This document shows, one piece after another, positions 1 to 64,000 of a stretch of 64,000 bases of DNA (positions are counted from its first letter, which is position 1; every line of letters begins with the position of its first letter). The stretch comes from Vulcanimicrobiota bacterium. Its GTDB lineage: Bacteria; Vulcanimicrobiota; Vulcanimicrobiia; Vulcanimicrobiales; Vulcanimicrobiaceae. A model generated the notes under the pieces. It was not told where the DNA came from. It worked only from the letters and a program-made list of their open reading frames with translations, and did not search any database. The position numbers and the translations under genes are program-made. The stretch covers positions 1 through 64,000 of the forward strand of contig DAIDGX010000019.1 of assembly GCA_027452165.1 (NCBI GenBank), in the 5' to 3' direction.

Positions 1-8
1 CCCAGCCA
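1..8 (+). tRNA. 3' terminus of a tRNA cut by the window edge (probably tRNA-Gln)
   Basis: Only CCCAGCCA is in the window. The same eight bases at 229-236 follow a recognisable T-arm, so this is most likely the acceptor end, discriminator G and CCA of a complete tRNA gene lying to the left. The identity (Gln) rests on the acceptor strand CACCCCA plus discriminator G seen in the second copy. It cannot be proven without the anticodon. Confidence 0.5.
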
Positions 9-50
9 AAACAGCAAAGACCGGGCATTGCCCGGTCTTTGCTGTTTTCA
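9..50 (+). terminator. Intrinsic-terminator-like hairpin after the tRNA end, copy 1
   Basis: A perfect inverted repeat pairs 8-27 with 29-48, a 19-20 bp stem closed by a minimal loop, GC-rich at the top and ending in TTTT. It begins directly at the tRNA CCA end, as expected for the terminator or processing hairpin of a tRNA transcript. Confidence 0.7.
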
Positions 51-151
51 GCCGGTATGAAGGGTGTCGGCGGAGTCAAAGTCCGCTGCCTTACCGCAGT
101 GGAGGCGCGCAGCGCCGGAACGGAATGTTCGGGAGCGCGCCTCCGCCATGG

Positions 152-194
152 ACCGGCAGGATGCCGGTATGGGAACGCAGCGACAGGATGTCGC
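152..194 (+). ncRNA. Pair of GGA-loop hairpins, CsrA/RsmA-site-like, copy 1
   Basis: Two perfect hairpins each present GGA as the triloop: 152-168 (stem ACCGGCA/TGCCGGT) and 180-194 (stem GCGACA/TGTCGC). The core of the second, ACAGGATGT, matches the published CsrA SELEX consensus ACARGGAUGU. An outer stem 171-178/199-206 encloses the second hairpin. Structured RNAs with repeated GGA loops typically sequester CsrA/RsmA. Whether this region is transcribed, and whether the host has CsrA, is unknown from this window. Confidence 0.4.
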
Positions 195-199
195 GGTGG

Positions 200-236
200 C
201 GTTCCCGCGTTGGTTCGAATCCAGCCACCCCAGCCA
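200..236 (+). pseudogene. Partial tRNA gene, 3' half only (Gln-like)
   Basis: The sequence contains a T-arm, GTTGG-TTCGAAT-CCAGC, followed by the acceptor strand CACCCCA, discriminator G and CCA. No matching 5' acceptor strand (TGGGGTG), D-arm or anticodon arm exists upstream. Those positions are occupied by the GGA-loop hairpins of the repeat. This is a tRNA tail carried along in a tandem duplication and not a functional tRNA. The acceptor and discriminator fit tRNA-Gln best. An alternative is a phage-type attachment-site duplication, but no integrase lies beside it. Confidence 0.7.
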
Positions 237-278
237 AAACAGCAAAGACCGGGCATTGCCCGGTCTTTGCTGTTTTCA
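237..278 (+). terminator. Intrinsic-terminator-like hairpin after the tRNA end, copy 2
   Basis: Second, identical copy of the long hairpin, with arms 236-255 and 257-276, again starting at a tRNA CCA end (234-236). Confidence 0.7.
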
Positions 279-379
279 GCCGGTATGAAGGGTGTCGGCG
301 GAGTCAAAGTCCGCTGCCTTACCGCAGTGGAGGCGCGCAGCGCCGGAACGGAATGTACGGGAGCGCGCCTCCGCCATGG

Positions 380-422
380 ACCGGCAGGATGCCGGTATGG
401 GAACGCAGCGACAGGATGTCGC
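380..422 (+). ncRNA. Pair of GGA-loop hairpins, CsrA/RsmA-site-like, copy 2
   Basis: Same two hairpins as in copy 1, at 380-396 and 408-422. The outer stem cannot form here because the repeat is cut at 429, before the 3' arm. Confidence 0.4.
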
Positions 423-430
423 GGTGGCGG

Positions 431-1180
431 TTATGTTATCGTGCGGATCGTCCAGAGGTCGAACGTGAGCTCGGGGTTCGTGATGTAGGCGTAGGGCATG
501 GTGAAGTAGCCGTTCAGACCCCAGGCCGGCCCTTCGGAGTTCAAGATCAGAAACGTTTGCGTTGCATCATCGTAGCCGGCCGCCATGACGGCATGGCCAC
601 CGATGATCGTATCGCTTGATGCGGGCATCGGCAGATGCCCCGTTGCGGTGGCGGTTTCGCAGGGGCCACGATAGATCTCGACACCGAACACGAAGGGAAA
701 ACCTTCGGCGAGGCACGCTTTTGCGTGGTCGAGCTCCTGGGGAACGCGTGCGTACGTCACGGCGTGCAGCGTCGCTTGTGCATAGCACGCCGGTGGCGGT
801 GCATCGGCGAATTTTGTCACGTCGTAGGGCCAGAGGACTTCATCGCAGGTTCCGGTTGCGTTCAACGTCTTGATCGCGTTACGCATCGGCACCGGCGCGT
901 TCTGGGTTTGCAGATCGGCCAGCGCACGCGCGTTGTAGTAGAGAAAAAGGCGCGACGGCGGCACGAGCGCGCGCTGTGCCTTTTTTTCGAGAACGGTGAG
1001 TGCCGATGCAAGCGCGTGCGCGCTGCAACTCATGAGGTTTCCCTGGGTGTATACTTCGCCGCAATACGCGCGCAGATCGGCACTCGATGGAAGTGCCTTC
1101 GTGCGCGATTCGTACGTGTGGTCGCGTGGGTCGTGCGCGTCGCGCTGGGTCGCATAGTGGGCGTATGGTGTGGTTGCCAT
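431..1180 (-). CDS. Papain-like (C1A family) cysteine protease, cytoplasmic
   Basis: The 249-residue protein has the papain catalytic plan: oxyanion Gln46 and nucleophile Cys52 in QGNLMSCSAHA, general base His196 in GGHAVMAAGYDD, and Asn214 in NSEGPAWGLNGYF, which corresponds to the NSWG..W...GY block of papain. No signal peptide and no inhibitory propeptide precede the mature domain. The protein would therefore be cytosolic and active as made, unless it is exported by another route. The Trp that normally follows the catalytic Cys is Ser here. The gene is divergent from the DUF1835 gene, and its stop codon lies directly next to the truncated tandem repeat, so its native C-terminus may have been altered at that join. 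The family call is firm from the motifs; the substrate is unknown. Confidence 0.8.
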   Translation of the reverse strand: MATTPYAHYATQRDAHDPRDHTYESRTKALPSSADLRAYCGEVYTQGNLMSCSAHALASALTVLEKKAQRALVPPSRLFLYYNARALADLQTQNAPVPMRNAIKTLNATGTCDEVLWPYDVTKFADAPPPACYAQATLHAVTYARVPQELDHAKACLAEGFPFVFGVEIYRGPCETATATGHLPMPASSDTIIGGHAVMAAGYDDATQTFLILNSEGPAWGLNGYFTMPYAYITNPELTFDLWTIRTIT

Positions 1181-1239
1181 GCCGATGAATTGTTGGCGAG
1201 CAGGTGCCCGCCTCCCGCCGTGCGCAAGAGGCCTGCACG

Positions 1240-2199
1240 ATGCGTTCGAAACCGGGCACGAGCCTGCACCTCACCAACGGCGATGCGGCCGTCTACCTTT
1301 TTAAAAAAGCCGGCATCCTCGGAACGCACGTGCCGTGGCGTGATTCGCTCTTCGATGGGCCGGTTCTCGCCGGCCATCCGCTGCGCGAGCTCAGTCGCGT
1401 GCGCGGCGCGTATTTGGCGGAACGCGGATACGCAAGCCCCATCAAACTCTTGCACGATTTCGAACGTCGCGACGCGCTCTTCGCACGCGCCGCCGAGTTT
1501 GAAGAGATCGTGCTGTGGTTCGAGCACGACCTGTTCGACCAGCTTCAGATTTTGCAGATCCTCACCGAGCTCGCCTCGATGAACCTCGAACCGGGGCGTG
1601 TTTCGATCGTGCAAACGGATCTCTACTTGAGCAGTCTTACGGCGCCTGAGATCGCGGCGCTCTATCCGAAACGCCGCACGATCACCGAGGCCGGCTTCGC
1701 GGTCGCCCAGCGTGTGTGGGAGGCGTTCACGTCGAGCGATCCGTCGCGGCTGCTCGCGTGCGCGCGAGAGGACCTGCCGCGTTTTGCGCACCTTCGTGCC
1801 GCCCTCGCTCGCCTGTGCGAGGAGTATCCCTGGAGCAGCGACGGCCTCTCGCGTTCGCAGCGTGCCGTCCTGCAGGCGGTTGCACAGGGTGCGGCGCGCA
1901 CCGACGAGCTGTTTCGTCGCGCGCAGGGGCGCGAGGAGGCGCCGTTCTTGAGCGACGCGTCGTTCGCGGCGATCCTGCGCGATCTGCGCGATGGGGATGC
2001 GCCGCTGGTCGAAGATGAGGACGGCTCGCTCGTCGCGACGGCTCTCGGGCGCAGGGTCTTAGCCGGTGAGGCGGATTGGGTCGCGTGCGCTGCAATCGAT
2101 CGTTGGATCGGCGGGGTCCATCTGCTCGGATCGGACGTGCCGCGCTGGGACGATGATGCCGCGACGTTTCAAAACACGCAAAGGACGGTGGGGGAGTGA
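1240..2199 (+). CDS. DUF1835 domain-containing protein
   Basis: The 319-residue protein opens with the block SLHLTNGDAAVYLFKKAG and then VPWRDSLFDGPV, characteristic of the DUF1835 family. The C-terminal half resembles the helical region that usually follows this domain. I take the ATG at 1240 because the family N-terminus starts just after it; an upstream in-frame codon at 1204 would add only unmatched residues. Biochemical function of the family is unknown; it occurs widely in soil bacteria. The 3' end overlaps the next gene by four bases if that gene uses its GTG at 2196. Confidence 0.75.
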   Translation: MRSKPGTSLHLTNGDAAVYLFKKAGILGTHVPWRDSLFDGPVLAGHPLRELSRVRGAYLAERGYASPIKLLHDFERRDALFARAAEFEEIVLWFEHDLFDQLQILQILTELASMNLEPGRVSIVQTDLYLSSLTAPEIAALYPKRRTITEAGFAVAQRVWEAFTSSDPSRLLACAREDLPRFAHLRAALARLCEEYPWSSDGLSRSQRAVLQAVAQGAARTDELFRRAQGREEAPFLSDASFAAILRDLRDGDAPLVEDEDGSLVATALGRRVLAGEADWVACAAIDRWIGGVHLLGSDVPRWDDDAATFQNTQRTVGE

Positions 2200-2537
2200 C
2201 GATGCGCGAGCTCATCGCGGAACTCGTGGCGGCATGGCAGGCTGGGGATGCGTTGCGGGCGAGCGCGTTCTTTGCACCGGATGGTCGCTTTCACGAAGCT
2301 GGACGCGATCCGATCGTGGGGCGCGAGGCGATTTTGGCGCATTTTCAACGGTTTTTTCGCGACGGACCGCCGTGGCGTTTCGACGCGAGCGAAGCGATCG
2401 TCGAAACCGACCGCGCCGCGCTCGCCTACCGCTTTGCGGTGCTCGACGCCGGCGGCGCGTGGCGCGCGAGCGATGGGTGTGCGCTTGCGCGACGTGAAGC
2501 GGGATTACTCGTCGAGTGGCGTGAGTATCAAGGTTGA
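2196..2537 (+). CDS. NTF2-like / SnoaL-like small protein
   Basis: The 113-residue protein has the size and pattern of the NTF2-like fold: an N-terminal helix with WQAGDA, FFAPDGRFHEAG, a GREAILAHFQRFF helix, then beta strands ending in VEWREYQ. Members include ketosteroid isomerase-like enzymes and binding proteins, so no reaction can be assigned. GTG at 2196 overlaps the preceding stop; ATG at 2202 is an alternative. The 3' end overlaps the convergent GlcF-type gene by ten bases. Confidence 0.65.
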   Translation: MTMRELIAELVAAWQAGDALRASAFFAPDGRFHEAGRDPIVGREAILAHFQRFFRDGPPWRFDASEAIVETDRAALAYRFAVLDAGGAWRASDGCALARREAGLLVEWREYQG

Positions 2538-3796
2538 CGATGGATCGTCGTCCCGTAGTTTGCGTAGGCGTCGTCGAGCACTTCGACGATATGCTTGACC
2601 GTCGCGAGCGAGCCCGCTGCGCGTAGGCCGGCCTGCACTTGGAGGGCGCACCCCGGATTTGCCGTGACGACGATGGTCGCGCCGGTCGCGGCGGTGTTCG
2701 CAATCTTGCGTTCTTGCAGCCGCTTTGCCATCACCGGTTCCGTCACGTTGTAGATGCCCGCGCTGCCGCAGCAGACGGCGCTTTCGTTCATCTCGCGCAG
2801 TTCTAATCCAGGGATCTGCGCGAGCAGACGGCGTGGTGCGGCGCTAACCCGCTGGGCGTGCACGAGATGGCACGGTTCCTGATAGGTTGCGACCGCGTCG
2901 ATGCGTCCGATCTGTGGATCGAGCTCCATGGCGTCGAGCACCTCGGTAATGTCGCGCACGCGCGAGGCGAAACGTTGTGCGCGCTCGCTCCATGCGGGAT
3001 CGTCGGGAAAGAGATGACCCGCTTCTTTGAGCGATGCACCGCAACCGGCGGCGTTGACGACATAGACGTCGGCGCCGCTGCGTTCGAAGGCCGCGATGTT
3101 GCGCTGCATGAGCGCGCGCGAGATGGACGGCTCGCCTGCATGTATGGCGATCGCGCCGCAGCAGCCCTGATCGCGCGGCACCACCACGTTGAGGCGAGCG
3201 CGGTTGAGCATGCGGATCGAAGCTTCGTGAACGCGTGCGAACGCCACGCTCATCACGCAGCCAACATGCAGAAACGCCGTTCCCGCAGCCCCCGCGACCG
3301 CGTGACGCTGGTCGTTGGCGACGAAAAACCGATCCGGAATCTCCGGAGCGAGTGCGGCCACGTCGCCGAGCCCAAGCAGTGCCGCCCCAAGGTTCTGCGT
3401 GCGGGTGCGTTGCGCGGCGCGGAGCACCGTTGCGGCGCCGCGCATCAGACGTCCGGAGGCAAAGAGGCGGCGGAGCAGCAGTTCGCGCAGGCGCCGGCGC
3501 ATCGGTGGCCGAGTGTGCGCCCGCGCGCGTTCGATGCGCGCGCGCATCTCTTCGACGAGCCGCCCGTACCGTACGCCCGAGGGACAGGCGGCTTCGCAGG
3601 CGCGACAGTCAAGACACTGCGACATCTGTTCGGTGAAGCCGGGGCTGAGGAGGTCGAGTCGGCCGGACTCAACGTCCGCGATCAGGCTGATGCGTCCGCG
3701 CGGCCCCGAGGTCTCGGTAAGCGTCTCGAGATAGGTCGGGCAGCTCGGCAGGCAGAGCCCACAGCGGACGCACGCGTTGACAAGCTCCTCGATCAT
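2528..3796 (-). CDS. glcF: GlcF-type (Fe-S) subunit of glycolate/lactate oxidase
   Basis: The protein has two 4Fe-4S ferredoxin motifs: CVRCGLCLPSCP at residues 9-20 and CLDCRACEAACP near residue 61. They are followed by two cysteine-rich (CCG) domains containing DQGCCGAIA and ESAVCCGSAG. This is the architecture of GlcF and related electron-transfer subunits that pass electrons from a FAD dehydrogenase (GlcD/GlcE) to the respiratory chain. ATG at 3796 is chosen because the first cluster starts nine residues later; the longer frame to 3895 adds a basic tail lacking family character. A GlcD-like flavoprotein is encoded 12 kb away at 15420-16805, so the pair is split. LdpA-, LutA- or HdrD-like roles are possible. 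Confidence 0.8.
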   Translation of the reverse strand: MIEELVNACVRCGLCLPSCPTYLETLTETSGPRGRISLIADVESGRLDLLSPGFTEQMSQCLDCRACEAACPSGVRYGRLVEEMRARIERARAHTRPPMRRRLRELLLRRLFASGRLMRGAATVLRAAQRTRTQNLGAALLGLGDVAALAPEIPDRFFVANDQRHAVAGAAGTAFLHVGCVMSVAFARVHEASIRMLNRARLNVVVPRDQGCCGAIAIHAGEPSISRALMQRNIAAFERSGADVYVVNAAGCGASLKEAGHLFPDDPAWSERAQRFASRVRDITEVLDAMELDPQIGRIDAVATYQEPCHLVHAQRVSAAPRRLLAQIPGLELREMNESAVCCGSAGIYNVTEPVMAKRLQERKIANTAATGATIVVTANPGCALQVQAGLRAAGSLATVKHIVEVLDDAYANYGTTIHRQP

Positions 3797-3853
3797 GCGC
3801 CCGAGGTTCGCCCTGCATGACCGCAACTTCTCCCGCGCGAAGTATCGCCATCT

Positions 3854-4315
3854 ATGCATCCGCATGGGGAGAACCCCGACCTCGACCAGATCCACGTGAA
3901 CGTCGCTTCGCCCGCCGGCGCCTATACGGTTGGCAACGCATCGTTCTTCCGGTTCATCTTGCGCCTCGGGGAGCTCGGGCTACCGCTTGGCGGCGGCGAC
4001 CGGGAAGCGCTCGACGTGCTCTCGGCGATTCCCCATGCATTCGATCCAAACGACGAGCTGCCGTCGCTTTCGGGCGCCGGATGGCGCGTCGTTCCGGCGC
4101 AACACGATCTCGACTGGCCGGTCCTCGAGGCGACCCCGCAACGCTTGCGAACCGCATTCGAACGCGCGCATACGTTACTCTGGGTCAACGCGGCGCGCGT
4201 GCACGTGAGCGCGAACGAGATCGCCTCGATCGAGCACGAACTCGATGCGGTGTACGGCGTCATCATGCGTGCGGAGGCCGCCGGCTTCGCGGTGAACGTT
4301 TCGTACGTGGCATGA
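3854..4315 (+). CDS. Protein of unknown function, upstream of a DNA glycosylase
   Basis: I do not recognise this 153-residue protein. It is acidic and soluble, with an ordered core that reads as coding sequence (for example GNASFFRFILRLGELGL and LLWVNAARVHV), and has no signal peptide or membrane segment. Its stop overlaps the start of the following glycosylase gene (ATGA at 4312-4315), so the two are translationally coupled and probably functionally linked. It diverges from glcF across 57 bp that must hold both promoters. Confidence 0.6.
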   Translation: MHPHGENPDLDQIHVNVASPAGAYTVGNASFFRFILRLGELGLPLGGGDREALDVLSAIPHAFDPNDELPSLSGAGWRVVPAQHDLDWPVLEATPQRLRTAFERAHTLLWVNAARVHVSANEIASIEHELDAVYGVIMRAEAAGFAVNVSYVA

Positions 4316-5175
4316 AGCGCGCGTTTGCCATGGCGCTGCGCGGCGCCGGCGGCGAACCGGTTGATTTTCACCGTACCATCCATTCGCACGGACTCGCATC
4401 GCTCGCACCCGGTCGCATCGACGGCAACGCCTACGAACGCGTCGTGCGCGTCGCCGGAACCGTGCGCCGTTTGCGGTTCACCGCCGGAGGGGATGGGACG
4501 CTGCACGTGCATGCCAGCGGTGCGCTCGGTTCGGCGGGGCTTCTCGAGATGCAGGCAATCGCGCGCCGTATCTTTCGTCTCAACGACGATCTCGCGCCGT
4601 TCTACGCGACGCTCGCGGACGATCCGATGCTCGCCTGGGCCGCCTCCGGCGCGGGGCGGCTGCTCGCGAGCCCAACGGTCTTCGAAGACGTTGTGAAGAC
4701 GATCTGCACGACGAACTGCGCGTGGTCGGCAACGGTGCGCATGAACGACGCGCTGGTGGAGCTTGGCGAGGGCGCATTTCCCGATGCGCAGCTGCTTGCG
4801 CGTACGCCGGAGCGCTGGTTTGCGCAACGAGCGCGCATGGGTTATCGCGGTCCCTACGTGCGCGCGATCGCACAGGGGGTAACGCGCGGAGCGATCGACC
4901 TCGATGGGCTTGTACCCGAACGCGGTCTCGACGACGAGGAGACGGAACAACGTTTGCTCGCGTTGCCGGGCGTCGGGCCGTATGCCGCCGCTCACGTGAT
5001 GCAGTTGCTCGGACGGCATCGTCCGCTGGTGCTCGATTCGTGGACGCGCCCGACCTATCTGCGCATTGCCGGGAAGAAGCAAGCGACGGACCGGACGATC
5101 CGGCGGGCGTTTGCGCGTTACGGGCGGTACGCCGGGCTTGCGTTCTGGCTCACGCTCACGCGCGATTGGCTCTGA
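4312..5175 (+). CDS. HhH-GPD superfamily DNA glycosylase (AlkA/OGG-like)
   Basis: The 287-residue protein carries a helix-hairpin-helix with LPGVGPYAAAH at 218-228, followed by the catalytic aspartate, Asp242, in LVLDSW. The position where 8-oxoguanine glycosylases carry Lys holds no obvious Lys. That suggests an AlkA-like monofunctional enzyme excising alkylated bases over a bifunctional lyase. The substrate is uncertain because a related OGG-like group has a similar core (FEDVVKTICTTNCAW). The start is the ATG that overlaps the preceding stop; a 452-residue frame reaching to 3817 is only an out-of-frame extension over the previous gene. Confidence 0.8.
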   Translation: MKRAFAMALRGAGGEPVDFHRTIHSHGLASLAPGRIDGNAYERVVRVAGTVRRLRFTAGGDGTLHVHASGALGSAGLLEMQAIARRIFRLNDDLAPFYATLADDPMLAWAASGAGRLLASPTVFEDVVKTICTTNCAWSATVRMNDALVELGEGAFPDAQLLARTPERWFAQRARMGYRGPYVRAIAQGVTRGAIDLDGLVPERGLDDEETEQRLLALPGVGPYAAAHVMQLLGRHRPLVLDSWTRPTYLRIAGKKQATDRTIRRAFARYGRYAGLAFWLTLTRDWL

Positions 5176-5230
5176 AGCGCCTCGAGGAGCGGTTTGCATC
5201 CGAGCGATGCTGGGTAGGTAGTGGACGATC

Positions 5231-7240
5231 GTGCTGAATCCGCACCCGCGCACCCAGACGCGACTCGATTATCGGCGGCTTGCCGAGGCGATTCCGGCAC
5301 TCCTGTGGCTCTGCGATGCCGACGGGCAGATGCTCTATGCGAACCGTCGCTTTTGTGATTTTACCGGCTTTGACATTGCGAGCCTGGCGCCGGGCGAGGT
5401 GAGTGCACGGCTGCTCCATCCCGACGACGTGGCGCGCGTCGCCGAGGCGTGGCGCCGCGTCTCCGACGGATCGGGGTGGCTCGAGACCGAGTATCGCGTG
5501 CGCAGTCGCGACGGCGGATACCGCTGGGTGCTCGCAAGCGTCGTTCCGTTACGCGACGACCGTGGGCGCGTGCGCCAGTGGCTGGGGACCGCGACGGACA
5601 TCGACGATCAGAAGCGTCGTGAGACGGTGCTGCGCACGATCGCTGAGGCGAGCGAGCTTTTGGTCGAATCGTTCGACGTTGAACAACGCCTCGCGCAACT
5701 CGCCACGCTCGTGGTTCCCGATCTTGCGCAATGGTGCGGCATCTACGTGTTGCGCGGAGAGGACGTGCTCGAAGCGATCGGTGTCGGGCACGCCGATCCC
5801 GAACGCGCGCGGATCGCTCGCGATGCTTTGCGACGCGTACCGGCGCATCTGAGCGCGGCCGGCCGCGAGGCGCTTACCCTCGGGCGCACGCGCGTTGACT
5901 GCATTGACGAGAACGATGCGTCCGCGGGTGAGGTCTCCGACGAAGCGCATCTCTACATCATGGGCGTGCTCGGTTTGCGCCGGTCGATCTGTATCCCGCT
6001 GCACGTCAACGGCCAGTCGTTCGGATTTCTCCAATTCGCGAATTCGGCAAGCGGTCGCATGCACGACAAACACGAGGTGCATATGCTCGAGATGCTGGCG
6101 AAGCGTATCTCGATCGCCCTCGATAACGCGCGCATCTACGAACGCGAACGGCGCGTCGCGAGCACGTTCCAACATGCCGCGCTCCCGCGCACGCTGCCGG
6201 AGATTCCAGGCGTAAGCCTCTCTGCGGTGTACAATCCGGCGCAGAGCGAGGCCGAGATCGGTGGCGATTGGTACGACGCGTTTCTCGTGGACGAGCATCA
6301 TCTGGTCGTCTCTATCGGCGACGTCTCGGGTAAGGGGCTTGAGGCGGCGGTGCTGATGGGCACGATTCGCCAATCGATTCGCGTGGCGGCGCTCGAAGGA
6401 CTCGACTGCGTTCGTATCGTCCAGGTGGCGGATAAGGCGCTGCAACTCGAATATCCCGGGCACGTTGCATCGGCGCTCGTCCTGCAGGTGGATCTGCGAA
6501 CGCGTGCCTGCCGCTACGTCAACGCCGGACATCCTCCGGCGCTCGTGCGCAGCGGGGACGGCAGCGTCTGCGAATTGCTGCATACGAACCTTCCGCTCGG
6601 CATCGCCACGGCGCGCGCCGACGACGTGGGGCAGATCGAACTCGACGACGACGCGATGTTGCTCTGTTATACCGACGGCCTCATCGAGGCCACGCGCGAC
6701 GTGCTCGAGGGCAGCGCACGCCTACGCGAGGTGCTCGCGTCGGAGGCGATGTTACACACGCCCAATCCGGCGCGGCTCGTGCATGACACGGTGCTCGACG
6801 CGGGTGCGCGCGACGACGTCGCCATCCTTGCAATCTCTTTCGGGCGTAACCGGCACTGGAGCTTCGATGCGCGCGACGCGCAGCGGGCGCAGGGCGCGCG
6901 CAGTTCGTTCGTGCGCCACCTGCGAGAAGAAGGGCATGAAGCCTCGGATTTCTCCGGTGCGGAGGTGATCTTCGGCGAGTTGATCGGCAACGTCGTGCGG
7001 TACTCGCCCGGACCGATCGACATCGATCTCGAGTGGACCGACGAGCATCCCGTTCTCCACGTGCTCGACCGCGGAAAAGCGTTTACGCCTGCGGCACGGT
7101 TGCCTGACGACATGCTCAGCGAGAACGGGCGCGGCCTCTTCATCGTGGGAACGCTCGGGTCGGAACTGCGCGTGCGGCCGCTGCCCGGCAAAGGTAATCA
7201 CGTGCGCGTGCGGCTGCCCGTGCGCCGCCGCCGCACCTAG
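5231..7240 (+). CDS. PAS-GAF-PP2C (SpoIIE/RsbU-type) phosphatase with C-terminal HATPase domain
   Basis: Domains in order in this 669-residue protein: PAS at about 15-125 (NRRFCDFTGFD, then the PAC block RSRDGGYRWV), GAF at about 135-305, SpoIIE-type PP2C phosphatase at about 320-535 (IGGDWYDAF at 343-351, SIGDVSGKGLEAA), and a GHKL ATPase of the anti-sigma/RsbW type near 545-665 (FGELIGNVVRYSPGP). The fusion joins an input sensor, a serine phosphatase and a serine kinase, the two opposing activities of a partner-switching stress pathway, in one soluble protein. No anti-sigma antagonist or sigma factor lies nearby. GTG start at 5231. Its stop shares bases with the convergent permease stop (7237-7240). 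Confidence 0.85.
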   Translation: MLNPHPRTQTRLDYRRLAEAIPALLWLCDADGQMLYANRRFCDFTGFDIASLAPGEVSARLLHPDDVARVAEAWRRVSDGSGWLETEYRVRSRDGGYRWVLASVVPLRDDRGRVRQWLGTATDIDDQKRRETVLRTIAEASELLVESFDVEQRLAQLATLVVPDLAQWCGIYVLRGEDVLEAIGVGHADPERARIARDALRRVPAHLSAAGREALTLGRTRVDCIDENDASAGEVSDEAHLYIMGVLGLRRSICIPLHVNGQSFGFLQFANSASGRMHDKHEVHMLEMLAKRISIALDNARIYERERRVASTFQHAALPRTLPEIPGVSLSAVYNPAQSEAEIGGDWYDAFLVDEHHLVVSIGDVSGKGLEAAVLMGTIRQSIRVAALEGLDCVRIVQVADKALQLEYPGHVASALVLQVDLRTRACRYVNAGHPPALVRSGDGSVCELLHTNLPLGIATARADDVGQIELDDDAMLLCYTDGLIEATRDVLEGSARLREVLASEAMLHTPNPARLVHDTVLDAGARDDVAILAISFGRNRHWSFDARDAQRAQGARSSFVRHLREEGHEASDFSGAEVIFGELIGNVVRYSPGPIDIDLEWTDEHPVLHVLDRGKAFTPAARLPDDMLSENGRGLFIVGTLGSELRVRPLPGKGNHVRVRLPVRRRRT

Positions 7241-8481
7241 CGCAGGAGAAGAAGCGAGGCCGCGAGCGCTGGTGCGACGACGGCGAGGCCGAGCCGAAAG
7301 AACTGCCAGGCGGTCACTTCGAGTCCGTCACGGCGAATCGCGATGAGCCACAACACGGTTGCGAGCGACCCGGTGATCGAGAGATTCGGGCCGAGATCGA
7401 CCGCGACGAGCGTCGCCGCCGAAAGATGCGCAGACGCGTGCAACGTTTGCAGCGCAAATCCGCCGGCGAGTGCGACGGGAAGATTGTTGAAGAGGGTGCT
7501 CGCGAGCGTGACGGCGCCGCCCAGAAAGAGCGTCCCCCATACGCTGCCCGCAGACTGCGCGTGCAGCAGCGCTGCGCGAGCGAGCTCGAGGGCGCCGGCG
7601 CGATCGAGTGCGACGACGATGACGAAGAGGCCGGCGACGAGCGGCACGACGTGCCATGCGAGGTGCCGCCCGACGAAGCGCGCGGCGCGCACGTCGTCGA
7701 GCGCGGTGGCGGCGATGGCGAGCGCGGCTAAGCCGATTGCCGCGTAGCCCACGTTCACGCCGAGCGTCGCCGCGACGATGAGCCCGAGGGTGGCCCCGGC
7801 GATCACGAACGCTGCACGGCGCTGCGAGCGGGTGAGCGCGACCGCGTCGCCGTCGAAGGCATAGGAGGTCGCGAGCGTCCGCGCATAGGCGATGCGCAGC
7901 GTCGCGTACGTAAGGAGAACCGCGGCCAGTGCCGGGAAGCCAAAGGTGGCGATCCAGGGCCGCAGCATCGGGAGCGCATGTCCAAAGACGACGAGGTTCG
8001 CCGGGTTGGAGATCGGCAACACGAAGGACGCTGCATTCGCAACGAAGGCGCACGCGAAGAGGTACGGCAGCGGATCGGTCTTGGTGCGCGCAAGCGCCGC
8101 GTACACCGCGGGCGTGAGCACCACGGCGGTCGTGTCGTTGGAGAGCACGACCGTCACGAGCGCCCCGGCACCATACACGAGCAGAAAGAGACGCCCGCGT
8201 GAGCCCCGTCCCGCACGCAACAGCCGGTCGGCAGCCCACGCAAAGAGCCGCTGGTGCCGGGCCAGCTCCGCAAGCGCCATGATGCCGATCAAAAAAGCAT
8301 AGACATCCGCACCGCGGACGATCGCGGCCAGCGCCGCATCGACCGGCAGCAACCCGCCGGCCACGAGCGCGACCGCACCGCCCAGGGTCCAAACCCATTC
8401 GCGGCTCCGAAACGGGCGCACCAGCATGCCGCCGATCGCCGCCCCGGAGATCCCCACGAGAAGGGCCTGGCTTATCGTCAT
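7237..8481 (-). CDS. ArsB/SLC13-like anion permease
   Basis: The 414-residue protein is almost entirely hydrophobic, with about ten to eleven membrane segments. It contains the ion-transporter blocks LSNDTTAVVLTPAV and LPISNPANLVVFG, and a second pseudo-repeat with STLFNNLPVALAGG and DLGPNLSITGSLA. These are hallmarks of the ArsB/NhaD/SLC13 superfamily. An arsenite efflux role is possible, but no arsR, arsC or arsA lies nearby. A divalent-anion or citrate role cannot be excluded. It diverges from the GGDEF-EAL gene across 139 bp. Confidence 0.75.
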   Translation of the reverse strand: MTISQALLVGISGAAIGGMLVRPFRSREWVWTLGGAVALVAGGLLPVDAALAAIVRGADVYAFLIGIMALAELARHQRLFAWAADRLLRAGRGSRGRLFLLVYGAGALVTVVLSNDTTAVVLTPAVYAALARTKTDPLPYLFACAFVANAASFVLPISNPANLVVFGHALPMLRPWIATFGFPALAAVLLTYATLRIAYARTLATSYAFDGDAVALTRSQRRAAFVIAGATLGLIVAATLGVNVGYAAIGLAALAIAATALDDVRAARFVGRHLAWHVVPLVAGLFVIVVALDRAGALELARAALLHAQSAGSVWGTLFLGGAVTLASTLFNNLPVALAGGFALQTLHASAHLSAATLVAVDLGPNLSITGSLATVLWLIAIRRDGLEVTAWQFFRLGLAVVAPALAASLLLLR

Positions 8482-8620
8482 CCTGGTGAGAGTACCGCGC
8501 GGGCATCCTCGATGCTTGCCGCATCCGCAGGTTCTCCACAGCGCGTGCTATATCCACAAACAGTGATTTGGTGATACAAGGGACCTGTGGAAAGGACGGT
8601 GTGGGGCCGTAAATAGAGAT
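8482..8620. promoter_or_regulatory. Divergent promoter region with DnaA-box-like sites
   Basis: This 139-bp spacer separates two divergently transcribed genes. Within 63 bp it holds TTCTCCACA (8532-8540), ATATCCACA (8550-8558) and, on the other strand, CTTTCCACA (8586-8594). The first two are each one base from the DnaA box TTATCCACA, the third two bases from it. No convincing -35/-10 pair stands out. Confidence 0.35.
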
Positions 8621-10939
8621 ATGGTGTCTTCGAGCGCACCCGGGGACCGCACGAGCTACCGGCGTCCGTGGTATTGGCTTGCGGTCGTGGCGGCCGTTGC
8701 GCTCGTGGCGATGGCGGGTGTGGCGAATAACGTGCACGCGCGGATCGCGGCGAATACCGCAGCCTTTCGCGCGCACCAGCGCGCTCAGTTGCGCAGCGCG
8801 ACCAATCGGATCGAGCTTTATCTTGTTGTTGCCGAGCAGCTGGCGGGCTCGCTTGCAGCCGACGTGGCGCACGCGCGCGGGGCGAGCGCGGTGCAGGCGA
8901 GCGTCCGCGATGCGTTTGCGTCGCGTGAGAATCCCGACGTCTATGGCGCGGGCGTCTTTTATGAACCGTATGCGATGGATGCGCGCGTCCGCAATTTCAG
9001 CGTGTACGTGCATGGCGGCGGGCGTCTGTATGGACGCGAGTCGCGTCGCATCGGTGGCGGGCTCGTGGAGGTGTATGCGCACAGCGACGACCCGTCGGAG
9101 GCCGACCAAAGCTATCCCTGGTTTCGTGGGGCGGTAGCGCGGCGCGGCGCGTTCGAGGTGGTCGGACCGTACCGCGAGGATGGACGGAGCTTCGTCACCG
9201 TGTCGGTGGCATTTCCACGTACGGGAACCGCGCGTGGCGTTGTCGCGGTCGATGCCTTGCTACCGGCGTTCTTGCGGATGCTGGCACCGCGGCCGGGTGA
9301 CGTGATCTGGATCGAAGATCCGCAAACGGGCGCGTACCGTCTGGGGACCGGCCCGATACCGGCGCCGCAGGGGCGCATGCTCGCGCGCGAGGCGTTGGCG
9401 GGCTTTCGGGCGCGGGTGGTGATCTCGTCCGACACGCGGGGACTGCGGGCGCGCAACACGCATCTCGTCGCGCTTGGAGCCGTCGGCGTGATGCTGATCG
9501 CGTTGCTTGCGTTCGGGGCCGGCGCCATGCTCTGGGAGCGGTGGCGTGGGATCGAGGCGAGCCGGCTCATGCGCGTGCGTCAGGAGCGCTTGGAGGCTGA
9601 GGTCGCACTCGCGCGGCGCGTCGAAACGGAACTGCGCCAAGCCGGGTTCATCGATGGCCTGACCGGACTACCCAATCGGGCCGGGTTCTTGGAGCGTCTG
9701 CGCGAGCACCTCGAGCGCGGCGGCGATCCGGCGACGGTCGCATTGCTCGATCTCGATCGCTTCAACCTTGTGAACGATACGCTCGGTCACGCGGCTGGCG
9801 ATGAGTTGATCCGCGCGCTTGCCGATCGTCTTCGAGCAAAGCTTCCGGCCGACGCGTTCGTTGCGCGCCTTGGCGGCGACGAGTTCGGCGTCATCCACTC
9901 GCGCGCGAGCGCACCGCCGGAGGCGCTGGCCGCGCGCTTGCTCGCGGTGATCGGTGAGCCCGTCACCCTGATGGGGCAGACGCTGCACGTGAAGGCGTCG
10001 GTCGGCGTGCTCGAGCTCGACGAGCGGACCGGCAGTGCCGGCGACGTGATCCGCGATGCCGATATCGCGGTGTACGCGGCCAAGAAACAGGGACGCGCGC
10101 GCTGGACGATCTTCGATGCACAGATGCGCGCCGGTGTCGAACGTGAAGCGCGCCTTGAAAGCGAACTGCGGCAGGCGGTCGCGCGCGGCCAGCTCCATGC
10201 GTTTTATCAGCCGATCGTGAGCGTGGAGAGCGGGGCGATCGTCTCGTTCGAGGCGCTCGCGCGCTGGACGCGCGATGATGCAAGCGTCGTAAGTGCTCAG
10301 GAGTTCGTGCCGCTCGCCGAGGCACGCGGCTTCGTGTACGACGTGGACAGCGCCGTGCTGCACGACGTCTTCTCCCACGCAGCGACACTCTTCGCGGGTC
10401 ATCCCCAGGCGAGCGTCGCGATCAACCTCTCGGCCGCCGAATTCACGCTTCCCGGTCTTGCCGAGCGGATTGCGGCGTTGATCGCGACGCATGGCGTCGA
10501 TCCGCGACGCATCCGTCTCGAGATCACGGAAACCACGATGATGACGCGGGGAGAGAACGTACGCGAGACGCTGGACCGGCTTCGCGAGATGGGGATCGCC
10601 CTGGTTCTCGACGATTTCGGCACCGGCTATTCGTCGCTTGCGTATTTGCAACGTCTTCCGCTTTCGGGTGTCAAGATCGACCGCAGCTTCGTCGAATCGC
10701 TCGGCAGCGATTCGCGCTCGCCGGAGATCGTTCGCAGCATCGTCGCGATCGCGCGCACGTTTGGCTTGCAGACGACGGCCGAAGGCGTGGAAACGCGCGA
10801 GCAATTCGAGCACTTGCGCCGTCTCGGCGTCGATTTTGCTCAAGGCTTCTTCTTCTCGCCTGCGGTCGCGCTCGCCGACGTTTCGTCGCTCGTCTTCCAC
10901 GACGAGGATAAAGTCGCCACCCAGGGCGCGGCGGAGTGA
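8621..10939 (+). CDS. Membrane GGDEF-EAL protein with periplasmic Cache-like sensor
   Basis: The 772-residue protein has a membrane segment at about 17-37, an extracytoplasmic Cache-like region at about 40-280 and a second membrane segment at about 283-305. A GGDEF domain follows (GGDEF at 418-422) and then an EAL domain (EAL at 544-546). The EAL catalytic set looks complete: Asn602, the EITE block at 634-637, DDFGTGYSS at 664-672, KID at 685-687 and EGVE at 721-724. The GGDEF signature is canonical, but the RxxD inhibitory site upstream of it is absent (PADA there). It should sense a periplasmic ligand and make and/or degrade cyclic di-GMP; which activity dominates cannot be told from sequence. 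A PilZ effector is encoded at 30658-31035. Confidence 0.9.
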   Translation: MVSSSAPGDRTSYRRPWYWLAVVAAVALVAMAGVANNVHARIAANTAAFRAHQRAQLRSATNRIELYLVVAEQLAGSLAADVAHARGASAVQASVRDAFASRENPDVYGAGVFYEPYAMDARVRNFSVYVHGGGRLYGRESRRIGGGLVEVYAHSDDPSEADQSYPWFRGAVARRGAFEVVGPYREDGRSFVTVSVAFPRTGTARGVVAVDALLPAFLRMLAPRPGDVIWIEDPQTGAYRLGTGPIPAPQGRMLAREALAGFRARVVISSDTRGLRARNTHLVALGAVGVMLIALLAFGAGAMLWERWRGIEASRLMRVRQERLEAEVALARRVETELRQAGFIDGLTGLPNRAGFLERLREHLERGGDPATVALLDLDRFNLVNDTLGHAAGDELIRALADRLRAKLPADAFVARLGGDEFGVIHSRASAPPEALAARLLAVIGEPVTLMGQTLHVKASVGVLELDERTGSAGDVIRDADIAVYAAKKQGRARWTIFDAQMRAGVEREARLESELRQAVARGQLHAFYQPIVSVESGAIVSFEALARWTRDDASVVSAQEFVPLAEARGFVYDVDSAVLHDVFSHAATLFAGHPQASVAINLSAAEFTLPGLAERIAALIATHGVDPRRIRLEITETTMMTRGENVRETLDRLREMGIALVLDDFGTGYSSLAYLQRLPLSGVKIDRSFVESLGSDSRSPEIVRSIVAIARTFGLQTTAEGVETREQFEHLRRLGVDFAQGFFFSPAVALADVSSLVFHDEDKVATQGAAE

Positions 10940-10967
10940 CGCGCTCCCGTGACGTACTGGAGCTAGC

Positions 10968-11897
10968 GTGAGCTCGTTTATTCCCGCCGATCCGACGATT
11001 GCCGAGTTCGCTGCCTACCTTCGTTTAGAGCGCGGCCAGTCGCCACGCACCTCGGAGGAGTATGCGCGCGACGTCGAGCTCTTTGGCGAATTTCTCGAAC
11101 CGGGACATCCGAAGACGGCCGCGTTTTTGCGCCTACCCGAGACAACCACCTCGGACGTGCGTCGTTTCGTGATGGAACTCATGGGCCCGCGCAAGTATAC
11201 GGCCAACTCCGTACGCCGCAAGATCGCGGCGTTGCGCTCGTACTTCGCGTTGCAGAAGCGCGAGGGCAGGCGCCCGGATAACCCTGCCGCCGACGTGCCG
11301 CCGCCGAAAGCACCCAAGCGTTTGCCCCACGTCATGTCCGAGCCCGAAGTCGCGAAGCTGCTGCGCACGCGCGTCGCCGGCAAATCGGAGTTTCAGCGCT
11401 TGCGCGATGCGGCGATGATGGAACTTCTCTATGCAAGCGGCATTCGCCGGGCGGAGCTTGTCGGGCTGAACTTGAGCGACGTCGATCTGGAGCGCCGACT
11501 GATGCGCGTCATCGGCAAAGGCAACAAGCAGCGTACGGTCTTTATCAACCAAGCGGCCGCTGACGCGATTCGCACCTACCTCGGCGTCCGTCCGCGCACG
11601 CCCGACGAAGCGCTCTTCCTCTCGAAACGCAAGACGCGCCTCTCGCACCGCCAAGCGTGGGTCGTCTTCCGGCAATTCGCGGAGCTCTCGGGCCTTACCA
11701 AACACGTCACGCCGCACGTCATGCGACATTCGTTCGCGACGCATCTGCTCGAGAACGGCGCGGATCTCATGACGATCAAGGAGTTGCTCGGCCACGAAAG
11801 TCTCTCGACGACGCAGATATACACAAACGTCTCACTCGAGCACATGCGCCGCAGCTACGAGGAGGCCCATCCGCGCGACCGCACCGAAGAACGGTAG
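10968..11897 (+). CDS. xerD: Tyrosine recombinase XerC/XerD
   Basis: The 309-residue protein has an N-terminal SAM-like DNA-binding domain (1-115) and a catalytic domain with the complete tyrosine recombinase set: Arg160 in SGIRRAEL, Lys184 in GKGNKQR, His250 and Arg253 in HVMRHSFATHLL, His276 in LLGHES and the nucleophile Tyr285 in TQIYTNV. Length and motifs are typical of the chromosomal dimer-resolution recombinases and not of phage integrases. There are no att repeats or mobile genes nearby. XerC cannot be separated from XerD by eye. GTG start at 10968; the next gene starts one base after its stop. Confidence 0.85.
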   Translation: MSSFIPADPTIAEFAAYLRLERGQSPRTSEEYARDVELFGEFLEPGHPKTAAFLRLPETTTSDVRRFVMELMGPRKYTANSVRRKIAALRSYFALQKREGRRPDNPAADVPPPKAPKRLPHVMSEPEVAKLLRTRVAGKSEFQRLRDAAMMELLYASGIRRAELVGLNLSDVDLERRLMRVIGKGNKQRTVFINQAAADAIRTYLGVRPRTPDEALFLSKRKTRLSHRQAWVVFRQFAELSGLTKHVTPHVMRHSFATHLLENGADLMTIKELLGHESLSTTQIYTNVSLEHMRRSYEEAHPRDRTEER

Positions 11898-11898
11898 C

Positions 11899-12609
11899 GT
11901 GAAACAATCCGCCCTTCTTCTGCTCTGCGCGCTCGTGGCGTGCTCGTCGCCAAGTCCCTACGCAACGACGATCGGTTCGCTCGAGCCTGGCGCCACGATG
12001 TCGGTCTCGGCGGCAACCGGTCAAATCAACGCCTATAAGCCGGCGTTCGGCGATCCGAGCGACCGGTTTACGGTCTCCGCGTATGCGAAATTGACCTCGC
12101 TTCCGGCACCAACGGTACGCCACGACGCCAACGGTATCGCGGTCAGTGCTCCGGCCGGCGTGAACTCGCTGCTCGTGCGCGTGCCCAAAGGCGTGAACCT
12201 CGTGGTGAACTCCGCGAAGGGCGACGTGAGCGTGACGGATATCAGCGGAAACCCGATCGTGCATGCCGGCCGCGGCGACGTGCGCATTATGGTCGAAGGC
12301 TACGCTCAGGCCTCAACCGACGTGGGCGGTCTCAACGTGACGCTGGGCGCGACATCGTGGCCGGGAACGCTGACGTTCTCGACCGGTCGCGGCGACATCG
12401 AAGTGTACATCAAACAGATTGCGAAGTTTCGCGTGCACCTTCACACCGACGACGGCATGCTCTTTACCGATTTCGGGTTAAGCGGTACGTCACACGGCAG
12501 CGCGGAGACCATCGACGGTGTCGTCAACGGCGGCAGCAACGCCGGAACGATCGATATCGAAGCGCACACGGGCAATATTCGTCTGCTTGCACTGACCCCG
12601 CAATCGTAG
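11899..12609 (+). CDS. Lipoprotein with DUF4097-like beta-solenoid region
   Basis: The 236-residue protein starts with a type II signal ending ALVAC, putting the lipidated Cys at residue 15. The remainder is Gly-, Thr- and Ser-rich, with repeating strands such as GDVSVTDISGNPIVHAGRGD and GRGDIEVYIKQI. This is the pattern of the DUF4097 family, thought to form beta-helices on the cell surface. Function unknown. GTG start directly after xer suggests co-transcription. It ends five bases from the convergent glycine-rich lipoprotein gene. Confidence 0.7.
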   Translation: MKQSALLLLCALVACSSPSPYATTIGSLEPGATMSVSAATGQINAYKPAFGDPSDRFTVSAYAKLTSLPAPTVRHDANGIAVSAPAGVNSLLVRVPKGVNLVVNSAKGDVSVTDISGNPIVHAGRGDVRIMVEGYAQASTDVGGLNVTLGATSWPGTLTFSTGRGDIEVYIKQIAKFRVHLHTDDGMLFTDFGLSGTSHGSAETIDGVVNGGSNAGTIDIEAHTGNIRLLALTPQS

Positions 12610-12614
12610 GGCGC

Positions 12615-14876
<2,262 letters not shown>

Positions 14877-14879
14877 GAC

Positions 14880-15380
14880 CTATGAACCTCCAACCGTGGT
14901 GGTGGTGACGCCGATGGTAAGCGTGGCGTTCTGTCCGTTGCCGCCCGCGATGGTAAAGGTGCAACTCCCTGCGGCCACCGGCGTAACGGTGAAGGTGGTG
15001 CCGGAGCTCGGCGAGATCGTTGCGATCCCGGTGCAAGTCGTCGTCGTTGCGGTGAATGCACCACTGTAATGCGCTTGCGATGCGCTGGTGCTCTGAGCGT
15101 TGCTCGCGCCGGTCGCCGTAAAGTTGAGTGCGCTCGCCGACAAGTTCACGACACCCGGTGTCGGCACCGGCGTCGGAGTCGGCGTTGGCGAAGGCGTAGG
15201 CGTAGGCGTTGCCGTTGGTCCGGCCGTGGGCGTTGCCGTCGGTCCAGCCGTCGGCGTTGCCGTTGGTCCGGCGGTCGGCGTTGCCGTTGGTCCGGCGGTC
15301 GGAACGACCACGTCCGGTGGCACCGGCGAGCATGCAGCAAACATCGCCGCAGCACAGACTGCGAACAATAAACGACTCAT
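14880..15380 (-). CDS. Small lipoprotein with Thr-Pro repeat linker and Ig-like C-terminus
   Basis: The 166-residue protein has a lipoprotein signal ending FAAC (Cys17). Four copies of the octapeptide TAGPTATP (residues 28-59) and a TPTPSPTP-type spacer then lead into a 90-residue domain ending FTIAGGNGQNATLTIGV, an Ig-like or Calx-beta-like strand pattern. The extended Pro/Thr linker should hold the domain away from the membrane. Only three bases separate it from the following large lipoprotein gene, so the two are probably made together. Confidence 0.7.
   Translation of the reverse strand: MSRLLFAVCAAAMFAACSPVPPDVVVPTAGPTATPTAGPTATPTAGPTATPTAGPTATPTPTPSPTPTPTPVPTPGVVNLSASALNFTATGASNAQSTSASQAHYSGAFTATTTTCTGIATISPSSGTTFTVTPVAAGSCTFTIAGGNGQNATLTIGVTTTTVGGS
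15204..15299. repeat. 24-bp coding tandem repeat, four units
   Basis: Four consecutive 24-bp units encode TAGPTATP in the small lipoprotein. Units differ at a few third positions, so the array is prone to copy-number change in frame. Confidence 0.8.
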
Positions 15381-15419
15381 CGGGTCGCCTGTTAGTCGGA
15401 CTGCTAACGGTGTCCTGCG

Positions 15420-16805
15420 CTAGATGAGTGCGCCGGGGTTCATGGCGCCATCGGGATCGACAGCTGATTTGATCGCGCGCATGAGCGCGAGTTCGACCTG
15501 GCTGCGATGCGCGACGAGGTCGTCACGGCGATACCGCCCGATGCCATGTTCTGCCGTGATACTGCCACGAAAGCGGGCGACGATATGGTGAACGACGGCC
15601 GTGATCTGCGCGCTCGCCGTGTTGCCTCCGGGTGCAAGCAGCACGTTGAAGTGGATGTTGCCGTCGCCCAAATGCCCGAAAGCGAGCACGCGCGTTCCCG
15701 GGAATGCCGCTTCGACGGCATCGCTCGCCTCGGACACGAACGCTGGTATATCCGAGATTGCGACGGAGACATCGTGCTTGGCGCTCGGGCCTTCGCGGCG
15801 TTCGCTTTCCGTGATCGCTTCGCGCCATCGCCAGAGCGCGTCGCGCTGCGTCGAGGTTTCCGCAAGCACGGCGTCGGCGATGGTTTCATGCTCCATCGCG
15901 GTGGCTAACGCCGACTCGAGCGCCTCACGCAGGCCCGGCAGCGACGAGCCGGCTTCGATCAGCAGATACCACGGATGTGCAGCGAGGGGACGCTCGAGCC
16001 CCGGCTGGTGCGCGCATTGGAGGGCAAGCGCGCGTTCCGAAAAGAGCTCGCAGGCGGAGAGCGTCTCACCGAGCGCCTCTTGGACCATGCCGAAGAGCGC
16101 AACCGCATCGTCCAGGCACGCAAGCGCGACAAGCGCCGTCGCGCGTGCGCGCGGACGGGGAAAGAGGCGCAGCACCGCGCCGGTAATGACGCCGAGCGTG
16201 CCCTCCGAACCGATGAAGAGCTGCTTCCAATCGTACCCTGCGTTGTCTTTTCGCAGCGATCGCATGCCGTCGAGAATGCGGCCATCGGGCAGCACCGCTT
16301 CGAGCCCGAGAACGAGCGCGCGCATCGAACCGTAGCGCAGTACCGCGGTGCCCCCTGCGTTCGTCGCGATCAACCCGCCGATCTGCGCGCTACCCTCTGC
16401 GGCGAGCGAGAGCGGAAAGAGGCGCTGCGCATCGTGCGCCGCGCGCTGTACCTCGGCAAGCACGCAGCCCGCATCGACAGCGATCGTGAAGCCTGCGGCG
16501 TCGAGCGATCGAATGCCGTGCATGCGCTCGAGCGAGAGGACGATCGCGCGCGAAAGACCGACCGGTGTCGCGCCGGCAGCGAGTCCGGTGTTGCCGCCTT
16601 GCGGAACGACGGCAACGTTTGCGCGCGTGCATATCTCCATCACCCTTGCAACGTCGTGCGTTGAGGCAGGACGGAGCACGGCGAGCGCGCTCCCGGTGAA
16701 GAGGCCGCGCCAGTCGCTCAAATAGGTTGCGGTACGTTGCGGATCGGTGACGAGGCCCGCCGCGCCGACGACCTTGCGGAACTCGTCGAGCAGCGCGTCG
16801 CTCAC
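15420..16805 (-). CDS. glcD: FAD-binding 2-hydroxyacid dehydrogenase, GlcD/D-lactate dehydrogenase type
   Basis: The 461-residue protein has a VAO/PCMH-type FAD-binding domain with VPQGGNTGLAAGATPV near residue 70 and IGGLIATNAGGTAVLRYGS near 145. The FAD-oxidase C domain contains HLGDGNIHFNVLL and EHGIGRYRRDDL. These features fit GlcD, D-lactate dehydrogenase or D-2-hydroxyglutarate dehydrogenase; the substrate is not decidable. It starts within the end of panE (four-base overlap). The Fe-S partner candidate at 2528-3796 is remote, so the complex, if it exists, is encoded in two places. Confidence 0.8.
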   Translation of the reverse strand: MSDALLDEFRKVVGAAGLVTDPQRTATYLSDWRGLFTGSALAVLRPASTHDVARVMEICTRANVAVVPQGGNTGLAAGATPVGLSRAIVLSLERMHGIRSLDAAGFTIAVDAGCVLAEVQRAAHDAQRLFPLSLAAEGSAQIGGLIATNAGGTAVLRYGSMRALVLGLEAVLPDGRILDGMRSLRKDNAGYDWKQLFIGSEGTLGVITGAVLRLFPRPRARATALVALACLDDAVALFGMVQEALGETLSACELFSERALALQCAHQPGLERPLAAHPWYLLIEAGSSLPGLREALESALATAMEHETIADAVLAETSTQRDALWRWREAITESERREGPSAKHDVSVAISDIPAFVSEASDAVEAAFPGTRVLAFGHLGDGNIHFNVLLAPGGNTASAQITAVVHHIVARFRGSITAEHGIGRYRRDDLVAHRSQVELALMRAIKSAVDPDGAMNPGALI

Positions 16806-17734
16806 GCTCTCGTGCGCGCGAGCAACGCCTCCTTGGCTTTGACCAGACGCAGAACCGTCTCATTGCACGGTGTGGCGACGCCGGTTCGACGGCCGAACGC
16901 GACCACGGCACCATTGATGTGATCGATTTCAGTCGGGTGCCCGGACTCCAGATCGAAGGCCATCGAGCTCTTGGAATCCGCACCGATCTCGATCACTTGC
17001 GTGACGTATTGCCACGGATTTGCAAAGGGCAGATTGATCCTTAACGCGGCGGCGACCGCCGCGGCTTCGTCGGCAAGCGATTCCGCAAGGCGTGCTGCGT
17101 TGGAATCGCGCGGGATCGCGCCGGCTTCGCAGTCGAGCAATGCCGAGATCGCGTTGATCGCTGCATTGGCGACGAGCTTGCCCCAGAGGTGCGGGCGGAT
17201 GTCGTACACGACCGAGGTTCGCAGCCCCGACGCGGTGAGCAACTCCGCGATCGTTCGGGCCGTTGCGGGCGCAGCGCTCGACGATCCGAGAATCGTATTG
17301 CCGGTCTCCGAACTGCGCACGCGTCCGGGACCGGTGGTAAGCGAGGATTCGGTCGTAATACCGAGTACGACCGGAACGGCGCCGCCAAGCGCGGTTTTGA
17401 TCGCGTCTTCGTTTCCGACGCCGTTTTGGAGCGAGATGATGGGCGTCGCGGGGTTGAGCTCGCCCGCAAAGGGACGCAGGGCTCGCAGCGTATCGACCGC
17501 CTTGACGAACAAGAACAGCATCTGCGAGCCATAGAGGTCGCGTGCGTGCGAAGTAACCCGCACCATGCGCGGCGGCGCCTCATTCACCGCAAGGCCGTGC
17601 TGTGCCACGGCGGCGACGGTTTGCGGGTTTGTATCGAGCACGGTCACCTCGCACGTCTGCGCGAGGTGAAAGCCAAAGAGCGTTCCCATGGAACCCGCTC
17701 CGATGATGCCAACCTTAAGTCGTGCTTCGCTCAT
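16802..17734 (-). CDS. panE: 2-dehydropantoate 2-reductase
   Basis: The 310-residue protein begins with a Rossmann NADPH site GIIGAGSMGTLFG. It contains SLQNGVGNED and HLWGKLVANAAINAISALL, which carries the Lys and Asn conserved in the ApbA/PanE active site, and a helical C-terminal domain. It reduces ketopantoate to pantoate in pantothenate and CoA synthesis. The family has paralogues acting on other 2-oxoacids, and adjacency to a hydroxyacid dehydrogenase leaves that open. Confidence 0.8.
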   Translation of the reverse strand: MSEARLKVGIIGAGSMGTLFGFHLAQTCEVTVLDTNPQTVAAVAQHGLAVNEAPPRMVRVTSHARDLYGSQMLFLFVKAVDTLRALRPFAGELNPATPIISLQNGVGNEDAIKTALGGAVPVVLGITTESSLTTGPGRVRSSETGNTILGSSSAAPATARTIAELLTASGLRTSVVYDIRPHLWGKLVANAAINAISALLDCEAGAIPRDSNAARLAESLADEAAAVAAALRINLPFANPWQYVTQVIEIGADSKSSMAFDLESGHPTEIDHINGAVVAFGRRTGVATPCNETVLRLVKAKEALLARTRA

Positions 17735-17743
17735 GATGCCTCG

Positions 17744-19276
17744 TTAGGGAATCTGCGCTTGGATGCCATAGCTGAACCGGCGTTCCGGTTGGTTGAGCGC
17801 GCGCTCACCCGCAAAGAGTTCGAGCCCCTTGGTGAGGTGAACGCTTCCGTAGAGATCGACGAGCGGATGGCGCGGATTGTAGATGCGGCTATCGAGACCG
17901 AAGAGCTTGGTGTCGTACCCGGCAAGCACCCCGAGTTGCGAGTAAAGCACGCCGCCCCCAACGTGAAGGTCTTGCCCCATCTTCTTTAACAGCGCGAGGT
18001 TCGTCGTCGTGTGGCCGCCGATGTCGTTCGCGCCGACGAACAAGCTCGTCGTCGCTTTGGGGAGCACGATGGCATTGAGGTCGGTTTGCGGTCCCCGGTC
18101 GGCACTGTAAAGCGCGTTCGGGCAACACACCGTCTGCCTGGAGAGGCCGCTGATGCGCAGTTGGATCGCGATCAGGCTCGTCGCTACCCGCGCGAGCTTG
18201 TTGCGAATCTCTATACGCCGCTGCTGCGGGGTCGGCGTTGGGCCCAGTACCGGAGGTGCGCTCGCAACGGGCACCGGCGTTGCGTGTGCATCCACGCCGT
18301 ACACACTGCTCGTGCCCCCAAGCGCACCGAGCAGCGAGTTTGCGCGCTGCATCGTTGCGTCGAGATTAGCGATCGTGTTCTTGACCTGCATTTGCGTCTG
18401 TTTGTCACCCGTCATCGTTTGCAGGTCGTGCGTGATATCGGCGATGTTCTTCGTGGTTGAGGCGATATTCTTGGTCGTATCGAGCACGCTCTTCTTGAGA
18501 CTCGGGTCCGTGGCGATGCTCTTGAGCGATGTCATCGATTGATCGAGTGCCTGCGATGTTTCATCGAAACGCGCAAGGATGGTCGAAATACGGCTCGCGT
18601 TCAACTGGGTGGTGCGATTGAGCGTACCGGTGAGCGCGACGATGTTGGCGCTTGCTTGCGCCAAGCTTGCCTGCAGCGAAGCGGACATGGTGGTAACGGC
18701 GGAGCGGGCCTGAGACGTCAGGTCGTTGGCATTGTCGAGCGTCTCTTGCATCGCGGCAAGCAGTTGCGGCTCGCTGCGTTGCAGTTGTGCGAGCATAGCG
18801 TCAAGGCGCTGAATCTCGCCTTGCCCTTCTTGCAAGAGATCGGCGATCGTTGCGGTGTTCGTGCCGTACGGCTGGTCGGCGACCGGCAATACGCGACGCG
18901 CCAATACCTTGACCTGCGGCATGTCACCATCGGCTTCGGGCGTGACGACGGGAGGCACGATGAGGAGGCTTGGATCGCCGGTAAGCGGAGCTTGAATCAG
19001 GAAGCGCGAGTCGCGCGGAATGCGAATGTCGCGGTTGACAGCGAGGATGACATCGACCGAATTATCGGGCAAGAGGACGATCGAATCGACCGTGCCGACG
19101 GTGACGCCGCTGAAATAGACGAGGGCCCCCGAATGCAGTCCGGCGGCCGAGCGAAAATGGATACCCGTCTGGTACCCGCTGTGCCGCGTGCCGAAATTCG
19201 TAATCACGTAGAACACGCCGAAGAGCAACAGCAGCGCGACCAGCGCGAAGGCTCCCACCTGTGCCTGTTTACTCAT
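17744..19276 (-). CDS. mlaD: MlaD/MCE domain lipid transport protein
   Basis: The 510-residue protein has an N-terminal membrane anchor (about 8-27) and one MCE domain at about 38-115 (RSAAGLHSGALVYFSGVTVG). A long helical region (150-320) rich in Gln, Asp and Thr follows, then a C-terminal domain ending in beta strands. MCE proteins form hexameric channels or tubes that carry phospholipids between membranes and work with an MlaE permease and an MlaF ATPase, both encoded just upstream. It is far longer than E. coli MlaD (about 180 residues), so the extended helix could make a longer bridge, as in PqiB/YebT-like proteins. Confidence 0.85.
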   Translation of the reverse strand: MSKQAQVGAFALVALLLLFGVFYVITNFGTRHSGYQTGIHFRSAAGLHSGALVYFSGVTVGTVDSIVLLPDNSVDVILAVNRDIRIPRDSRFLIQAPLTGDPSLLIVPPVVTPEADGDMPQVKVLARRVLPVADQPYGTNTATIADLLQEGQGEIQRLDAMLAQLQRSEPQLLAAMQETLDNANDLTSQARSAVTTMSASLQASLAQASANIVALTGTLNRTTQLNASRISTILARFDETSQALDQSMTSLKSIATDPSLKKSVLDTTKNIASTTKNIADITHDLQTMTGDKQTQMQVKNTIANLDATMQRANSLLGALGGTSSVYGVDAHATPVPVASAPPVLGPTPTPQQRRIEIRNKLARVATSLIAIQLRISGLSRQTVCCPNALYSADRGPQTDLNAIVLPKATTSLFVGANDIGGHTTTNLALLKKMGQDLHVGGGVLYSQLGVLAGYDTKLFGLDSRIYNPRHPLVDLYGSVHLTKGLELFAGERALNQPERRFSYGIQAQIP

Positions 19277-19452
19277 CGCTCACTACATACTCCGCGCTCA
19301 TGCGCAAGCCCCGCACAGCGCGAAATGCGCAACCACGGGCTTCGGTTCCGGGCGCGGTGCCCCGGCTGCCGCCGGCGGACGCCCGAGCCTCCGGTCCGAA
19401 GCGAGACGCCGGGTGGCAACGTCGCGGCGTAGGCGCAGAGAAGGAACGGTTG

Positions 19453-20208
19453 CTATATGGGAATTGGGCCTACTTCCGACCCCTCGAGGAACTGCTGCAC
19501 GAGCGGATTGCTAGACGTACGAATCTCGTCCACCGTTCCATACGCAATGATCGCGCCTTCGAAAAGCATCGCGACGTAGTCTGCCATCATGTAAATCGAC
19601 TGCAAGTCGTGCGAGATGACGACCGCCGTACCGTTGAGCTTGTTGCGCAAGCGCACGATCGTATCGGTAATGAGGTGCGTGACGATGGGATCGAGGCCGG
19701 TGGTGGGTTCGTCGTAGAGTACGAGTTCGGGGCGCGTCACGATCGCGCGAGCGAAGCCGGCGCGTTTGAGCATACCGCCGGAGAGCTCGCTTGGCATGTT
19801 ATCGTAGGTCGAACCGAGGCCGACGCTTTCGAGCGCGTCGAGGACGATCTTGCGGATCGCGTCATCGTGCAGGCGGGTATGCTCGCGTAGCGGGAGTGCG
19901 ACGTTCTCACCGACCGTGAGACTGTCGAGCAGCGCCGCGAATTGAAACGAAAGGCTCACTTTGCGCCGAATCTCGTTGAGTTCGCGTTCGGGCATATGAC
20001 AGATATCGTGCTCGCGCAGGTACACATGTCCCGCATCGGGCCGTCGCAGGCCGTCGATCAGTCGTAGGATCGTGGATTTGCCCGCCCCGGAAAGCCCGAT
20101 GATACAGGTGATGGCGCCCTCGACGATATCGAGACTGCAGTTGCGCAGGATGACCCGCTCGCCATACTGGAGCGAAACGCCATCGAGCCGGGCCACGATT
20201 GCCGCCAT
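19453..20208 (-). CDS. mlaF: MlaF-type ABC transporter ATPase
   Basis: The 251-residue ATPase has Walker A GLSGAGKST at 38-46, signature LSGGMLKRAGFARA at 142-155 and Walker B LVLYDEPTTGLDP at 162-174. LSGGM, with Met instead of Gln, is typical of the MlaF/MceG subfamily. The start is the ATG at 20208, which overlaps the mlaE stop as TGATG; a longer frame to 20478 is an extension over mlaE without homology. It powers lipid transport through MlaE and MlaD. A 176-bp gap separates it from mlaD, the only sizeable gap in this operon. Confidence 0.9.
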   Translation of the reverse strand: MAAIVARLDGVSLQYGERVILRNCSLDIVEGAITCIIGLSGAGKSTILRLIDGLRRPDAGHVYLREHDICHMPERELNEIRRKVSLSFQFAALLDSLTVGENVALPLREHTRLHDDAIRKIVLDALESVGLGSTYDNMPSELSGGMLKRAGFARAIVTRPELVLYDEPTTGLDPIVTHLITDTIVRLRNKLNGTAVVISHDLQSIYMMADYVAMLFEGAIIAYGTVDEIRTSSNPLVQQFLEGSEVGPIPI

Positions 20209-20984
20209 CAGTGCCCGCCGAAGAGGACGAACGAGAGCGCGAAGTTCGAGACGAAGATCATGATGATCGAGATGACGACGGCCCCGGTGGTCGCTTTGCC
20301 GACGCCGGCGGCGCCCCCACGCGTCGAGAGCCCTTGATAGGCGCCGACAAGCGCGATGATCACGGCAAACACGAGGGACTTCACGAGCCCCTTCACGATG
20401 TCTTCGAAACCGATCGCTTGGCGCGCGGATGCGATAAACGAATCGCTTGAAATGTGGGCATAGGTTTGTGCGATCCACATGCCGCCTGCAATCGACACGA
20501 CGTCGGCAAAAATCGTCAGGAGTGGAAGCATCACAAGCATCGCGAGCAAGCGCGGAACCACGAGAAAACGCGTGGGCTCAAGGCCCATCGAGGTGAGCGC
20601 CTCGATCTGCTCGGTGACGACCATCGAACCGATTTCGGCGGCGATCGCCGATCCCACGCGACCGGCGACGACGACCGCCGTTAACATCGGGCCCAGTTCG
20701 CGCACGCTTGCAAACGCGACGGCGCCACCGACGAGGCTGCCGATGCCGAACTGCACGGCCTGTACGGCCGACTCGAGCGAGATGACCATGCCCGTGAAGA
20801 GCGAGGTCAGGATGACGATCGAGATCGATTGGACGCCTAGAAAGTAACACTGGTTGATCGTTTCGATGAAGCGGATACGCATCCGCATCATAAACGAGCC
20901 GGATTCGCCCGCGAGCGTCGTGATGCCGCCCGCATATTCGAGCAGATCGATCGTCGCGCGGCCCACCCGGTCGAGGACCTTCAC
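20208..20984 (-). CDS. mlaE: MlaE-type ABC transporter permease
   Basis: The 258-residue protein has five to six membrane segments and the MlaE signature region around VRELGPMLTAVVVAGRVGSA, followed by EIGSMVVTEQIEALTSMG. It forms the membrane core of a lipid transporter with MlaF and MlaD. It overlaps both neighbours (four bases with the upstream unknown gene, one base with mlaF). No mlaB or mlaC is seen here. Confidence 0.9.
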   Translation of the reverse strand: MKVLDRVGRATIDLLEYAGGITTLAGESGSFMMRMRIRFIETINQCYFLGVQSISIVILTSLFTGMVISLESAVQAVQFGIGSLVGGAVAFASVRELGPMLTAVVVAGRVGSAIAAEIGSMVVTEQIEALTSMGLEPTRFLVVPRLLAMLVMLPLLTIFADVVSIAGGMWIAQTYAHISSDSFIASARQAIGFEDIVKGLVKSLVFAVIIALVGAYQGLSTRGGAAGVGKATTGAVVISIIMIFVSNFALSFVLFGGH

Positions 20985-21316
20985 GCCAAGGACTCTCCCA
21001 GTCTCGCGAGATCATCGAGCACCGATCGCGTGGCCTCGATGCGCTTCACGGCGACGCCGCGTTCGGCGCTGAGGTTGAAGTGAACTTGGTTGATCTGCTC
21101 CAAGCGCTTATCGACATCCCGTAGATGCGTACGTGCTTCGCGTTCGAATCCACGAAAGTACTGTTCGACGGCTCGCAGGTAGCCGGGGCGCTCCGTATCG
21201 GCGCTTCCGGTTTGCAACGCGTGCTCCATGCGCGCTTGCGCGGCTTTGAGCGCACGATCGGTAATGTGGAATTCGGCCACGCGTGCGACGAGTGCCTTGA
21301 GCGCGTCGTCAGACAT
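20981..21316 (-). CDS. Small coiled-coil protein of unknown function between rph and mlaE
   Basis: I do not recognise this 111-residue protein. It is almost entirely helical and charged, with heptad-like stretches ([20 protein letters not shown]), and has no membrane segment or signal. The ATG at 21316 overlaps the end of rph by eight bases, and the stop overlaps the mlaE start, so it is embedded in the operon and likely translated with both. A structural or adaptor role is possible but unsupported. Confidence 0.65.
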
Positions 21317-22067
21317 GGGCTTTCTGCTCTTCACCGACGCCCGCCGCTCGAAGGGCGGCGCGTTGTGCGTTGAATAGCTCGCGAATGCCGCCTTCGGCCA
21401 GGGCCAGGAGCTGATCGAGCTCGGAGCGGTCGAAGGGCTCGGCCTCCGCCGTGCCCTGAATCTCGACGAATTTTCCGGCATCGGTCATGAAGACGTTCAT
21501 GTCGGTATGCGCGTTGGAATCTTCGTCGTAGGCGAGGTCGAGCAGCGGTAGGCCGCGCACGATGCCGACGCTTGTTGCGGCGATAAGGCCGGTCAGCGGC
21601 GAGCGGGCGCCCCGCAGTTCCGGGACCTGCGCGAGCGCGAGGGCGAGCGCAACGTAGGCACCGGTGACCGAGGCGGTACGCGTGCCGCCGTCGGCCTGGA
21701 TCACGTCGCAATCGATCCATACCGTGCGTTCGCCCAGCTTCGCAAAATCGGTTACCGCGCGCAGGGCGCGGCCGATGATGCGCTGGATCTCGTGCGTGCG
21801 CCCCCCGACCTTGCCTTTCGTCGCTTCACGCGAGGTGCGATCTTGGGTCGCGCGCGGAAGCATCGAGTACTCCGCCGTCACCCATCCGACACCTTTGCCC
21901 TTGAGCCACTGCGGCACGCGTTCTTCGAGCGTCGCGGCGCAGATCACGCGGGTGTTGCCCACGGAGATCAGCGCACTGCCTTCGGCGTATTTCAGGAAGC
22001 CCGGTTCGATCGTTATCGGGCGCAATTGATCGGGACGCCGTCCGTCGGAGCGGGTCATCTTATTCAA
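21309..22067 (-). CDS. rph: Ribonuclease PH
   Basis: The 252-residue protein spans the RNase PH family: [19 protein letters not shown] at the start, [17 protein letters not shown] in the catalytic domain, and the DADGG-like [17 protein letters not shown] phosphate site. It trims tRNA 3' ends phosphorolytically. That matters here because three of the eight complete tRNA genes in the window lack an encoded CCA. It overlaps glmS by eight bases. Confidence 0.95.
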
Positions 22068-23901
22068 CCGTCACCGTCTTGGCAAGATTGCGCGGCTGAT
22101 CGACGTCCTTCCCGCCAAGCTCGGCAATGTGATATGCGAGCAGTTGGAGCGGGATGATATTGACGATCGGCGAGAGCAACTCGTCCACGCGCGGTACCCA
22201 AAACACGTGATCGGCAACCTCGGCGGCCTCCCGGTCGCCGTGATTGGCGACGAGAACGATCGGGGCTTCGCGCGCCTTCGACTCCATGAGATTCGAGAGC
22301 ATTTTGTCGCGCACGCGGCCGTCGGTCATCACGCCGATTACCGGCGTCTCGCGGTCGAGCAGGGCGATCGGTCCGTGCTTCATCTCGCCTGCCGCATAGC
22401 CTTCAGCGTGAATGTAGCTGATCTCTTTGAGCTTGAGCGCGCCTTCGAGCGCCGTCGGAAAGTTGACGTAGCGTCCCATGAAGAGACAACTGCGCATGTG
22501 CTGAAGCTTCTTTGCCACCTCGCGAATCGTCTCGGAGGTATCGAGGACGACGTCCACAGATGCCGGGAGCAGTTTCGTATTCTCGCCGATCTCTTTCAAA
22601 CGTGCCGGATCGACGGTTCCACGAACCTTCGCGAGATAGAGCGCAAAGAGCGTCATCGCGGTCAGTTGCGAGACGTATGTCTTGGTCGCGGCGACGCCGA
22701 TCTCGGGGCCACCACGGGTATAGAGCGTTCCATCCGCCAAGCGCGTAAGGTGCGATCCGAGGACGTTGCAGATGCCCAAAATCGTCGTGCCGGCATCCTT
22801 TGCGATACGGACCGCCTCGATCGTGTCCGCCGTCTCACCCGACTGCGACATGGCGATCACGAGCGCCGTCGGATCGATCACCGGGTCGCCGTAACGAAAC
22901 TCGCTTGCCAGCTCCATCTCGACCGGGAGCTTCACGAGCGAGCGCAGCAGGTACATTCCCACCATGCCGGCGTGATAGGCCGTGCCGCACCCGGTGATCG
23001 CGATCTTCGAGATGGCACGCAGTTGCTCGTCGGTCACGCCGCCCAACTCGTGCGCAAGATGCACGTGCCCGCCGTCGTCGATGCGTCCCGCAAGCGTCTC
23101 TTTGATCACCGAGGGCTGCTCGAAGATCTCCTTGAGCATGAAGTGCGCGTAGCCGCTCTTCTCGGCCGAGGTTGCGTCCCAGGTGACCTCGAGCGCGTCG
23201 CGCTCGATCGGGGTTCCGTCGTAGCGCGTGAGGCGATAGCCGTCACGCTCCACCACGACCATCTCGCCTTCTTGGAGAATGATCTCTTTACGCGTGTAGG
23301 GCAGGATCGCGGGGGTGTCCGATGCGACGAACATCTCGCCCTCGCCGATACCGACGACGAGCGGGCTTGCACCGTTTCGAGCGAAGACCAGACGTTCGGG
23401 CTCCTCGCTCGTGATTACGCCGAGCGCATAGGCGCCGATCAGTTCTGCGAGCGACTTCCGGACCGCGACGACGATATCGCCGTCGTAGTGCGCTTCAATC
23501 AGATGCGCGATCACCTCGCTGTCCGTCTCGCTCTTGAAGACGTGCCCGAGCTCGATCAAGCGTGCGCGAAGCGACGCATAGTTCTCGATGATCCCGTTGT
23601 GCACCACGGCGATATCGCCCGTGCAATCCATGTGCGGGTGGGCGTTGGCGTCGTTCGGGCGGCCATGCGTTGCCCAACGGGTGTGCCCGAGACCGACCGT
23701 TCCGGTCAGCCTCGATCCGTTGCGCAGCTTCTCCGCCAGGCGCGAGAGTTTGCCCTCGGCCTTGCTGCCGGTCAACGCGCCATGAGCGTCGATCACGGCG
23801 ACGCCGGCGCTGTCGTACCCGCGGTATTCGAGACGCCCAAGCGAGTCCAATATGATTGGAACGCTATCGCGCTCCCCGATATATCCTACGATCCCACACA
23901 T
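22060..23901 (-). CDS. glmS: Glutamine--fructose-6-phosphate aminotransferase (isomerizing)
   Basis: The 613-residue protein begins [12 protein letters not shown], so Cys2 becomes the N-terminal nucleophile of the glutaminase domain. Two SIS domains follow ([13 protein letters not shown] near 350, then another ending at the typical [14 protein letters not shown]-terminus). It makes glucosamine-6-phosphate for peptidoglycan and lipopolysaccharide. Only 43 bp precede the start, too short for a glmS ribozyme. Confidence 0.97.
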
Positions 23902-23944
23902 AACGATGCCCTAGTACACGTGCTTTCTGTGACGCCCGGCGAAC

Positions 23945-24217
23945 CTATTTGATTCCCTCTTTGGTGCGATGGTAGGCGATGTGCCCCTCGGCGATCTCGT
24001 CGAGCGCGATCGACACCGGCTTATTGGGGTTGATGTCGTCCTTATCGACGAGCGGCTCGCTCGTAAAGAACTCGCGACGGTCCGACGCCGGAAGTTGCTG
24101 CACGCGAATCCAGTTGTTCAACTGGCGGGCGCGCTTGGTCACGATGTTGACGAGGCTGAATTTCGAGTCGGCGTGCTTGAGCAGCGCGTCGAGGTCTCCG
24201 AAGATGGTCTTACTCAC
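23945..24217 (-). CDS. rpoZ: RNA polymerase omega subunit
   Basis: This 90-residue protein matches omega in size and in the SKFSLVNIVTKRARQLN helix. The stretch PNKPVSIALDEIAEGHIAY is the typical conserved C-terminal part. It begins with GTG and lies 18 bp after gmk, the usual gmk-rpoZ order. A Shine-Dalgarno-like AAGGAA lies upstream. Confidence 0.9.
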   Translation of the reverse strand: MSKTIFGDLDALLKHADSKFSLVNIVTKRARQLNNWIRVQQLPASDRREFFTSEPLVDKDDINPNKPVSIALDEIAEGHIAYHRTKEGIK

Positions 24218-24235
24218 GTGATGTAGGTTCCTTAC

Positions 24236-24856
24236 TTAACTCTGTTCGATGGTGCCGAGTGATTCGTCGCCGAAGCGATGGATGCGGAAACGCTCCGCGT
24301 GCAGAACCGCGCTCAGGTCGCGAACGGCGTTCTGCGAGTTTCCCTGCTCGTTGATCACGAGGTAGTCGAAGCTGCGAATGAACCGCATCTCCTCGCGCGC
24401 GATCTCGAGCCGTCGGGCGATCTCTTCGTTCGTTTCGGTTCGTCTGGCGAGCAACCGCTCGCGCAGGTGCGAGAAGCGATCCGGAACGAGAAAGATCAGG
24501 ACGGCATCCGGAAACGCCGCCTTGATCGCGAGCGCGCCGTTGACCTCGGGCTTCATGATCAAGTCGTACCCTTCGGCAAGGGTCCGCTCGACGAAATCGC
24601 GCGGTGTGCCGTAGAGGTTTCCGTTGTACTCCCGCCACTCGAGAAAGCCGTCGTGCGCTCGGCGCGCTTCGAATGCCTCACGGGTGAGGAAGAAATAATG
24701 CTCGCCGTCGTGTTCGCCCGCGCGCGGTTCGCGTGTGGTCGCCGAGACGGAGTACCGCAGCCGCGGAAGTTGCTCGCGCAGCGCTTCCACGAGCGTGTCC
24801 TTGCCCGCCCCGGAAGGGCCGGAGACGACGAAGAGCAGCCCGGGGCCGGTAATCAA
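24236..24856 (-). CDS. gmk: Guanylate kinase
   Basis: The 206-residue kinase has the P-loop SGPSGAGKDT, the GMP-binding YSVSATTREPRAGEHDG, and EVNGALAIKAAFPDAVLIFL. I choose the TTG at 24856 because it lies five bases after a strong AAGGAG and gives the normal gmk length; the reading frame continues far upstream to 26566 only as a shadow of the acyl-CoA synthetase gene. It phosphorylates GMP to GDP. It diverges from the acyl-CoA synthetase across 75 bp. Confidence 0.95.
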   Translation of the reverse strand: MITGPGLLFVVSGPSGAGKDTLVEALREQLPRLRYSVSATTREPRAGEHDGEHYFFLTREAFEARRAHDGFLEWREYNGNLYGTPRDFVERTLAEGYDLIMKPEVNGALAIKAAFPDAVLIFLVPDRFSHLRERLLARRTETNEEIARRLEIAREEMRFIRSFDYLVINEQGNSQNAVRDLSAVLHAERFRIHRFGDESLGTIEQS

Positions 24857-24869
24857 ACGAACTCCTTGA
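24848..24869 (-). promoter_or_regulatory. Ribosome binding site deciding a TTG start for gmk
   Basis: AAGGAG followed by TTCGT and then TTG on the minus strand. The spacing is ideal and no ATG or GTG is available at family-appropriate length. Confidence 0.75.
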
Positions 24870-24931
24870 GCGAATGGTGGTGAACGAGCGGCATGGAGAG
24901 TTCCGAGCCAGTGAAGAGGAAACCTCGTTGC

Positions 24932-26428
24932 ATGGCCTTGACACTTGCATCCGTGCTCGCGGAGAGCGCGCTTCGGCGCCCCGAGCGGACTGCCCTGATC
25001 TGTGGAACCGAGCGTATCGGCTACGGCCAGCTCTGGGAGGAGGCGCGCCGCTACGGGGCCATGTTTCGGCGGTACGGCGTCGAGCCGGGTGACCGCGTTG
25101 CGATCCTCCTGCCCAACGCTCCCGACTTTCCGCGGGCATATTATGGGGCGCTTGCGATCGGCGCGGTCGTCGTGCCGGTGCATGCGCTGTTGACCGCAAC
25201 GGAGATCGCGTACGTGCTGCGCGACTCCGGCGCGAAGGTGCTCGTCGTCCATCCGCTGCTCGCAGCGGCCGGGGCAGCGGGAGCGGTTGAGGCAGGCGTG
25301 CCGTACGTGCAGGCGCAGGTTCCCGGCGATGAACCGATCGAGCGGATGGTTCAGCGCGCAACCGAGGATGACGCGGTGATCCTCTACACGAGCGGGACCA
25401 CCGGCAAACCCAAAGGGGCGGTACTCACCCAGAGCAACATGGTGCTCAACGCGACCGTCAGCGCCTTCGACCTCTTTGCCCTCTGCGCGGACGACGTCTT
25501 CCTCGGTTCTCTGCCCCTGTTTCACTCCTTCGGTCAGACGTGCGTCATGAACGCGGCCTTCCGGGTGGGCGCGACCGTCGTCCTTCAGCCGCGCTTCGAC
25601 GGGCCCGGGGCGCTCGCATTGATGCTCGCGCATGGGGTGACCGTCTTTGCGGGCGTGCCGACCATGTACATTGCGCTCCTCGACGCCGCACAGCAGCAGC
25701 CGGAACGGCCGGCGCTGCGTCATGCGGTCTCGGGCGGGTCCTCGCTGCCGGCCGCCGTGCTCGAGGCGTTCGAAGGGGTCTTCCGGACGCCGATCTACGA
25801 GGGGTACGGGCTCTCCGAAACGTCGCCGGTGGCAAGCTTCAACCAACGGGACCTCGGGCGCAAGCCCGGCACCGTTGGCGCGGCGATCTGGGGCGTCGAG
25901 CTCGCCGTCGCGCGGCCCGACGTGGAGGATCGCATCGAGATCGTGCCGAGCGGTGAACTCGGGGAGATCGTGATACGCGGGCATTGTGTCTTCAAGGGCT
26001 ACCTGAACAATCCGGAGGCCACGCGTGAGGCGATCGTCGATGGCTGGTTTCGCTCGGGCGATCTCGGGACCCAAGACGACGCCGGGTTCGTCACGATCGT
26101 GGATCGCAAGAAAGACATGATCTTGCGCGGCGGCTTCAACGTCTATCCGCGCGAGGTCGAGGAGGTGCTGATGCGGCATCCCGCCGTCAAGCAGGTTGCC
26201 GTGATCGGGGTGCCTCACGAAACGCATGGCGAGGAGATCGTTGCGGTGGTCGTGCGCGCTGGTGGTGCAGATGACATCGGCGCCGAGGCGATCGTTGCGT
26301 GGTCGCAGCAGCATCTTGGCCGTTACAAATATCCCCGCCACGTGCACTTCGTCGAAGCGATGCCCCTCGGCCCGAGCGGTAAAGTGCTCAAGCGCGAATT
26401 GAAACGCACGATCGTCGCGTCGCGTTGA
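24932..26428 (+). CDS. Long-chain acyl-CoA synthetase / AMP-dependent ligase
   Basis: The 498-residue enzyme has the ANL superfamily motifs: LYTSGTTGKPKGAVLTQ (A3), YEGYGLSETSP (A5), GWFRSGDLGTQDDAGF (A7), DRKKDMILRGGFNVYPREVE (A8) and a C-terminal GPSGKVLKREL with the catalytic Lys. It activates a carboxylic acid through an acyl-adenylate and makes the CoA thioester; the chain length is not deducible. The ATG at 24932 starts the conserved part; an in-frame codon at 24893 would add 13 residues. No beta-oxidation genes lie nearby. Confidence 0.9.
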   Translation: MALTLASVLAESALRRPERTALICGTERIGYGQLWEEARRYGAMFRRYGVEPGDRVAILLPNAPDFPRAYYGALAIGAVVVPVHALLTATEIAYVLRDSGAKVLVVHPLLAAAGAAGAVEAGVPYVQAQVPGDEPIERMVQRATEDDAVILYTSGTTGKPKGAVLTQSNMVLNATVSAFDLFALCADDVFLGSLPLFHSFGQTCVMNAAFRVGATVVLQPRFDGPGALALMLAHGVTVFAGVPTMYIALLDAAQQQPERPALRHAVSGGSSLPAAVLEAFEGVFRTPIYEGYGLSETSPVASFNQRDLGRKPGTVGAAIWGVELAVARPDVEDRIEIVPSGELGEIVIRGHCVFKGYLNNPEATREAIVDGWFRSGDLGTQDDAGFVTIVDRKKDMILRGGFNVYPREVEEVLMRHPAVKQVAVIGVPHETHGEEIVAVVVRAGGADDIGAEAIVAWSQQHLGRYKYPRHVHFVEAMPLGPSGKVLKRELKRTIVASR

Positions 26429-27918
26429 ACGTGCGCACCGACGCACTCCTGATCCGCAGGCTCGCATTCGAACTCGACGCACGCCTTCGGAACGCGAAGC
26501 TGCGCGATCTCGGCGTACTCCCGGATGGGCGCGTCGCGCTTGCGCTCTGGTCGCGTGGCGAGACACACCTCGTCTGTATCGATATCTTCGGCACGCCTCC
26601 GCTCGTGACGATCGAAACGGGTGATCTTCCGATCGCGATCGAGCCCGGCTTCGTGCGCGCCGCGGGCGCGGCGTTGCGCGGAACGTCGTTGCTCGCGGTT
26701 CGCGCGCGCAAGGGAGATCGTCTGCTACGCATGACCTTCGGCGTACGTTCGCGCTTCGGCGTGGGTGAAGAGCTCGATCTCATGATCGAACTCGTTCCGC
26801 GCTTCGGAAACATCGTGCTCCTCAAAGGCGAAACCATCGTCGCGGCCGCGAAAGAATTCACCCTCGCGGAGAACGGTGTGCGCGCGATCGTCGCCGGACA
26901 CCGCTACGAGCTTCCGCCCCTTGCCGCGCGTGCCGCGCTTGCGGCGTCGGCAACACCGGCGGAGCTCGACGACGATACCCGTATGCGCGATCCGCTCTAC
27001 GTTTATCGTCGCGACGGCGCGCTCGTGCAGGCGTATCCCCTACCGCTCGATGGCTACGCCGATGTGCCGTGCACGCGCGAGGCATCACTGCTCGATATCG
27101 TGGGCGAGCGACGCGCGTCCGCGTCCGGCGAAACAGCCGAACGACGCTCGGCGCAGCGCCGGCGTTCCATCGTCAAGCGACTCGACGAACGCGAACGCAA
27201 GGTGCGCTCGGAACGCGCGGCGCTCGACGCCAGGCGCCGCGAAGTCGCCGGGCGTGAGGAACTGCGCGTCCAAGGCGACGCACTCTTCGCCCGCCTACAC
27301 GAGTATGCGAGCCCCGCGGAGCGCGATGCGGCGAAGGAACGCGCGCTCGAGCTGTTTGCCCGTTATAAGAAGCTTGGCGCCTCGCTTCCGCACCTCGACG
27401 GACGCGCGGCTGCCCTCGATGCATCCGTGCAGGCAATCGAGGCGCTGCGTTGGGAGGCCGAACGTGCCGAGGATGCCGACCTCGACGACGTGGAGACCGC
27501 GCTCGAGGCACTCGACACGCGCCGGCCGCAACGCACGCACGGGCGCAAACGGCGCAAGCGCGCTCCGCTTGAGGTGCACACGGAGCACGGATCGCGCATT
27601 CTCGTCGGCCGGTCGCCCGTGGAGAACGCCGAGCTCACTTTTCACGTCGCGCGACCGCACGATCTCTGGTTCCACACGCAAAACATCCCGGGCGCGCACG
27701 TCATCCTGCAGCGCGACGATCGCAGCGATGCGCCCGAGGCCGACGTGCAACGCGCCGCCGAGCTCGCCGCCTTCTTCTCCAAAGCGAAAACGAGCCCCAA
27801 GGTTGCGGTTGACTACACGGAACGAAAGTTCGTTCGCGCGCAGCGCAACGCGCCGCCGGGGCTCGTCTGGTACACGCACCCGCGCACGCTCATCGTCGAG
27901 CCGCGCGCAGAGGGGTGA
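26425..27918 (+). CDS. rqcH: NFACT family ribosome quality-control protein RqcH (Rqc2/FbpA-like)
   Basis: The 497-residue protein has the NFACT-N domain at the N-terminus (TDALLIRRLAFELDARL), a central coiled coil at about 230-350 and the NFACT-R (DUF814) domain with DLWFHTQNIPGAHVIL near residue 413. RqcH binds obstructed large ribosomal subunits and adds C-terminal Ala tails to stalled peptides. It starts inside the previous gene's stop (TTG at 26425; GTG at 26431 also possible). Its stop lies six bases from the convergent sod stop. Confidence 0.9.
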   Translation: MNVRTDALLIRRLAFELDARLRNAKLRDLGVLPDGRVALALWSRGETHLVCIDIFGTPPLVTIETGDLPIAIEPGFVRAAGAALRGTSLLAVRARKGDRLLRMTFGVRSRFGVGEELDLMIELVPRFGNIVLLKGETIVAAAKEFTLAENGVRAIVAGHRYELPPLAARAALAASATPAELDDDTRMRDPLYVYRRDGALVQAYPLPLDGYADVPCTREASLLDIVGERRASASGETAERRSAQRRRSIVKRLDERERKVRSERAALDARRREVAGREELRVQGDALFARLHEYASPAERDAAKERALELFARYKKLGASLPHLDGRAAALDASVQAIEALRWEAERAEDADLDDVETALEALDTRRPQRTHGRKRRKRAPLEVHTEHGSRILVGRSPVENAELTFHVARPHDLWFHTQNIPGAHVILQRDDRSDAPEADVQRAAELAAFFSKAKTSPKVAVDYTERKFVRAQRNAPPGLVWYTHPRTLIVEPRAEG

Positions 27919-27924
27919 TCCCGG

Positions 27925-28512
27925 TTACTTCAAGCGCGACTCGCAGACGCTCCAATCGACGTGGGCCATGAATGACTCGATGTACTTGCCCTTCTCGGCC
28001 GGTTTATAATCGCGCAGGAACGCATGCTCCCAGAGATCCATGACGAGCACGGGTTCGCATCCCGCGAGCTCGTTGATGTTATGATCGCCGATCCATACGT
28101 TGACGAGTTGTCCGCCCACTTTGTCGTGGAACGCGATCGCCCAACCCACCCCGCGCATGCCGCCGATCGCCGCGAAATCCTTCTTGAAGTTCTCGAGCGA
28201 TCCGAACGAGGAGCCGATGAGGTCGTGCAACTTGCCGCCGGCGAGCGCCTTCGGCGCCGCCGTCAGGTTGTCGAAATAGTACTCGTGGAGACGCATGCCG
28301 TTGAACTCCCAGCCCAAGCGCCGCACGATCTCGGCGTAGGCGGGATCGGCTCCGGAATTCTTGCCGGCCGCGCGCATCGCCGCGATCTGCTCGCCGAGTA
28401 GATTGGTGTTTTTGACGTACCCTTCGTAGAGACCGAAGTGAATCTGCAAGGTTTCATCCGAAATGCCTTGCAGGCCCGCGAGATTCCATTTCTTCGGTGT
28501 GTAAACGTTCAT
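27925..28512 (-). CDS. sodA: Fe/Mn superoxide dismutase
   Basis: The 195-residue protein holds the four metal ligands of the family: His in IHFGLYEGYV, His in MRLHEYYFDNL, and Asp and His in VMDLWEHAFLRDY. Fe versus Mn use cannot be told from these alone. The ATG at 28512 is chosen because GGAAGGA lies five bases upstream; the much longer frame to 29466 is a shadow of the oxidoreductase gene. It disproportionates superoxide. No signal peptide, so it is cytosolic. It is last in the minus-strand gene run. Confidence 0.95.
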   Translation of the reverse strand: MNVYTPKKWNLAGLQGISDETLQIHFGLYEGYVKNTNLLGEQIAAMRAAGKNSGADPAYAEIVRRLGWEFNGMRLHEYYFDNLTAAPKALAGGKLHDLIGSSFGSLENFKKDFAAIGGMRGVGWAIAFHDKVGGQLVNVWIGDHNINELAGCEPVLVMDLWEHAFLRDYKPAEKGKYIESFMAHVDWSVCESRLK

Positions 28513-28525
28513 GCGTGTCCTTCCA
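28505..28525 (-). promoter_or_regulatory. Strong ribosome binding site of sod
   Basis: GGAAGGACACGCATG on the minus strand gives a Shine-Dalgarno match at ideal spacing and fixes the start at 28512. Confidence 0.8.
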
Positions 28526-28564
28526 TCCTCGAGTATTTGACCGTATTGCGTTAGCGGAACGGGG

Positions 28565-29566
28565 TCAGGCATCCCTGCTTGGCGCATCCGGAACGAGCAC
28601 GATCTTACCGATATGCAGGCTGCTTTCCAAGCGGGCGTGCGCTGCGGCCGCGTCGCTAAAGGTGTAGATCGAATCGACCAGCGGCACGATCGGATCGCGC
28701 TTGTCGAGTAGCGGCCAAATTCGCGCACGTAGTCCACCGGCGATCTGTGCCTTCTCCTCGTCGCTACGCGGTCGTAAGCTCGAACCGAAGATCGTCGCGC
28801 GGCGTTGCAGCAAGCGTGAAAGATCGAGCTCGGCGTGCGTTCCGGAAGCGGTTGCAATGCACGCAATCCGGCCTTCGACCGCGAGCGCGCGCAGATCGCG
28901 CGCGACGTACTCGCCGCCGACGATGTCGAGCACGATATCGACGCCCCGTCCATCCGTGAGCGCGAGCACGCGCTCGACGAAATCTTCGGCCCGGTAGTCG
29001 ATCGCGGCGTCAGCGCCGATGTCGAGCGTCGCGGCACACTTTTCGGGCGTGCCGGCGGTGGCGATGGCGCGCGCACCAAACGCGCGGGTAAACATGATCG
29101 CCGTCGAACCGATGCCGCTCGTGCCGCCGTGGACGAGCACAACGTCGTCACGCTGCATACGCGCGCGAACCACGAGGTTGTCGAAGACGGTGAAGGCGTT
29201 CTCGGGGAGCGTGGCACCCTCGACGAACGACCACGTGCGCGGCAGCGGCAGGACGTGCCCCTCGGGAACTGCGACGTACTCAGCGTAGCCGCCGCCGTTG
29301 CAGAGGGCGACGACGCGATCTCCGGCGGCGACCCCGCGCACCGCGCTGCCGGTCTCGACGACGGTGCCCGCGACCTCCAGTCCGAGATAGGGGCTTGCGC
29401 CGGGCGGTGCCGGATAGTGCCCCTTGCGCTGCAGGGTATCGGCGCGCGCGACGCCGGCGGCTTCAACCTCGATCACCACCTCGGTGGACTGCGGCGTGAC
29501 GCGCGGACGCTCGGCGACGAAGAGCACCTCCGACGGGCCCGGCTGGGCGAACGCGACATACTTCAC
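28565..29566 (-). CDS. NAD(P)H:quinone oxidoreductase, zinc-independent MDR family (QorA/PIG3-like)
   Basis: The 333-residue protein has the medium-chain reductase layout: a GroES-like N-terminal domain with GHYPAPPGASPYLGLEVAG, then a Rossmann domain containing LVHGGTSGIGSTAIMFTRAF. The catalytic Cys/His zinc set is absent, so it is a quinone oxidoreductase-like enzyme and not an alcohol dehydrogenase. GTG at 29566 begins the family N-terminus (KYVAFAQPGPSEVL). It sits 28 bp after queA and before sod, which suggests, without proving, an oxidative-stress role. Confidence 0.85.
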   Translation of the reverse strand: MKYVAFAQPGPSEVLFVAERPRVTPQSTEVVIEVEAAGVARADTLQRKGHYPAPPGASPYLGLEVAGTVVETGSAVRGVAAGDRVVALCNGGGYAEYVAVPEGHVLPLPRTWSFVEGATLPENAFTVFDNLVVRARMQRDDVVLVHGGTSGIGSTAIMFTRAFGARAIATAGTPEKCAATLDIGADAAIDYRAEDFVERVLALTDGRGVDIVLDIVGGEYVARDLRALAVEGRIACIATASGTHAELDLSRLLQRRATIFGSSLRPRSDEEKAQIAGGLRARIWPLLDKRDPIVPLVDSIYTFSDAAAAHARLESSLHIGKIVLVPDAPSRDA

Positions 29567-29594
29567 GTTCTCGCTAGTACCCGCTCGGGGTGCT

Positions 29595-30689
29595 TCACGC
29601 CTCGCCCGCGCGCGTGACGAACATCGCATCGCCGAAGGAAAAGAACCGGTAGCGCTGCTCCACGGCTTGGCGATAGGCGCGTAGGACTCGCTCGCGGCCG
29701 GCAAAGGTGGACACGAGCACGAGCAGTGTCGATTGCGGCAAATGGAAGTTGGTAATCATCGCATCGACGACGCGAAAGGTAAATCCCGGCCGGATGAAGA
29801 GCCCGGTGCTTCCTTCCCCCGCGACCACACGGCCATGCTCCGCGGCGCATCCTTCGAGCGCGCGTACGACCGTCGTGCCTGCGGCAACGATCCGACGCCC
29901 TTGCGCGCGCGCCGTGGCGATCGTGCGTTCGGTCGCGGGTGCGATCGCATATCGCTCGTGATGCATCCGGTGTTCGTCGAGACGTGTTGCGGTCATCGGC
30001 CGGAACGTCCCCAGGCCGACGTCGAGCGTCACGTGGACGACCTCAACCCCCTTGGCTCGGAGCCGGTCGAGCACGTCGCGGGTGAAATGCAGCGACGCGG
30101 TGGGCGCGGCGACGCTGCCGGGCACGCGCGCGAAGATCGTTTGATAGCGCTCCTGCGCTTCGGGTGAATCGTTGTGAATGTAGGGAGGTAAGGGGAGCCG
30201 TCCGGCAGTGTCGAGGAACGTTTCAAAAGGCACGTCTAACGTGAAGACGACTTCGCGCAGGCCGTCGTCATGCGTCGCTACGATATCGGCAAAGCCAAGC
30301 TCACCGAAGCGGATGCGCGCTCCCGGTGCAAGGCGGCGCGCCGGCTTGGCGAGCGCCATCCAGCGGGTGGCCTGCGGGTCGTAGCGCATGCTCTGCGCGG
30401 GATGGAGCAGCAAGAGTTCGACGGCGCCGCCACTCGGATCGCGGGTACCGTGGATGCGCGCAGCGATCACGCGCGTGTCGTTGAGAACGAGCACGTCGCC
30501 TGTGCGCAGATACTCCGGGAGATCGCGAAAGACGCGGTGCTCGACGGAGTCGCCGTCGAGGACGAGCAGGCGGCTGGCGTCGCGCTGCTCCGCCGGCGAT
30601 TGTGCGATCAGTTCGTCGGGAAGCTCGAAGCGATAGGCTGCGGCCGTCTGCTCGGCGTCAGCTATTTCCGGAGAGCCGTTGGAGTTCAA
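29595..30689 (-). CDS. queA: S-adenosylmethionine:tRNA ribosyltransferase-isomerase
   Basis: The 364-residue enzyme shows QueA blocks: FELPDELIAQSPAEQRDASR at the start, DVLVLNDTRVIAARIHG, PTASLHFTRDVLDRLRAKG, HVTLDVGLGTFRP and MITNFHLPQSTLLVLVS. It builds the cyclopentane of epoxyqueuosine on tRNAs with GUN anticodons; a tRNA-His with GUG is encoded at 61462-61539. It overlaps the PilZ gene by 32 bases. Confidence 0.95.
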   Translation of the reverse strand: MNSNGSPEIADAEQTAAAYRFELPDELIAQSPAEQRDASRLLVLDGDSVEHRVFRDLPEYLRTGDVLVLNDTRVIAARIHGTRDPSGGAVELLLLHPAQSMRYDPQATRWMALAKPARRLAPGARIRFGELGFADIVATHDDGLREVVFTLDVPFETFLDTAGRLPLPPYIHNDSPEAQERYQTIFARVPGSVAAPTASLHFTRDVLDRLRAKGVEVVHVTLDVGLGTFRPMTATRLDEHRMHHERYAIAPATERTIATARAQGRRIVAAGTTVVRALEGCAAEHGRVVAGEGSTGLFIRPGFTFRVVDAMITNFHLPQSTLLVLVSTFAGRERVLRAYRQAVEQRYRFFSFGDAMFVTRAGEA

Positions 30690-31035
30690 GGTCGAGAAAA
30701 TTGGTCAGACGCTTGCGATTGTCTTCCGTCGATTCAATGATCAGGATGCCTACCTGAAACGTGTCTCCCTGAAACGCGCGAATCCAGCGTACCTGCCCGC
30801 GAACACGGAGAAACGGGTTACGCTTCATCGTGATCGTGTACTTCGAGCCGATCGGCAAATATTGGTCGGCGATGATCCGCATACCGGTCGGCGAAATGTC
30901 CGCAACGGCCCCACGGATCAACATCGAGGCAAGCGGATCCTCGATGACGATGTCGATGAATTTGCGCAATCGAATCGCATAGCGTTTGTCGCTCGCGTTG
31001 TCGTCGGCGTCTTGCGGTTTGTTGCGATCAGTCAT
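30658..31035 (-). CDS. PilZ domain protein
   Basis: The 125-residue protein contains a PilZ-like domain: the basic stretch DKRYAIRLRKF near the N-terminus stands where the RxxxR cyclic-di-GMP motif lies, followed by VADISPTGMRIIADQYLPIG, the D/NxSxxG motif. It probably binds cyclic di-GMP and could respond to the two GGDEF-EAL proteins in this window. ATG at 31035 overlaps the spoIID end by eight bases. Confidence 0.8.
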   Translation of the reverse strand: MTDRNKPQDADDNASDKRYAIRLRKFIDIVIEDPLASMLIRGAVADISPTGMRIIADQYLPIGSKYTITMKRNPFLRVRGQVRWIRAFQGDTFQVGILIIESTEDNRKRLTNFLDLELQRLSGNS

Positions 31036-32029
31036 GCGTAACGGTAACACCTGGAAAATAGAACGCGATGATAGCCTCGGGTGTAGCCCCTTCCAGGGCC
31101 ATACCGCGAGCTCCCCATTGGCACAGGCCCACGCCATGACCGAGTCCGCCGCCTGCGATACGTACCCGGCCTGCTTGCGAGGCGTTGCCGATCTGGGAGA
31201 TCAACAGGCTCGGGAGCACGCGCGCCCCGATGCGCAAGCGAAAATCCATCCCACGGACGAAGGCGGAGCCGCGCTCGCAACGGAGTTCGATCATCTTCGC
31301 GCGACCGCTCGCATCGGCCTCGGAGACGGCGAGCGCGGTCATCGCTCCATACGGTGCGATCTCGGCGGCGAAGCTCGCTTCGACCTGCGGGAGCGCGATC
31401 CGGCGCTTCCAGCGATAATTCGGCGATGCCGTGCAGTACGGGCAGACCACGCCCTCGAGGTAGGGAATCGGCGTGCCGCCCCACGCATCGCTCGAGGCTT
31501 CGGTGTGCCCACCGCAACACGACGAGTACTCGGCCTGCGCAAACCCGCCACCGTAACGCAACACCATGCCGCCGGTCGCATCGACCGCCGCACGGCTCGA
31601 TGCCGTCTCGCCGCGCGTGCCGTCGTACACTTGATCGAGTTCGGAGGGCACCACATCGTAGGCGCGACGCGGCGAGCTTCGTTGTAGCACGTAGCTGCGC
31701 GCGCAGATTGCTTGCGCCGCGAGCGCCGCGGCGGGCCATGACGGCGGCATCTCGCGCGAGACGACGCTGTAAAGATACTCTTCGAGCGAGAGCAGGTTGA
31801 CGATCTCGCCGTTCGGCGCGCGGTAGTAGCGTCCGCGATAGGCTCGGCCGCGAAAGGTGAAGCCGCCTCCGGGTAACGGTGCGACGGGGCCCGCTCCGAG
31901 CAGCACGCGCAGCCGTTGCGTTGTCGCGGTCGTCCCCATCGCCGGATCGTACTCGTCTTGGGCACGGGCCGCCGCGGCCGTGTAGGCAAGCGCGGCGGTC
32001 GCCGCGATGAACGTCGCGCGTCGCATCAA
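31028..32029 (-). CDS. SpoIID/LytB domain protein, probable septal peptidoglycan lytic transglycosylase
   Basis: The 333-residue protein has a signal peptide (to about residue 23) and a SpoIID domain: SREMPPSWPAAALAAQAI, in which the Glu is the SpoIID catalytic residue, then ARSYVL, AYSSCCGGHTE-type Cys/His residues (EYSSCCGGHTE), and a C-terminal GLGHGVGLCQWGARGMA. SpoIID cleaves denuded glycan strands in sporulating bacteria, and LytB-like members occur in non-sporulating ones. No sporulation genes are seen here, so a cell division or wall role is likelier. It overlaps ruvB by four bases. Confidence 0.85.
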   Translation of the reverse strand: MMRRATFIAATAALAYTAAAARAQDEYDPAMGTTATTQRLRVLLGAGPVAPLPGGGFTFRGRAYRGRYYRAPNGEIVNLLSLEEYLYSVVSREMPPSWPAAALAAQAICARSYVLQRSSPRRAYDVVPSELDQVYDGTRGETASSRAAVDATGGMVLRYGGGFAQAEYSSCCGGHTEASSDAWGGTPIPYLEGVVCPYCTASPNYRWKRRIALPQVEASFAAEIAPYGAMTALAVSEADASGRAKMIELRCERGSAFVRGMDFRLRIGARVLPSLLISQIGNASQAGRVRIAGGGLGHGVGLCQWGARGMALEGATPEAIIAFYFPGVTVTHD

Positions 32030-33102
32030 AAGAGCGGGTCCTGAGCCGGGCCGCGAGCGCCGGATTCGAGTCCCAGGTGGCGGTAGGCATCCGGGGTTGC
32101 CTTGCGCCCGCTGGCCGTGCGGATCACGAGGCCCGCTTTGAGGAGGTACGGCTCCACCACGTCCTCGAGCGTCTCCGCATCCTCGGTGAGCGACGCCGCG
32201 ATCGCGGCGATCCCGGCGGGACCGCCACCGTATTGTTCGATGAGCGTGCGCAGAAATGCGCGATCGAGCCGATCCAGTCCCAGTTCATCGACGCCCTCGC
32301 GCGCGAGCGCGTCGGCAGCGACCTGGGCGGTAATCCGGCCGCTCGCGCGCACTTGGGCGTAATCGCGAACGCGGCGCAAGAGGCGATTGGCGATGCGCGG
32401 CGTTCCGCGACTGCGACGCGCGATCGTGCCGGCGCCCTCCGGTTCGATCGGCACCTCAAGCACGCTTGCGGAGCGGGTCACGATACGCTCGAGTTCGTGG
32501 ATCGCGTAGTAATCCATGTGATGTACGATCCCGAAGCGCTCGCGCAACGGCGCGGTGAGCATGCCCGCGCGCGTGGTCGCGCCGACGAGCGTAAAACGCT
32601 TGAGCGGCAGTTTGATCGTTTTTGCGAATGCGCCGCGATCGACGATGAAATCGATCTGAAAATCCTCCATCGCGGGGTAGAGAAACTCCTCGACCACGCG
32701 CCCCAGACGATGGATCTCGTCGATGAAGAGCACGTCGCCCTCTTCGAGCGTTGTGAGGATCCCGACGAGATCTTTGGGCTTCTCGAGCGTCGGGCCGCTG
32801 GTCGGGCGAAAGTTCGCGCCCAACGCGCGCGCAATCAATGCGCCGAGCGTCGTCTTGCCGAGCCCCGGCGGACCGTAGAGCAGCACGTGGTCGAGCGGCT
32901 CGCCGCGCCGCGTTGCCGCGTCGATCGCGATCCGAAGGTTCTCGACGACGCGCTCTTGCCCAACGTAGTCGTCAAACGTACGCGGTCGCAAGCTCGCGCC
33001 ATAGACCTCATCCTCGAGCGTATCCTCGGGACTGACGATACGTTCGTCGAGCGGTCCCGCGTCTTCTGGGCCGAGCAGACGTTTGCGCGGCGTATCGCTC
33101 AC
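32026..33102 (-). CDS. ruvB: Holliday junction branch migration ATPase RuvB
   Basis: The 358-residue AAA+ protein has Walker A GPPGLGKTT, Walker B DVLFIDEIHRLGRVVEE, sensor region ATTRAGMLTAPLRERFG and the C-terminal winged-helix ending in TASGRKATPDAYRHLG. It drives branch migration with RuvA, encoded four bases into its start, and RuvC. The ruvCAB order is standard. Confidence 0.97.
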   Translation of the reverse strand: MSDTPRKRLLGPEDAGPLDERIVSPEDTLEDEVYGASLRPRTFDDYVGQERVVENLRIAIDAATRRGEPLDHVLLYGPPGLGKTTLGALIARALGANFRPTSGPTLEKPKDLVGILTTLEEGDVLFIDEIHRLGRVVEEFLYPAMEDFQIDFIVDRGAFAKTIKLPLKRFTLVGATTRAGMLTAPLRERFGIVHHMDYYAIHELERIVTRSASVLEVPIEPEGAGTIARRSRGTPRIANRLLRRVRDYAQVRASGRITAQVAADALAREGVDELGLDRLDRAFLRTLIEQYGGGPAGIAAIAASLTEDAETLEDVVEPYLLKAGLVIRTASGRKATPDAYRHLGLESGARGPAQDPLF

Positions 33103-33722
33103 GTGCGCCGCTCCGCTTTACGCCGGTAGATCTCTGCCAGGAGCGTCTCGGCATCGCGAAGCGCCGGTAACTCCGCGATAGTCTCGCGAATCATCGCTTC
33201 GGCTTCCGGGCGTCGATACTCGAGTTGGAGCAGCACGGCAAGAGCTTCGTCGGCGAAATCGGGCATCGCCTGCACCGCGACCGGCGAAGGGTCCTGAATG
33301 AGCAAGAACTTCGCCACCTTGCCTTGGAGCTTTGCGACGATATCGCGCGCCTTCTGCTGCCCGATGCCCGGGAGCGTCTTCAAATATGCGTGGTCGCCAC
33401 GGTCGATCGCAAGCGCGATCGCCGACATCGGCTGCGAGAACGCGCGCGCGGCCGAGCGTGGTCCAATCGATGCAACCGAGCAGAGCGCGTCGAAAAATTC
33501 GCGCTCGACCGCGTTAGTGAACCCGTAGAACGTCATGTGCCCGCTGTTTCCGTCGATATTGAGCACGGCGTGTACTTCCAAATGCACGCGTTCGCCGATC
33601 GCCTGCGTCACCTTCTCGGCGACGCAGGGTGGCAGCACGATCGTGTATCCAAGTCCGTTGACGTCGAGCACGACCGTTTCGTGTCCGCGCTCGACCAGCG
33701 TGCCGCTAATGCGGGTAAACAT
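33099..33722 (-). CDS. ruvA: Holliday junction branch migration protein RuvA
   Basis: The 207-residue protein starts MFTRISGTLVERG, has the OB fold and helix-hairpin-helix motifs (LCSVASIGPRSAARAFS and LKTLPGIGQQKARDIV), and a C-terminal RuvB-binding domain. It overlaps ruvC by 17 bases. Confidence 0.95.
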   Translation of the reverse strand: MFTRISGTLVERGHETVVLDVNGLGYTIVLPPCVAEKVTQAIGERVHLEVHAVLNIDGNSGHMTFYGFTNAVEREFFDALCSVASIGPRSAARAFSQPMSAIALAIDRGDHAYLKTLPGIGQQKARDIVAKLQGKVAKFLLIQDPSPVAVQAMPDFADEALAVLLQLEYRRPEAEAMIRETIAELPALRDAETLLAEIYRRKAERRT

Positions 33723-34212
33723 GATCGCGCATATTCGAGAAGGCGAGCGCCAGGGCGAGCGCGTCGGAGACGTCGTTCGGCTTTGGCGCGCTGCGAAGGT
33801 TCAAGAGGGTGGTCACCATCGAGTTGATCTGTTCTTTGCGCGCGGATCCCGACCCCACGAGCGCGCGTTTGACGTGCGCGTGACCGAGCGTGTGTACCGG
33901 CACACCGGCTTGCGCGCATGCAAGGTACATCACGCCGCGCGCATGGCCCATCAGGATCGCGGTCATCGGATTTTTGTAGGTTGTGTAGAGTTCTTCGATC
34001 ACGACGACGTCGGGCTTCGTCTGGGCGAGAATCTCGGCGATCCCAAGGTGCAGTTCGTGCAGACGATCTTCGAGCGCGCGGTCGGTGCGCGGGTTCACGA
34101 TGCCTGCCTCGACCAGACGCACGCGACGTCCGTCGCGCTCGATGACGCCGTACCCGGTGACGCGAAGCGCCGGATCGATGCCGAGGATGCGCGCAACGCT
34201 AGTGTTGCGCAC
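33706..34212 (-). CDS. ruvC: Crossover junction endodeoxyribonuclease RuvC
   Basis: The 168-residue RuvC carries the catalytic acids: Asp in ILGIDPALRVTGYG, Glu in VVVIEELYTTYKNP and Asp in PNDVSDALALALA. The GTG at 34212 gives family length and begins five residues before ARILGID; the frame continues farther upstream through pknB without support. It resolves Holliday junctions. It overlaps pknB by 14 bases. Confidence 0.9.
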   Translation of the reverse strand: MRNTSVARILGIDPALRVTGYGVIERDGRRVRLVEAGIVNPRTDRALEDRLHELHLGIAEILAQTKPDVVVIEELYTTYKNPMTAILMGHARGVMYLACAQAGVPVHTLGHAHVKRALVGSGSARKEQINSMVTTLLNLRSAPKPNDVSDALALALAFSNMRDHVYPH

Positions 34213-36271
34213 CGTTGACGATGAGCGTGACGCTCGAACCGGGATCGAGCGTCGTTCCGGCACCTGGGTCGGTGCGTACAACCTTCCCGTCGGCTCCCTC
34301 GCTCGTCGTGTAGGTGATGCGGTTGACGCGGTAGCCGTACTGTAACAGCGTCGCTTGCGCGTCGCTGAGCGACATGCCTTCGGTGTCGGGAACCTCACCG
34401 GATACCGAGAGGGTGATCGTGACGGTCGAGCCTGCGGGAATGCTCGTACCACCAGGTGGATCTTCGGCGACGATCAGACCGTTGCTGTCGGTCTGCGTGG
34501 AGAATTTGACCGCTGCGGTGAGACCCGCGCCGTTTAATTGCGCGATCGCGTTGCCGTATTGCATGTTGATGACGTTGGGTGCGCTGACCGACGACGCGTT
34601 GGGCGGCGCGCCGGTCGAGACGACTAGATGGATCACCGTCGAGCGATCCACGGAGATGCCCGGTGTCACGTCTTGCGCGGCGATCGTGTTCGGGGCGACG
34701 CCGGGATACGCGCCTCGTTGCGACGTGTCCACCGTGAGGTCGCTGCGTTTTGCGAGGGTGACGGCGTCGTCGATGCTCATTCCCACGAAGTTCGGCGCCG
34801 GAATCGCTTTGGGCCCCTGAGAGACGACGAGCACGATCCGGCTGCCCTTGCGTACCTTGGCGCCGGGCTTGGGACGTTGGTCGATCACGCTGTTCTTGGG
34901 AGCGTTATCGTACCGGCCGGTCAGCTTGACCGTGAACCCGTCGCCTTCGAGCGTGCGCTTCGCGTCGTCGGCGTTGTAACCGCGTACGTCGCGTAGCCCG
35001 ACGAGCGGAAGCCCGTTGCTCACGACAAGTTCGATCAAGGAGTTTCGCGCCACGCTCGTGCCGGCGACCGGGTTCTGACGGATCACGTGGTTCGCCGGAA
35101 CCGTATCGCTTGGACTCTTGATGAATCGCACGACGAGGCCAGCGTTGACGATCGCCGCTTGCGCCTGCGTATCGGTCATGCTCGTGTAGTCGCCGACCGT
35201 GACGTTGGAACCGAATTGCGGCAGCGTAAACGGCCGGCTGAAGATCAGGTACCCAAGGCCCGTCGCGAGGAGCGCGAGCACGACCAGCGCTGCGATAACG
35301 CCGCCGCTGATGCGCGAACGGCGCTCTTCTTCTGCGCTGATCGAGGTGAACGCGCGATCGGGCATGGGCGAGCGGCGCGGCGGCGGCGCCGCCCGAAACG
35401 CCTGCGTTGGTGCATCGTTTGCGATCTTATAGGCCGCGACGCTTGGACGCTCGCGTGCCTCGCGAAGCGCCGATGCCACCTCGCTTGCGGAGTGAAAGCG
35501 ATTGTTGGGCTGCTTTTGAAGCAGTTTATTGACGATGGCGGCGAGTGCGGGCGAGACGCCGAGCTTCTGGGTATCGATCGTCGGCACGGGATCGCCGATG
35601 TGTTTGAGGGCAACCGTAACGGGGGATTCACCGGTGAAGGGGAGTTCGCCGGTCAACATCTGGTAGAGGACGACGCCGACGCTATACAGATCGCTCGACT
35701 CGTGAAGTTCGTGGCCCTGGGCTTGCTCGGGCGAGATGTAATAGACGCTCCCCATCACGAGGCCGGGCTTCGTGAGCGTCATGGTTTGTTGCGAGACGGC
35801 GCGCGCGATGCCGAAATCGGAGAGCTTGACGACGTCGTCCTTCGTGACGAGGATGTTCGCCGGCTTGATATCGCGATGCAATAATCCCGCGCGATGCGCG
35901 AAGGCAAGGCCGTTACAAATCTGCGCGGCGTAATCGATCGCAACGGGTTCGGGCAGCTTGCCGTCGGCCGCGATGATCTCGGCCAGCGACGGTCCATCGA
36001 CGAGCTCCATCACGATGTAATAGGTCTCGCCCTCGCGCCCGACGTCGTAGGTGTTGACGATGTTGGGGTGGGAGAGTTTTGCCGCCGATTCGGCCTCTTG
36101 ATAGAAGCGACGCACGAATTCGTCGTCGGCCGCGTACTGCGGGCGCAAGACCTTGACGGCGACACGGCGGCGGAGCACGGTATCCGTGCCGCAATAGACG
36201 ACCGCCATGCCGCCCTCGCCGAGCTTGCGATCGAGGCGATACCGGTTATTGAACGTTTCTTGCTCGATCAC
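34199..36271 (-). CDS. pknB: PASTA-domain serine/threonine protein kinase
   Basis: The 690-residue protein has a cytosolic kinase domain (about 11-270) with LGEGGMAVVY, the VAVKV lysine, catalytic HRDIKPANILV and DFGIARAVS. A membrane segment follows at about 325-350, then five PASTA repeats up to the C-terminus. PASTA domains bind muropeptides and couple wall state to kinase activity. The gene lies directly after a class B penicillin-binding protein gene, as in actinobacterial pbpA-pknB clusters, but without rodA or the PstP phosphatase here. The PP2C at 5231-7240 is of the SpoIIE class, not PstP. Confidence 0.93.
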   Translation of the reverse strand: MIEQETFNNRYRLDRKLGEGGMAVVYCGTDTVLRRRVAVKVLRPQYAADDEFVRRFYQEAESAAKLSHPNIVNTYDVGREGETYYIVMELVDGPSLAEIIAADGKLPEPVAIDYAAQICNGLAFAHRAGLLHRDIKPANILVTKDDVVKLSDFGIARAVSQQTMTLTKPGLVMGSVYYISPEQAQGHELHESSDLYSVGVVLYQMLTGELPFTGESPVTVALKHIGDPVPTIDTQKLGVSPALAAIVNKLLQKQPNNRFHSASEVASALREARERPSVAAYKIANDAPTQAFRAAPPPRRSPMPDRAFTSISAEEERRSRISGGVIAALVVLALLATGLGYLIFSRPFTLPQFGSNVTVGDYTSMTDTQAQAAIVNAGLVVRFIKSPSDTVPANHVIRQNPVAGTSVARNSLIELVVSNGLPLVGLRDVRGYNADDAKRTLEGDGFTVKLTGRYDNAPKNSVIDQRPKPGAKVRKGSRIVLVVSQGPKAIPAPNFVGMSIDDAVTLAKRSDLTVDTSQRGAYPGVAPNTIAAQDVTPGISVDRSTVIHLVVSTGAPPNASSVSAPNVINMQYGNAIAQLNGAGLTAAVKFSTQTDSNGLIVAEDPPGGTSIPAGSTVTITLSVSGEVPDTEGMSLSDAQATLLQYGYRVNRITYTTSEGADGKVVRTDPGAGTTLDPGSSVTLIVNGAQH

Positions 36272-36281
36272 GCAGCTTGCT

Positions 36282-37688
36282 TCAATCCTTGATGACCTTC
36301 AGTGCGGTACGCAGGACGTCGCGTGCGATGGGCGCGGCGACGCTCCCGCCGTAGCCGCCGTTCTCGACGACGATCGCGACCGCGACGCGCGGGTGCTCGG
36401 CTGGTGCGAAGCAGACGAACCACGCGTGAGCGGCCCCATGCGGGTTGGTCGCCGTCCCGGTCTTGCCGGCGACGGTGACGCCCGGAAGCCGCGCGAACGT
36501 ACCGGTGCCACGCGCGACTACGGCGATCATCATCTTCTTCACGTCGGCCGCAGTGTCCGCCGAAATCGGGGTAGCAAGCGTGCCCGTGGGCGTTACGCTT
36601 GCGACGCTGCCGTCACGGACGATCTGCCGCACGATATAGGGACGCGGCATCGTCCCGTCGTTTGCGATCGTGGCGGTGATCAACGCCATCTGCAGCGGCG
36701 TCATCAAGAGCGCCCCCTGGCCGAACCCCATCTGCGCAAGCTCCCCCGGAACGACCGTGTCTGCCGGTGGCACCCGGCCGCGCTCGGCCGGCAGCTGGAA
36801 GTCGAGCGAGTCACCGATCCCCCACTTCGCCAGGTACCGGTAGAAGGTGCTGGTTCCCATCTTCATCGCGATCCGCGCGAAATCGACGTTGCTTGAGAGC
36901 GCGAACGCCCCGGTAACGTCCTGATTGCCGGTGGCTTCGTTGTCGTTGTCATGGAGCACGAAGTTGCCGATCAGCAGGTGTCCGGGGTCGTAGAAATGCG
37001 TCTGCATCGTGACGGCGCCGCTCTCGAGCGCCGATCCCGCGGTGAAGATCTTGAACGTCGAACCGGGCGGATAGAGCCCGTCGATCGCGCGGTTGAGCAG
37101 CGGGCTTTGCGGATCGCGATCGAGCGAGGGAAACTCCTGGTTGAAGTGATTCGGGTCAAAGCCGGGAACGCTCGCGATCGCCAATACGGCTCCGGTACGC
37201 GGGTCGAGGACGACGCCCGCCGCGCGTGCGTGTGCGGAGAGCCCGGCATAGAGCGTGCGCTGAATCGCGGGAACGATCGTCGTCACGACGTCGGCACCGT
37301 GCGAAGCGGAGCTCTTTCCCGAGAGCGCGGCGACGATCTCGGCGAGTTGAGCCGCCGGGTCGCCGGTCGTGTCGCTCGGCATCAACGCTCGATCGTACGC
37401 ACTCTCGATGCCGCTCTCTCCGTACCGCGCGCTCACGTAACCAACCGTCTGCGCAAGCGACGCACCAAACGGATAGATGCGTCGGTCGTCCACGGTCTGC
37501 GCGAGCACGGTTCCATCGGATGCGAGGATTCTTCCGCGACGTGCATCGAGCAGCGCGTGCCGCGGATTGTAGGGCTTGGCCGCGATGCTCGGTCCCTCGA
37601 TCACCATGACCCACGTTTGCCGCACGGCAAGCGCAAGAAAGAGTGCGGCGAAGAGCAGGCCCAGGCGCGAGAGCGCGCGGTTGGTCAC
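36282..37688 (-). CDS. pbpA: Class B penicillin-binding protein (PbpA/FtsI-like transpeptidase)
   Basis: The 468-residue protein has an N-terminal membrane anchor, a short dimerisation region, and a transpeptidase domain with the three active-site motifs: SxxK in PGSTFKIF, SxN in LSSNVDFARIA and KTG in VAGKTGTATN. The absence of a glycosyltransferase domain marks class B. It cross-links peptidoglycan in elongation or division and needs a SEDS partner (FtsW/RodA), which is not in this window. Ten bases separate it from pknB; it overlaps the unknown Cys protein gene by four. Confidence 0.92.
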   Translation of the reverse strand: MTNRALSRLGLLFAALFLALAVRQTWVMVIEGPSIAAKPYNPRHALLDARRGRILASDGTVLAQTVDDRRIYPFGASLAQTVGYVSARYGESGIESAYDRALMPSDTTGDPAAQLAEIVAALSGKSSASHGADVVTTIVPAIQRTLYAGLSAHARAAGVVLDPRTGAVLAIASVPGFDPNHFNQEFPSLDRDPQSPLLNRAIDGLYPPGSTFKIFTAGSALESGAVTMQTHFYDPGHLLIGNFVLHDNDNEATGNQDVTGAFALSSNVDFARIAMKMGTSTFYRYLAKWGIGDSLDFQLPAERGRVPPADTVVPGELAQMGFGQGALLMTPLQMALITATIANDGTMPRPYIVRQIVRDGSVASVTPTGTLATPISADTAADVKKMMIAVVARGTGTFARLPGVTVAGKTGTATNPHGAAHAWFVCFAPAEHPRVAVAIVVENGGYGGSVAAPIARDVLRTALKVIKD

Positions 37689-38452
37689 GTGCGTTCGCGC
37701 AGGACCGTGAAACCGTCGCCCGAGCGGACCGCCATATGCGGGCGCTCCGGTTCGGCGCCAAGCACGAGAGCGATCATCTTCTGCGCGAGTGCTTCGTCGA
37801 TCGCGTTGGTCGCGAAGACGACCTCAACGTCAAGCCCGCCGAGAATCTCGGGCGCAACGTACGCGCAGACCGGGAGCGTCGCGAAATGATGCGTTTCGTA
37901 TTCGCCGTTGCGCCATGGGCCGCGCTTTCCGAACACCTGTGAATGGAAATCCCAGGCGCAGAGTTGCTTCTCTTTCCACACGAACTCATCGCGCACGCAG
38001 AGCCGGCGGCATGCCGCGCACTGCACGATCGGTGCGGGCGGCTGCGCGAGCGCGTCGGCAATCTCTTCGGGAACGTCTTCGATGTTCAAGACGGCTTCGT
38101 CACCGAGGGCCTCAGGGAGTTCGGCATGCCATTGCACGCGCGCGAGCAGCTCGATATCGCGCATGGGTGCGACGAACGCCCGCTCGTCTTCGGGTGGGAA
38201 GGTGCGATCGACCCAGTCGGGCAGGTTGGCGAGCGCGATCCCGACGTTTTGCCAGGTGTCGCCGATCATCACGCCGAGCGGCGTCCACGCAAGCGGTACG
38301 AGACGCGCCGTCACCACGCCGCCATCGGCGCGAAAGCTGTTGATGAAGCCGAGGGTACTGCCGCTTCCGCCGAGCACGAAGACGCGCGGTGCGTCGCCGA
38401 GCTCGAGGAAGCGATCGGCGCGTTCGACGTTCGATTTACGCCCGTACACCAC
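37685..38452 (-). CDS. Unknown protein with a Cys cluster, between carB and pbpA
   Basis: I do not recognise this 255-residue protein. The middle contains CAACRRLC and, 12 residues later, KEKQLCAWDFHSQVFGKRGP. These Cys and His residues could bind zinc. The N-terminal half (VFVLGGSGSTLGFINSF) and C-terminal half (EVVFATNAIDEALAQKM) read as ordinary folded protein. No signal or membrane segment. Start is the GTG at 38452 or 38449, both inside the end of carB; the longer frame to 38596 lies wholly over carB. It is coupled to carB and pbpA by overlaps. Confidence 0.6.
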   Translation of the reverse strand: MVYGRKSNVERADRFLELGDAPRVFVLGGSGSTLGFINSFRADGGVVTARLVPLAWTPLGVMIGDTWQNVGIALANLPDWVDRTFPPEDERAFVAPMRDIELLARVQWHAELPEALGDEAVLNIEDVPEEIADALAQPPAPIVQCAACRRLCVRDEFVWKEKQLCAWDFHSQVFGKRGPWRNGEYETHHFATLPVCAYVAPEILGGLDVEVVFATNAIDEALAQKMIALVLGAEPERPHMAVRSGDGFTVLRERT

Positions 38453-41400
38453 TGCGGTACTCCTGCAGGCTCCGTGGCGGTCCCGGAACGGTTTCGAGCG
38501 CGGTGACGAATGCGCGCGCCGTGTCGAGCGAGGTGAGGCACGCGATTGCGCTCTCGACGGCGGCACGTCGAATCCGGTAGTTGTCGGAGATTTCACGCGG
38601 GCCTTTGGCGTCGTTGATCACGAGGTCCACCTTGCGCTGCTGGATGATCTCGAGGACGTGCGGCGAGCCCTGCGCGATTTTATTGATGCCTTCGCACGCG
38701 ATGCCGGCAGCTTCGAGCGCTGCGCGCGTACCGGGCGTCGCCACGAGCGTATGCCCGAGGTCGGCGTAGCGCCGGAGCACCGAGAGCGCTTCGTGTTTCT
38801 CTTCGTCGGCGATCGAAACGAGGATCCGCCCGCCGCTCCCCGGCAAGCGAACGCCGGCGCCGATAAAGCCCTTGCGCAACGCGCCCGCGTAGCTCTCGTC
38901 GATGCCGAGTACCTCGCCGGTCGATTTCATCTCCGGCCCAAGGATCGTTTCAACGCCGCGCATCTTCGAGAACGAGAAGACCGGAACTTTGACGACGACG
39001 TAGGGTGTACGCGGATGTAGCCCGGTGCCGTACTCCATGTCACGCAGTTTTTCACCGAGCGCGATGCGGGTGGCGGCAGCGACCATGTTAACGCCCGTCG
39101 CCTTCTGAATGATCGGTACGGTGCGGCTGGCGCGCGGATTGGCTTCGATGATGTAGAGCGCGCCTTCGTGGATGACGAACTGAATGTTGATCAGGCCACG
39201 AATGCGCAGTTCCTTTGCGATCGCCGAGGTAACCTCGACGATGCGCTGCGTCATCTCCTCGCTGACCGTCTGCGTGGGGTAAACGCTGATCGAGTCGCCC
39301 GAATGGATGCCCGCGCGCTCGACGTGTTCGAAGATGCCCGGAATCAAGATGTCGTCGCCGTCGAAGACGGCATCGACTTCGACTTCGAGCCCCTTGAGAT
39401 ACTTATCGACGAGCAGCGGAGCGCCGGGAAGAATCGGCGGTGCCGACTCGGCGTACGACGCAAGTTGCCCCTCGTTATAAATGATCTCCATCGCCCGGCC
39501 GCCGAGCACGAAACTCGGACGCACGAGCACGGGAAATCCGAGTTCGCGTGCAAATGCGCGGGCCTCACGGAAGCTCGTCGCGGCCTTACCTTCGGGACGT
39601 GCGACGCCAAGGCGTTGCAGCGCCGCATCGAATTGCGCGCGGTCTTCGGCCATATCAAGGCTTGCGCGATCGCTGCCGATGATGCGCACATTGCGGCGGC
39701 TGAGTTCGCTTGCGAGATTGATCGCCGTCTGACCGCCGAAGGCGAGCATCACCCCTTTTGCGCCCGTTGCGCGGTAGGTGGCTTCTACTTCGTCCGCGCC
39801 CGGCGGCTCGAAGACGAGCGCATCGGAGACGTCGAAATCGGTCGAAACGGTCTCCGGGTTGTTGTTGATGACGACGGGCGATGCGCCCGCGGCCTTCAAC
39901 GCCCACGCGGCGTGTACGCAGCTGTAGTCGAACTCGATCCCTTGGCCGATGCGAATCGGCCCGCTACCCACGACGACGACCGCGTCGCTCGGTGTCGGTC
40001 GCATCTCGTTCATCTCGCCATGCGATAGATAGTAGTAGGGTGACTTTGCCGGAAATTCGGCCGCCGCCGTATCGACCATGCGGAACGAGGGTTCTCCCGG
40101 TTCGATCGCTTCGCGCGAGGTACGCGCGTCGCCGGATTCCTCCGTTTCAACGATCGCGGCCATTTCGTGCAGCCAGAAGCGATCGATCGCGCTCGTCGCG
40201 TGGATCCGTTCGATCGCAGCATCGCGTCCACCGGCCCCGGCGCGCCGCAAGAGTTCGGCGACCGCGAAGAGCCGCTCGTGCGTCGGGCGCGCGATGATCG
40301 CATCGAGTTCCGCTTCGGTCCACTCGAGATACTCGCCACCGGTAAGCATCTCGCGTTTGAGATCGAGCCCGCGTACGGTCTTCATGAACGCGCTGCGAAA
40401 CGTGCGACCGATGCCCATCGCCTCGCCGGTCGATTTCATCTGCGTTCCAAGCAGCGTATCGGCGAGCGGGAATTTATCGAAGGGCCAGCGCGGGAACTTG
40501 ACGACCACGTAGTCGAGGGTCGGTTCGTACGCGGCGGTGGTAACGCCGGTGACGGGATTGGGAATTTCATCGAGCGTCTGCCCGAGCGCGATGCGCGTCG
40601 AGATCTTCGCGATCGGATAACCAGTGGCTTTCGAGGCGAGCGCGGAGCTGCGCGACACGCGCGGGTTCACCTCGATGATCGCGTATTCGCTGCGCGTTGG
40701 ATGCAGCGCGAATTGAATGTTGCAGCCGCCCTGCACGTTGAGCGCGCGGATCACGTTGAGCGAGGCTGTACGCAGCATCTGATACTCGAGATCGCTGAGC
40801 GTCTGCGAGGGAGCGACGACGACCGAGTCGCCGGTGTGAACGCCGACCGGGTCGATGTTCTCCATGTTGCAGACGATGATGCAGTTGCCGGCGCTGTCGC
40901 GCAGCACTTCGTACTCGATCTCTTTCCAGCCGAGCAACGAGGTTTCGAGTAACGCTTGATGGATCAGCGATGCGTTCAGCCCGGCGTCGAGACGCTCGCG
41001 CAGTTCCGCCTCGTCGTACACGACGCCGCCGCCGGTGCCGCCGAGGGTATAGGCTGGGCGAACGACGAGCGGATAGCCGGTGCGCGCCGCAAAGGCAACG
41101 CCCTGCTCAACCTCGGTGACGATGACCGAATCGGCGACGGGCTCGCCGATCTCGATCATCTTGGCCTTGAATCGCTCGCGATCTTCGGCCAGCTTGATCG
41201 TATCGACCGGCGTTCCGAGGAGCTCGACGCCATGACGATCGAGCACGCCGGCTTCAGCGAGTTCGACGGCAAGATTGAGGCCGGTTTGGCCTCCGAGCGT
41301 GGGCAGGAGGGCGTCCGGCCGCTCGCGCGCGATGATCGCCTCGACCGACGCGACCGTGAGCGGCTCGAGATAGACGGCGTCGGCCACCTCGGGGTCGGTC

Positions 41401-41552
41401 ATGATCGTGGCGGGGTTGGAATTGACGAGGATGACTCGATGGCCTTCCTCGCGGAGCGCGCGGCACGCTTGAACGCCCGCGTAATCGAATTCGGCGGCCT
41501 GACCGATTATGATCGGTCCAGAGCCGATGACCATGATGTTACGGCGGGGCAT
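38436..41552 (-). CDS. carB: Carbamoyl-phosphate synthase large subunit
   Basis: The 1038-residue protein has the two homologous ATP-grasp halves (VIGSGPIIIGQAAEFDYAG near the start and VVGSGPIRIGQGIEFDYS near 540) and a C-terminal MGS-like allosteric domain (VNDAKGPREISDNYRIRRAA region). It is slightly shorter than the 1073 residues in E. coli. It makes carbamoyl phosphate for pyrimidines and arginine with CarA, which is encoded 4.8 kb upstream on the same strand, with six genes between. Confidence 0.97.
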   Translation of the reverse strand: MPRRNIMVIGSGPIIIGQAAEFDYAGVQACRALREEGHRVILVNSNPATIMTDPEVADAVYLEPLTVASVEAIIARERPDALLPTLGGQTGLNLAVELAEAGVLDRHGVELLGTPVDTIKLAEDRERFKAKMIEIGEPVADSVIVTEVEQGVAFAARTGYPLVVRPAYTLGGTGGGVVYDEAELRERLDAGLNASLIHQALLETSLLGWKEIEYEVLRDSAGNCIIVCNMENIDPVGVHTGDSVVVAPSQTLSDLEYQMLRTASLNVIRALNVQGGCNIQFALHPTRSEYAIIEVNPRVSRSSALASKATGYPIAKISTRIALGQTLDEIPNPVTGVTTAAYEPTLDYVVVKFPRWPFDKFPLADTLLGTQMKSTGEAMGIGRTFRSAFMKTVRGLDLKREMLTGGEYLEWTEAELDAIIARPTHERLFAVAELLRRAGAGGRDAAIERIHATSAIDRFWLHEMAAIVETEESGDARTSREAIEPGEPSFRMVDTAAAEFPAKSPYYYLSHGEMNEMRPTPSDAVVVVGSGPIRIGQGIEFDYSCVHAAWALKAAGASPVVINNNPETVSTDFDVSDALVFEPPGADEVEATYRATGAKGVMLAFGGQTAINLASELSRRNVRIIGSDRASLDMAEDRAQFDAALQRLGVARPEGKAATSFREARAFARELGFPVLVRPSFVLGGRAMEIIYNEGQLASYAESAPPILPGAPLLVDKYLKGLEVEVDAVFDGDDILIPGIFEHVERAGIHSGDSISVYPTQTVSEEMTQRIVEVTSAIAKELRIRGLINIQFVIHEGALYIIEANPRASRTVPIIQKATGVNMVAAATRIALGEKLRDMEYGTGLHPRTPYVVVKVPVFSFSKMRGVETILGPEMKSTGEVLGIDESYAGALRKGFIGAGVRLPGSGGRILVSIADEEKHEALSVLRRYADLGHTLVATPGTRAALEAAGIACEGINKIAQGSPHVLEIIQQRKVDLVINDAKGPREISDNYRIRRAAVESAIACLTSLDTARAFVTALETVPGPPRSLQEYRSGVRA

Positions 41553-41607
41553 GCTGAGGGTGAGGGATTAGCCCGCCGGGCATCCTAGTCCTGGACGAGA
41601 AAGGTCG

Positions 41608-42231
41608 CTAGCGCGAGGTTGTGACGCCGTAGCGGGCGCTCAGCACGGGTATCACGCGCCGGTAAGCGGCGAGCAGCGAGCGTTCCGTCGCGATGATGTC
41701 GCCAAATTCGAGATCGGCGGAAGCGAGCATAGCGAACCGGTCGCCGGATTCGGGAATCTCGAGCGTGCTCACGAGGCGGCCGTAGTAGGTACGTAGCTGC
41801 TCCTGGCCCTCGTACACCCCGGCAAGCGCGATGCGTTCGCCGGCAGGCATGATCGCAAGCGACCGGTCCGACTGCGCCACCGACCACGCGACATCTTGCA
41901 GCGAGAGTACGCCGAGCCCATCGGGGGCGGTGCGCCGGAAGAATGTCGAGAAATCGTCGAAGTCGATCTGCTCGCCGCTTCGCTCCAGCTTCGCCACCTC
42001 GCGATCGACCGCGCGCGCCTCGGCTTCATTGCGCGTAGCGAGCGCCGCGAGCGCACGCTGGTTGACATCGAGCTCACGCATGATGTTTGCGACGTTCTCG
42101 CGCAGCCGCGTCTCTTGCTTCACGTGTTCTTGCCAGTTATTGACCGCGAGCGCGAGCAGAATTGCGACGACGATCGAGAGCATCTCCACGATCACATCGC
42201 CAAGTTCGATCCGTACCCGCAGGCGCTTCAT
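41608..42231 (-). CDS. Single-pass membrane protein of unknown function
   Basis: The 207-residue protein has one membrane segment near the N-terminus (VEMLSIVVAILLALAVNNW) followed by a long helical, charged domain (ENVANIMRELDVNQRALAAL). It resembles the DUF6090-like group of small membrane-anchored proteins, but I cannot assign a function. ATG at 42231 shares a base with the pdxH stop (TAATG). It sits 55 bp upstream of carB in the same run. Confidence 0.65.
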   Translation of the reverse strand: MKRLRVRIELGDVIVEMLSIVVAILLALAVNNWQEHVKQETRLRENVANIMRELDVNQRALAALATRNEAEARAVDREVAKLERSGEQIDFDDFSTFFRRTAPDGLGVLSLQDVAWSVAQSDRSLAIMPAGERIALAGVYEGQEQLRTYYGRLVSTLEIPESGDRFAMLASADLEFGDIIATERSLLAAYRRVIPVLSARYGVTTSR

Positions 42232-42869
42232 TACGGCTGTATCCGCGTTATGCGCCACGAGCGGCCGTCGCGTTCGTAGGCTAAGCGGTCATGGAGCCGA
42301 TTGGGTTGTCCCTGCCAAAACTCGACGTACTCCGGCGTCACCACGTAGCCGCCCCAGGAATGCGGACGCGGCACCTCTTCTCCTTCGAAACGCTCCTCGA
42401 AGTGCGCCATTCGTTCGGCAAGCGTGTTCCGGTCGGCGATGGGCTCGCTTTGTTCGGATGCCCACGCACCGAGTTGATGGCCGCGTGGACGCGAGGCGAA
42501 ATATGCGTCGGACTCGTCCTCTGGCAACTGCAGCACGCGCCCTTCGATACGCACCTGGCGGTGCAGTGGCGCCCAATAGAGATTGATCGCAACCTGAGGG
42601 TGGTCGCCGATCGCTTGGGCTTTACGGCTGAAATACGAGGTGTAAAACGCGAGGCCGCGCGTGTCGAGCCCGCGTAGCAGCACGATGCGCGACGAGATGC
42701 GTCCCGCACTATCGACCGTGGAGAGACACATGGCGTTGGGCTCGGAGAGGCCGGGCGTGGCGTAGGCGTCGTCGAGCCACGTACGCAACTGCGCGATCGG
42801 ATCGCGCGCGAGCATCTCCTCCAACAGCGGGCTGGCGTCGTAGCCCACGCGACTCGACTCTACATTCAC
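42231..42869 (-). CDS. pdxH: Pyridoxamine 5'-phosphate oxidase
   Basis: The 212-residue protein contains family blocks NAMCLSTVDSAGRISSRIV, LLRGLDTRGLAFYTSYFSRK, HPQVAINLYWAPLHRQVRIE, SRPRGHQLGAWAS and the C-terminal NRLHDRLAYER region that binds FMN and substrate. It oxidises pyridoxine or pyridoxamine phosphate to pyridoxal phosphate. GTG at 42869 follows GGGAGGA at good spacing and overlaps the VWA gene by four bases. Confidence 0.95.
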   Translation of the reverse strand: MNVESSRVGYDASPLLEEMLARDPIAQLRTWLDDAYATPGLSEPNAMCLSTVDSAGRISSRIVLLRGLDTRGLAFYTSYFSRKAQAIGDHPQVAINLYWAPLHRQVRIEGRVLQLPEDESDAYFASRPRGHQLGAWASEQSEPIADRNTLAERMAHFEERFEGEEVPRPHSWGGYVVTPEYVEFWQGQPNRLHDRLAYERDGRSWRITRIQP

Positions 42870-43780
42870 GGGATCCTCCCTCGACGAAGTCCGAAGAGCA
42901 TCGCTGCGGCCCAGAGTGCCGCGCCGGCACCCCAAAATCCGGTCGCCGCAGCGACGGGCTTTCGCTCGAACGAGGTGACGCGTCCGAGCCGTTCGAGCGC
43001 CGCCCGCAGTTGCCGCGCATCCTGCGCGCGCGCGTACGCACCACCGCTCGCTTGCGCGTACGCGCGCAGCGCCCCTTCGTCAATCGTCGCCTCCGCCCCG
43101 CCGATGATGTCACCACTGCGCGTGCCGATGCCGATCGTGTAGATCGGCACGTGATGGGCGCCGAGGTACGCGGCAACCTCTTGCGGATCGGTCCCGGCGT
43201 TATTGACGCCATCGGTGATCAGGATGACGACGCGGTGCCCGCTCGGCGGCAATCCTTGTGCGGCAAGCGCGAGCGCATCGCCGATCGCCGTCGCCCCGTT
43301 CGGGCTCGGCACCTCGGCAAGGGCGTTTCGCGCGGTGGCCTTGTCGGCCGTCGGCGGTTGCACCACCTGGGCGTTGGTGGCAAAGGCGATGATACCGATC
43401 CGCGTTCCCGGCGCGGCCTCGTCGATGAACGCGCGCGCAGCCTCCAGCGCCGCCTGGGCGCGCGTCGGGGCGACGTCGGTCGAGGCCATCGAGCCCGAGG
43501 TATCGATGCAGATGAACGCGGTCCCGTCGCGCACGGGAACGGGGAGCACGAGCCGGGGGCCACCGAGCGCAAGCGCGCAGCAGGCCAAGCCGGAAAACCA
43601 CATGATACGCAGGGCCGTGACGGGCCACGTGCGCAGACGCGCGGCCTGCGTGAAGAACTGCAGGTTCGAGTACAGCAGTGTCTGCGCGTCGCGCGCGCGC
43701 TCGGCGCCGGCGTAGGCGATCGCAAGCGTCAAGGCGAGCACGACACCGAGCAGCGCGAGCCACGGATACGCAAAACTCAT
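42866..43780 (-). CDS. VWA-domain membrane protein (BatA-like)
   Basis: The 304-residue protein has two N-terminal membrane segments (about 7-25 and 57-75), a von Willebrand A domain with MIDAS motif DTSGSMAS (residues 92-99) and downstream TDGVNNAGTDP, and a C-terminal membrane segment (TGFWGAGAALWAAAMLF). This matches BatA/BatB of the aerotolerance (Bat) operons paired with a MoxR ATPase and a DUF58 protein, both encoded immediately upstream. The metal site is intact. Probably an envelope complex partner; the molecular function of this module is unsettled. Confidence 0.85.
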   Translation of the reverse strand: MSFAYPWLALLGVVLALTLAIAYAGAERARDAQTLLYSNLQFFTQAARLRTWPVTALRIMWFSGLACCALALGGPRLVLPVPVRDGTAFICIDTSGSMASTDVAPTRAQAALEAARAFIDEAAPGTRIGIIAFATNAQVVQPPTADKATARNALAEVPSPNGATAIGDALALAAQGLPPSGHRVVILITDGVNNAGTDPQEVAAYLGAHHVPIYTIGIGTRSGDIIGGAEATIDEGALRAYAQASGGAYARAQDARQLRAALERLGRVTSFERKPVAAATGFWGAGAALWAAAMLFGLRRGRIP

Positions 43781-44565
43781 CGCGCGATCTCAAGCGCCTG
43801 CACGCCGAAGGCTGTGGCGAGCGCGTGCAGGCCGCTGTGCTCCTGCAACGGCGCCGTCCGCCACCCGCAGGCCGTGAGACGCTCGTGCACCCGTGCGTCA
43901 CGCTCGCGCACGGCGTGGGCGAACGCCGCGCGCTCGCGAGCGCCGATGAAGGCGCGCAGCTCGCCACCCTCGGCGCCGCGCATGCGGATGAAACCGTCGA
44001 GCGGTACGCCGTCGTACCACGGGTCGCGCGCGACGAGGGCCGTGCAGTCGTACCGATGCGCGAGGTCGATCAAGAGATCGTCGTCGCCATCGCTAAGGTC
44101 GAACCAGTCGCTGACCGCAAGCAACGCCGTCCCCCGCGCAAGCGCCGCACGTGCGGTGCGCAGGGCGCGCACGAGGTCGAACCGCGCCGTGACCGGGGCT
44201 GCCGGCGTTGCAACGTGGTCGGGTGCGATCCGCGTGCAACGATCGCCTGGCTTTGCGGCCGCGAACCACGCCTGCACGGCTTCGCCCGCAGCCTCCCGCA
44301 GCGCGCGCCTGCGCCCGACGTCCATCGAGGCGGAATCGTCCACGATGGCCGCAAGCGTAAGCGCGACGTCCTCGAGCACGACCCGCGTCTGCAACTCGCC
44401 CGCGCGCGCCGTAGCGGCCCAATCGATGCGGCGCACATCGTCGCCGGGAACATACGCGCGCAGTTCGATGAACTCGTATCCGTCGCCGCGATAGACCGTC
44501 GGCGACCCGGCCCCGAAGCGTCGCGGACGTCGCCGCCCGCGCAGGAGCGCATCGCGTAGGGTCAT
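43777..44565 (-). CDS. DUF58 domain protein (MoxR/Bat module)
   Basis: The 262-residue protein has the DUF58 signature region (YRGDGYEFIELRAYVPGDDV and RRIDWAATARAGELQTRVV) and a VWA-like fold with IVDDSASMDVGRRRALREAA. It always appears with MoxR ATPases; it lies between moxR and the VWA gene with four-base overlaps on both sides. No enzymatic role is known. Confidence 0.85.
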   Translation of the reverse strand: MTLRDALLRGRRRPRRFGAGSPTVYRGDGYEFIELRAYVPGDDVRRIDWAATARAGELQTRVVLEDVALTLAAIVDDSASMDVGRRRALREAAGEAVQAWFAAAKPGDRCTRIAPDHVATPAAPVTARFDLVRALRTARAALARGTALLAVSDWFDLSDGDDDLLIDLAHRYDCTALVARDPWYDGVPLDGFIRMRGAEGGELRAFIGARERAAFAHAVRERDARVHERLTACGWRTAPLQEHSGLHALATAFGVQALEIAR

Positions 44566-45488
44566 GGCGTCGGGACGGCGGCGATCAATCGGTCGAGCAA
44601 CGCCGCAACTCCCACGCCATCGGTCGTGACGCGATAGTTGAAGCCGATCCGGTGACGCAGCGCCAGCGGTGCGACGGCGCGCACGTCGTCCGGCACGACG
44701 TAATCGCGCCCGCCCAAAAACGCTTTCCCACGTGCGAGGTTCGCAATCGCAAGCGTCGCGCGGGGACTCGCGCCGTAATCGATATACGCACGCTCGCGCT
44801 CGCGCGTGGATGCGACGAGCTCCACGATATAGGCCTTCACCTTCGACTCCAGATGCACGTCGTGTGCCTGTGCCCGCCAGCGCGCAACGTCGTCGAGTGT
44901 TGCCACGGCCTCTAGCGGCAGCGTGTCGCGCACCGCGAAGCGTTCGAGAATCTCAAGCTCCTCGTCGCGCGTCGGGTAGCCGACGTCGATCTTGACGAGA
45001 AAACGATCCATCTGCGCGACCGGCAGCGCGTAGGTTCCTTCGGAGTCCAGCGGGTTCATCGTTGCCATCACGAGGAAGGGGAGCGGCAGCCGATGGGTTT
45101 GCGGACCGATCGTCACCTGGCGCTCCTGCATCGCCTCGAGCAGTGCCGATTGCACTTTGGCCGGGGCGCGATTGATCTCGTCGGCGAGGACGATGTTGGC
45201 GAAGATCGGTCCAAGCACGGTTGCAAACGCGCGCTCGTGTTGATCGAATATTCGCGTGCCGACGATGTCGCTCGGTAGCAGATCGGGCGTAAATTGGATG
45301 CGTTTAAACTCCCCTCCGAGGGCTGCCGCGAGCGTCCGGCACGCGAGCGTCTTCGCGAGTCCCGGCGGCCCTTCGAGCAAGACGTGTCCGTTCGCGAGCA
45401 GCCCAAGCATGAGCGCTTCGACCACGTCGCGTTGACCGACGATCGTCGTCGCCATCGCGTCGATGAGCCGCTGCGGGTGCGCGTTCAC
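44562..45488 (-). CDS. MoxR-family AAA ATPase
   Basis: The 308-residue AAA+ protein has Walker A LEGPPGLAKTLACRTLAA, Walker B ANIVLADEINRAPAKVQSALLE and the MoxR-typical LPLPFLVMATMNPLDSEGTY. MoxR ATPases act as chaperones or metal-insertion helpers for VWA-domain partners, two of which (DUF58 and VWA) are encoded next to it. It overlaps the gene on each side by four bases. Confidence 0.92.
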   Translation of the reverse strand: MNAHPQRLIDAMATTIVGQRDVVEALMLGLLANGHVLLEGPPGLAKTLACRTLAAALGGEFKRIQFTPDLLPSDIVGTRIFDQHERAFATVLGPIFANIVLADEINRAPAKVQSALLEAMQERQVTIGPQTHRLPLPFLVMATMNPLDSEGTYALPVAQMDRFLVKIDVGYPTRDEELEILERFAVRDTLPLEAVATLDDVARWRAQAHDVHLESKVKAYIVELVASTRERERAYIDYGASPRATLAIANLARGKAFLGGRDYVVPDDVRAVAPLALRHRIGFNYRVTTDGVGVAALLDRLIAAVPTP

Positions 45489-46354
45489 GCGCTCATCGCC
45501 TCCAAGCGGTCGATCGCGGCGCGCACCGCGCTTGCGAGGTCGGCCTCGTGCGTGAAGGCCGCCCGTTCGAGCGCGCGCAGCAGCCCATGCATTGGCTCGT
45601 CATCGGGGATCGCGCGCAGCACATCCTCGAGCGTTTCGGCATCGCTTGCGCCCACCATGCGCCGCACCGCGTTGCGAACGTGTAACGCGCTTGCGCGCGT
45701 CGGATCCGCCCGCAGCGTGAGGGCGGCGTCACGCAACGCGTCGGCGCGCGTTCGCGCTCGTGGCGGGAGCGGAGCCGGAGGCAACGGCTCCGGCGCAGGT
45801 GGCGCCGGGCGGCGCGGACGGCGCAGCAACGCGATGACGACCGCGAGCAACGCGACACCGCCAACGAGCCACGCAAGAACATCGAATATCCCGCGCGCGA
45901 GCGCGCCAAGTTCCGGGCCGGCCGTCGCAAGCACGCCCGGGCCTTGCACGTTCAACGTCAGGCTGTTTGAGAAGTACCGCTTGGCTTTGCCGTCGCGGGC
46001 ATCGACGGCATCGAGCGTGACGGGCGCGATCATCGTCGTGCCGGCGTGATGGGCGACGACGGTGATCACCTCGCGATAGGTGGTCCCCTGCGCGTTCCGC
46101 GTTGTCGTGACCTGATCGCCGAGCAATTCGAGCGATGCCAAGAGCGGAAGATCGATGTTCTCCAAGCGGCTTACGCGTTCGCTCACGCGTGCGGTCACGA
46201 TCAGATGAAAGCGGCGCTCGGTGTGCGGCGTCGTCGTATCGGCCGCGAGGGTGAGTTGCCGGACGGTCAAGCGCTGCAGCACCTGCGCGCGCGCAGGAAG
46301 CGCGAGGACGGCGCTCGCGGCGAGCGCGAGCGCTAACGCACGGTAGCGAGCCAT
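45485..46354 (-). CDS. BatD-like membrane protein
   Basis: The 289-residue protein has a signal peptide ending ALPARAQ, a beta-rich extracytoplasmic domain (about 25-160; QVTTTRNAQGTTYREVITVV), one membrane segment (FDVLAWLVGGVALLAVVIALL) and a Pro-rich linker leading to a cytoplasmic helical tail. This is the BatD/oxygen-tolerance layout in a short version. The ATG at 46354 is chosen since a signal peptide begins there; the longer frame runs over carA. It is the first Bat gene and overlaps carA by 22 bases. Confidence 0.65.
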   Translation of the reverse strand: MARYRALALALAASAVLALPARAQVLQRLTVRQLTLAADTTTPHTERRFHLIVTARVSERVSRLENIDLPLLASLELLGDQVTTTRNAQGTTYREVITVVAHHAGTTMIAPVTLDAVDARDGKAKRYFSNSLTLNVQGPGVLATAGPELGALARGIFDVLAWLVGGVALLAVVIALLRRPRRPAPPAPEPLPPAPLPPRARTRADALRDAALTLRADPTRASALHVRNAVRRMVGASDAETLEDVLRAIPDDEPMHGLLRALERAAFTHEADLASAVRAAIDRLEAMSA

Positions 46355-47409
46355 TGTGCAAAGAGCCGCCGCGCATCGAACGGACCGGGCGATGCCTCCG
46401 GGTGAAACTGCACCGCCGCGATCGGCAAGGTGCGATGGCGAAAGCCTTCGTTCGTGCCGTCGTTGAGGTTGGTCATCGTCGCCTCCAACTCGGAGGGCAA
46501 CGTGCGCGCATCGACCGCGTAGCCGTGATTGTGGGCCGTGATCAGCACCTCGTCGTGGAGCAGATCTTTGACCGGCTGATTGCCGCCACGATGACCGTAC
46601 GGCAACTTGTAGGTTTTCGCACCGCACGCAAGTGCGAGCAACTGATGCCCGAGACAGACGCCGAAGAGTGGCTTGCGTCCGACGAGCGCACGCAGCGTCT
46701 CGATCGTTTCGGGGAGATCGGTCGGGTCGCCGGGCCCCGGCGAGATGAAGATGGCGTCGGGGTCGTCGGCTAAGAGCTCGGCCGCCGGCGTATCGAACGG
46801 CACGACCGTCACCTCGCTGCCGAGCGCGGTGAGTTCGCGCAAGATCGCACGTTTGACGCCGCAGTCGAGTAGCGTCACGCGCGGACCGCCGTGCGATCCC
46901 TCAACATAGCGGCTTCGCGTGGCGACACCGGGCACGAGCGCCTTCGTCGTAGCGGAGCGCACGAACGCGGATAACTCACGCTCCGCGCGCTCGAGCGCCT
47001 CCTCGCCGACGGCGATTGCGGCCCAGATCGTTCCATGCTCGCGCAATGCGATGGTGATCGCGCGCGTATCGGCACCGATCAACGCCGGAACCCGTTGTTC
47101 GTCGAGCCACGACGCAAGATCGGTCTTTGCCAAATGGTGCGAGGGATGGCGGGCGATCTCTTTGATCACCGCACCGGCCACGCACGCGCGCGGATACTGG
47201 GCGGCGCTCCCGGAGATGCCGTAGTTTCCGATCATCGGATAGGTGAAGGTGAGGATCTGTCCCGCGTATGACGGGTCGGTGAGCGCCTCTTCGTACCCGG
47301 TCATTCCGGTGTAAAAGACCGCTTCTCCGAACGCGAGTCCGTGGTATGCGAGGCCGGTTCCATCGAAGCGGGAACCGTCGGCAAGAAAGAGCGCTGCAGG
47401 CGTGGTCAT
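46333..47409 (-). CDS. carA: Carbamoyl-phosphate synthase small subunit
   Basis: The 358-residue protein has the N-terminal CPSase small-chain domain (EAVFYTGMTGYEEALTDPSY) and a class I glutaminase domain with catalytic Cys in FGVCLGHQLLALACG and His/Glu in VQFHPEASPGP. It supplies ammonia to CarB. The start is ATG at 47409, which begins the family N-terminus. It heads the long minus-strand run and diverges from marC across 59 bp. Confidence 0.95.
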   Translation of the reverse strand: MTTPAALFLADGSRFDGTGLAYHGLAFGEAVFYTGMTGYEEALTDPSYAGQILTFTYPMIGNYGISGSAAQYPRACVAGAVIKEIARHPSHHLAKTDLASWLDEQRVPALIGADTRAITIALREHGTIWAAIAVGEEALERAERELSAFVRSATTKALVPGVATRSRYVEGSHGGPRVTLLDCGVKRAILRELTALGSEVTVVPFDTPAAELLADDPDAIFISPGPGDPTDLPETIETLRALVGRKPLFGVCLGHQLLALACGAKTYKLPYGHRGGNQPVKDLLHDEVLITAHNHGYAVDARTLPSELEATMTNLNDGTNEGFRHRTLPIAAVQFHPEASPGPFDARRLFAQWLATVR

Positions 47410-47468
47410 CCTGAAGGCTCCACGGTTAGCCGAAGGGGTCGCGCGCACCTGGAAATAACGGCGAGATC
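47410..47468. promoter_or_regulatory. Divergent carA / marC promoter spacer
   Basis: These 59 bp are the only non-coding DNA between divergent genes carA and marC and must hold both promoters. The spacing is too small for a long attenuator leader before carA. No clear operator palindrome is visible. Confidence 0.4.
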
Positions 47469-48095
47469 ATGGATTGGCACTTCGGCGCAACCGCCTTCGC
47501 TACGGCGCTCACGATCATCGATCCGATCGGGATGATCCCGCTTACCGTCACGACGACGAGCAACTGCTTGCCCGCCAAGCGCGCGCGCGTCGTCGATCAG
47601 GCGATCGCGGTTGCCGCTGCGGTGATGCTCATGATGGGCATCATCGGGCCGGCGTTGCTGCGCTACTTAGGTATCACCCTGCCCGCCTTCGGCATCGCCG
47701 GGGGCATCCTGCTCTTCTTGATCGCGATCGACATGCTCTTTGCCCGGCAAACCGGCGCGCGGGCCACAACCGACGAGGAGCGCGACGTCGGCGATAACCC
47801 GGCCGTCTTTCCCCTCGCGATTCCCATGCTTGCCGGACCCGGCACGCTTGCGACCGTGATGCTGCTCGTCAACCTCGCGCACGGCGACCTCGCGCGGTAC
47901 GCGATGGTTGCGCTTGCGTATGCGGCCGCGCTCTTCATCGCGTGGCTGTGCATGCGGGGCGCCGCACGGTACGTGCATCGCATCGGCACCACGGGCATCC
48001 ACGTCGTCACGCGGGTGCTCGGCATCATCCTCGCGGCGCTTGCCGTGCAGTTCGTCATCAACGGGATCCTGCAGACCCCGCTCGTGCGACACTAA
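47469..48095 (+). CDS. MarC family membrane protein
   Basis: The 208-residue protein has six predicted membrane segments and the MarC/UPF0056 stretches ALTIIDPIGMIPL, AGGILLFLIAIDML, PLAIPMLAGPGTLATVMLL and the C-terminal RVLGIILAALAVQFVINGI. The family's transport role is unproven; the old link to antibiotic resistance was not confirmed. It is the only plus-strand gene between 27919 and the window's right end. It ends three bases from the convergent pyrC stop. Confidence 0.9.
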   Translation: MDWHFGATAFATALTIIDPIGMIPLTVTTTSNCLPAKRARVVDQAIAVAAAVMLMMGIIGPALLRYLGITLPAFGIAGGILLFLIAIDMLFARQTGARATTDEERDVGDNPAVFPLAIPMLAGPGTLATVMLLVNLAHGDLARYAMVALAYAAALFIAWLCMRGAARYVHRIGTTGIHVVTRVLGIILAALAVQFVINGILQTPLVRH

Positions 48096-48098
48096 GTC

Positions 48099-49367
48099 TC
48101 AGGGTGCGTCTGGCACGCGATAGAGTTCGCCGCCGACGATCGTTGCGAGGACGCGGCGCGGGACACGCATACCGGCAAACGGCGTGCTCTTTCCCTTTGA
48201 GGCGAAGCTGGAGGGATCGATCGTCCACGGACGATCGGCAAAGATCGTCACGTCGGCCGGACTTCCGGCGCGCAGCGTCCCACCCGGTACCCCGAGCACG
48301 CGCGCGGGCGCGGTGGAAATCAGCTCGACGAAGCGCAGCAGCGGCAGATCCGGCAGCGCGAGCGCATACGCAGCGACGGCAACTTCCAATCCCGTGAAGC
48401 CGACCGCGGCATGAAGCAGGTCGCCGGATTTCTCGGCCGCGGTGTGCGGCGCGTGATCGGTTGCGAAGACGTCGATCGTCCCCTCGCGGACCGCATCGCG
48501 TAACGCGCGTGCATCGCTGGCGTCGCGCAGCGGCGGGTTCACCTTGCCCGCCGCGCCCGACGTACGAATCGTCTCGTCGGTGAGCAGCAGATGGTGCGGC
48601 GTGACCTCGCAGGTTGCGTCGCTCCCGTGCGCGCGTGCGTGACGCAGTGCGTCGAGCGCACCGCGCGTGGAGAGATGCGCGATATGCCAGCGCTTGCCCG
48701 TCTCGGCGCCGATCAGCAGATCTCGTGCGACGATGACGTCTTCGGCAACCGCCGGGCTTCCCGGAAGTCCGAGCGCGCGCGAGACCACGCCTTCGTGCAT
48801 GACCGCGTTGCCCTTGAGGTGTTCGTCCTCGGCGTGCGAGATAAAGACGCCGTCGATCGCAGCAGCGTCAAGCGCCGCATCGCGCAACACGCGCGCGTTC
48901 ATCACCGTGTTCCCGTCGTCGGAGAACGCGACGGCGCCCGCACGCGCAAGCGCGGTGAAATCGACCGCGGCTTCGCCTTTGCGTCCACGAGTTATCGCGC
49001 CGACGGGATAGACGCGGCAACGCGCGTCCCTCGCAACGAGATCGGCGAGGATCGCGAGAACGGCGGGATCATCGAGTGCTGGATTCGTGTTCGGCATGCA
49101 CGCGACGGCGGTGAAGCCGCCACGAAGCGCAGCGAGCGTTCCGGTCGCGATCGTCTCCTTCTCCGGATAGCCGGGTTCGCGCAGGTGCACGTGCATATCG
49201 ATGAAGCCCGGCGCAACCACGGCGCCCGACGCATCGTAGACCGGCTCCCCCTCGCGGGGCGTCAGGTGCTCCCCGATCTCGACGACGACGCCCGCGTCGA
49301 TGCGCAGGTCGCGGCGCGCGTCGAGCGGCTGCGATGGATCGACGAGGCGTCCTCCCGAGATCAGCAT
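48099..49367 (-). CDS. pyrC: Dihydroorotase (type I, PyrC)
   Basis: The 422-residue amidohydrolase has the metal-binding IDMHVHLREPGYPEKETIAT, HAEDEHLKGNAV, IAHLSTRGALDALR and ATDHAPHTAAEK. It cyclises N-carbamoyl aspartate. It is one base from pyrB, consistent with the pyrR-pyrB-pyrC order. Confidence 0.95.
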   Translation of the reverse strand: MLISGGRLVDPSQPLDARRDLRIDAGVVVEIGEHLTPREGEPVYDASGAVVAPGFIDMHVHLREPGYPEKETIATGTLAALRGGFTAVACMPNTNPALDDPAVLAILADLVARDARCRVYPVGAITRGRKGEAAVDFTALARAGAVAFSDDGNTVMNARVLRDAALDAAAIDGVFISHAEDEHLKGNAVMHEGVVSRALGLPGSPAVAEDVIVARDLLIGAETGKRWHIAHLSTRGALDALRHARAHGSDATCEVTPHHLLLTDETIRTSGAAGKVNPPLRDASDARALRDAVREGTIDVFATDHAPHTAAEKSGDLLHAAVGFTGLEVAVAAYALALPDLPLLRFVELISTAPARVLGVPGGTLRAGSPADVTIFADRPWTIDPSSFASKGKSTPFAGMRVPRRVLATIVGGELYRVPDAP

Positions 49368-49368
49368 G

Positions 49369-50272
49369 CTACGCGCCTAGCGCGACGGCCGGACCGTTTA
49401 CGAGAAAATCGAGGACCGCCATGCGCACGAAGACACCGTTGCGCACTTGCTGTGCATACCGCCATCCGGCGAACTCGAGCACGGTGTCGTCGAGTTCCAT
49501 GCCGCGATTATACGGGCCGGGGTGCATGACGATCGCGCCGGGGCCGATCCGCTGCAAACGAGCGGCGTTGAGTTGATATTCGGCAACGTACTGCGCATCG
49601 GTGATCGGCATCGACGAGAAACGCTCGCGCTGGATGCGCAGCAGGATGACGGCGTCGGCCTGCGGCAGGATCGCGTCGAAGTCGCGTTCGATCGAGACGC
49701 CCATTTGCGCGTACGACTCGGGCAGAAACGATTCCGGTCCGACGAGGACGACGTTCGCGCCGAGGCGGCGCAGGCCGTTGATGGTGGAATGCGCGACGCG
49801 CGAATGCACGATGTCACCGACGAAGACAACCGTCCGCCCCTGCAGCGAACCGAACTCGTCGCGCAAGGTGCGCAGATCGAGCAGCGCCTGCGTGGGATGC
49901 GCGTGCGCACCGTCGCCCGCGTTGATGACGTGTCCGTCAAAAGCGCGCGCGACACGCTGCGTGAATCCCGCTTCGGGGTGGCGCACGACAAGCACGCCGA
50001 CCCCCATTGCCGCAAGGGTCAACGCGGTGTCCTCGATCGTCTCGCCCTTGGTCGCCAGGCTCAGATCACCCGGCGCCAGGTTCACGACGTGCGCTCCCAA
50101 ACGCAACTGCGCAAGGTTGAACGACGTAAACGTTCGCGTGCTCTGCTCGAAGAAGAGATTCACGGTTCCGACGCCGGCGAGCAGATGTCCGGGGTCGTCC
50201 TCCTCGAACTCCGCGGCGCGCGAGAGCATGTAGGTAAGCTCGTTGGCCGAGAGATCGTCGAGGTCGATGAGG

Positions 50273-50289
<17 letters not shown>
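49369..50289 (-). CDS. pyrB: Aspartate carbamoyltransferase catalytic subunit
   Basis: The 306-residue enzyme has the carbamoyl phosphate site FEQSTRTFTSFNLAQLRLG (STRTFTSF where STRTRTSF is usual, so one of the Arg residues is Phe), NAGDGAHAHPTQALLDL and PGPYNRGMELDD. No pyrI is present, as expected for an operon with pyrR. It overlaps pyrR by 17 bases. Confidence 0.95.
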
Positions 50290-50811
<522 letters not shown>

Positions 50812-50815
<4 letters not shown>

Positions 50816-53433
50816 ACCCTCTCTCCCGTTGCGGCCAGTGCCGCCTCCACTTTCTGCAACTCGATGCGATAGCCATCGAGCTTCTCGCGCTCCTTCGTAA
50901 CGACGTCGGGCGCAGCCTTGGCGATGAACTGTTCGTTACCGAGCTTACGCTCGCCGCGTTCCACCTCGGCCCGTAAACGTATGGCCTCCTTGCGATAGCG
51001 TTCGACGAGCAGTTCCAGCGGCGCACGGCCCTCGACCGCCCCCAGCGCCTCCTCGAGCGACGCTCCCGTTTCGGCCGTGCGTTCCAGGGTTCCGACCGTA
51101 AAGAGCGCGAGCAGCGCGGCAAGATCGTTGGGGACGTTGCCCGGCACGAGCAACGTGAGGGGTTGCTTGGGCGCAAGGCCCATCTCGGAGCGCAGGTTGC
51201 GCACGCGTTCGACGGTGCGTTGCAGCGCGGCAAACGCATCCGCAGCGGCGCGCTCGACGGGCACTTCAAAAGGATCGGGCCAGGTTGCCGTCATGATCGT
51301 TGCGCCGTCGTGCGGCAGCGCGAGCCACACCTCTTCGGTGATAAACGGCGCGATCGGGTGCAGTAGCCGCATCGCATTGTTCCACACAAAGGACATCACC
51401 GCGGCGCGGGTGGCGCGATTGGGCTCCGCTTTGGTCGCCTCGAGATACCAGTCGCAGAACTCGTACCACACGAAGCGCCAGATCGTCTCCGCCGCGTTGC
51501 CGAAATCAAATGCGTCGAAGAGCCTGCTCATCTCCTCGATCGTGTCGTGCAACCTAGTCAGTATCCATCGATCCGCAAGGGTCAGCTCGGAGGGCTTCGG
51601 CAACGTCATCGCGCGCGGCAAACCTTCCGGTAGCGCAAGCAGATAACGCGTCGCATTCCAGATCTTGTTGTTGAAGTTGCGCGCCTCTTCGCAGCGTGAC
51701 TCTTGGAAGCGAATCTCCTGGCCTTCCAAACGCATCTGGCGCAAGATGCCCATGCGAAACGCGTCGGCACCGAAGCGCCCTACCAAGTCCATCGGATCGA
51801 TCGCGTTGCCGAGCGATTTCGACATCTTGCGCCCTTGGGCATCGAAAACCAGCGGAGAGATGAAGACGGTTGGGAAGGGCACTTGGCCGACGAAATGCAG
51901 GCCGAGCATCACCATGCGCGCGACCCACAGGAAGATGATCTCCCATCCCGTGATGAGGACCTGCGAGGGATACCAACACGCGAGCTCCGGCGTCTTCTCC
52001 GGCCAGCCCAGAATCGAGAAAGGCCACAAACCCGACGAGAACCAGGTGTCGAGGGTGTCGGGATCGCGCGTGAGCTCGAGCGTATCGAAGCGTCGCTTGG
52101 CGGTCTCGCGCGCCTCTTCTTCCGTCTCCGCGACGATCACGTCGCCGGCGGGCGTGTACCAGACGGGAAGCTGGTGTCCCCACCAGAGCTGGCGTGAGAT
52201 ATTCCAGTCGCGGATGTTCTCGAGCCACGTCTCGTACGTGCGCCCGTAACGTTCCGGCACGAAGCGTAAACGGCCGTCGCGGTAGGCTTGGAGCGCGGGT
52301 TCGGCAAGCGGCTTCATCTTGACGAACCACTGCAACGAGAGCAGCGGTTCGATCACCTCGCCCGAGCGCTCGCTGATCGCGACGGCATGACGGTACGGCT
52401 CCTCTTTGACGAGGTGCCCGCTCGCGCGAAGATCGGATATGATGCGCGCGCGCGCTTCATAGCGTTCGAGCCCGCCATAGGCGCCCACGTCGATCTCGGC
52501 ACCGCTAATGCGCGCGTCGAAATCCATGATCGAGGGCATCGGCAGATCGTGACGTTGCCCGATCTCGTAGTCGGTCGGGTCGTGCGCCGGCGTCACCTTG
52601 ACGGCGCCGGTTCCGAAGCCGGATTCAACGGCGCTGTCGGCGATGACCGGAATCTCTCGCATCGTGAGCGGCATACACACGTGCTTGCCGATCAGTGTTG
52701 CATAGCGCTCGTCGTCGGGATGTACCGCGATCGCGGTGTCGCCAAGCATCGTCTCGGGTCGCGTGGTTGCGACCGTGATCGAAAACGATCCGTCCTTGGC
52801 CGGATAGCGCACGTGCCAGAGGTGCGCATCGCGTTCGACGTGATCGACCTCGGCGTCGGAGACCGTCGTCTTCCCCTTGGGATCCCAATTGATCAAGCGT
52901 TTACCGCGATAGATCAACCCCTCGCGGTACAGCTCGACGAAGACCTTGCGTACGGCGGCCGAGAGGCCCTCGTCCATCGTAAAACGTTCGCGTTGCCAAT
53001 CCGGCCCAAATCCGAGCGTGCGAAACTGTTCGTTGATCGTGCCGCCGTAGGTGCGCGACCACTCCCACGCGCGATCGATGAAGCCTTGGCGACCAAGCGC
53101 ATCACGTGCGATGCCCTCTTTGGCGAGTTCGCGCACAAGCACGGCCTCGGTTGCGATCGCGGCATGATCGAGCCCCGGCAGCCAATCGGCGTTGTCGCCG
53201 AGCATGCGATGGTAGCGAGTGAGCACGTCCATCGGTGTATAGGTGGAACCATGTCCCAAATGCGCGCGCCCGGTAACGTTGGGCGGCGGCATCGCGATGA
53301 TGAATGGCGGTCGCGCCGGATCGGGCTCTTCGTGAAAGAACCCGCTCGCCTCCCAATGCGCGTAGAGGCGCCCTTCGACGGCGGCGGGATCGTAGGTTTT
53401 GGCGAGATCGTTCGAAACGTTCGGGGTCGTCAT
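50812..53433 (-). CDS. valS: Valine--tRNA ligase
   Basis: The 873-residue class I synthetase has the HIGH-type motif PPNVTGRAHLGHG, editing domain residues in TTRPETMLGDTAIAVHPDDE, the KMSKS motif GRKMSKSLGN and a C-terminal coiled coil from about 805. ATG at 53433 is used; the frame can be extended five codons. It is followed by pyrR with a four-base overlap. No T-box leader fits in the 51 bp upstream. Confidence 0.97.
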
Positions 53434-53469
53434 GCGAGCAGTTGGCATTCAAGGCCGCCGCGCGCGAGC

Positions 53470-53484
53470 CCTAGCCGGATCCGG

Positions 53485-53489
<5 letters not shown>
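53470..53489. other. Perfect 20-bp palindrome at the clpX stop / valS upstream junction
   Basis: CCTAGCCGGATCCGGCTAGG is identical to its reverse complement and includes the clpX stop codon. As RNA it forms an eight-base-pair hairpin with a GATC loop. No U-run follows on the minus strand, so it may be a processing hairpin or an operator instead of a terminator. Confidence 0.6.
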
Positions 53490-54741
<1,252 letters not shown>

Positions 54742-54765
54742 GCGTGTGCGGGCGTCCTTCTCGGC

Positions 54766-55374
54766 TTAAGCCGGCGTCGGCAAGGCTCCACGGTCTTCGA
54801 TGACGTGATCGATAATCCCGTAGTCCTTGGCCTCTTCCGAGGTCATATAGTAATCGCGGTCGATGTCCTTGAGGACTTGCTCGAGCGACTTTTTGGCCGT
54901 GGCTTCATAGATATGGGCGATGGTCTGGCGCGTCGCGATCAGGTCGCGCGCCGCGATCTCCACGTCGGTCGCCTGACCCCCGATCTGGGATACCCACGGC
55001 TGGTGGATCAGGATCTTCGAGTGCGGCAGCGAGTAACGCTTACCGGCTGCGCCGCCCGTCAAGAGTACCGAGCCCATCGAGGCGGCCATGCCCATGCAGA
55101 TGGTCGCTACGTCCGGCTTGATAAAGCGCATGGCATCGTAGATCGCAAGCCCCGCCGTGACGCTGCCGCCCGGCGAGTTGATGTACATGTCGATGTCTTT
55201 GTCCGGGTCTTCCTTTTCGAGGAAGAGCAATTGGGCGATCACCAGATTTGCCAGGTGGTCATCGATCGGGCCCCCGACGAAGACGATGCGGTCCTTGAGC
55301 AGGCGCGAGTAGATATCGTACGCACGCTCGCCGCGCGCGCTCTGCTCCACCACCATCGGAACGAGATGTCCCAT
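54766..55374 (-). CDS. clpP: ATP-dependent Clp protease proteolytic subunit
   Basis: The 202-residue serine peptidase has Ser99 in [12 protein letters not shown] and His124 in ILIHQPW, with a downstream Asp for the triad. The ATG at 55374 follows AGGGGG at good spacing and is preferred over the TTG one codon before it. It sits between tig and clpX, the standard cluster. Confidence 0.97.
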
Positions 55375-55451
55375 CAATTCCCCCTAGCGTTCTGCATTGA
55401 ATCTGTCCCTATGAACTACCGGCCTTGGTACGGAGTTGCTTCGCGCCGCTC

Positions 55452-56747
55452 CTACTTTTTCGATTCGGTGACCTTGGCGTTGTCGACAAGGAAATCGAGC
55501 GTCTTATTCCGTTCGATGCCGCTCATCATGGCGAGGACGTTGTTGCCGAGTGCCTGACGGATGCGCTCGACGGGTTGCCCGTACTGGCGCGCGAGCGATT
55601 CGAGTTCTTGGCTCACGTCGGCGGGCGTGGCCACGATGTTCTCGGCCTTCGCGATCGCTTCGATGATGAGCGTCCCTTTAACGCGGGTCTGCGCATCTTC
55701 GCGATACTCGGCGCGCAGTTGCTCCTCACTCTTTCCCGACTCTTTCAGGTAGTCGTCGAAGCTGACGCCGGCCTTGGCAACCTGTCCCATCGTGTCGTTG
55801 ACCATATGGTCGACTTCACGGGTCACGAGCGTCTCGGGGAGCGGAATCTCGTGGGCATCGATGAGCTGGCTCATCACCGCGTCGCTGATAGCGCGGCGGC
55901 GACGTCCGCCGGCGATCGCTTCCAGACGCGCGCGCACGTCGGCGCGCAGCGCGTCGAGCGTTTCGTTCTGCGAAATCGACTTTGCAAACTCGTCGTCGAT
56001 CGCCGGAAGTTCGTAGCATTTGACGTCGTGCAGCGCGATCGTAAAGACCGCCTTCTTGCCGGCCAGCGTCGCTTCGCCGTACTCCTCGGGGAAGGTCGCT
56101 TCGACGTCGCGTGTCTCGCCCGCATGCATGCCGACGATGCCGCTGACGAAGCCGGGGATGAAGCGGTCCTCGTCGAGTTCGGTCATCTGCCCCTTGGCCG
56201 TACCGCCATCGAAGGGCACGCCGTCGATCTTCCCTTCGAAATCCATCGTGACGACGTCGCCGATCTGCGCGGCACGTTCGACCGGGACGAGGGTCGCGCG
56301 CTCCTTGGCCAGCGCATCGAGGCTGCGTTGCACCTCTTCGTCACCGATAACGACCGGTTCGACCTCAACCTCTACGCCCTTGTAGGGAGCGAGCTTGAAA
56401 TCCGGGCGCACCTCAACGATAGCTTTGAGGCGGGTCGGCTGTCCCTCCTCGGTTGGGAGCAGCTCCATCTTCGGGCGATCCACCGGTTCGAGAGCGTGCT
56501 CGCGCAGCGCCTTCGAATAGACCTCGGGAACGACGTCGTCCATCGCCTCGTTCGCAATCGCGGCCGCGCCATAGGTCTGCTCGAATACTTTGCGCGGTAC
56601 TTTGCCCGCGCGGAACCCCGGCAACTTGACATTCTTTGCCAAGCGACGGAAGGCACGGTCTTCGGCGGCGGAGATTTCATCGGCCGAGATCGGGATGACG
56701 AGTTCCACCTGCGTGGGCGCGAGGCGATTCAGCGTGGAGGTGCTCAC
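55452..56747 (-). CDS. tig: Trigger factor
   Basis: The 431-residue protein has the ribosome-binding N-terminal domain (GFRAGKVPRKVFEQTYG, a variant of the GFRxGKxP signature), a PPIase FKBP-like domain (VTMDFEGKIDGVPFDGG and DRFIPGFVSGIVGMHAGET) and a long helical C-terminal domain. It heads the tig-clpP-clpX cluster. Confidence 0.95.
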   Translation of the reverse strand: MSTSTLNRLAPTQVELVIPISADEISAAEDRAFRRLAKNVKLPGFRAGKVPRKVFEQTYGAAAIANEAMDDVVPEVYSKALREHALEPVDRPKMELLPTEEGQPTRLKAIVEVRPDFKLAPYKGVEVEVEPVVIGDEEVQRSLDALAKERATLVPVERAAQIGDVVTMDFEGKIDGVPFDGGTAKGQMTELDEDRFIPGFVSGIVGMHAGETRDVEATFPEEYGEATLAGKKAVFTIALHDVKCYELPAIDDEFAKSISQNETLDALRADVRARLEAIAGGRRRRAISDAVMSQLIDAHEIPLPETLVTREVDHMVNDTMGQVAKAGVSFDDYLKESGKSEEQLRAEYREDAQTRVKGTLIIEAIAKAENIVATPADVSQELESLARQYGQPVERIRQALGNNVLAMMSGIERNKTLDFLVDNAKVTESKK

Positions 56748-56832
56748 GGAACTGCTTTCTTAAGGGGAACAGTGGTAGAAAACGGAGAGGGACGCTTCGG
56801 CACTGTTGCGCCGGCGCCCCTCACCGAAACGA

Positions 56833-56907
56833 TGGAGCGGAAGACGAGATTCGAACTCGCGACCCTCGCCTTGGCAAGGCGATGCTCTACCACTGAGCTA
56901 CTTCCGC
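56833..56907 (-). tRNA. tRNA-Gly (GCC)
   Basis: A complete cloverleaf: acceptor GCGGAAG/CTTCCGC, anticodon arm with loop TTGCCAA (anticodon GCC), T-arm with TTCGAAT. Discriminator T, and CCA is encoded at 56833-56835. Confidence 0.95.
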
Positions 56908-56971
56908 GGAACCACTCACCGTTTATACGGAACCCGATTGCGCCGGGCTACCGCAAATGTCGCCGGAGACC

Positions 56972-57053
56972 TGGGCAAGCAGAGACTCGAACTCTGACGG
57001 GTTGCCCCACTGGAACCTAAATCCAGCGCGTCTACCAGTTCCGCCACTTGCCC
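56972..57053 (-). tRNA. tRNA-Leu (TAG)
   Basis: A class II tRNA with a long variable arm. Acceptor GGGCAAG/CTTGCCC, anticodon loop TTTAGGT with anticodon TAG, T-arm TTCGAGT, discriminator A. CCA is not encoded. Confidence 0.93.
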
Positions 57054-57125
57054 GCGTACCCGTGCTACCGACGAGCGGCGGCCGAGCGACCACCATAGAT
57101 AGGACGCGACGACCGCATTTCCTGC

Positions 57126-58076
57126 TCAGTCGCGTGGCTCGTCGAGCCGCTCGCCGCTTGCAATGCCGGTGACGAGCGGGCGCCGGATCGGCCAACGCGG
57201 CACCGCTCGCACCTGCTCGAAGCGCACCGCCGCGTGCTGGTAGATCGCTCCCGGTGCGCGCACCGGCGCGTCGGCATCTTCTTCCGCGATGTATTGGGCG
57301 CCATCGATCTGCGCGAAATGAATCGTCCACGCAACGCTCGTCCCGGGGCCATCGACGAAGTTCAGCGCTTCATGAAGTTTCCAGGTTGCAAACGAATGTT
57401 CGTCGATCCACGCGTCGCGCAAACGAAACCGATGTGGGTCGCGCGTGGGGCGTAACGCCAAGTGGTAGCATGTACGGCCGTCGATCGTTTCGATCCCGAC
57501 GAGGGTGATCGCATAGTCGTGTCGCGAGACGAACTCGCTTGCGATCTCGGGCAGATCGTCGCCCGGGGGATTGGGCGAGGGCGTGGCGGTACGTGGATTC
57601 GGGTCGTGAAAATGCCGCCGCACCCGAGCCACGAGCGCCGCCGGGTTGAAGGGTGTCGGCGTCGGCTCCGGTACGAACGGCGCCATGCCAAACGAGTAGG
57701 CCGGCGCAAGGTGCGGGACGCCGAGAAAATCGACGTGCGGCAGCGGCTTGTTGACGGGAATCCCAAAGAGATCGAGGTTCATTCCCTTCGGTCTCACCGG
57801 ATGCGCGAGCTCGTAATCGCTGACCGGATCGACGCGGACCGCGCCGGTGTGCGCGTCGTACGCACAGCGATAGCGTTCGGTGCGCTCTTTTCCGGCTGTG
57901 GTGACCGCCACGGCCACGTCATATGCCACGAGTTGCGGATAGCGTTGCCCAAGCCAAAAGGAACGCGCGCGCGAAAAGATCGCGTAGGGATCGGGCTGTG
58001 CTCCGGCCGGCCCTGCGAATGCGGCAGCCCCGCCAATCGCGAGCACGCACGCAAAGAATCTGCGCATCACGAGCAT
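57126..58076 (-). CDS. Secreted protein of unknown function
   Basis: The 316-residue protein has a signal peptide ending AGPAGAQ (about residue 27). The rest is soluble with no family I recognise. It has a central Pro-rich stretch (PFVPEPTPTPFNPAALV and TATPSPNPPGDDLPEIA) between two halves; the C-terminal half contains GRTCYHLALRPTRDPHRFRL and AWIDEHSFATWKLHEAL, a strand pattern like outer-membrane lipoprotein carrier folds. It stands alone between tRNA genes. Confidence 0.6.
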   Translation of the reverse strand: MLVMRRFFACVLAIGGAAAFAGPAGAQPDPYAIFSRARSFWLGQRYPQLVAYDVAVAVTTAGKERTERYRCAYDAHTGAVRVDPVSDYELAHPVRPKGMNLDLFGIPVNKPLPHVDFLGVPHLAPAYSFGMAPFVPEPTPTPFNPAALVARVRRHFHDPNPRTATPSPNPPGDDLPEIASEFVSRHDYAITLVGIETIDGRTCYHLALRPTRDPHRFRLRDAWIDEHSFATWKLHEALNFVDGPGTSVAWTIHFAQIDGAQYIAEEDADAPVRAPGAIYQHAAVRFEQVRAVPRWPIRRPLVTGIASGERLDEPRD

Positions 58077-58153
58077 CTACGTAACGGGCAGAGGTTGTGT
58101 TTCCCTCTCGTTACGGTGCCGGGCCGGCGATGCCACACCCGGCGGATGAGCGA

Positions 58154-58181
58154 AGCCCGCGCGCCATGCGGCGCGCGGGCT
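58154..58181 (-). terminator. Strong hairpin downstream of tRNA-Lys
   Basis: AGCCCGCGCGCC pairs with GGCGCGCGGGCT over twelve bases with a four-base loop, beginning nine bases beyond the tRNA-Lys 3' end. The U-run is weak (TTCG), so termination efficiency is uncertain. Confidence 0.6.
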
Positions 58182-58189
58182 TTGAATGT

Positions 58190-58264
<75 letters not shown>

Positions 58265-58315
58265 ATGCTCGCGCGAGATCACTTCTTGCTTGAAGTCGCC
58301 GTGCCTGCCGCGCGC

Positions 58316-58336
58316 GGCCCCGGTAGAATCGGGGCC
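58316..58336 (-). terminator. Hairpin between the two tRNA-Lys (CTT) genes
   Basis: GGCCCCG pairs with CGGGGCC around a seven-base loop, just downstream of tRNA-Lys copy 2 on the minus strand. There is no U-run, so it may be a processing hairpin. Confidence 0.4.
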
Positions 58337-58350
58337 ACGTCCGGCACGAG

Positions 58351-58425
<75 letters not shown>

Positions 58426-58428
58426 ACG

Positions 58429-58501
58429 TGCGCCCTCTGGGACTCGAACCCAGGACCAACGGATTAAAAGTCCGCTGCTCTACCGACTGAGCTAAAGGCG
58501 C
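58429..58501 (-). tRNA. tRNA-Lys (TTT)
   Basis: Acceptor GCGCCTT/AGGGCGC, anticodon loop CTTTTAA (anticodon TTT), T-arm TTCGAGT, discriminator A. CCA is not encoded. Only three bases separate it from tRNA-Lys copy 2. Confidence 0.95.
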
Positions 58502-58577
58502 GTTAGGCTCTTTGGTGCCTGCGGTATTGTAGCCTTGCCGTACCACGCTTGACAAGGTGCGACAAAGCTCGCCTCGT

Positions 58578-61364
58578 TCACGCCGTCGCGCTACGGTTCG
58601 TCCGCCCGAGGATGTTGGGGTACCGCTCCAACATGACGTCCGGCGCGAGGGGCTTCGCAAAGAGAAAGCCCTGCGCCAAGCGACAGCCGGAGTTCCGCAG
58701 CAACTCGCGCTGGCGTTCGGTCTCGACCCCCTCGGCAACCACGCGCACGTCGTAGGCTTCCGCAAGCGTCATCAGCGTGCGCACGATCGGCTCGCTAGCG
58801 AGTTCGCCATCCACACCCGCGACGAAGGAGCGGTCGATCTTGATCGAGTCAACGCTAAACTGCTGCAGATAGCGCAGCGATGAGTACCCGGTTCCAAAAT
58901 CATCGATACAAATCTGGAAACCGCGCTCGCGCACGCGCTCGAGTGTTTGGTTTGCACGCGTTCCCGCGTCCAGCACCACGTTCTCGGTGATCTCGAGGGT
59001 CAGGTCGGCCGGAATGAGGCCGTGATGCTCCACGAGTGCGACCAGCAGCCGTTCGAAATCCGGATCGGAGAGCTCGCTTGCGGAGACGTTGACGTGCATG
59101 CTGAAATCGAGCGTACCACCACGGTTGCGACGCCATGCGGCGAGTTGCTCCGCCGCGGTCTGCAGCACGATGCGGCCGATCTGCGATGCAAGCCCGGCTT
59201 GCTCGGCGATCGCGATAAACTCGGTGGGACTCAAAATACCGAGGGTCGGATGATCCCACCGTAAGAGCGCTTCGCAACCGGTGGGAATGCCGTCGTGCAT
59301 GCCCACGATCGGTTGGAAGAGCAGGTGGAACTCGCTGCGCTCGATTCCCTTGCGCAGGTCGTTAAGCAGGTGCACGCGCCGCTGCGCGCGCTCGTGCATG
59401 GTCGAGTCGAAGAGCGCGAAGCGCGTTCCGCCGCTCGTCTTGGCGTGTTGCATCGCGATCTCGGCATCGCGCATCACATCCTCGGCGTGCTCGTAACTCG
59501 ACGAACCGATCGCGATGCCGATGCTCGCGCCAAGGTAGGCCGAGCGGTTTCCAAGGGCGATTGGCTTCGAGAGGTTGTTGAGGATGCGTCGCGCGACGGA
59601 CTCTACGTGGAGGATGTCGCCGAGGGATTGCACGAGGATGGCAAATTCGTCGCTACCGAGACGCGCGACCACGTCGCGCGCATCGACCGAGGCCCGCAGC
59701 TTTGCCGCCACCTGCGTTAGCGCCAAATCGCCCGCCGCATGTCCCATCGATTCGTTGACGTCTTTGAAGTGTTCGAGATCGACGAAGAGCACGGCAAAGA
59801 ACGAGTCGAGCAGCGCGTTGGCTTCGTCAAAACGGTTGCGGAGCTGCTCCTCGAAGAGCTGGCGGTTCGGCAATCCGGTTAGCGCATCGTGCGTTTTGTC
59901 GTGCTGCATGCGCCGTTCGTTATGCTTGAGGGCCGTCTTGTCGCGGAACATCGCGATGACGAAGCGCGGCGCCCCGATGTCGTTCACGATCGAGAGCGTA
60001 ACGTCGGCCCAGACTTCGTGGGCGGCTGACAGCCGCACGTGATGCTCGTACTCGTACGTTTCGCGCTTGCCGCTGAGCAGAGCCTCAAAGGCGTCTTCAT
60101 GGCCATCCAATGCTGAGAAGCTTGCGCCGCCGAACATCGAGCGAAACACCTCATTCGCATCAAGCAGGCCGCCGTTTCGATCGAGGATCGCGATGCCAAC
60201 CGCGGCGCCATCGAACACCGCGCGGAATTGTGCCTCGGAGAGACGCAACGCCTGCTCCGCCTCCTGGCGCGCGAGTTCCGCGGCCAGACGATCGGACTCG
60301 TCGCGGGCGCGCTTGAGCGCCGCACGATCGCGACGCATGATGGTCTGCGCGATCGCGATCATGATGCCCACGAGCAGTATCGCACCCAAAAGGAACGCGA
60401 AATACCAAAACCGGTTGCGCAAGTCGTTCGCGTGGCCGCGCGCCACGATGTCGTCGTCGAGGGCCGTGCCCGTAACGTCGAACAACTTGCGCGCGATCGC
60501 TTCCACCGCGGCCGACTTGGCCCGAACGGCGGCGATGGGGACCTGCGGAACCGGCGCCAGAAGCATCTCGTTCGAGAAGAGTCCGACGTATTGCAGCCCC
60601 GTCTTCTTTAGTTGCGTGGCAAGCGTCGGGATCGTCGCCCACGCTCCGACGCGTGATGGGTCGAGCGCGGTGATCATCTGCGCGACGAGTGCCGGACGGT
60701 CAGATGAGAGATCGTAGCCCGTTCGCAACGTGTCGAGCGTGGTCGCGATATCGATCCGCTCGGCAATCGTCAGCCCGCGCTCCTGGGTTGCAAGCTCCGC
60801 AAGCGTGCGCAAGCGTAGCGTGCCCGAAAGCTCGAACGGCGCCTCTTGCATGTAGAGGTCGGCGAGATTTTGCGCGATCGGGCTTGGGTCGTACGTGAGC
60901 CCGGAGTTATCTTCCATCGCGTTGACGACGTTCGACTGCGCGTCGAAAACATGGCGCATCTTCGCGATTGCGTCCCGTGACGGCTGAAAGCGCGCGGCGA
61001 GCGCCCATCGTGCGAGGAACGTATGCCACTTGGCATCGACGTCGAGCAGCGCCCCGTCACCCCGCGCAAGCGCGGCAGTCATGTTCGCGACGGCATGCGA
61101 GACCTCGGCGCGCGAACGAGCCACGTTTTTCGTACCGAGCACGAGTGCGAAGCGGTAGCGGTCGAGCCCGTCCAGCACGCGTTGCGCGTTGCGCATCTCG
61201 CGCACGGCGGCTTGTTCGCGAGCGACCGCGTCGCGGTCCAAACCTGCGGAGCCGGAGAGTTGAGATATCCGCCACAAGACCATGCTTAAGAGCACCGCGG
61301 CGATCAGCGTCACGATGATCCCGAGAGAATCGCGCAACTGTCCGAGGAGCCGATCGCGCTTCAT
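58578..61364 (-). CDS. Membrane PAS-GGDEF-EAL protein with degenerate GGDEF
   Basis: The 928-residue protein has a membrane segment at 13-32, a long periplasmic helical sensor region (35-315), a second segment at 319-340, a PAS domain at about 372-480, and a GGDEF-type domain whose signature reads GSDEF (570-574). The EAL domain has EALLRW (698-703), Asn759, EITE (791-794), DDFGTGYSS (821-829), KIDRSF and EGVE. The changed signature and lack of RxxD suggest weak or no cyclase activity, so the net role is probably cyclic-di-GMP hydrolysis. It is flanked by tRNA clusters, so likely monocistronic. Confidence 0.9.
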   Translation of the reverse strand: MKRDRLLGQLRDSLGIIVTLIAAVLLSMVLWRISQLSGSAGLDRDAVAREQAAVREMRNAQRVLDGLDRYRFALVLGTKNVARSRAEVSHAVANMTAALARGDGALLDVDAKWHTFLARWALAARFQPSRDAIAKMRHVFDAQSNVVNAMEDNSGLTYDPSPIAQNLADLYMQEAPFELSGTLRLRTLAELATQERGLTIAERIDIATTLDTLRTGYDLSSDRPALVAQMITALDPSRVGAWATIPTLATQLKKTGLQYVGLFSNEMLLAPVPQVPIAAVRAKSAAVEAIARKLFDVTGTALDDDIVARGHANDLRNRFWYFAFLLGAILLVGIMIAIAQTIMRRDRAALKRARDESDRLAAELARQEAEQALRLSEAQFRAVFDGAAVGIAILDRNGGLLDANEVFRSMFGGASFSALDGHEDAFEALLSGKRETYEYEHHVRLSAAHEVWADVTLSIVNDIGAPRFVIAMFRDKTALKHNERRMQHDKTHDALTGLPNRQLFEEQLRNRFDEANALLDSFFAVLFVDLEHFKDVNESMGHAAGDLALTQVAAKLRASVDARDVVARLGSDEFAILVQSLGDILHVESVARRILNNLSKPIALGNRSAYLGASIGIAIGSSSYEHAEDVMRDAEIAMQHAKTSGGTRFALFDSTMHERAQRRVHLLNDLRKGIERSEFHLLFQPIVGMHDGIPTGCEALLRWDHPTLGILSPTEFIAIAEQAGLASQIGRIVLQTAAEQLAAWRRNRGGTLDFSMHVNVSASELSDPDFERLLVALVEHHGLIPADLTLEITENVVLDAGTRANQTLERVRERGFQICIDDFGTGYSSLRYLQQFSVDSIKIDRSFVAGVDGELASEPIVRTLMTLAEAYDVRVVAEGVETERQRELLRNSGCRLAQGFLFAKPLAPDVMLERYPNILGRTNRSATA

Positions 61365-61414
61365 CAGGGGATGGGTCTTCTAGCCCAGCGGTTCGACTAC
61401 TGCCGCCCGCTTCG

Positions 61415-61456
61415 AGGAAAATGGGCCGGCCCGGCCACGCGATGCGCGACCGGGCC
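61415..61456 (-). terminator. Intrinsic terminator downstream of tRNA-His
   Basis: GGCCCGG (61428-61434) pairs with CCGGGCC (61450-61456). On the minus strand it is followed by GGCCCATTTTCC, a short U-run a few bases after the stem. It lies a few bases beyond the tRNA-His CCA end. Confidence 0.6.
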
Positions 61457-61461
61457 GATAG

Positions 61462-61539
61462 TGGGGTGACTGACCGGGTTCGAACCGGCGACCTCCTGAG
61501 TCACAGTCAGGCGCTCTAACCAGCTGAGCTACAATCACC
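61462..61539 (-). tRNA. tRNA-His (GTG)
   Basis: Acceptor GTGATTG/CAGTCAC plus an encoded G at position -1 opposite discriminator C, the identity element of tRNA-His. Anticodon loop CTGTGAC (GTG). CCA is encoded at 61462-61464. It is a substrate for queuosine modification (queA at 29595-30689). Confidence 0.93.
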
Positions 61540-61567
61540 ATGGGCCCAAAAACGTCGGGCGTGAATT

Positions 61568-61641
<74 letters not shown>

Positions 61642-61674
61642 GAGCACCACGATAGGATACCACGGCGGTGCAAG

Positions 61675-61751
61675 TGGTCGGGACGACAGGATTCGAACCT
61701 GCGACTTCTTGCTCCCAAAGCAAGCGCTCTACCAAGCTGAGCTACGTCCCG
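61675..61751 (-). tRNA. tRNA-Pro (TGG)
   Basis: Acceptor CGGGACG/CGTCCCG, anticodon loop TTTGGGA (TGG), T-arm TTCGAAT, discriminator A. CCA is encoded at 61675-61677. It is first in the three-tRNA group. Confidence 0.95.
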
Positions 61752-61772
61752 TAAATCCGCCGGAGCGTGGAT

Positions 61773-62630
61773 TTAGAACCCGAGGGCGTGAAATCCCACG
61801 TATCGCGCCAAGTCTATCTGCGGTAGGTCGCTCGCGAAGAGCGACGCGTGCTCTACCCGAAGCCCGTTTGCGACGGCAGTTCGTAAGACGCGCATGTTGC
61901 TACCCGGAACGAGGGCCGTGCACCAGGATGCGGCGTAGGTGCGACGCAGCGTGGCGAGCGCATATCCAAAGAAGGCCGCAAGGTAGGCCGGCGACGTTGC
62001 CGCGAGCGGGCCGACGCGTCCATCGGGCCAAACGTAGGCATAGCCGACGCATTCCGAACGAAGGTAGAACGCCGTGCCACGTGCCGCTGCGGAGAATTGC
62101 GCATGATCGTATGGCTTCGCGCTCCCGCGCGCCTCTCGATCGAGCGCGTCGAGTTGCTCGAAGCCCAGTGCCGCGTCGATCGGAACGCCTGCAAAGCGTT
62201 CGCCGCTCGCCGCCATACGCACCAGATGCTCCTCGCGCGGAATCTCCCCGGCGATGCGTACGAGCGGAACGTGCGCGCCGAAGCCGCGACCCACGAGAAA
62301 CCCGAGCGTGGCTGGGTCATTGGCGGCCACCACGCACGCGCGGCTGAGCTCGTCCGTATCGCGCGTCACCTCGCGCAGCAGCGCACTCCCAAGACCCGCA
62401 TTTCGAAACGATGGCTCCACAAACAGTTCGCAGAGATAGAGTTCGAACTCGAAGGTTCGTGCAAAAGCGATGCCGATCGGCGTCCCGGCGTCGCGCGCGA
62501 TCCACGCGCGTTCCCCGGCCTCTTCGGCGTAGGCGATGTAGAGGCGCCGCCCGATATCGTCATCGTGGCGGCGCGCGGCGAACGCACGCACGTCGTCCTC
62601 GCTCGCTCGCACGATCTCCGGTGCGTTCAT
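61773..62630 (-). CDS. GNAT-family N-acetyltransferase
   Basis: The 285-residue protein has a typical GNAT core at its N-terminal half: ARTFEFELYLCELFVEPSFR and the acetyl-CoA loop NAGLGSALLREV. The second half (DAALGFEQLDALDREARG onward) resembles a second degenerate GNAT-like fold. The acceptor is unknown. The ATG at 62630 overlaps the rdgB stop (ATGA), so the two genes are coupled. Confidence 0.75.
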   Translation of the reverse strand: MNAPEIVRASEDDVRAFAARRHDDDIGRRLYIAYAEEAGERAWIARDAGTPIGIAFARTFEFELYLCELFVEPSFRNAGLGSALLREVTRDTDELSRACVVAANDPATLGFLVGRGFGAHVPLVRIAGEIPREEHLVRMAASGERFAGVPIDAALGFEQLDALDREARGSAKPYDHAQFSAAARGTAFYLRSECVGYAYVWPDGRVGPLAATSPAYLAAFFGYALATLRRTYAASWCTALVPGSNMRVLRTAVANGLRVEHASLFASDLPQIDLARYVGFHALGF

Positions 62631-63220
62631 GAGGCACGCAGCGCAGCGAGCAGCGCATCGGCGGCGCGACGACGGTGGCTGCACCGGTTTTTCGCATCTG
62701 GATCCATCTCGGCAAACGTTCTCTGCGCCGGCGCGTAATAGAAGACCGGATCGTAGCCGAATCCGCCGTCGCCGCACTCGCGCTCGGCGATGCAGCCCTC
62801 GACGAAGCCCTCCGCCACGATCTCTTCGCCGGTGGGCAACATGAGCACGAGCACGCTGATGAAGCGCGCATTGCGTTTAACCGGGGGAACGTCACGTAGT
62901 TCGTCAAGCAGCGCCCGACGACGCTGCGCCCAGGTTGCCTCAATTCCGGCGTAGCGCGCCGAGCGCACACCGGGACGCCCTCCTAGCGCCTCGACCTCCA
63001 AACCCGAATCGTCTGCGAGCACCGCGGCGTTGATGCCGGTTTCGAGCAGTTGCGCGCGAAGCGCACGCGCTTTGAGTCGCGCGTTGCCGAGGTAACTCTC
63101 TTCGTCTTCGACGACGTCGGCGTAACCCTCGAAGGTGGCGAGCGCAAGATGCCGGCCCTCGAACATGACTTCGAGTTCGGCGAGCTTGCCTTGATTTTTG
63201 GTCGCGACGTAGGTGATCAA
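62627..63220 (-). CDS. rdgB: XTP/dITP diphosphatase (RdgB/HAM1)
   Basis: The 197-residue protein has family blocks VATKNQGKLAELEVMFEGR, EESYLGNARLKA, LADDSGLEVEALGGRPGVRS and GGFGYDPVFYYAPAQRTFAE. It hydrolyses non-canonical purine triphosphates and so prevents their incorporation into DNA. It lies 15 bp after lepA. Confidence 0.95.
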   Translation of the reverse strand: MITYVATKNQGKLAELEVMFEGRHLALATFEGYADVVEDEESYLGNARLKARALRAQLLETGINAAVLADDSGLEVEALGGRPGVRSARYAGIEATWAQRRRALLDELRDVPPVKRNARFISVLVLMLPTGEEIVAEGFVEGCIAERECGDGGFGYDPVFYYAPAQRTFAEMDPDAKNRCSHRRRAADALLAALRAS

Positions 63221-63235
63221 CGTGAAACGAACAGG

Positions 63236-64000
63236 CTAGTCTTCGAGTTTGAGGACGGCCATAAACGCCTCTTGTGGCAGCTCGACGCGCCCGACGCGTT
63301 TCATCCGCTCCTTGCCCGCCTTCTGCTTCTCCAACAGCTTGCGCTTACGCGTGATGTCACCGCCGTAACACTTGGCGAGGACGTTCTTGCGTTGGGCGCT
63401 GACCGTCTCGCGGGCAACGATTTTTCCGCCGATCGCGGCTTGAATCGGCACTTCGAACATCTGTCGCGGGATCAGCTCCTTGAGCTTCTCCGCAAGCGCA
63501 CGGCCGCGCGAGGCCGCTTTGTCACGTGCCACGATGAACGAGAGCGCATCGACAGCCTCCCCGTTGAGCAGTATCTCGAGCTTCACGAGATCGCCCTCGC
63601 GATACCCGATCACCTCGTAGTCGAGCGAAGCATATCCCTTCGTGCGCGACTTCAGTTGATCGAAGTAGTCGACGATCACTTCGATCAGCGGCATCTCGAA
63701 CGTAAGGATAACGCGACCGTCGTGCAGATACTCCATGTTCGCAAGCGTGCCACGTCGCGTGATCGTGATATCCATGATCGCGCCGACATAGTCTGGCGGT
63801 GTGATGATCGTCGCCTTCACGAACGGCTCTTCGATCGATTCGATCACGTTGCTCGCCGGCAGCTTTGAGGGGTTGTCGATCATCTCGATCTCGCTGTTGG
63901 TCTTGGTAACGCGAAAGACGACCGATGGGGACGTGGCGATCAAATCGAGGTTGAAATCGCGCTCCAGCCGCTCCTGCACGATCTCCATGTGCAAGAGGCC
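63236..64000 (-). CDS. lepA: Elongation factor 4 (LepA), C-terminal part, cut by window edge
   Basis: The frame stays open to the right edge ([20 protein letters not shown] at the partial start). It covers the EF-G-like domain V region and the LepA-specific C-terminal domain ending [19 protein letters not shown] and [19 protein letters not shown], a hallmark of LepA. The GTPase domain lies outside the window. Confidence 0.95.

What the first reader, a model, noticed from the sequence alone, without database searches (positions are those of the whole stretch)
1..429. tRNA-linked tandem repeat resembling an rtT-type locus
Sequence shows a 228-bp period in which each unit starts with the 3' end of the same tRNA, then a perfect long hairpin, then a series of smaller hairpins, ending in a second partial tRNA tail. 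E. coli tyrT carries three 178-bp repeats each starting with the tRNA-Tyr tail and giving a stable RNA (rtT). A comparable arrangement on a Gln-like tRNA in this type of genome would be a new instance. The unit is far more structured than an ordinary duplication.
Basis: partly seen in the sequence, partly recalled or inferred. Interest (0 to 1): 0.68.

Follow-up and report, generated by a model that had tools for sequence, protein, structure and literature searches.

The report
Tandem mobile hairpin element at tRNA-Gln
The 228-base repeat is a tandem copy of the end of a glutamine tRNA gene joined to a worn copy of a small hairpin-rich mobile element that, in one family of uncultured bacteria, inserts beside or inside RNA genes; it is not an E. 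coli-type rtT RNA gene, but the element family behind it appears undescribed.

Summary
Window 1-429 is a 228-bp direct repeat (200/201 identical where both copies exist) at the very start of a contig, with a 30-nt tRNA-Gln tail, a perfect hairpin and further strong structure. An intact tRNA-Gln(UUG) with the same hairpin and unit start lies at the end of another contig (C21), so an array after tRNA-Gln is likely, though the join is not assembled.

The rtT reading is not supported: no Rfam RtT hit, no E. coli match, a terminator-like hairpin after every tail.

Relatives show what it is. At least 13 genomes of the same family carry tRNA-Gln-tail repeats of 153-228 bp, most with a shared hairpin core. 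A covariance model of that core finds ~90-105-bp copies ("E": three hairpins) in 64 of 99 family genomes: after tRNA-Gln, Ser, Leu, Val, Ala and Arg, in two rnpB helices, at gene ends, in both orientations, with empty sites in relatives, and none in 50 other genomes of the phylum. Insertion beside tRNA genes usually duplicates the gene's 3' end exactly at E's 3' boundary.

The window unit is a degenerate E plus duplicated tRNA-Gln end, amplified in tandem. The mobilising enzyme is unknown.

The parts
1..8 (+). last 8 bases (CCCAGCCA) of a tRNA-Gln 3' tail; contig start cuts the rest
8..48 (+). perfect 20-bp-arm hairpin AAAACAGCAAAGACCGGGCA-T-TGCCCGGTCTTTGCTGTTTT, probable bidirectional terminator of tRNA-Gln; the copy after the intact tRNA on C21 differs by a compensatory pair (C/G for A/T)
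49..68 (+). spacer, also present after tRNA-Gln on C21
69..97 (-). inverted copy of tRNA-Gln bases 15-43 (D loop to anticodon arm), 100% identical
   Evidence: same placement in relatives
91..150 (+). degenerate copy of element E (hairpin B retained, hairpin C lost), model R1 44.3 bits, E = 1.6e-8
141..150 (+). bases 37-46 of the duplicated tRNA-Gln (CTCCGCCATG), left part of the interrupted copy
   Evidence: direct comparison
151..206 (-). second hairpin module (F) interrupting the duplicated tRNA copy; two hairpins with AUCCUG loops on the minus strand, resembling Rfam Bacillaceae-1 RNA (29.3 bits, below the gathering score 35)
207..236 (+). bases 46-75 of tRNA-Gln (T arm, acceptor strand, CCA): duplicated 3' end
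236..276 (+). second copy of the terminator-like hairpin
297..325 (-). second inverted copy of tRNA-Gln 15-43
319..378 (+). second degenerate E copy (R1 44.1 bits, E = 1.9e-8)
379..429 (-). second F module, truncated at the end of the array; a peptidase-like ORF 431-1180(-) has its stop codon right at the array edge

Best explanation
The array is a by-product of a small mobile hairpin element. (1) An element of a family-wide interspersed repeat family, here called E (~90-105 nt: GGGGNCCCC-hairpin A-GGGGG, GCGCGCAG-hairpin B-GGAGTGCC, TTTTAAA, GGGGTCCCC-hairpin C-GGGG), inserted at the tRNA-Gln(UUG) gene. (2) The insertion left the gene whole: the gene's 3' end is present both before E and directly after it, and an inverted copy of the gene's middle lies on E's 5' side. 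(3) In this genome's lineage E lost hairpin C and a second hairpin module inserted into the duplicated tRNA copy. (4) The duplicated tRNA end gave direct repeats, and unequal recombination or slippage between them multiplied the block into the 228-bp array, which broke the assembly at this contig's start. Shown: anatomy, E family, dispersal, empty sites, duplication at the boundary. Inferred: order of events and amplification by recombination. Unknown: the enzyme that moves E and how the long duplications and inverted copies arise. The array itself probably has no dedicated function beyond terminating tRNA-Gln transcription.
For: Core of the window unit matches R1 at E = 1.6e-8. Units in relatives align with the same order: inverted tRNA piece, hairpin B, hairpin C, tRNA tail. 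R1 hits in 64/99 family genomes and R2 (full E) in 42 genomes, all in this family, none among 50 other genomes of the phylum searched. E sits after tRNA-Gln, Ser, Leu, Val, Ala, Arg and at fliG and cysS ends with the duplicated gene end starting within 9 nt of E's 3' end. rnpB: E in P12 in several genomes, in the P3 region with P12 empty in G100 of the same genus. Empty sites for two E insertions of G053 in G038, G000, G001 and G002. Both orientations relative to genes. Covariation: 11 of 23 pairs with both-side changes in 38 copies. Tandem copies including flank also at rnpB of this genome, and after tRNA-Ser and tRNA-Leu of others.
Against: No mobilising enzyme found: Y1_Tnp in 4/99 and RVT_1 in 11/99 family genomes, neither in this one. 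Target duplications vary from 9-14 to ~60 bp and are not detected at many intergenic sites, unlike ordinary transposons. The window copy is degenerate and its hairpin C cannot be recognised. The join between C21 and C19 is not assembled. The E-like leader before infB is conserved across two genera, so some copies may have been kept for a function.
Confidence: 0.76

Rival explanations
1. rtT-like locus: the repeats are co-transcribed with tRNA-Gln and each unit yields a stable small RNA released by tRNA processing.
For: Tail-bearing tandem repeats after an intact tRNA; strong predicted structure with a tRNA-like acceptor/T-arm pairing; hairpins B and C covary.
Against: No RtT match, none in E. 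coli; terminator-like hairpin between tRNA and each unit; no sigma-70-like promoter found; core shared with dispersed copies at unrelated genes in both orientations; patchy in close relatives.
Confidence: 0.08
2. Attachment-site scar: remnants of phage or integrative elements using tRNA-Gln (anticodon arm to 3' end) as attB, with attR copies accumulated in tandem.
For: Duplicated segment runs from D/anticodon stem to the 3' end in relatives (bases 21-24 to 72-75), like many tyrosine-integrase sites; inverted core at the left end.
Against: No integrase noted in the regions read beside the units and no phage match; the same core occurs at tRNAs of six specificities, rnpB, fliG, cysS and intergenic sites; duplication start varies between tRNA genes.
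Confidence: 0.06
3. E is primarily a conserved functional RNA element (leader, terminator or structural arm) spread and retained by selection; the tRNA-Gln array is a functional 3' appendage.
For: Covarying helices; conserved infB leader copy in two genera; repeated presence in RNA genes.
Against: Both orientations relative to genes, empty sites in close relatives, different rnpB helices in one genus.
Confidence: 0.1

Closest known systems
rtT / tyrT repeats of E. coli (Rfam RtT; description from own knowledge)
   Same: tandem repeats downstream of a tRNA gene, each carrying the tRNA 3' end
   Different: no sequence or covariance match; 228 bp instead of 178; terminator-like hairpin in every unit; core belongs to a dispersed element
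REPINs / REP sequences (PMC3116915)
   Same: short hairpin-forming non-autonomous elements; tandem clusters that include flanking sequence
   Different: REPINs are two inverted REPs linked to a RAYT (Y1) transposase; Y1_Tnp is absent from 95/99 genomes here, including this one; E has three hairpins and flanks duplicated gene ends
Bacterial MITEs, including Rickettsia palindromic elements (PMC10969869)
   Same: 50-500 bp, no coding capacity, dispersed, both orientations
   Different: no ordinary terminal inverted repeats recognised, long variable target duplications, no matching transposon known
Repetitive hairpin-forming elements of sponge mitochondria (PMC2800124)
   Same: hairpin elements found in intergenic regions and inside RNA genes, scattered distribution
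   Different: mitochondrial and not known to be related in sequence; no systematic duplication of gene ends reported in the passages read
STRR repeats in cyanobacterial rnpB (own knowledge)
   Same: repeats inside the RNase P RNA gene
   Different: short heptamer-type tandem repeats, not a three-hairpin mobile element

Membership tests
rtT (E. coli tyrT) | intact cognate tRNA directly upstream, repeats carry its 3' end | tested here: inconclusive
   Intact tRNA-Gln with same hairpin and unit start on C21; junction with C19 not assembled; contiguous in relatives
rtT (E. coli tyrT) | match to the Rfam RtT covariance model or tyrT DNA | tested here: not met
rtT (E. coli tyrT) | stable RNA from the repeat | not testable with these tools
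   no transcriptome; terminator-like hairpin argues against
REP/REPIN | cognate RAYT / Y1 transposase in the genome | tested here: not met
   PF01797 in 4/99 genomes, 0 in G000, G001, G002, G053
REP/REPIN | dispersed hairpin doublet | tested here: inconclusive
   dispersed yes, but three hairpins with GGGGNCCCC modules in direct order
MITE | small, dispersed, non-coding | tested here: met
MITE | terminal inverted repeats | tested here: inconclusive
   only the self-palindromic GGGGNCCCC modules, one near each end
MITE | fixed-length target duplication | tested here: not met
   9 to ~60 bp, or none detected
MITE | autonomous partner with same ends | tested here: inconclusive
   none seen among R1/R2 hits; one 1.3-kb inverted pair encloses trigger factor only
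tyrosine-integrase attachment-site scar | site-specific, integrase nearby | tested here: not met
   many unrelated sites; no integrase noted among G002 ORFs downstream (limited check)

The most novel reading that the evidence does not exclude
E is a new class of miniature mobile element in Eremiobacterota that favours structured-RNA genes and gene ends and inserts in a way that leaves the target functional by duplicating the gene's 3' end (often with an inverted copy of its middle), moved by machinery that is neither a Y1 transposase nor a recognised reverse transcriptase.
Probability: 0.35. Interest if true: 0.75.

Novelty: new variant of a known kind. Interest (0 to 1): 0.5.

Why it matters
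It gives a sequence-based explanation for tRNA-tail tandem repeats that does not need an RNA function, and it points to a small-element family in a poorly studied phylum that can sit inside RNase P RNA and next to many tRNA genes without destroying them. How long, gene-preserving duplications arise without a recognised transposase is directly testable. The rtT repeats of E. coli could be re-examined for a similar origin.

Tried and rejected
Dispersed-repeat test inside this genome with short motifs from the unit (up to 3 mismatches): nothing beyond the array except one 3-mismatch site; the relation to E became visible only with a covariance model. A viral hit for the inverted piece was simply a phage tRNA-Gln gene. 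The plasmid hit is the 33-36-nt tRNA tail. RAYT and reverse-transcriptase mobilisation were tested by family search and found poorly supported. A composite carrier element was sought at G124:C161, where two inverted E copies enclose only trigger factor. A sister family had no E. Literature searches found no description of E, within an open-access library only. The duplication control is contaminated by Gln-Gln comparisons (its 99th percentile is 100); the 95th percentile (24) was used as guide.

Full report
OBSERVATION. The window begins at base 1 of contig C19 (203,970 bp) of a 2.64-Mb, 27-contig genome. Bases 1-201 recur at 229-429, spacing 228, with one mismatch (129/357). Each copy has a perfect hairpin (8-48, 236-276). 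The stretch 1-234 folds far better than shuffles (z = -8.3). Bases 207-236 equal bases 46-75 of tRNA-Gln(UUG). The second unit ends at 429 before its tail, right at the stop of a converging peptidase-like ORF (431-1180). No intact tRNA-Gln is in the window.

WHERE THE tRNA IS. The intact tRNA-Gln(UUG) of this genome is at C21:466-540(-), near the end of another contig, followed by the same hairpin, the same spacer and the start of the unit with the inverted tRNA piece, then a different sequence. The C21 hairpin differs from the array hairpin by a compensatory change of one pair plus a loop base. In several relatives the next gene after tRNA-Gln encodes a protein like the one on C19 at 1204-2199 (read by eye), which fits C21 and C19 being neighbours; within the same genus the order differs, so this is suggestive only.

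ANATOMY OF THE UNIT. Tail end (1-8), terminator-like hairpin (8-48), spacer (49-68), exact inverted copy of tRNA-Gln bases 15-43 (69-97), a core matched by model R1 (91-150), tRNA-Gln bases 37-46 (141-150), a 56-nt double-hairpin insert (151-206), tRNA-Gln bases 46-75 (207-236). The insert resembles Rfam Bacillaceae-1 RNA on the minus strand below threshold.

RELATIVES. Searching 99 genomes of the family with tRNA-Gln shows partial second copies in many, usually bases 21-24 to 72-75, with an inverted piece of about bases 15-43 before them. Fetched loci give units of 153 (G044), 159 (G110), 161 (G049 twice, G118, G055), 163 (G127), 164 (G059), 170 (G135), 174 (G132), 175 (G130), 176 (G107), 218 (G004) and 228 bp (G002); G008 and G034 have variants with other hairpins. 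Relatives without repeats exist, some in the same genera (G001, G026, G057, G037). The shared core aligns well and has compensatory changes.

THE ELEMENT. Model R1 from the core finds matches in 64 of 99 family genomes, most of them away from tRNA-Gln. Reading them gives a full element of about 89-105 nt with three hairpins; 38 copies have 11 of 23 consensus pairs with changes on both sides. Model R2 of the full element matches 42 genomes of this family and none of the 50 other genomes of the phylum that were searched; R1 matched none of 14 genomes of a sister family. In this genome R2 hits include a tandem pair inside rnpB (C19:117538-117737), fliG, a site just before an atpB-like start, the infB leader and an interrupted tRNA-Leu-like gene (gene names other than rnpB and tRNAs are by reading the sequence). 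One named public record with an exact E motif is a Candidatus Eremiobacterota MAG; membership of the window in that phylum is inferred from this.

MOBILITY. (a) Different sites in close relatives: E in rnpB P12 of G105, G110 and G111, but in the P3 region with a short P12 in G100, all one genus. (b) Empty sites: the E copies in L181 and L182 (first copy) of G053 are missing in G038 and in genus g1, with flanks continuing. (c) Both orientations relative to flanking genes by a coding-frame heuristic. (d) Among 61 copies, 25 have a direct duplication beginning within 9 nt of E's 3' end: 11 tRNA-Gln, others at tRNA-Ser, Leu, Val, Ala, Arg, fliG (47 bp), cysS (30 bp) and a 14-bp gene start. By inspection, 30 of the 61 lie at tRNA or rnpB genes; the R1 model was trained on tRNA-Gln copies, so only the 19 non-Gln cases among 50 are informative. 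(e) Tandem units including flank occur at tRNA-Ser (L136), tRNA-Leu (L145, L187), cysS (L180, without the gene end between copies) and rnpB (L156), so amplification after insertion is a general habit.

HOW IT WORKS, AS FAR AS SHOWN. E inserts; at gene ends the target's 3' part is found on both sides, so the gene stays whole. In tRNA-Gln, Ser, Leu and fliG an inverted copy of the sequence just upstream of the insertion point lies at E's 5' side; in the tRNA cases it takes the place of hairpin A. The duplicated ends allow unequal recombination or slippage (inferred). The enzyme is unknown: Y1_Tnp is in 4/99 and RVT_1 in 11/99 genomes, neither in this one, so present-day copies may be largely immobile.

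COMPARISON. rtT: similar layout, not a member. REPIN: similar tandem clusters with flanks, but RAYT absent. MITE: size and dispersal fit, ends and target duplications do not. Phage attachment scar: duplication range fits, many unrelated sites do not. No description of E was found in the open-access library searched, which is incomplete.

VERDICT. Real and explained at the level of anatomy and origin; the rtT claim is not supported; the element family is the more interesting finding, with its mechanism open.

Noticed in passing
G000:C19:117538-117737 (L156): The RNase P RNA gene of this genome carries two tandem E copies with flank in its P12 region and is still recognised as class A (228.7 bits).
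   Followed up: partly
L182:560-960; L194-L197; G000:C26:112986-113087: An E-like leader directly before infB is conserved across two genera, so some copies may be domesticated.
   Followed up: partly
G000:C26:169450-170200 (L154): E lies within a long insert interrupting a tRNA-Leu-like gene; it looks like a group I intron but Rfam gave no intron hit.
   Followed up: partly
window 153-211 and 381-439, minus strand: Double hairpin resembling Rfam Bacillaceae-1 RNA (29.3 and 25.8 bits, gathering 35); a related module without the AUCCUG loops is at tRNA-Gln of G034.
   Followed up: partly
G030:C106:36131-36160: A duplicated 5' part (bases 1-30) of tRNA-Gln lies upstream of the intact gene, the mirror of the 3' duplications.
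   Followed up: no
L054, L055, L062, L067, L068: c-di-AMP riboswitches lie roughly 0.7-1.3 kb from tRNA-Gln in several relatives.
   Followed up: no
L225 (G112:C170): A ~55-bp target duplication with internal inverted ends flanks an E copy that lacks hairpin C.
   Followed up: no
G000:C21:1-382: After the truncated unit C21 continues into an unrelated sequence rather than the C19 flank; strain mixture or a second junction.
   Followed up: no
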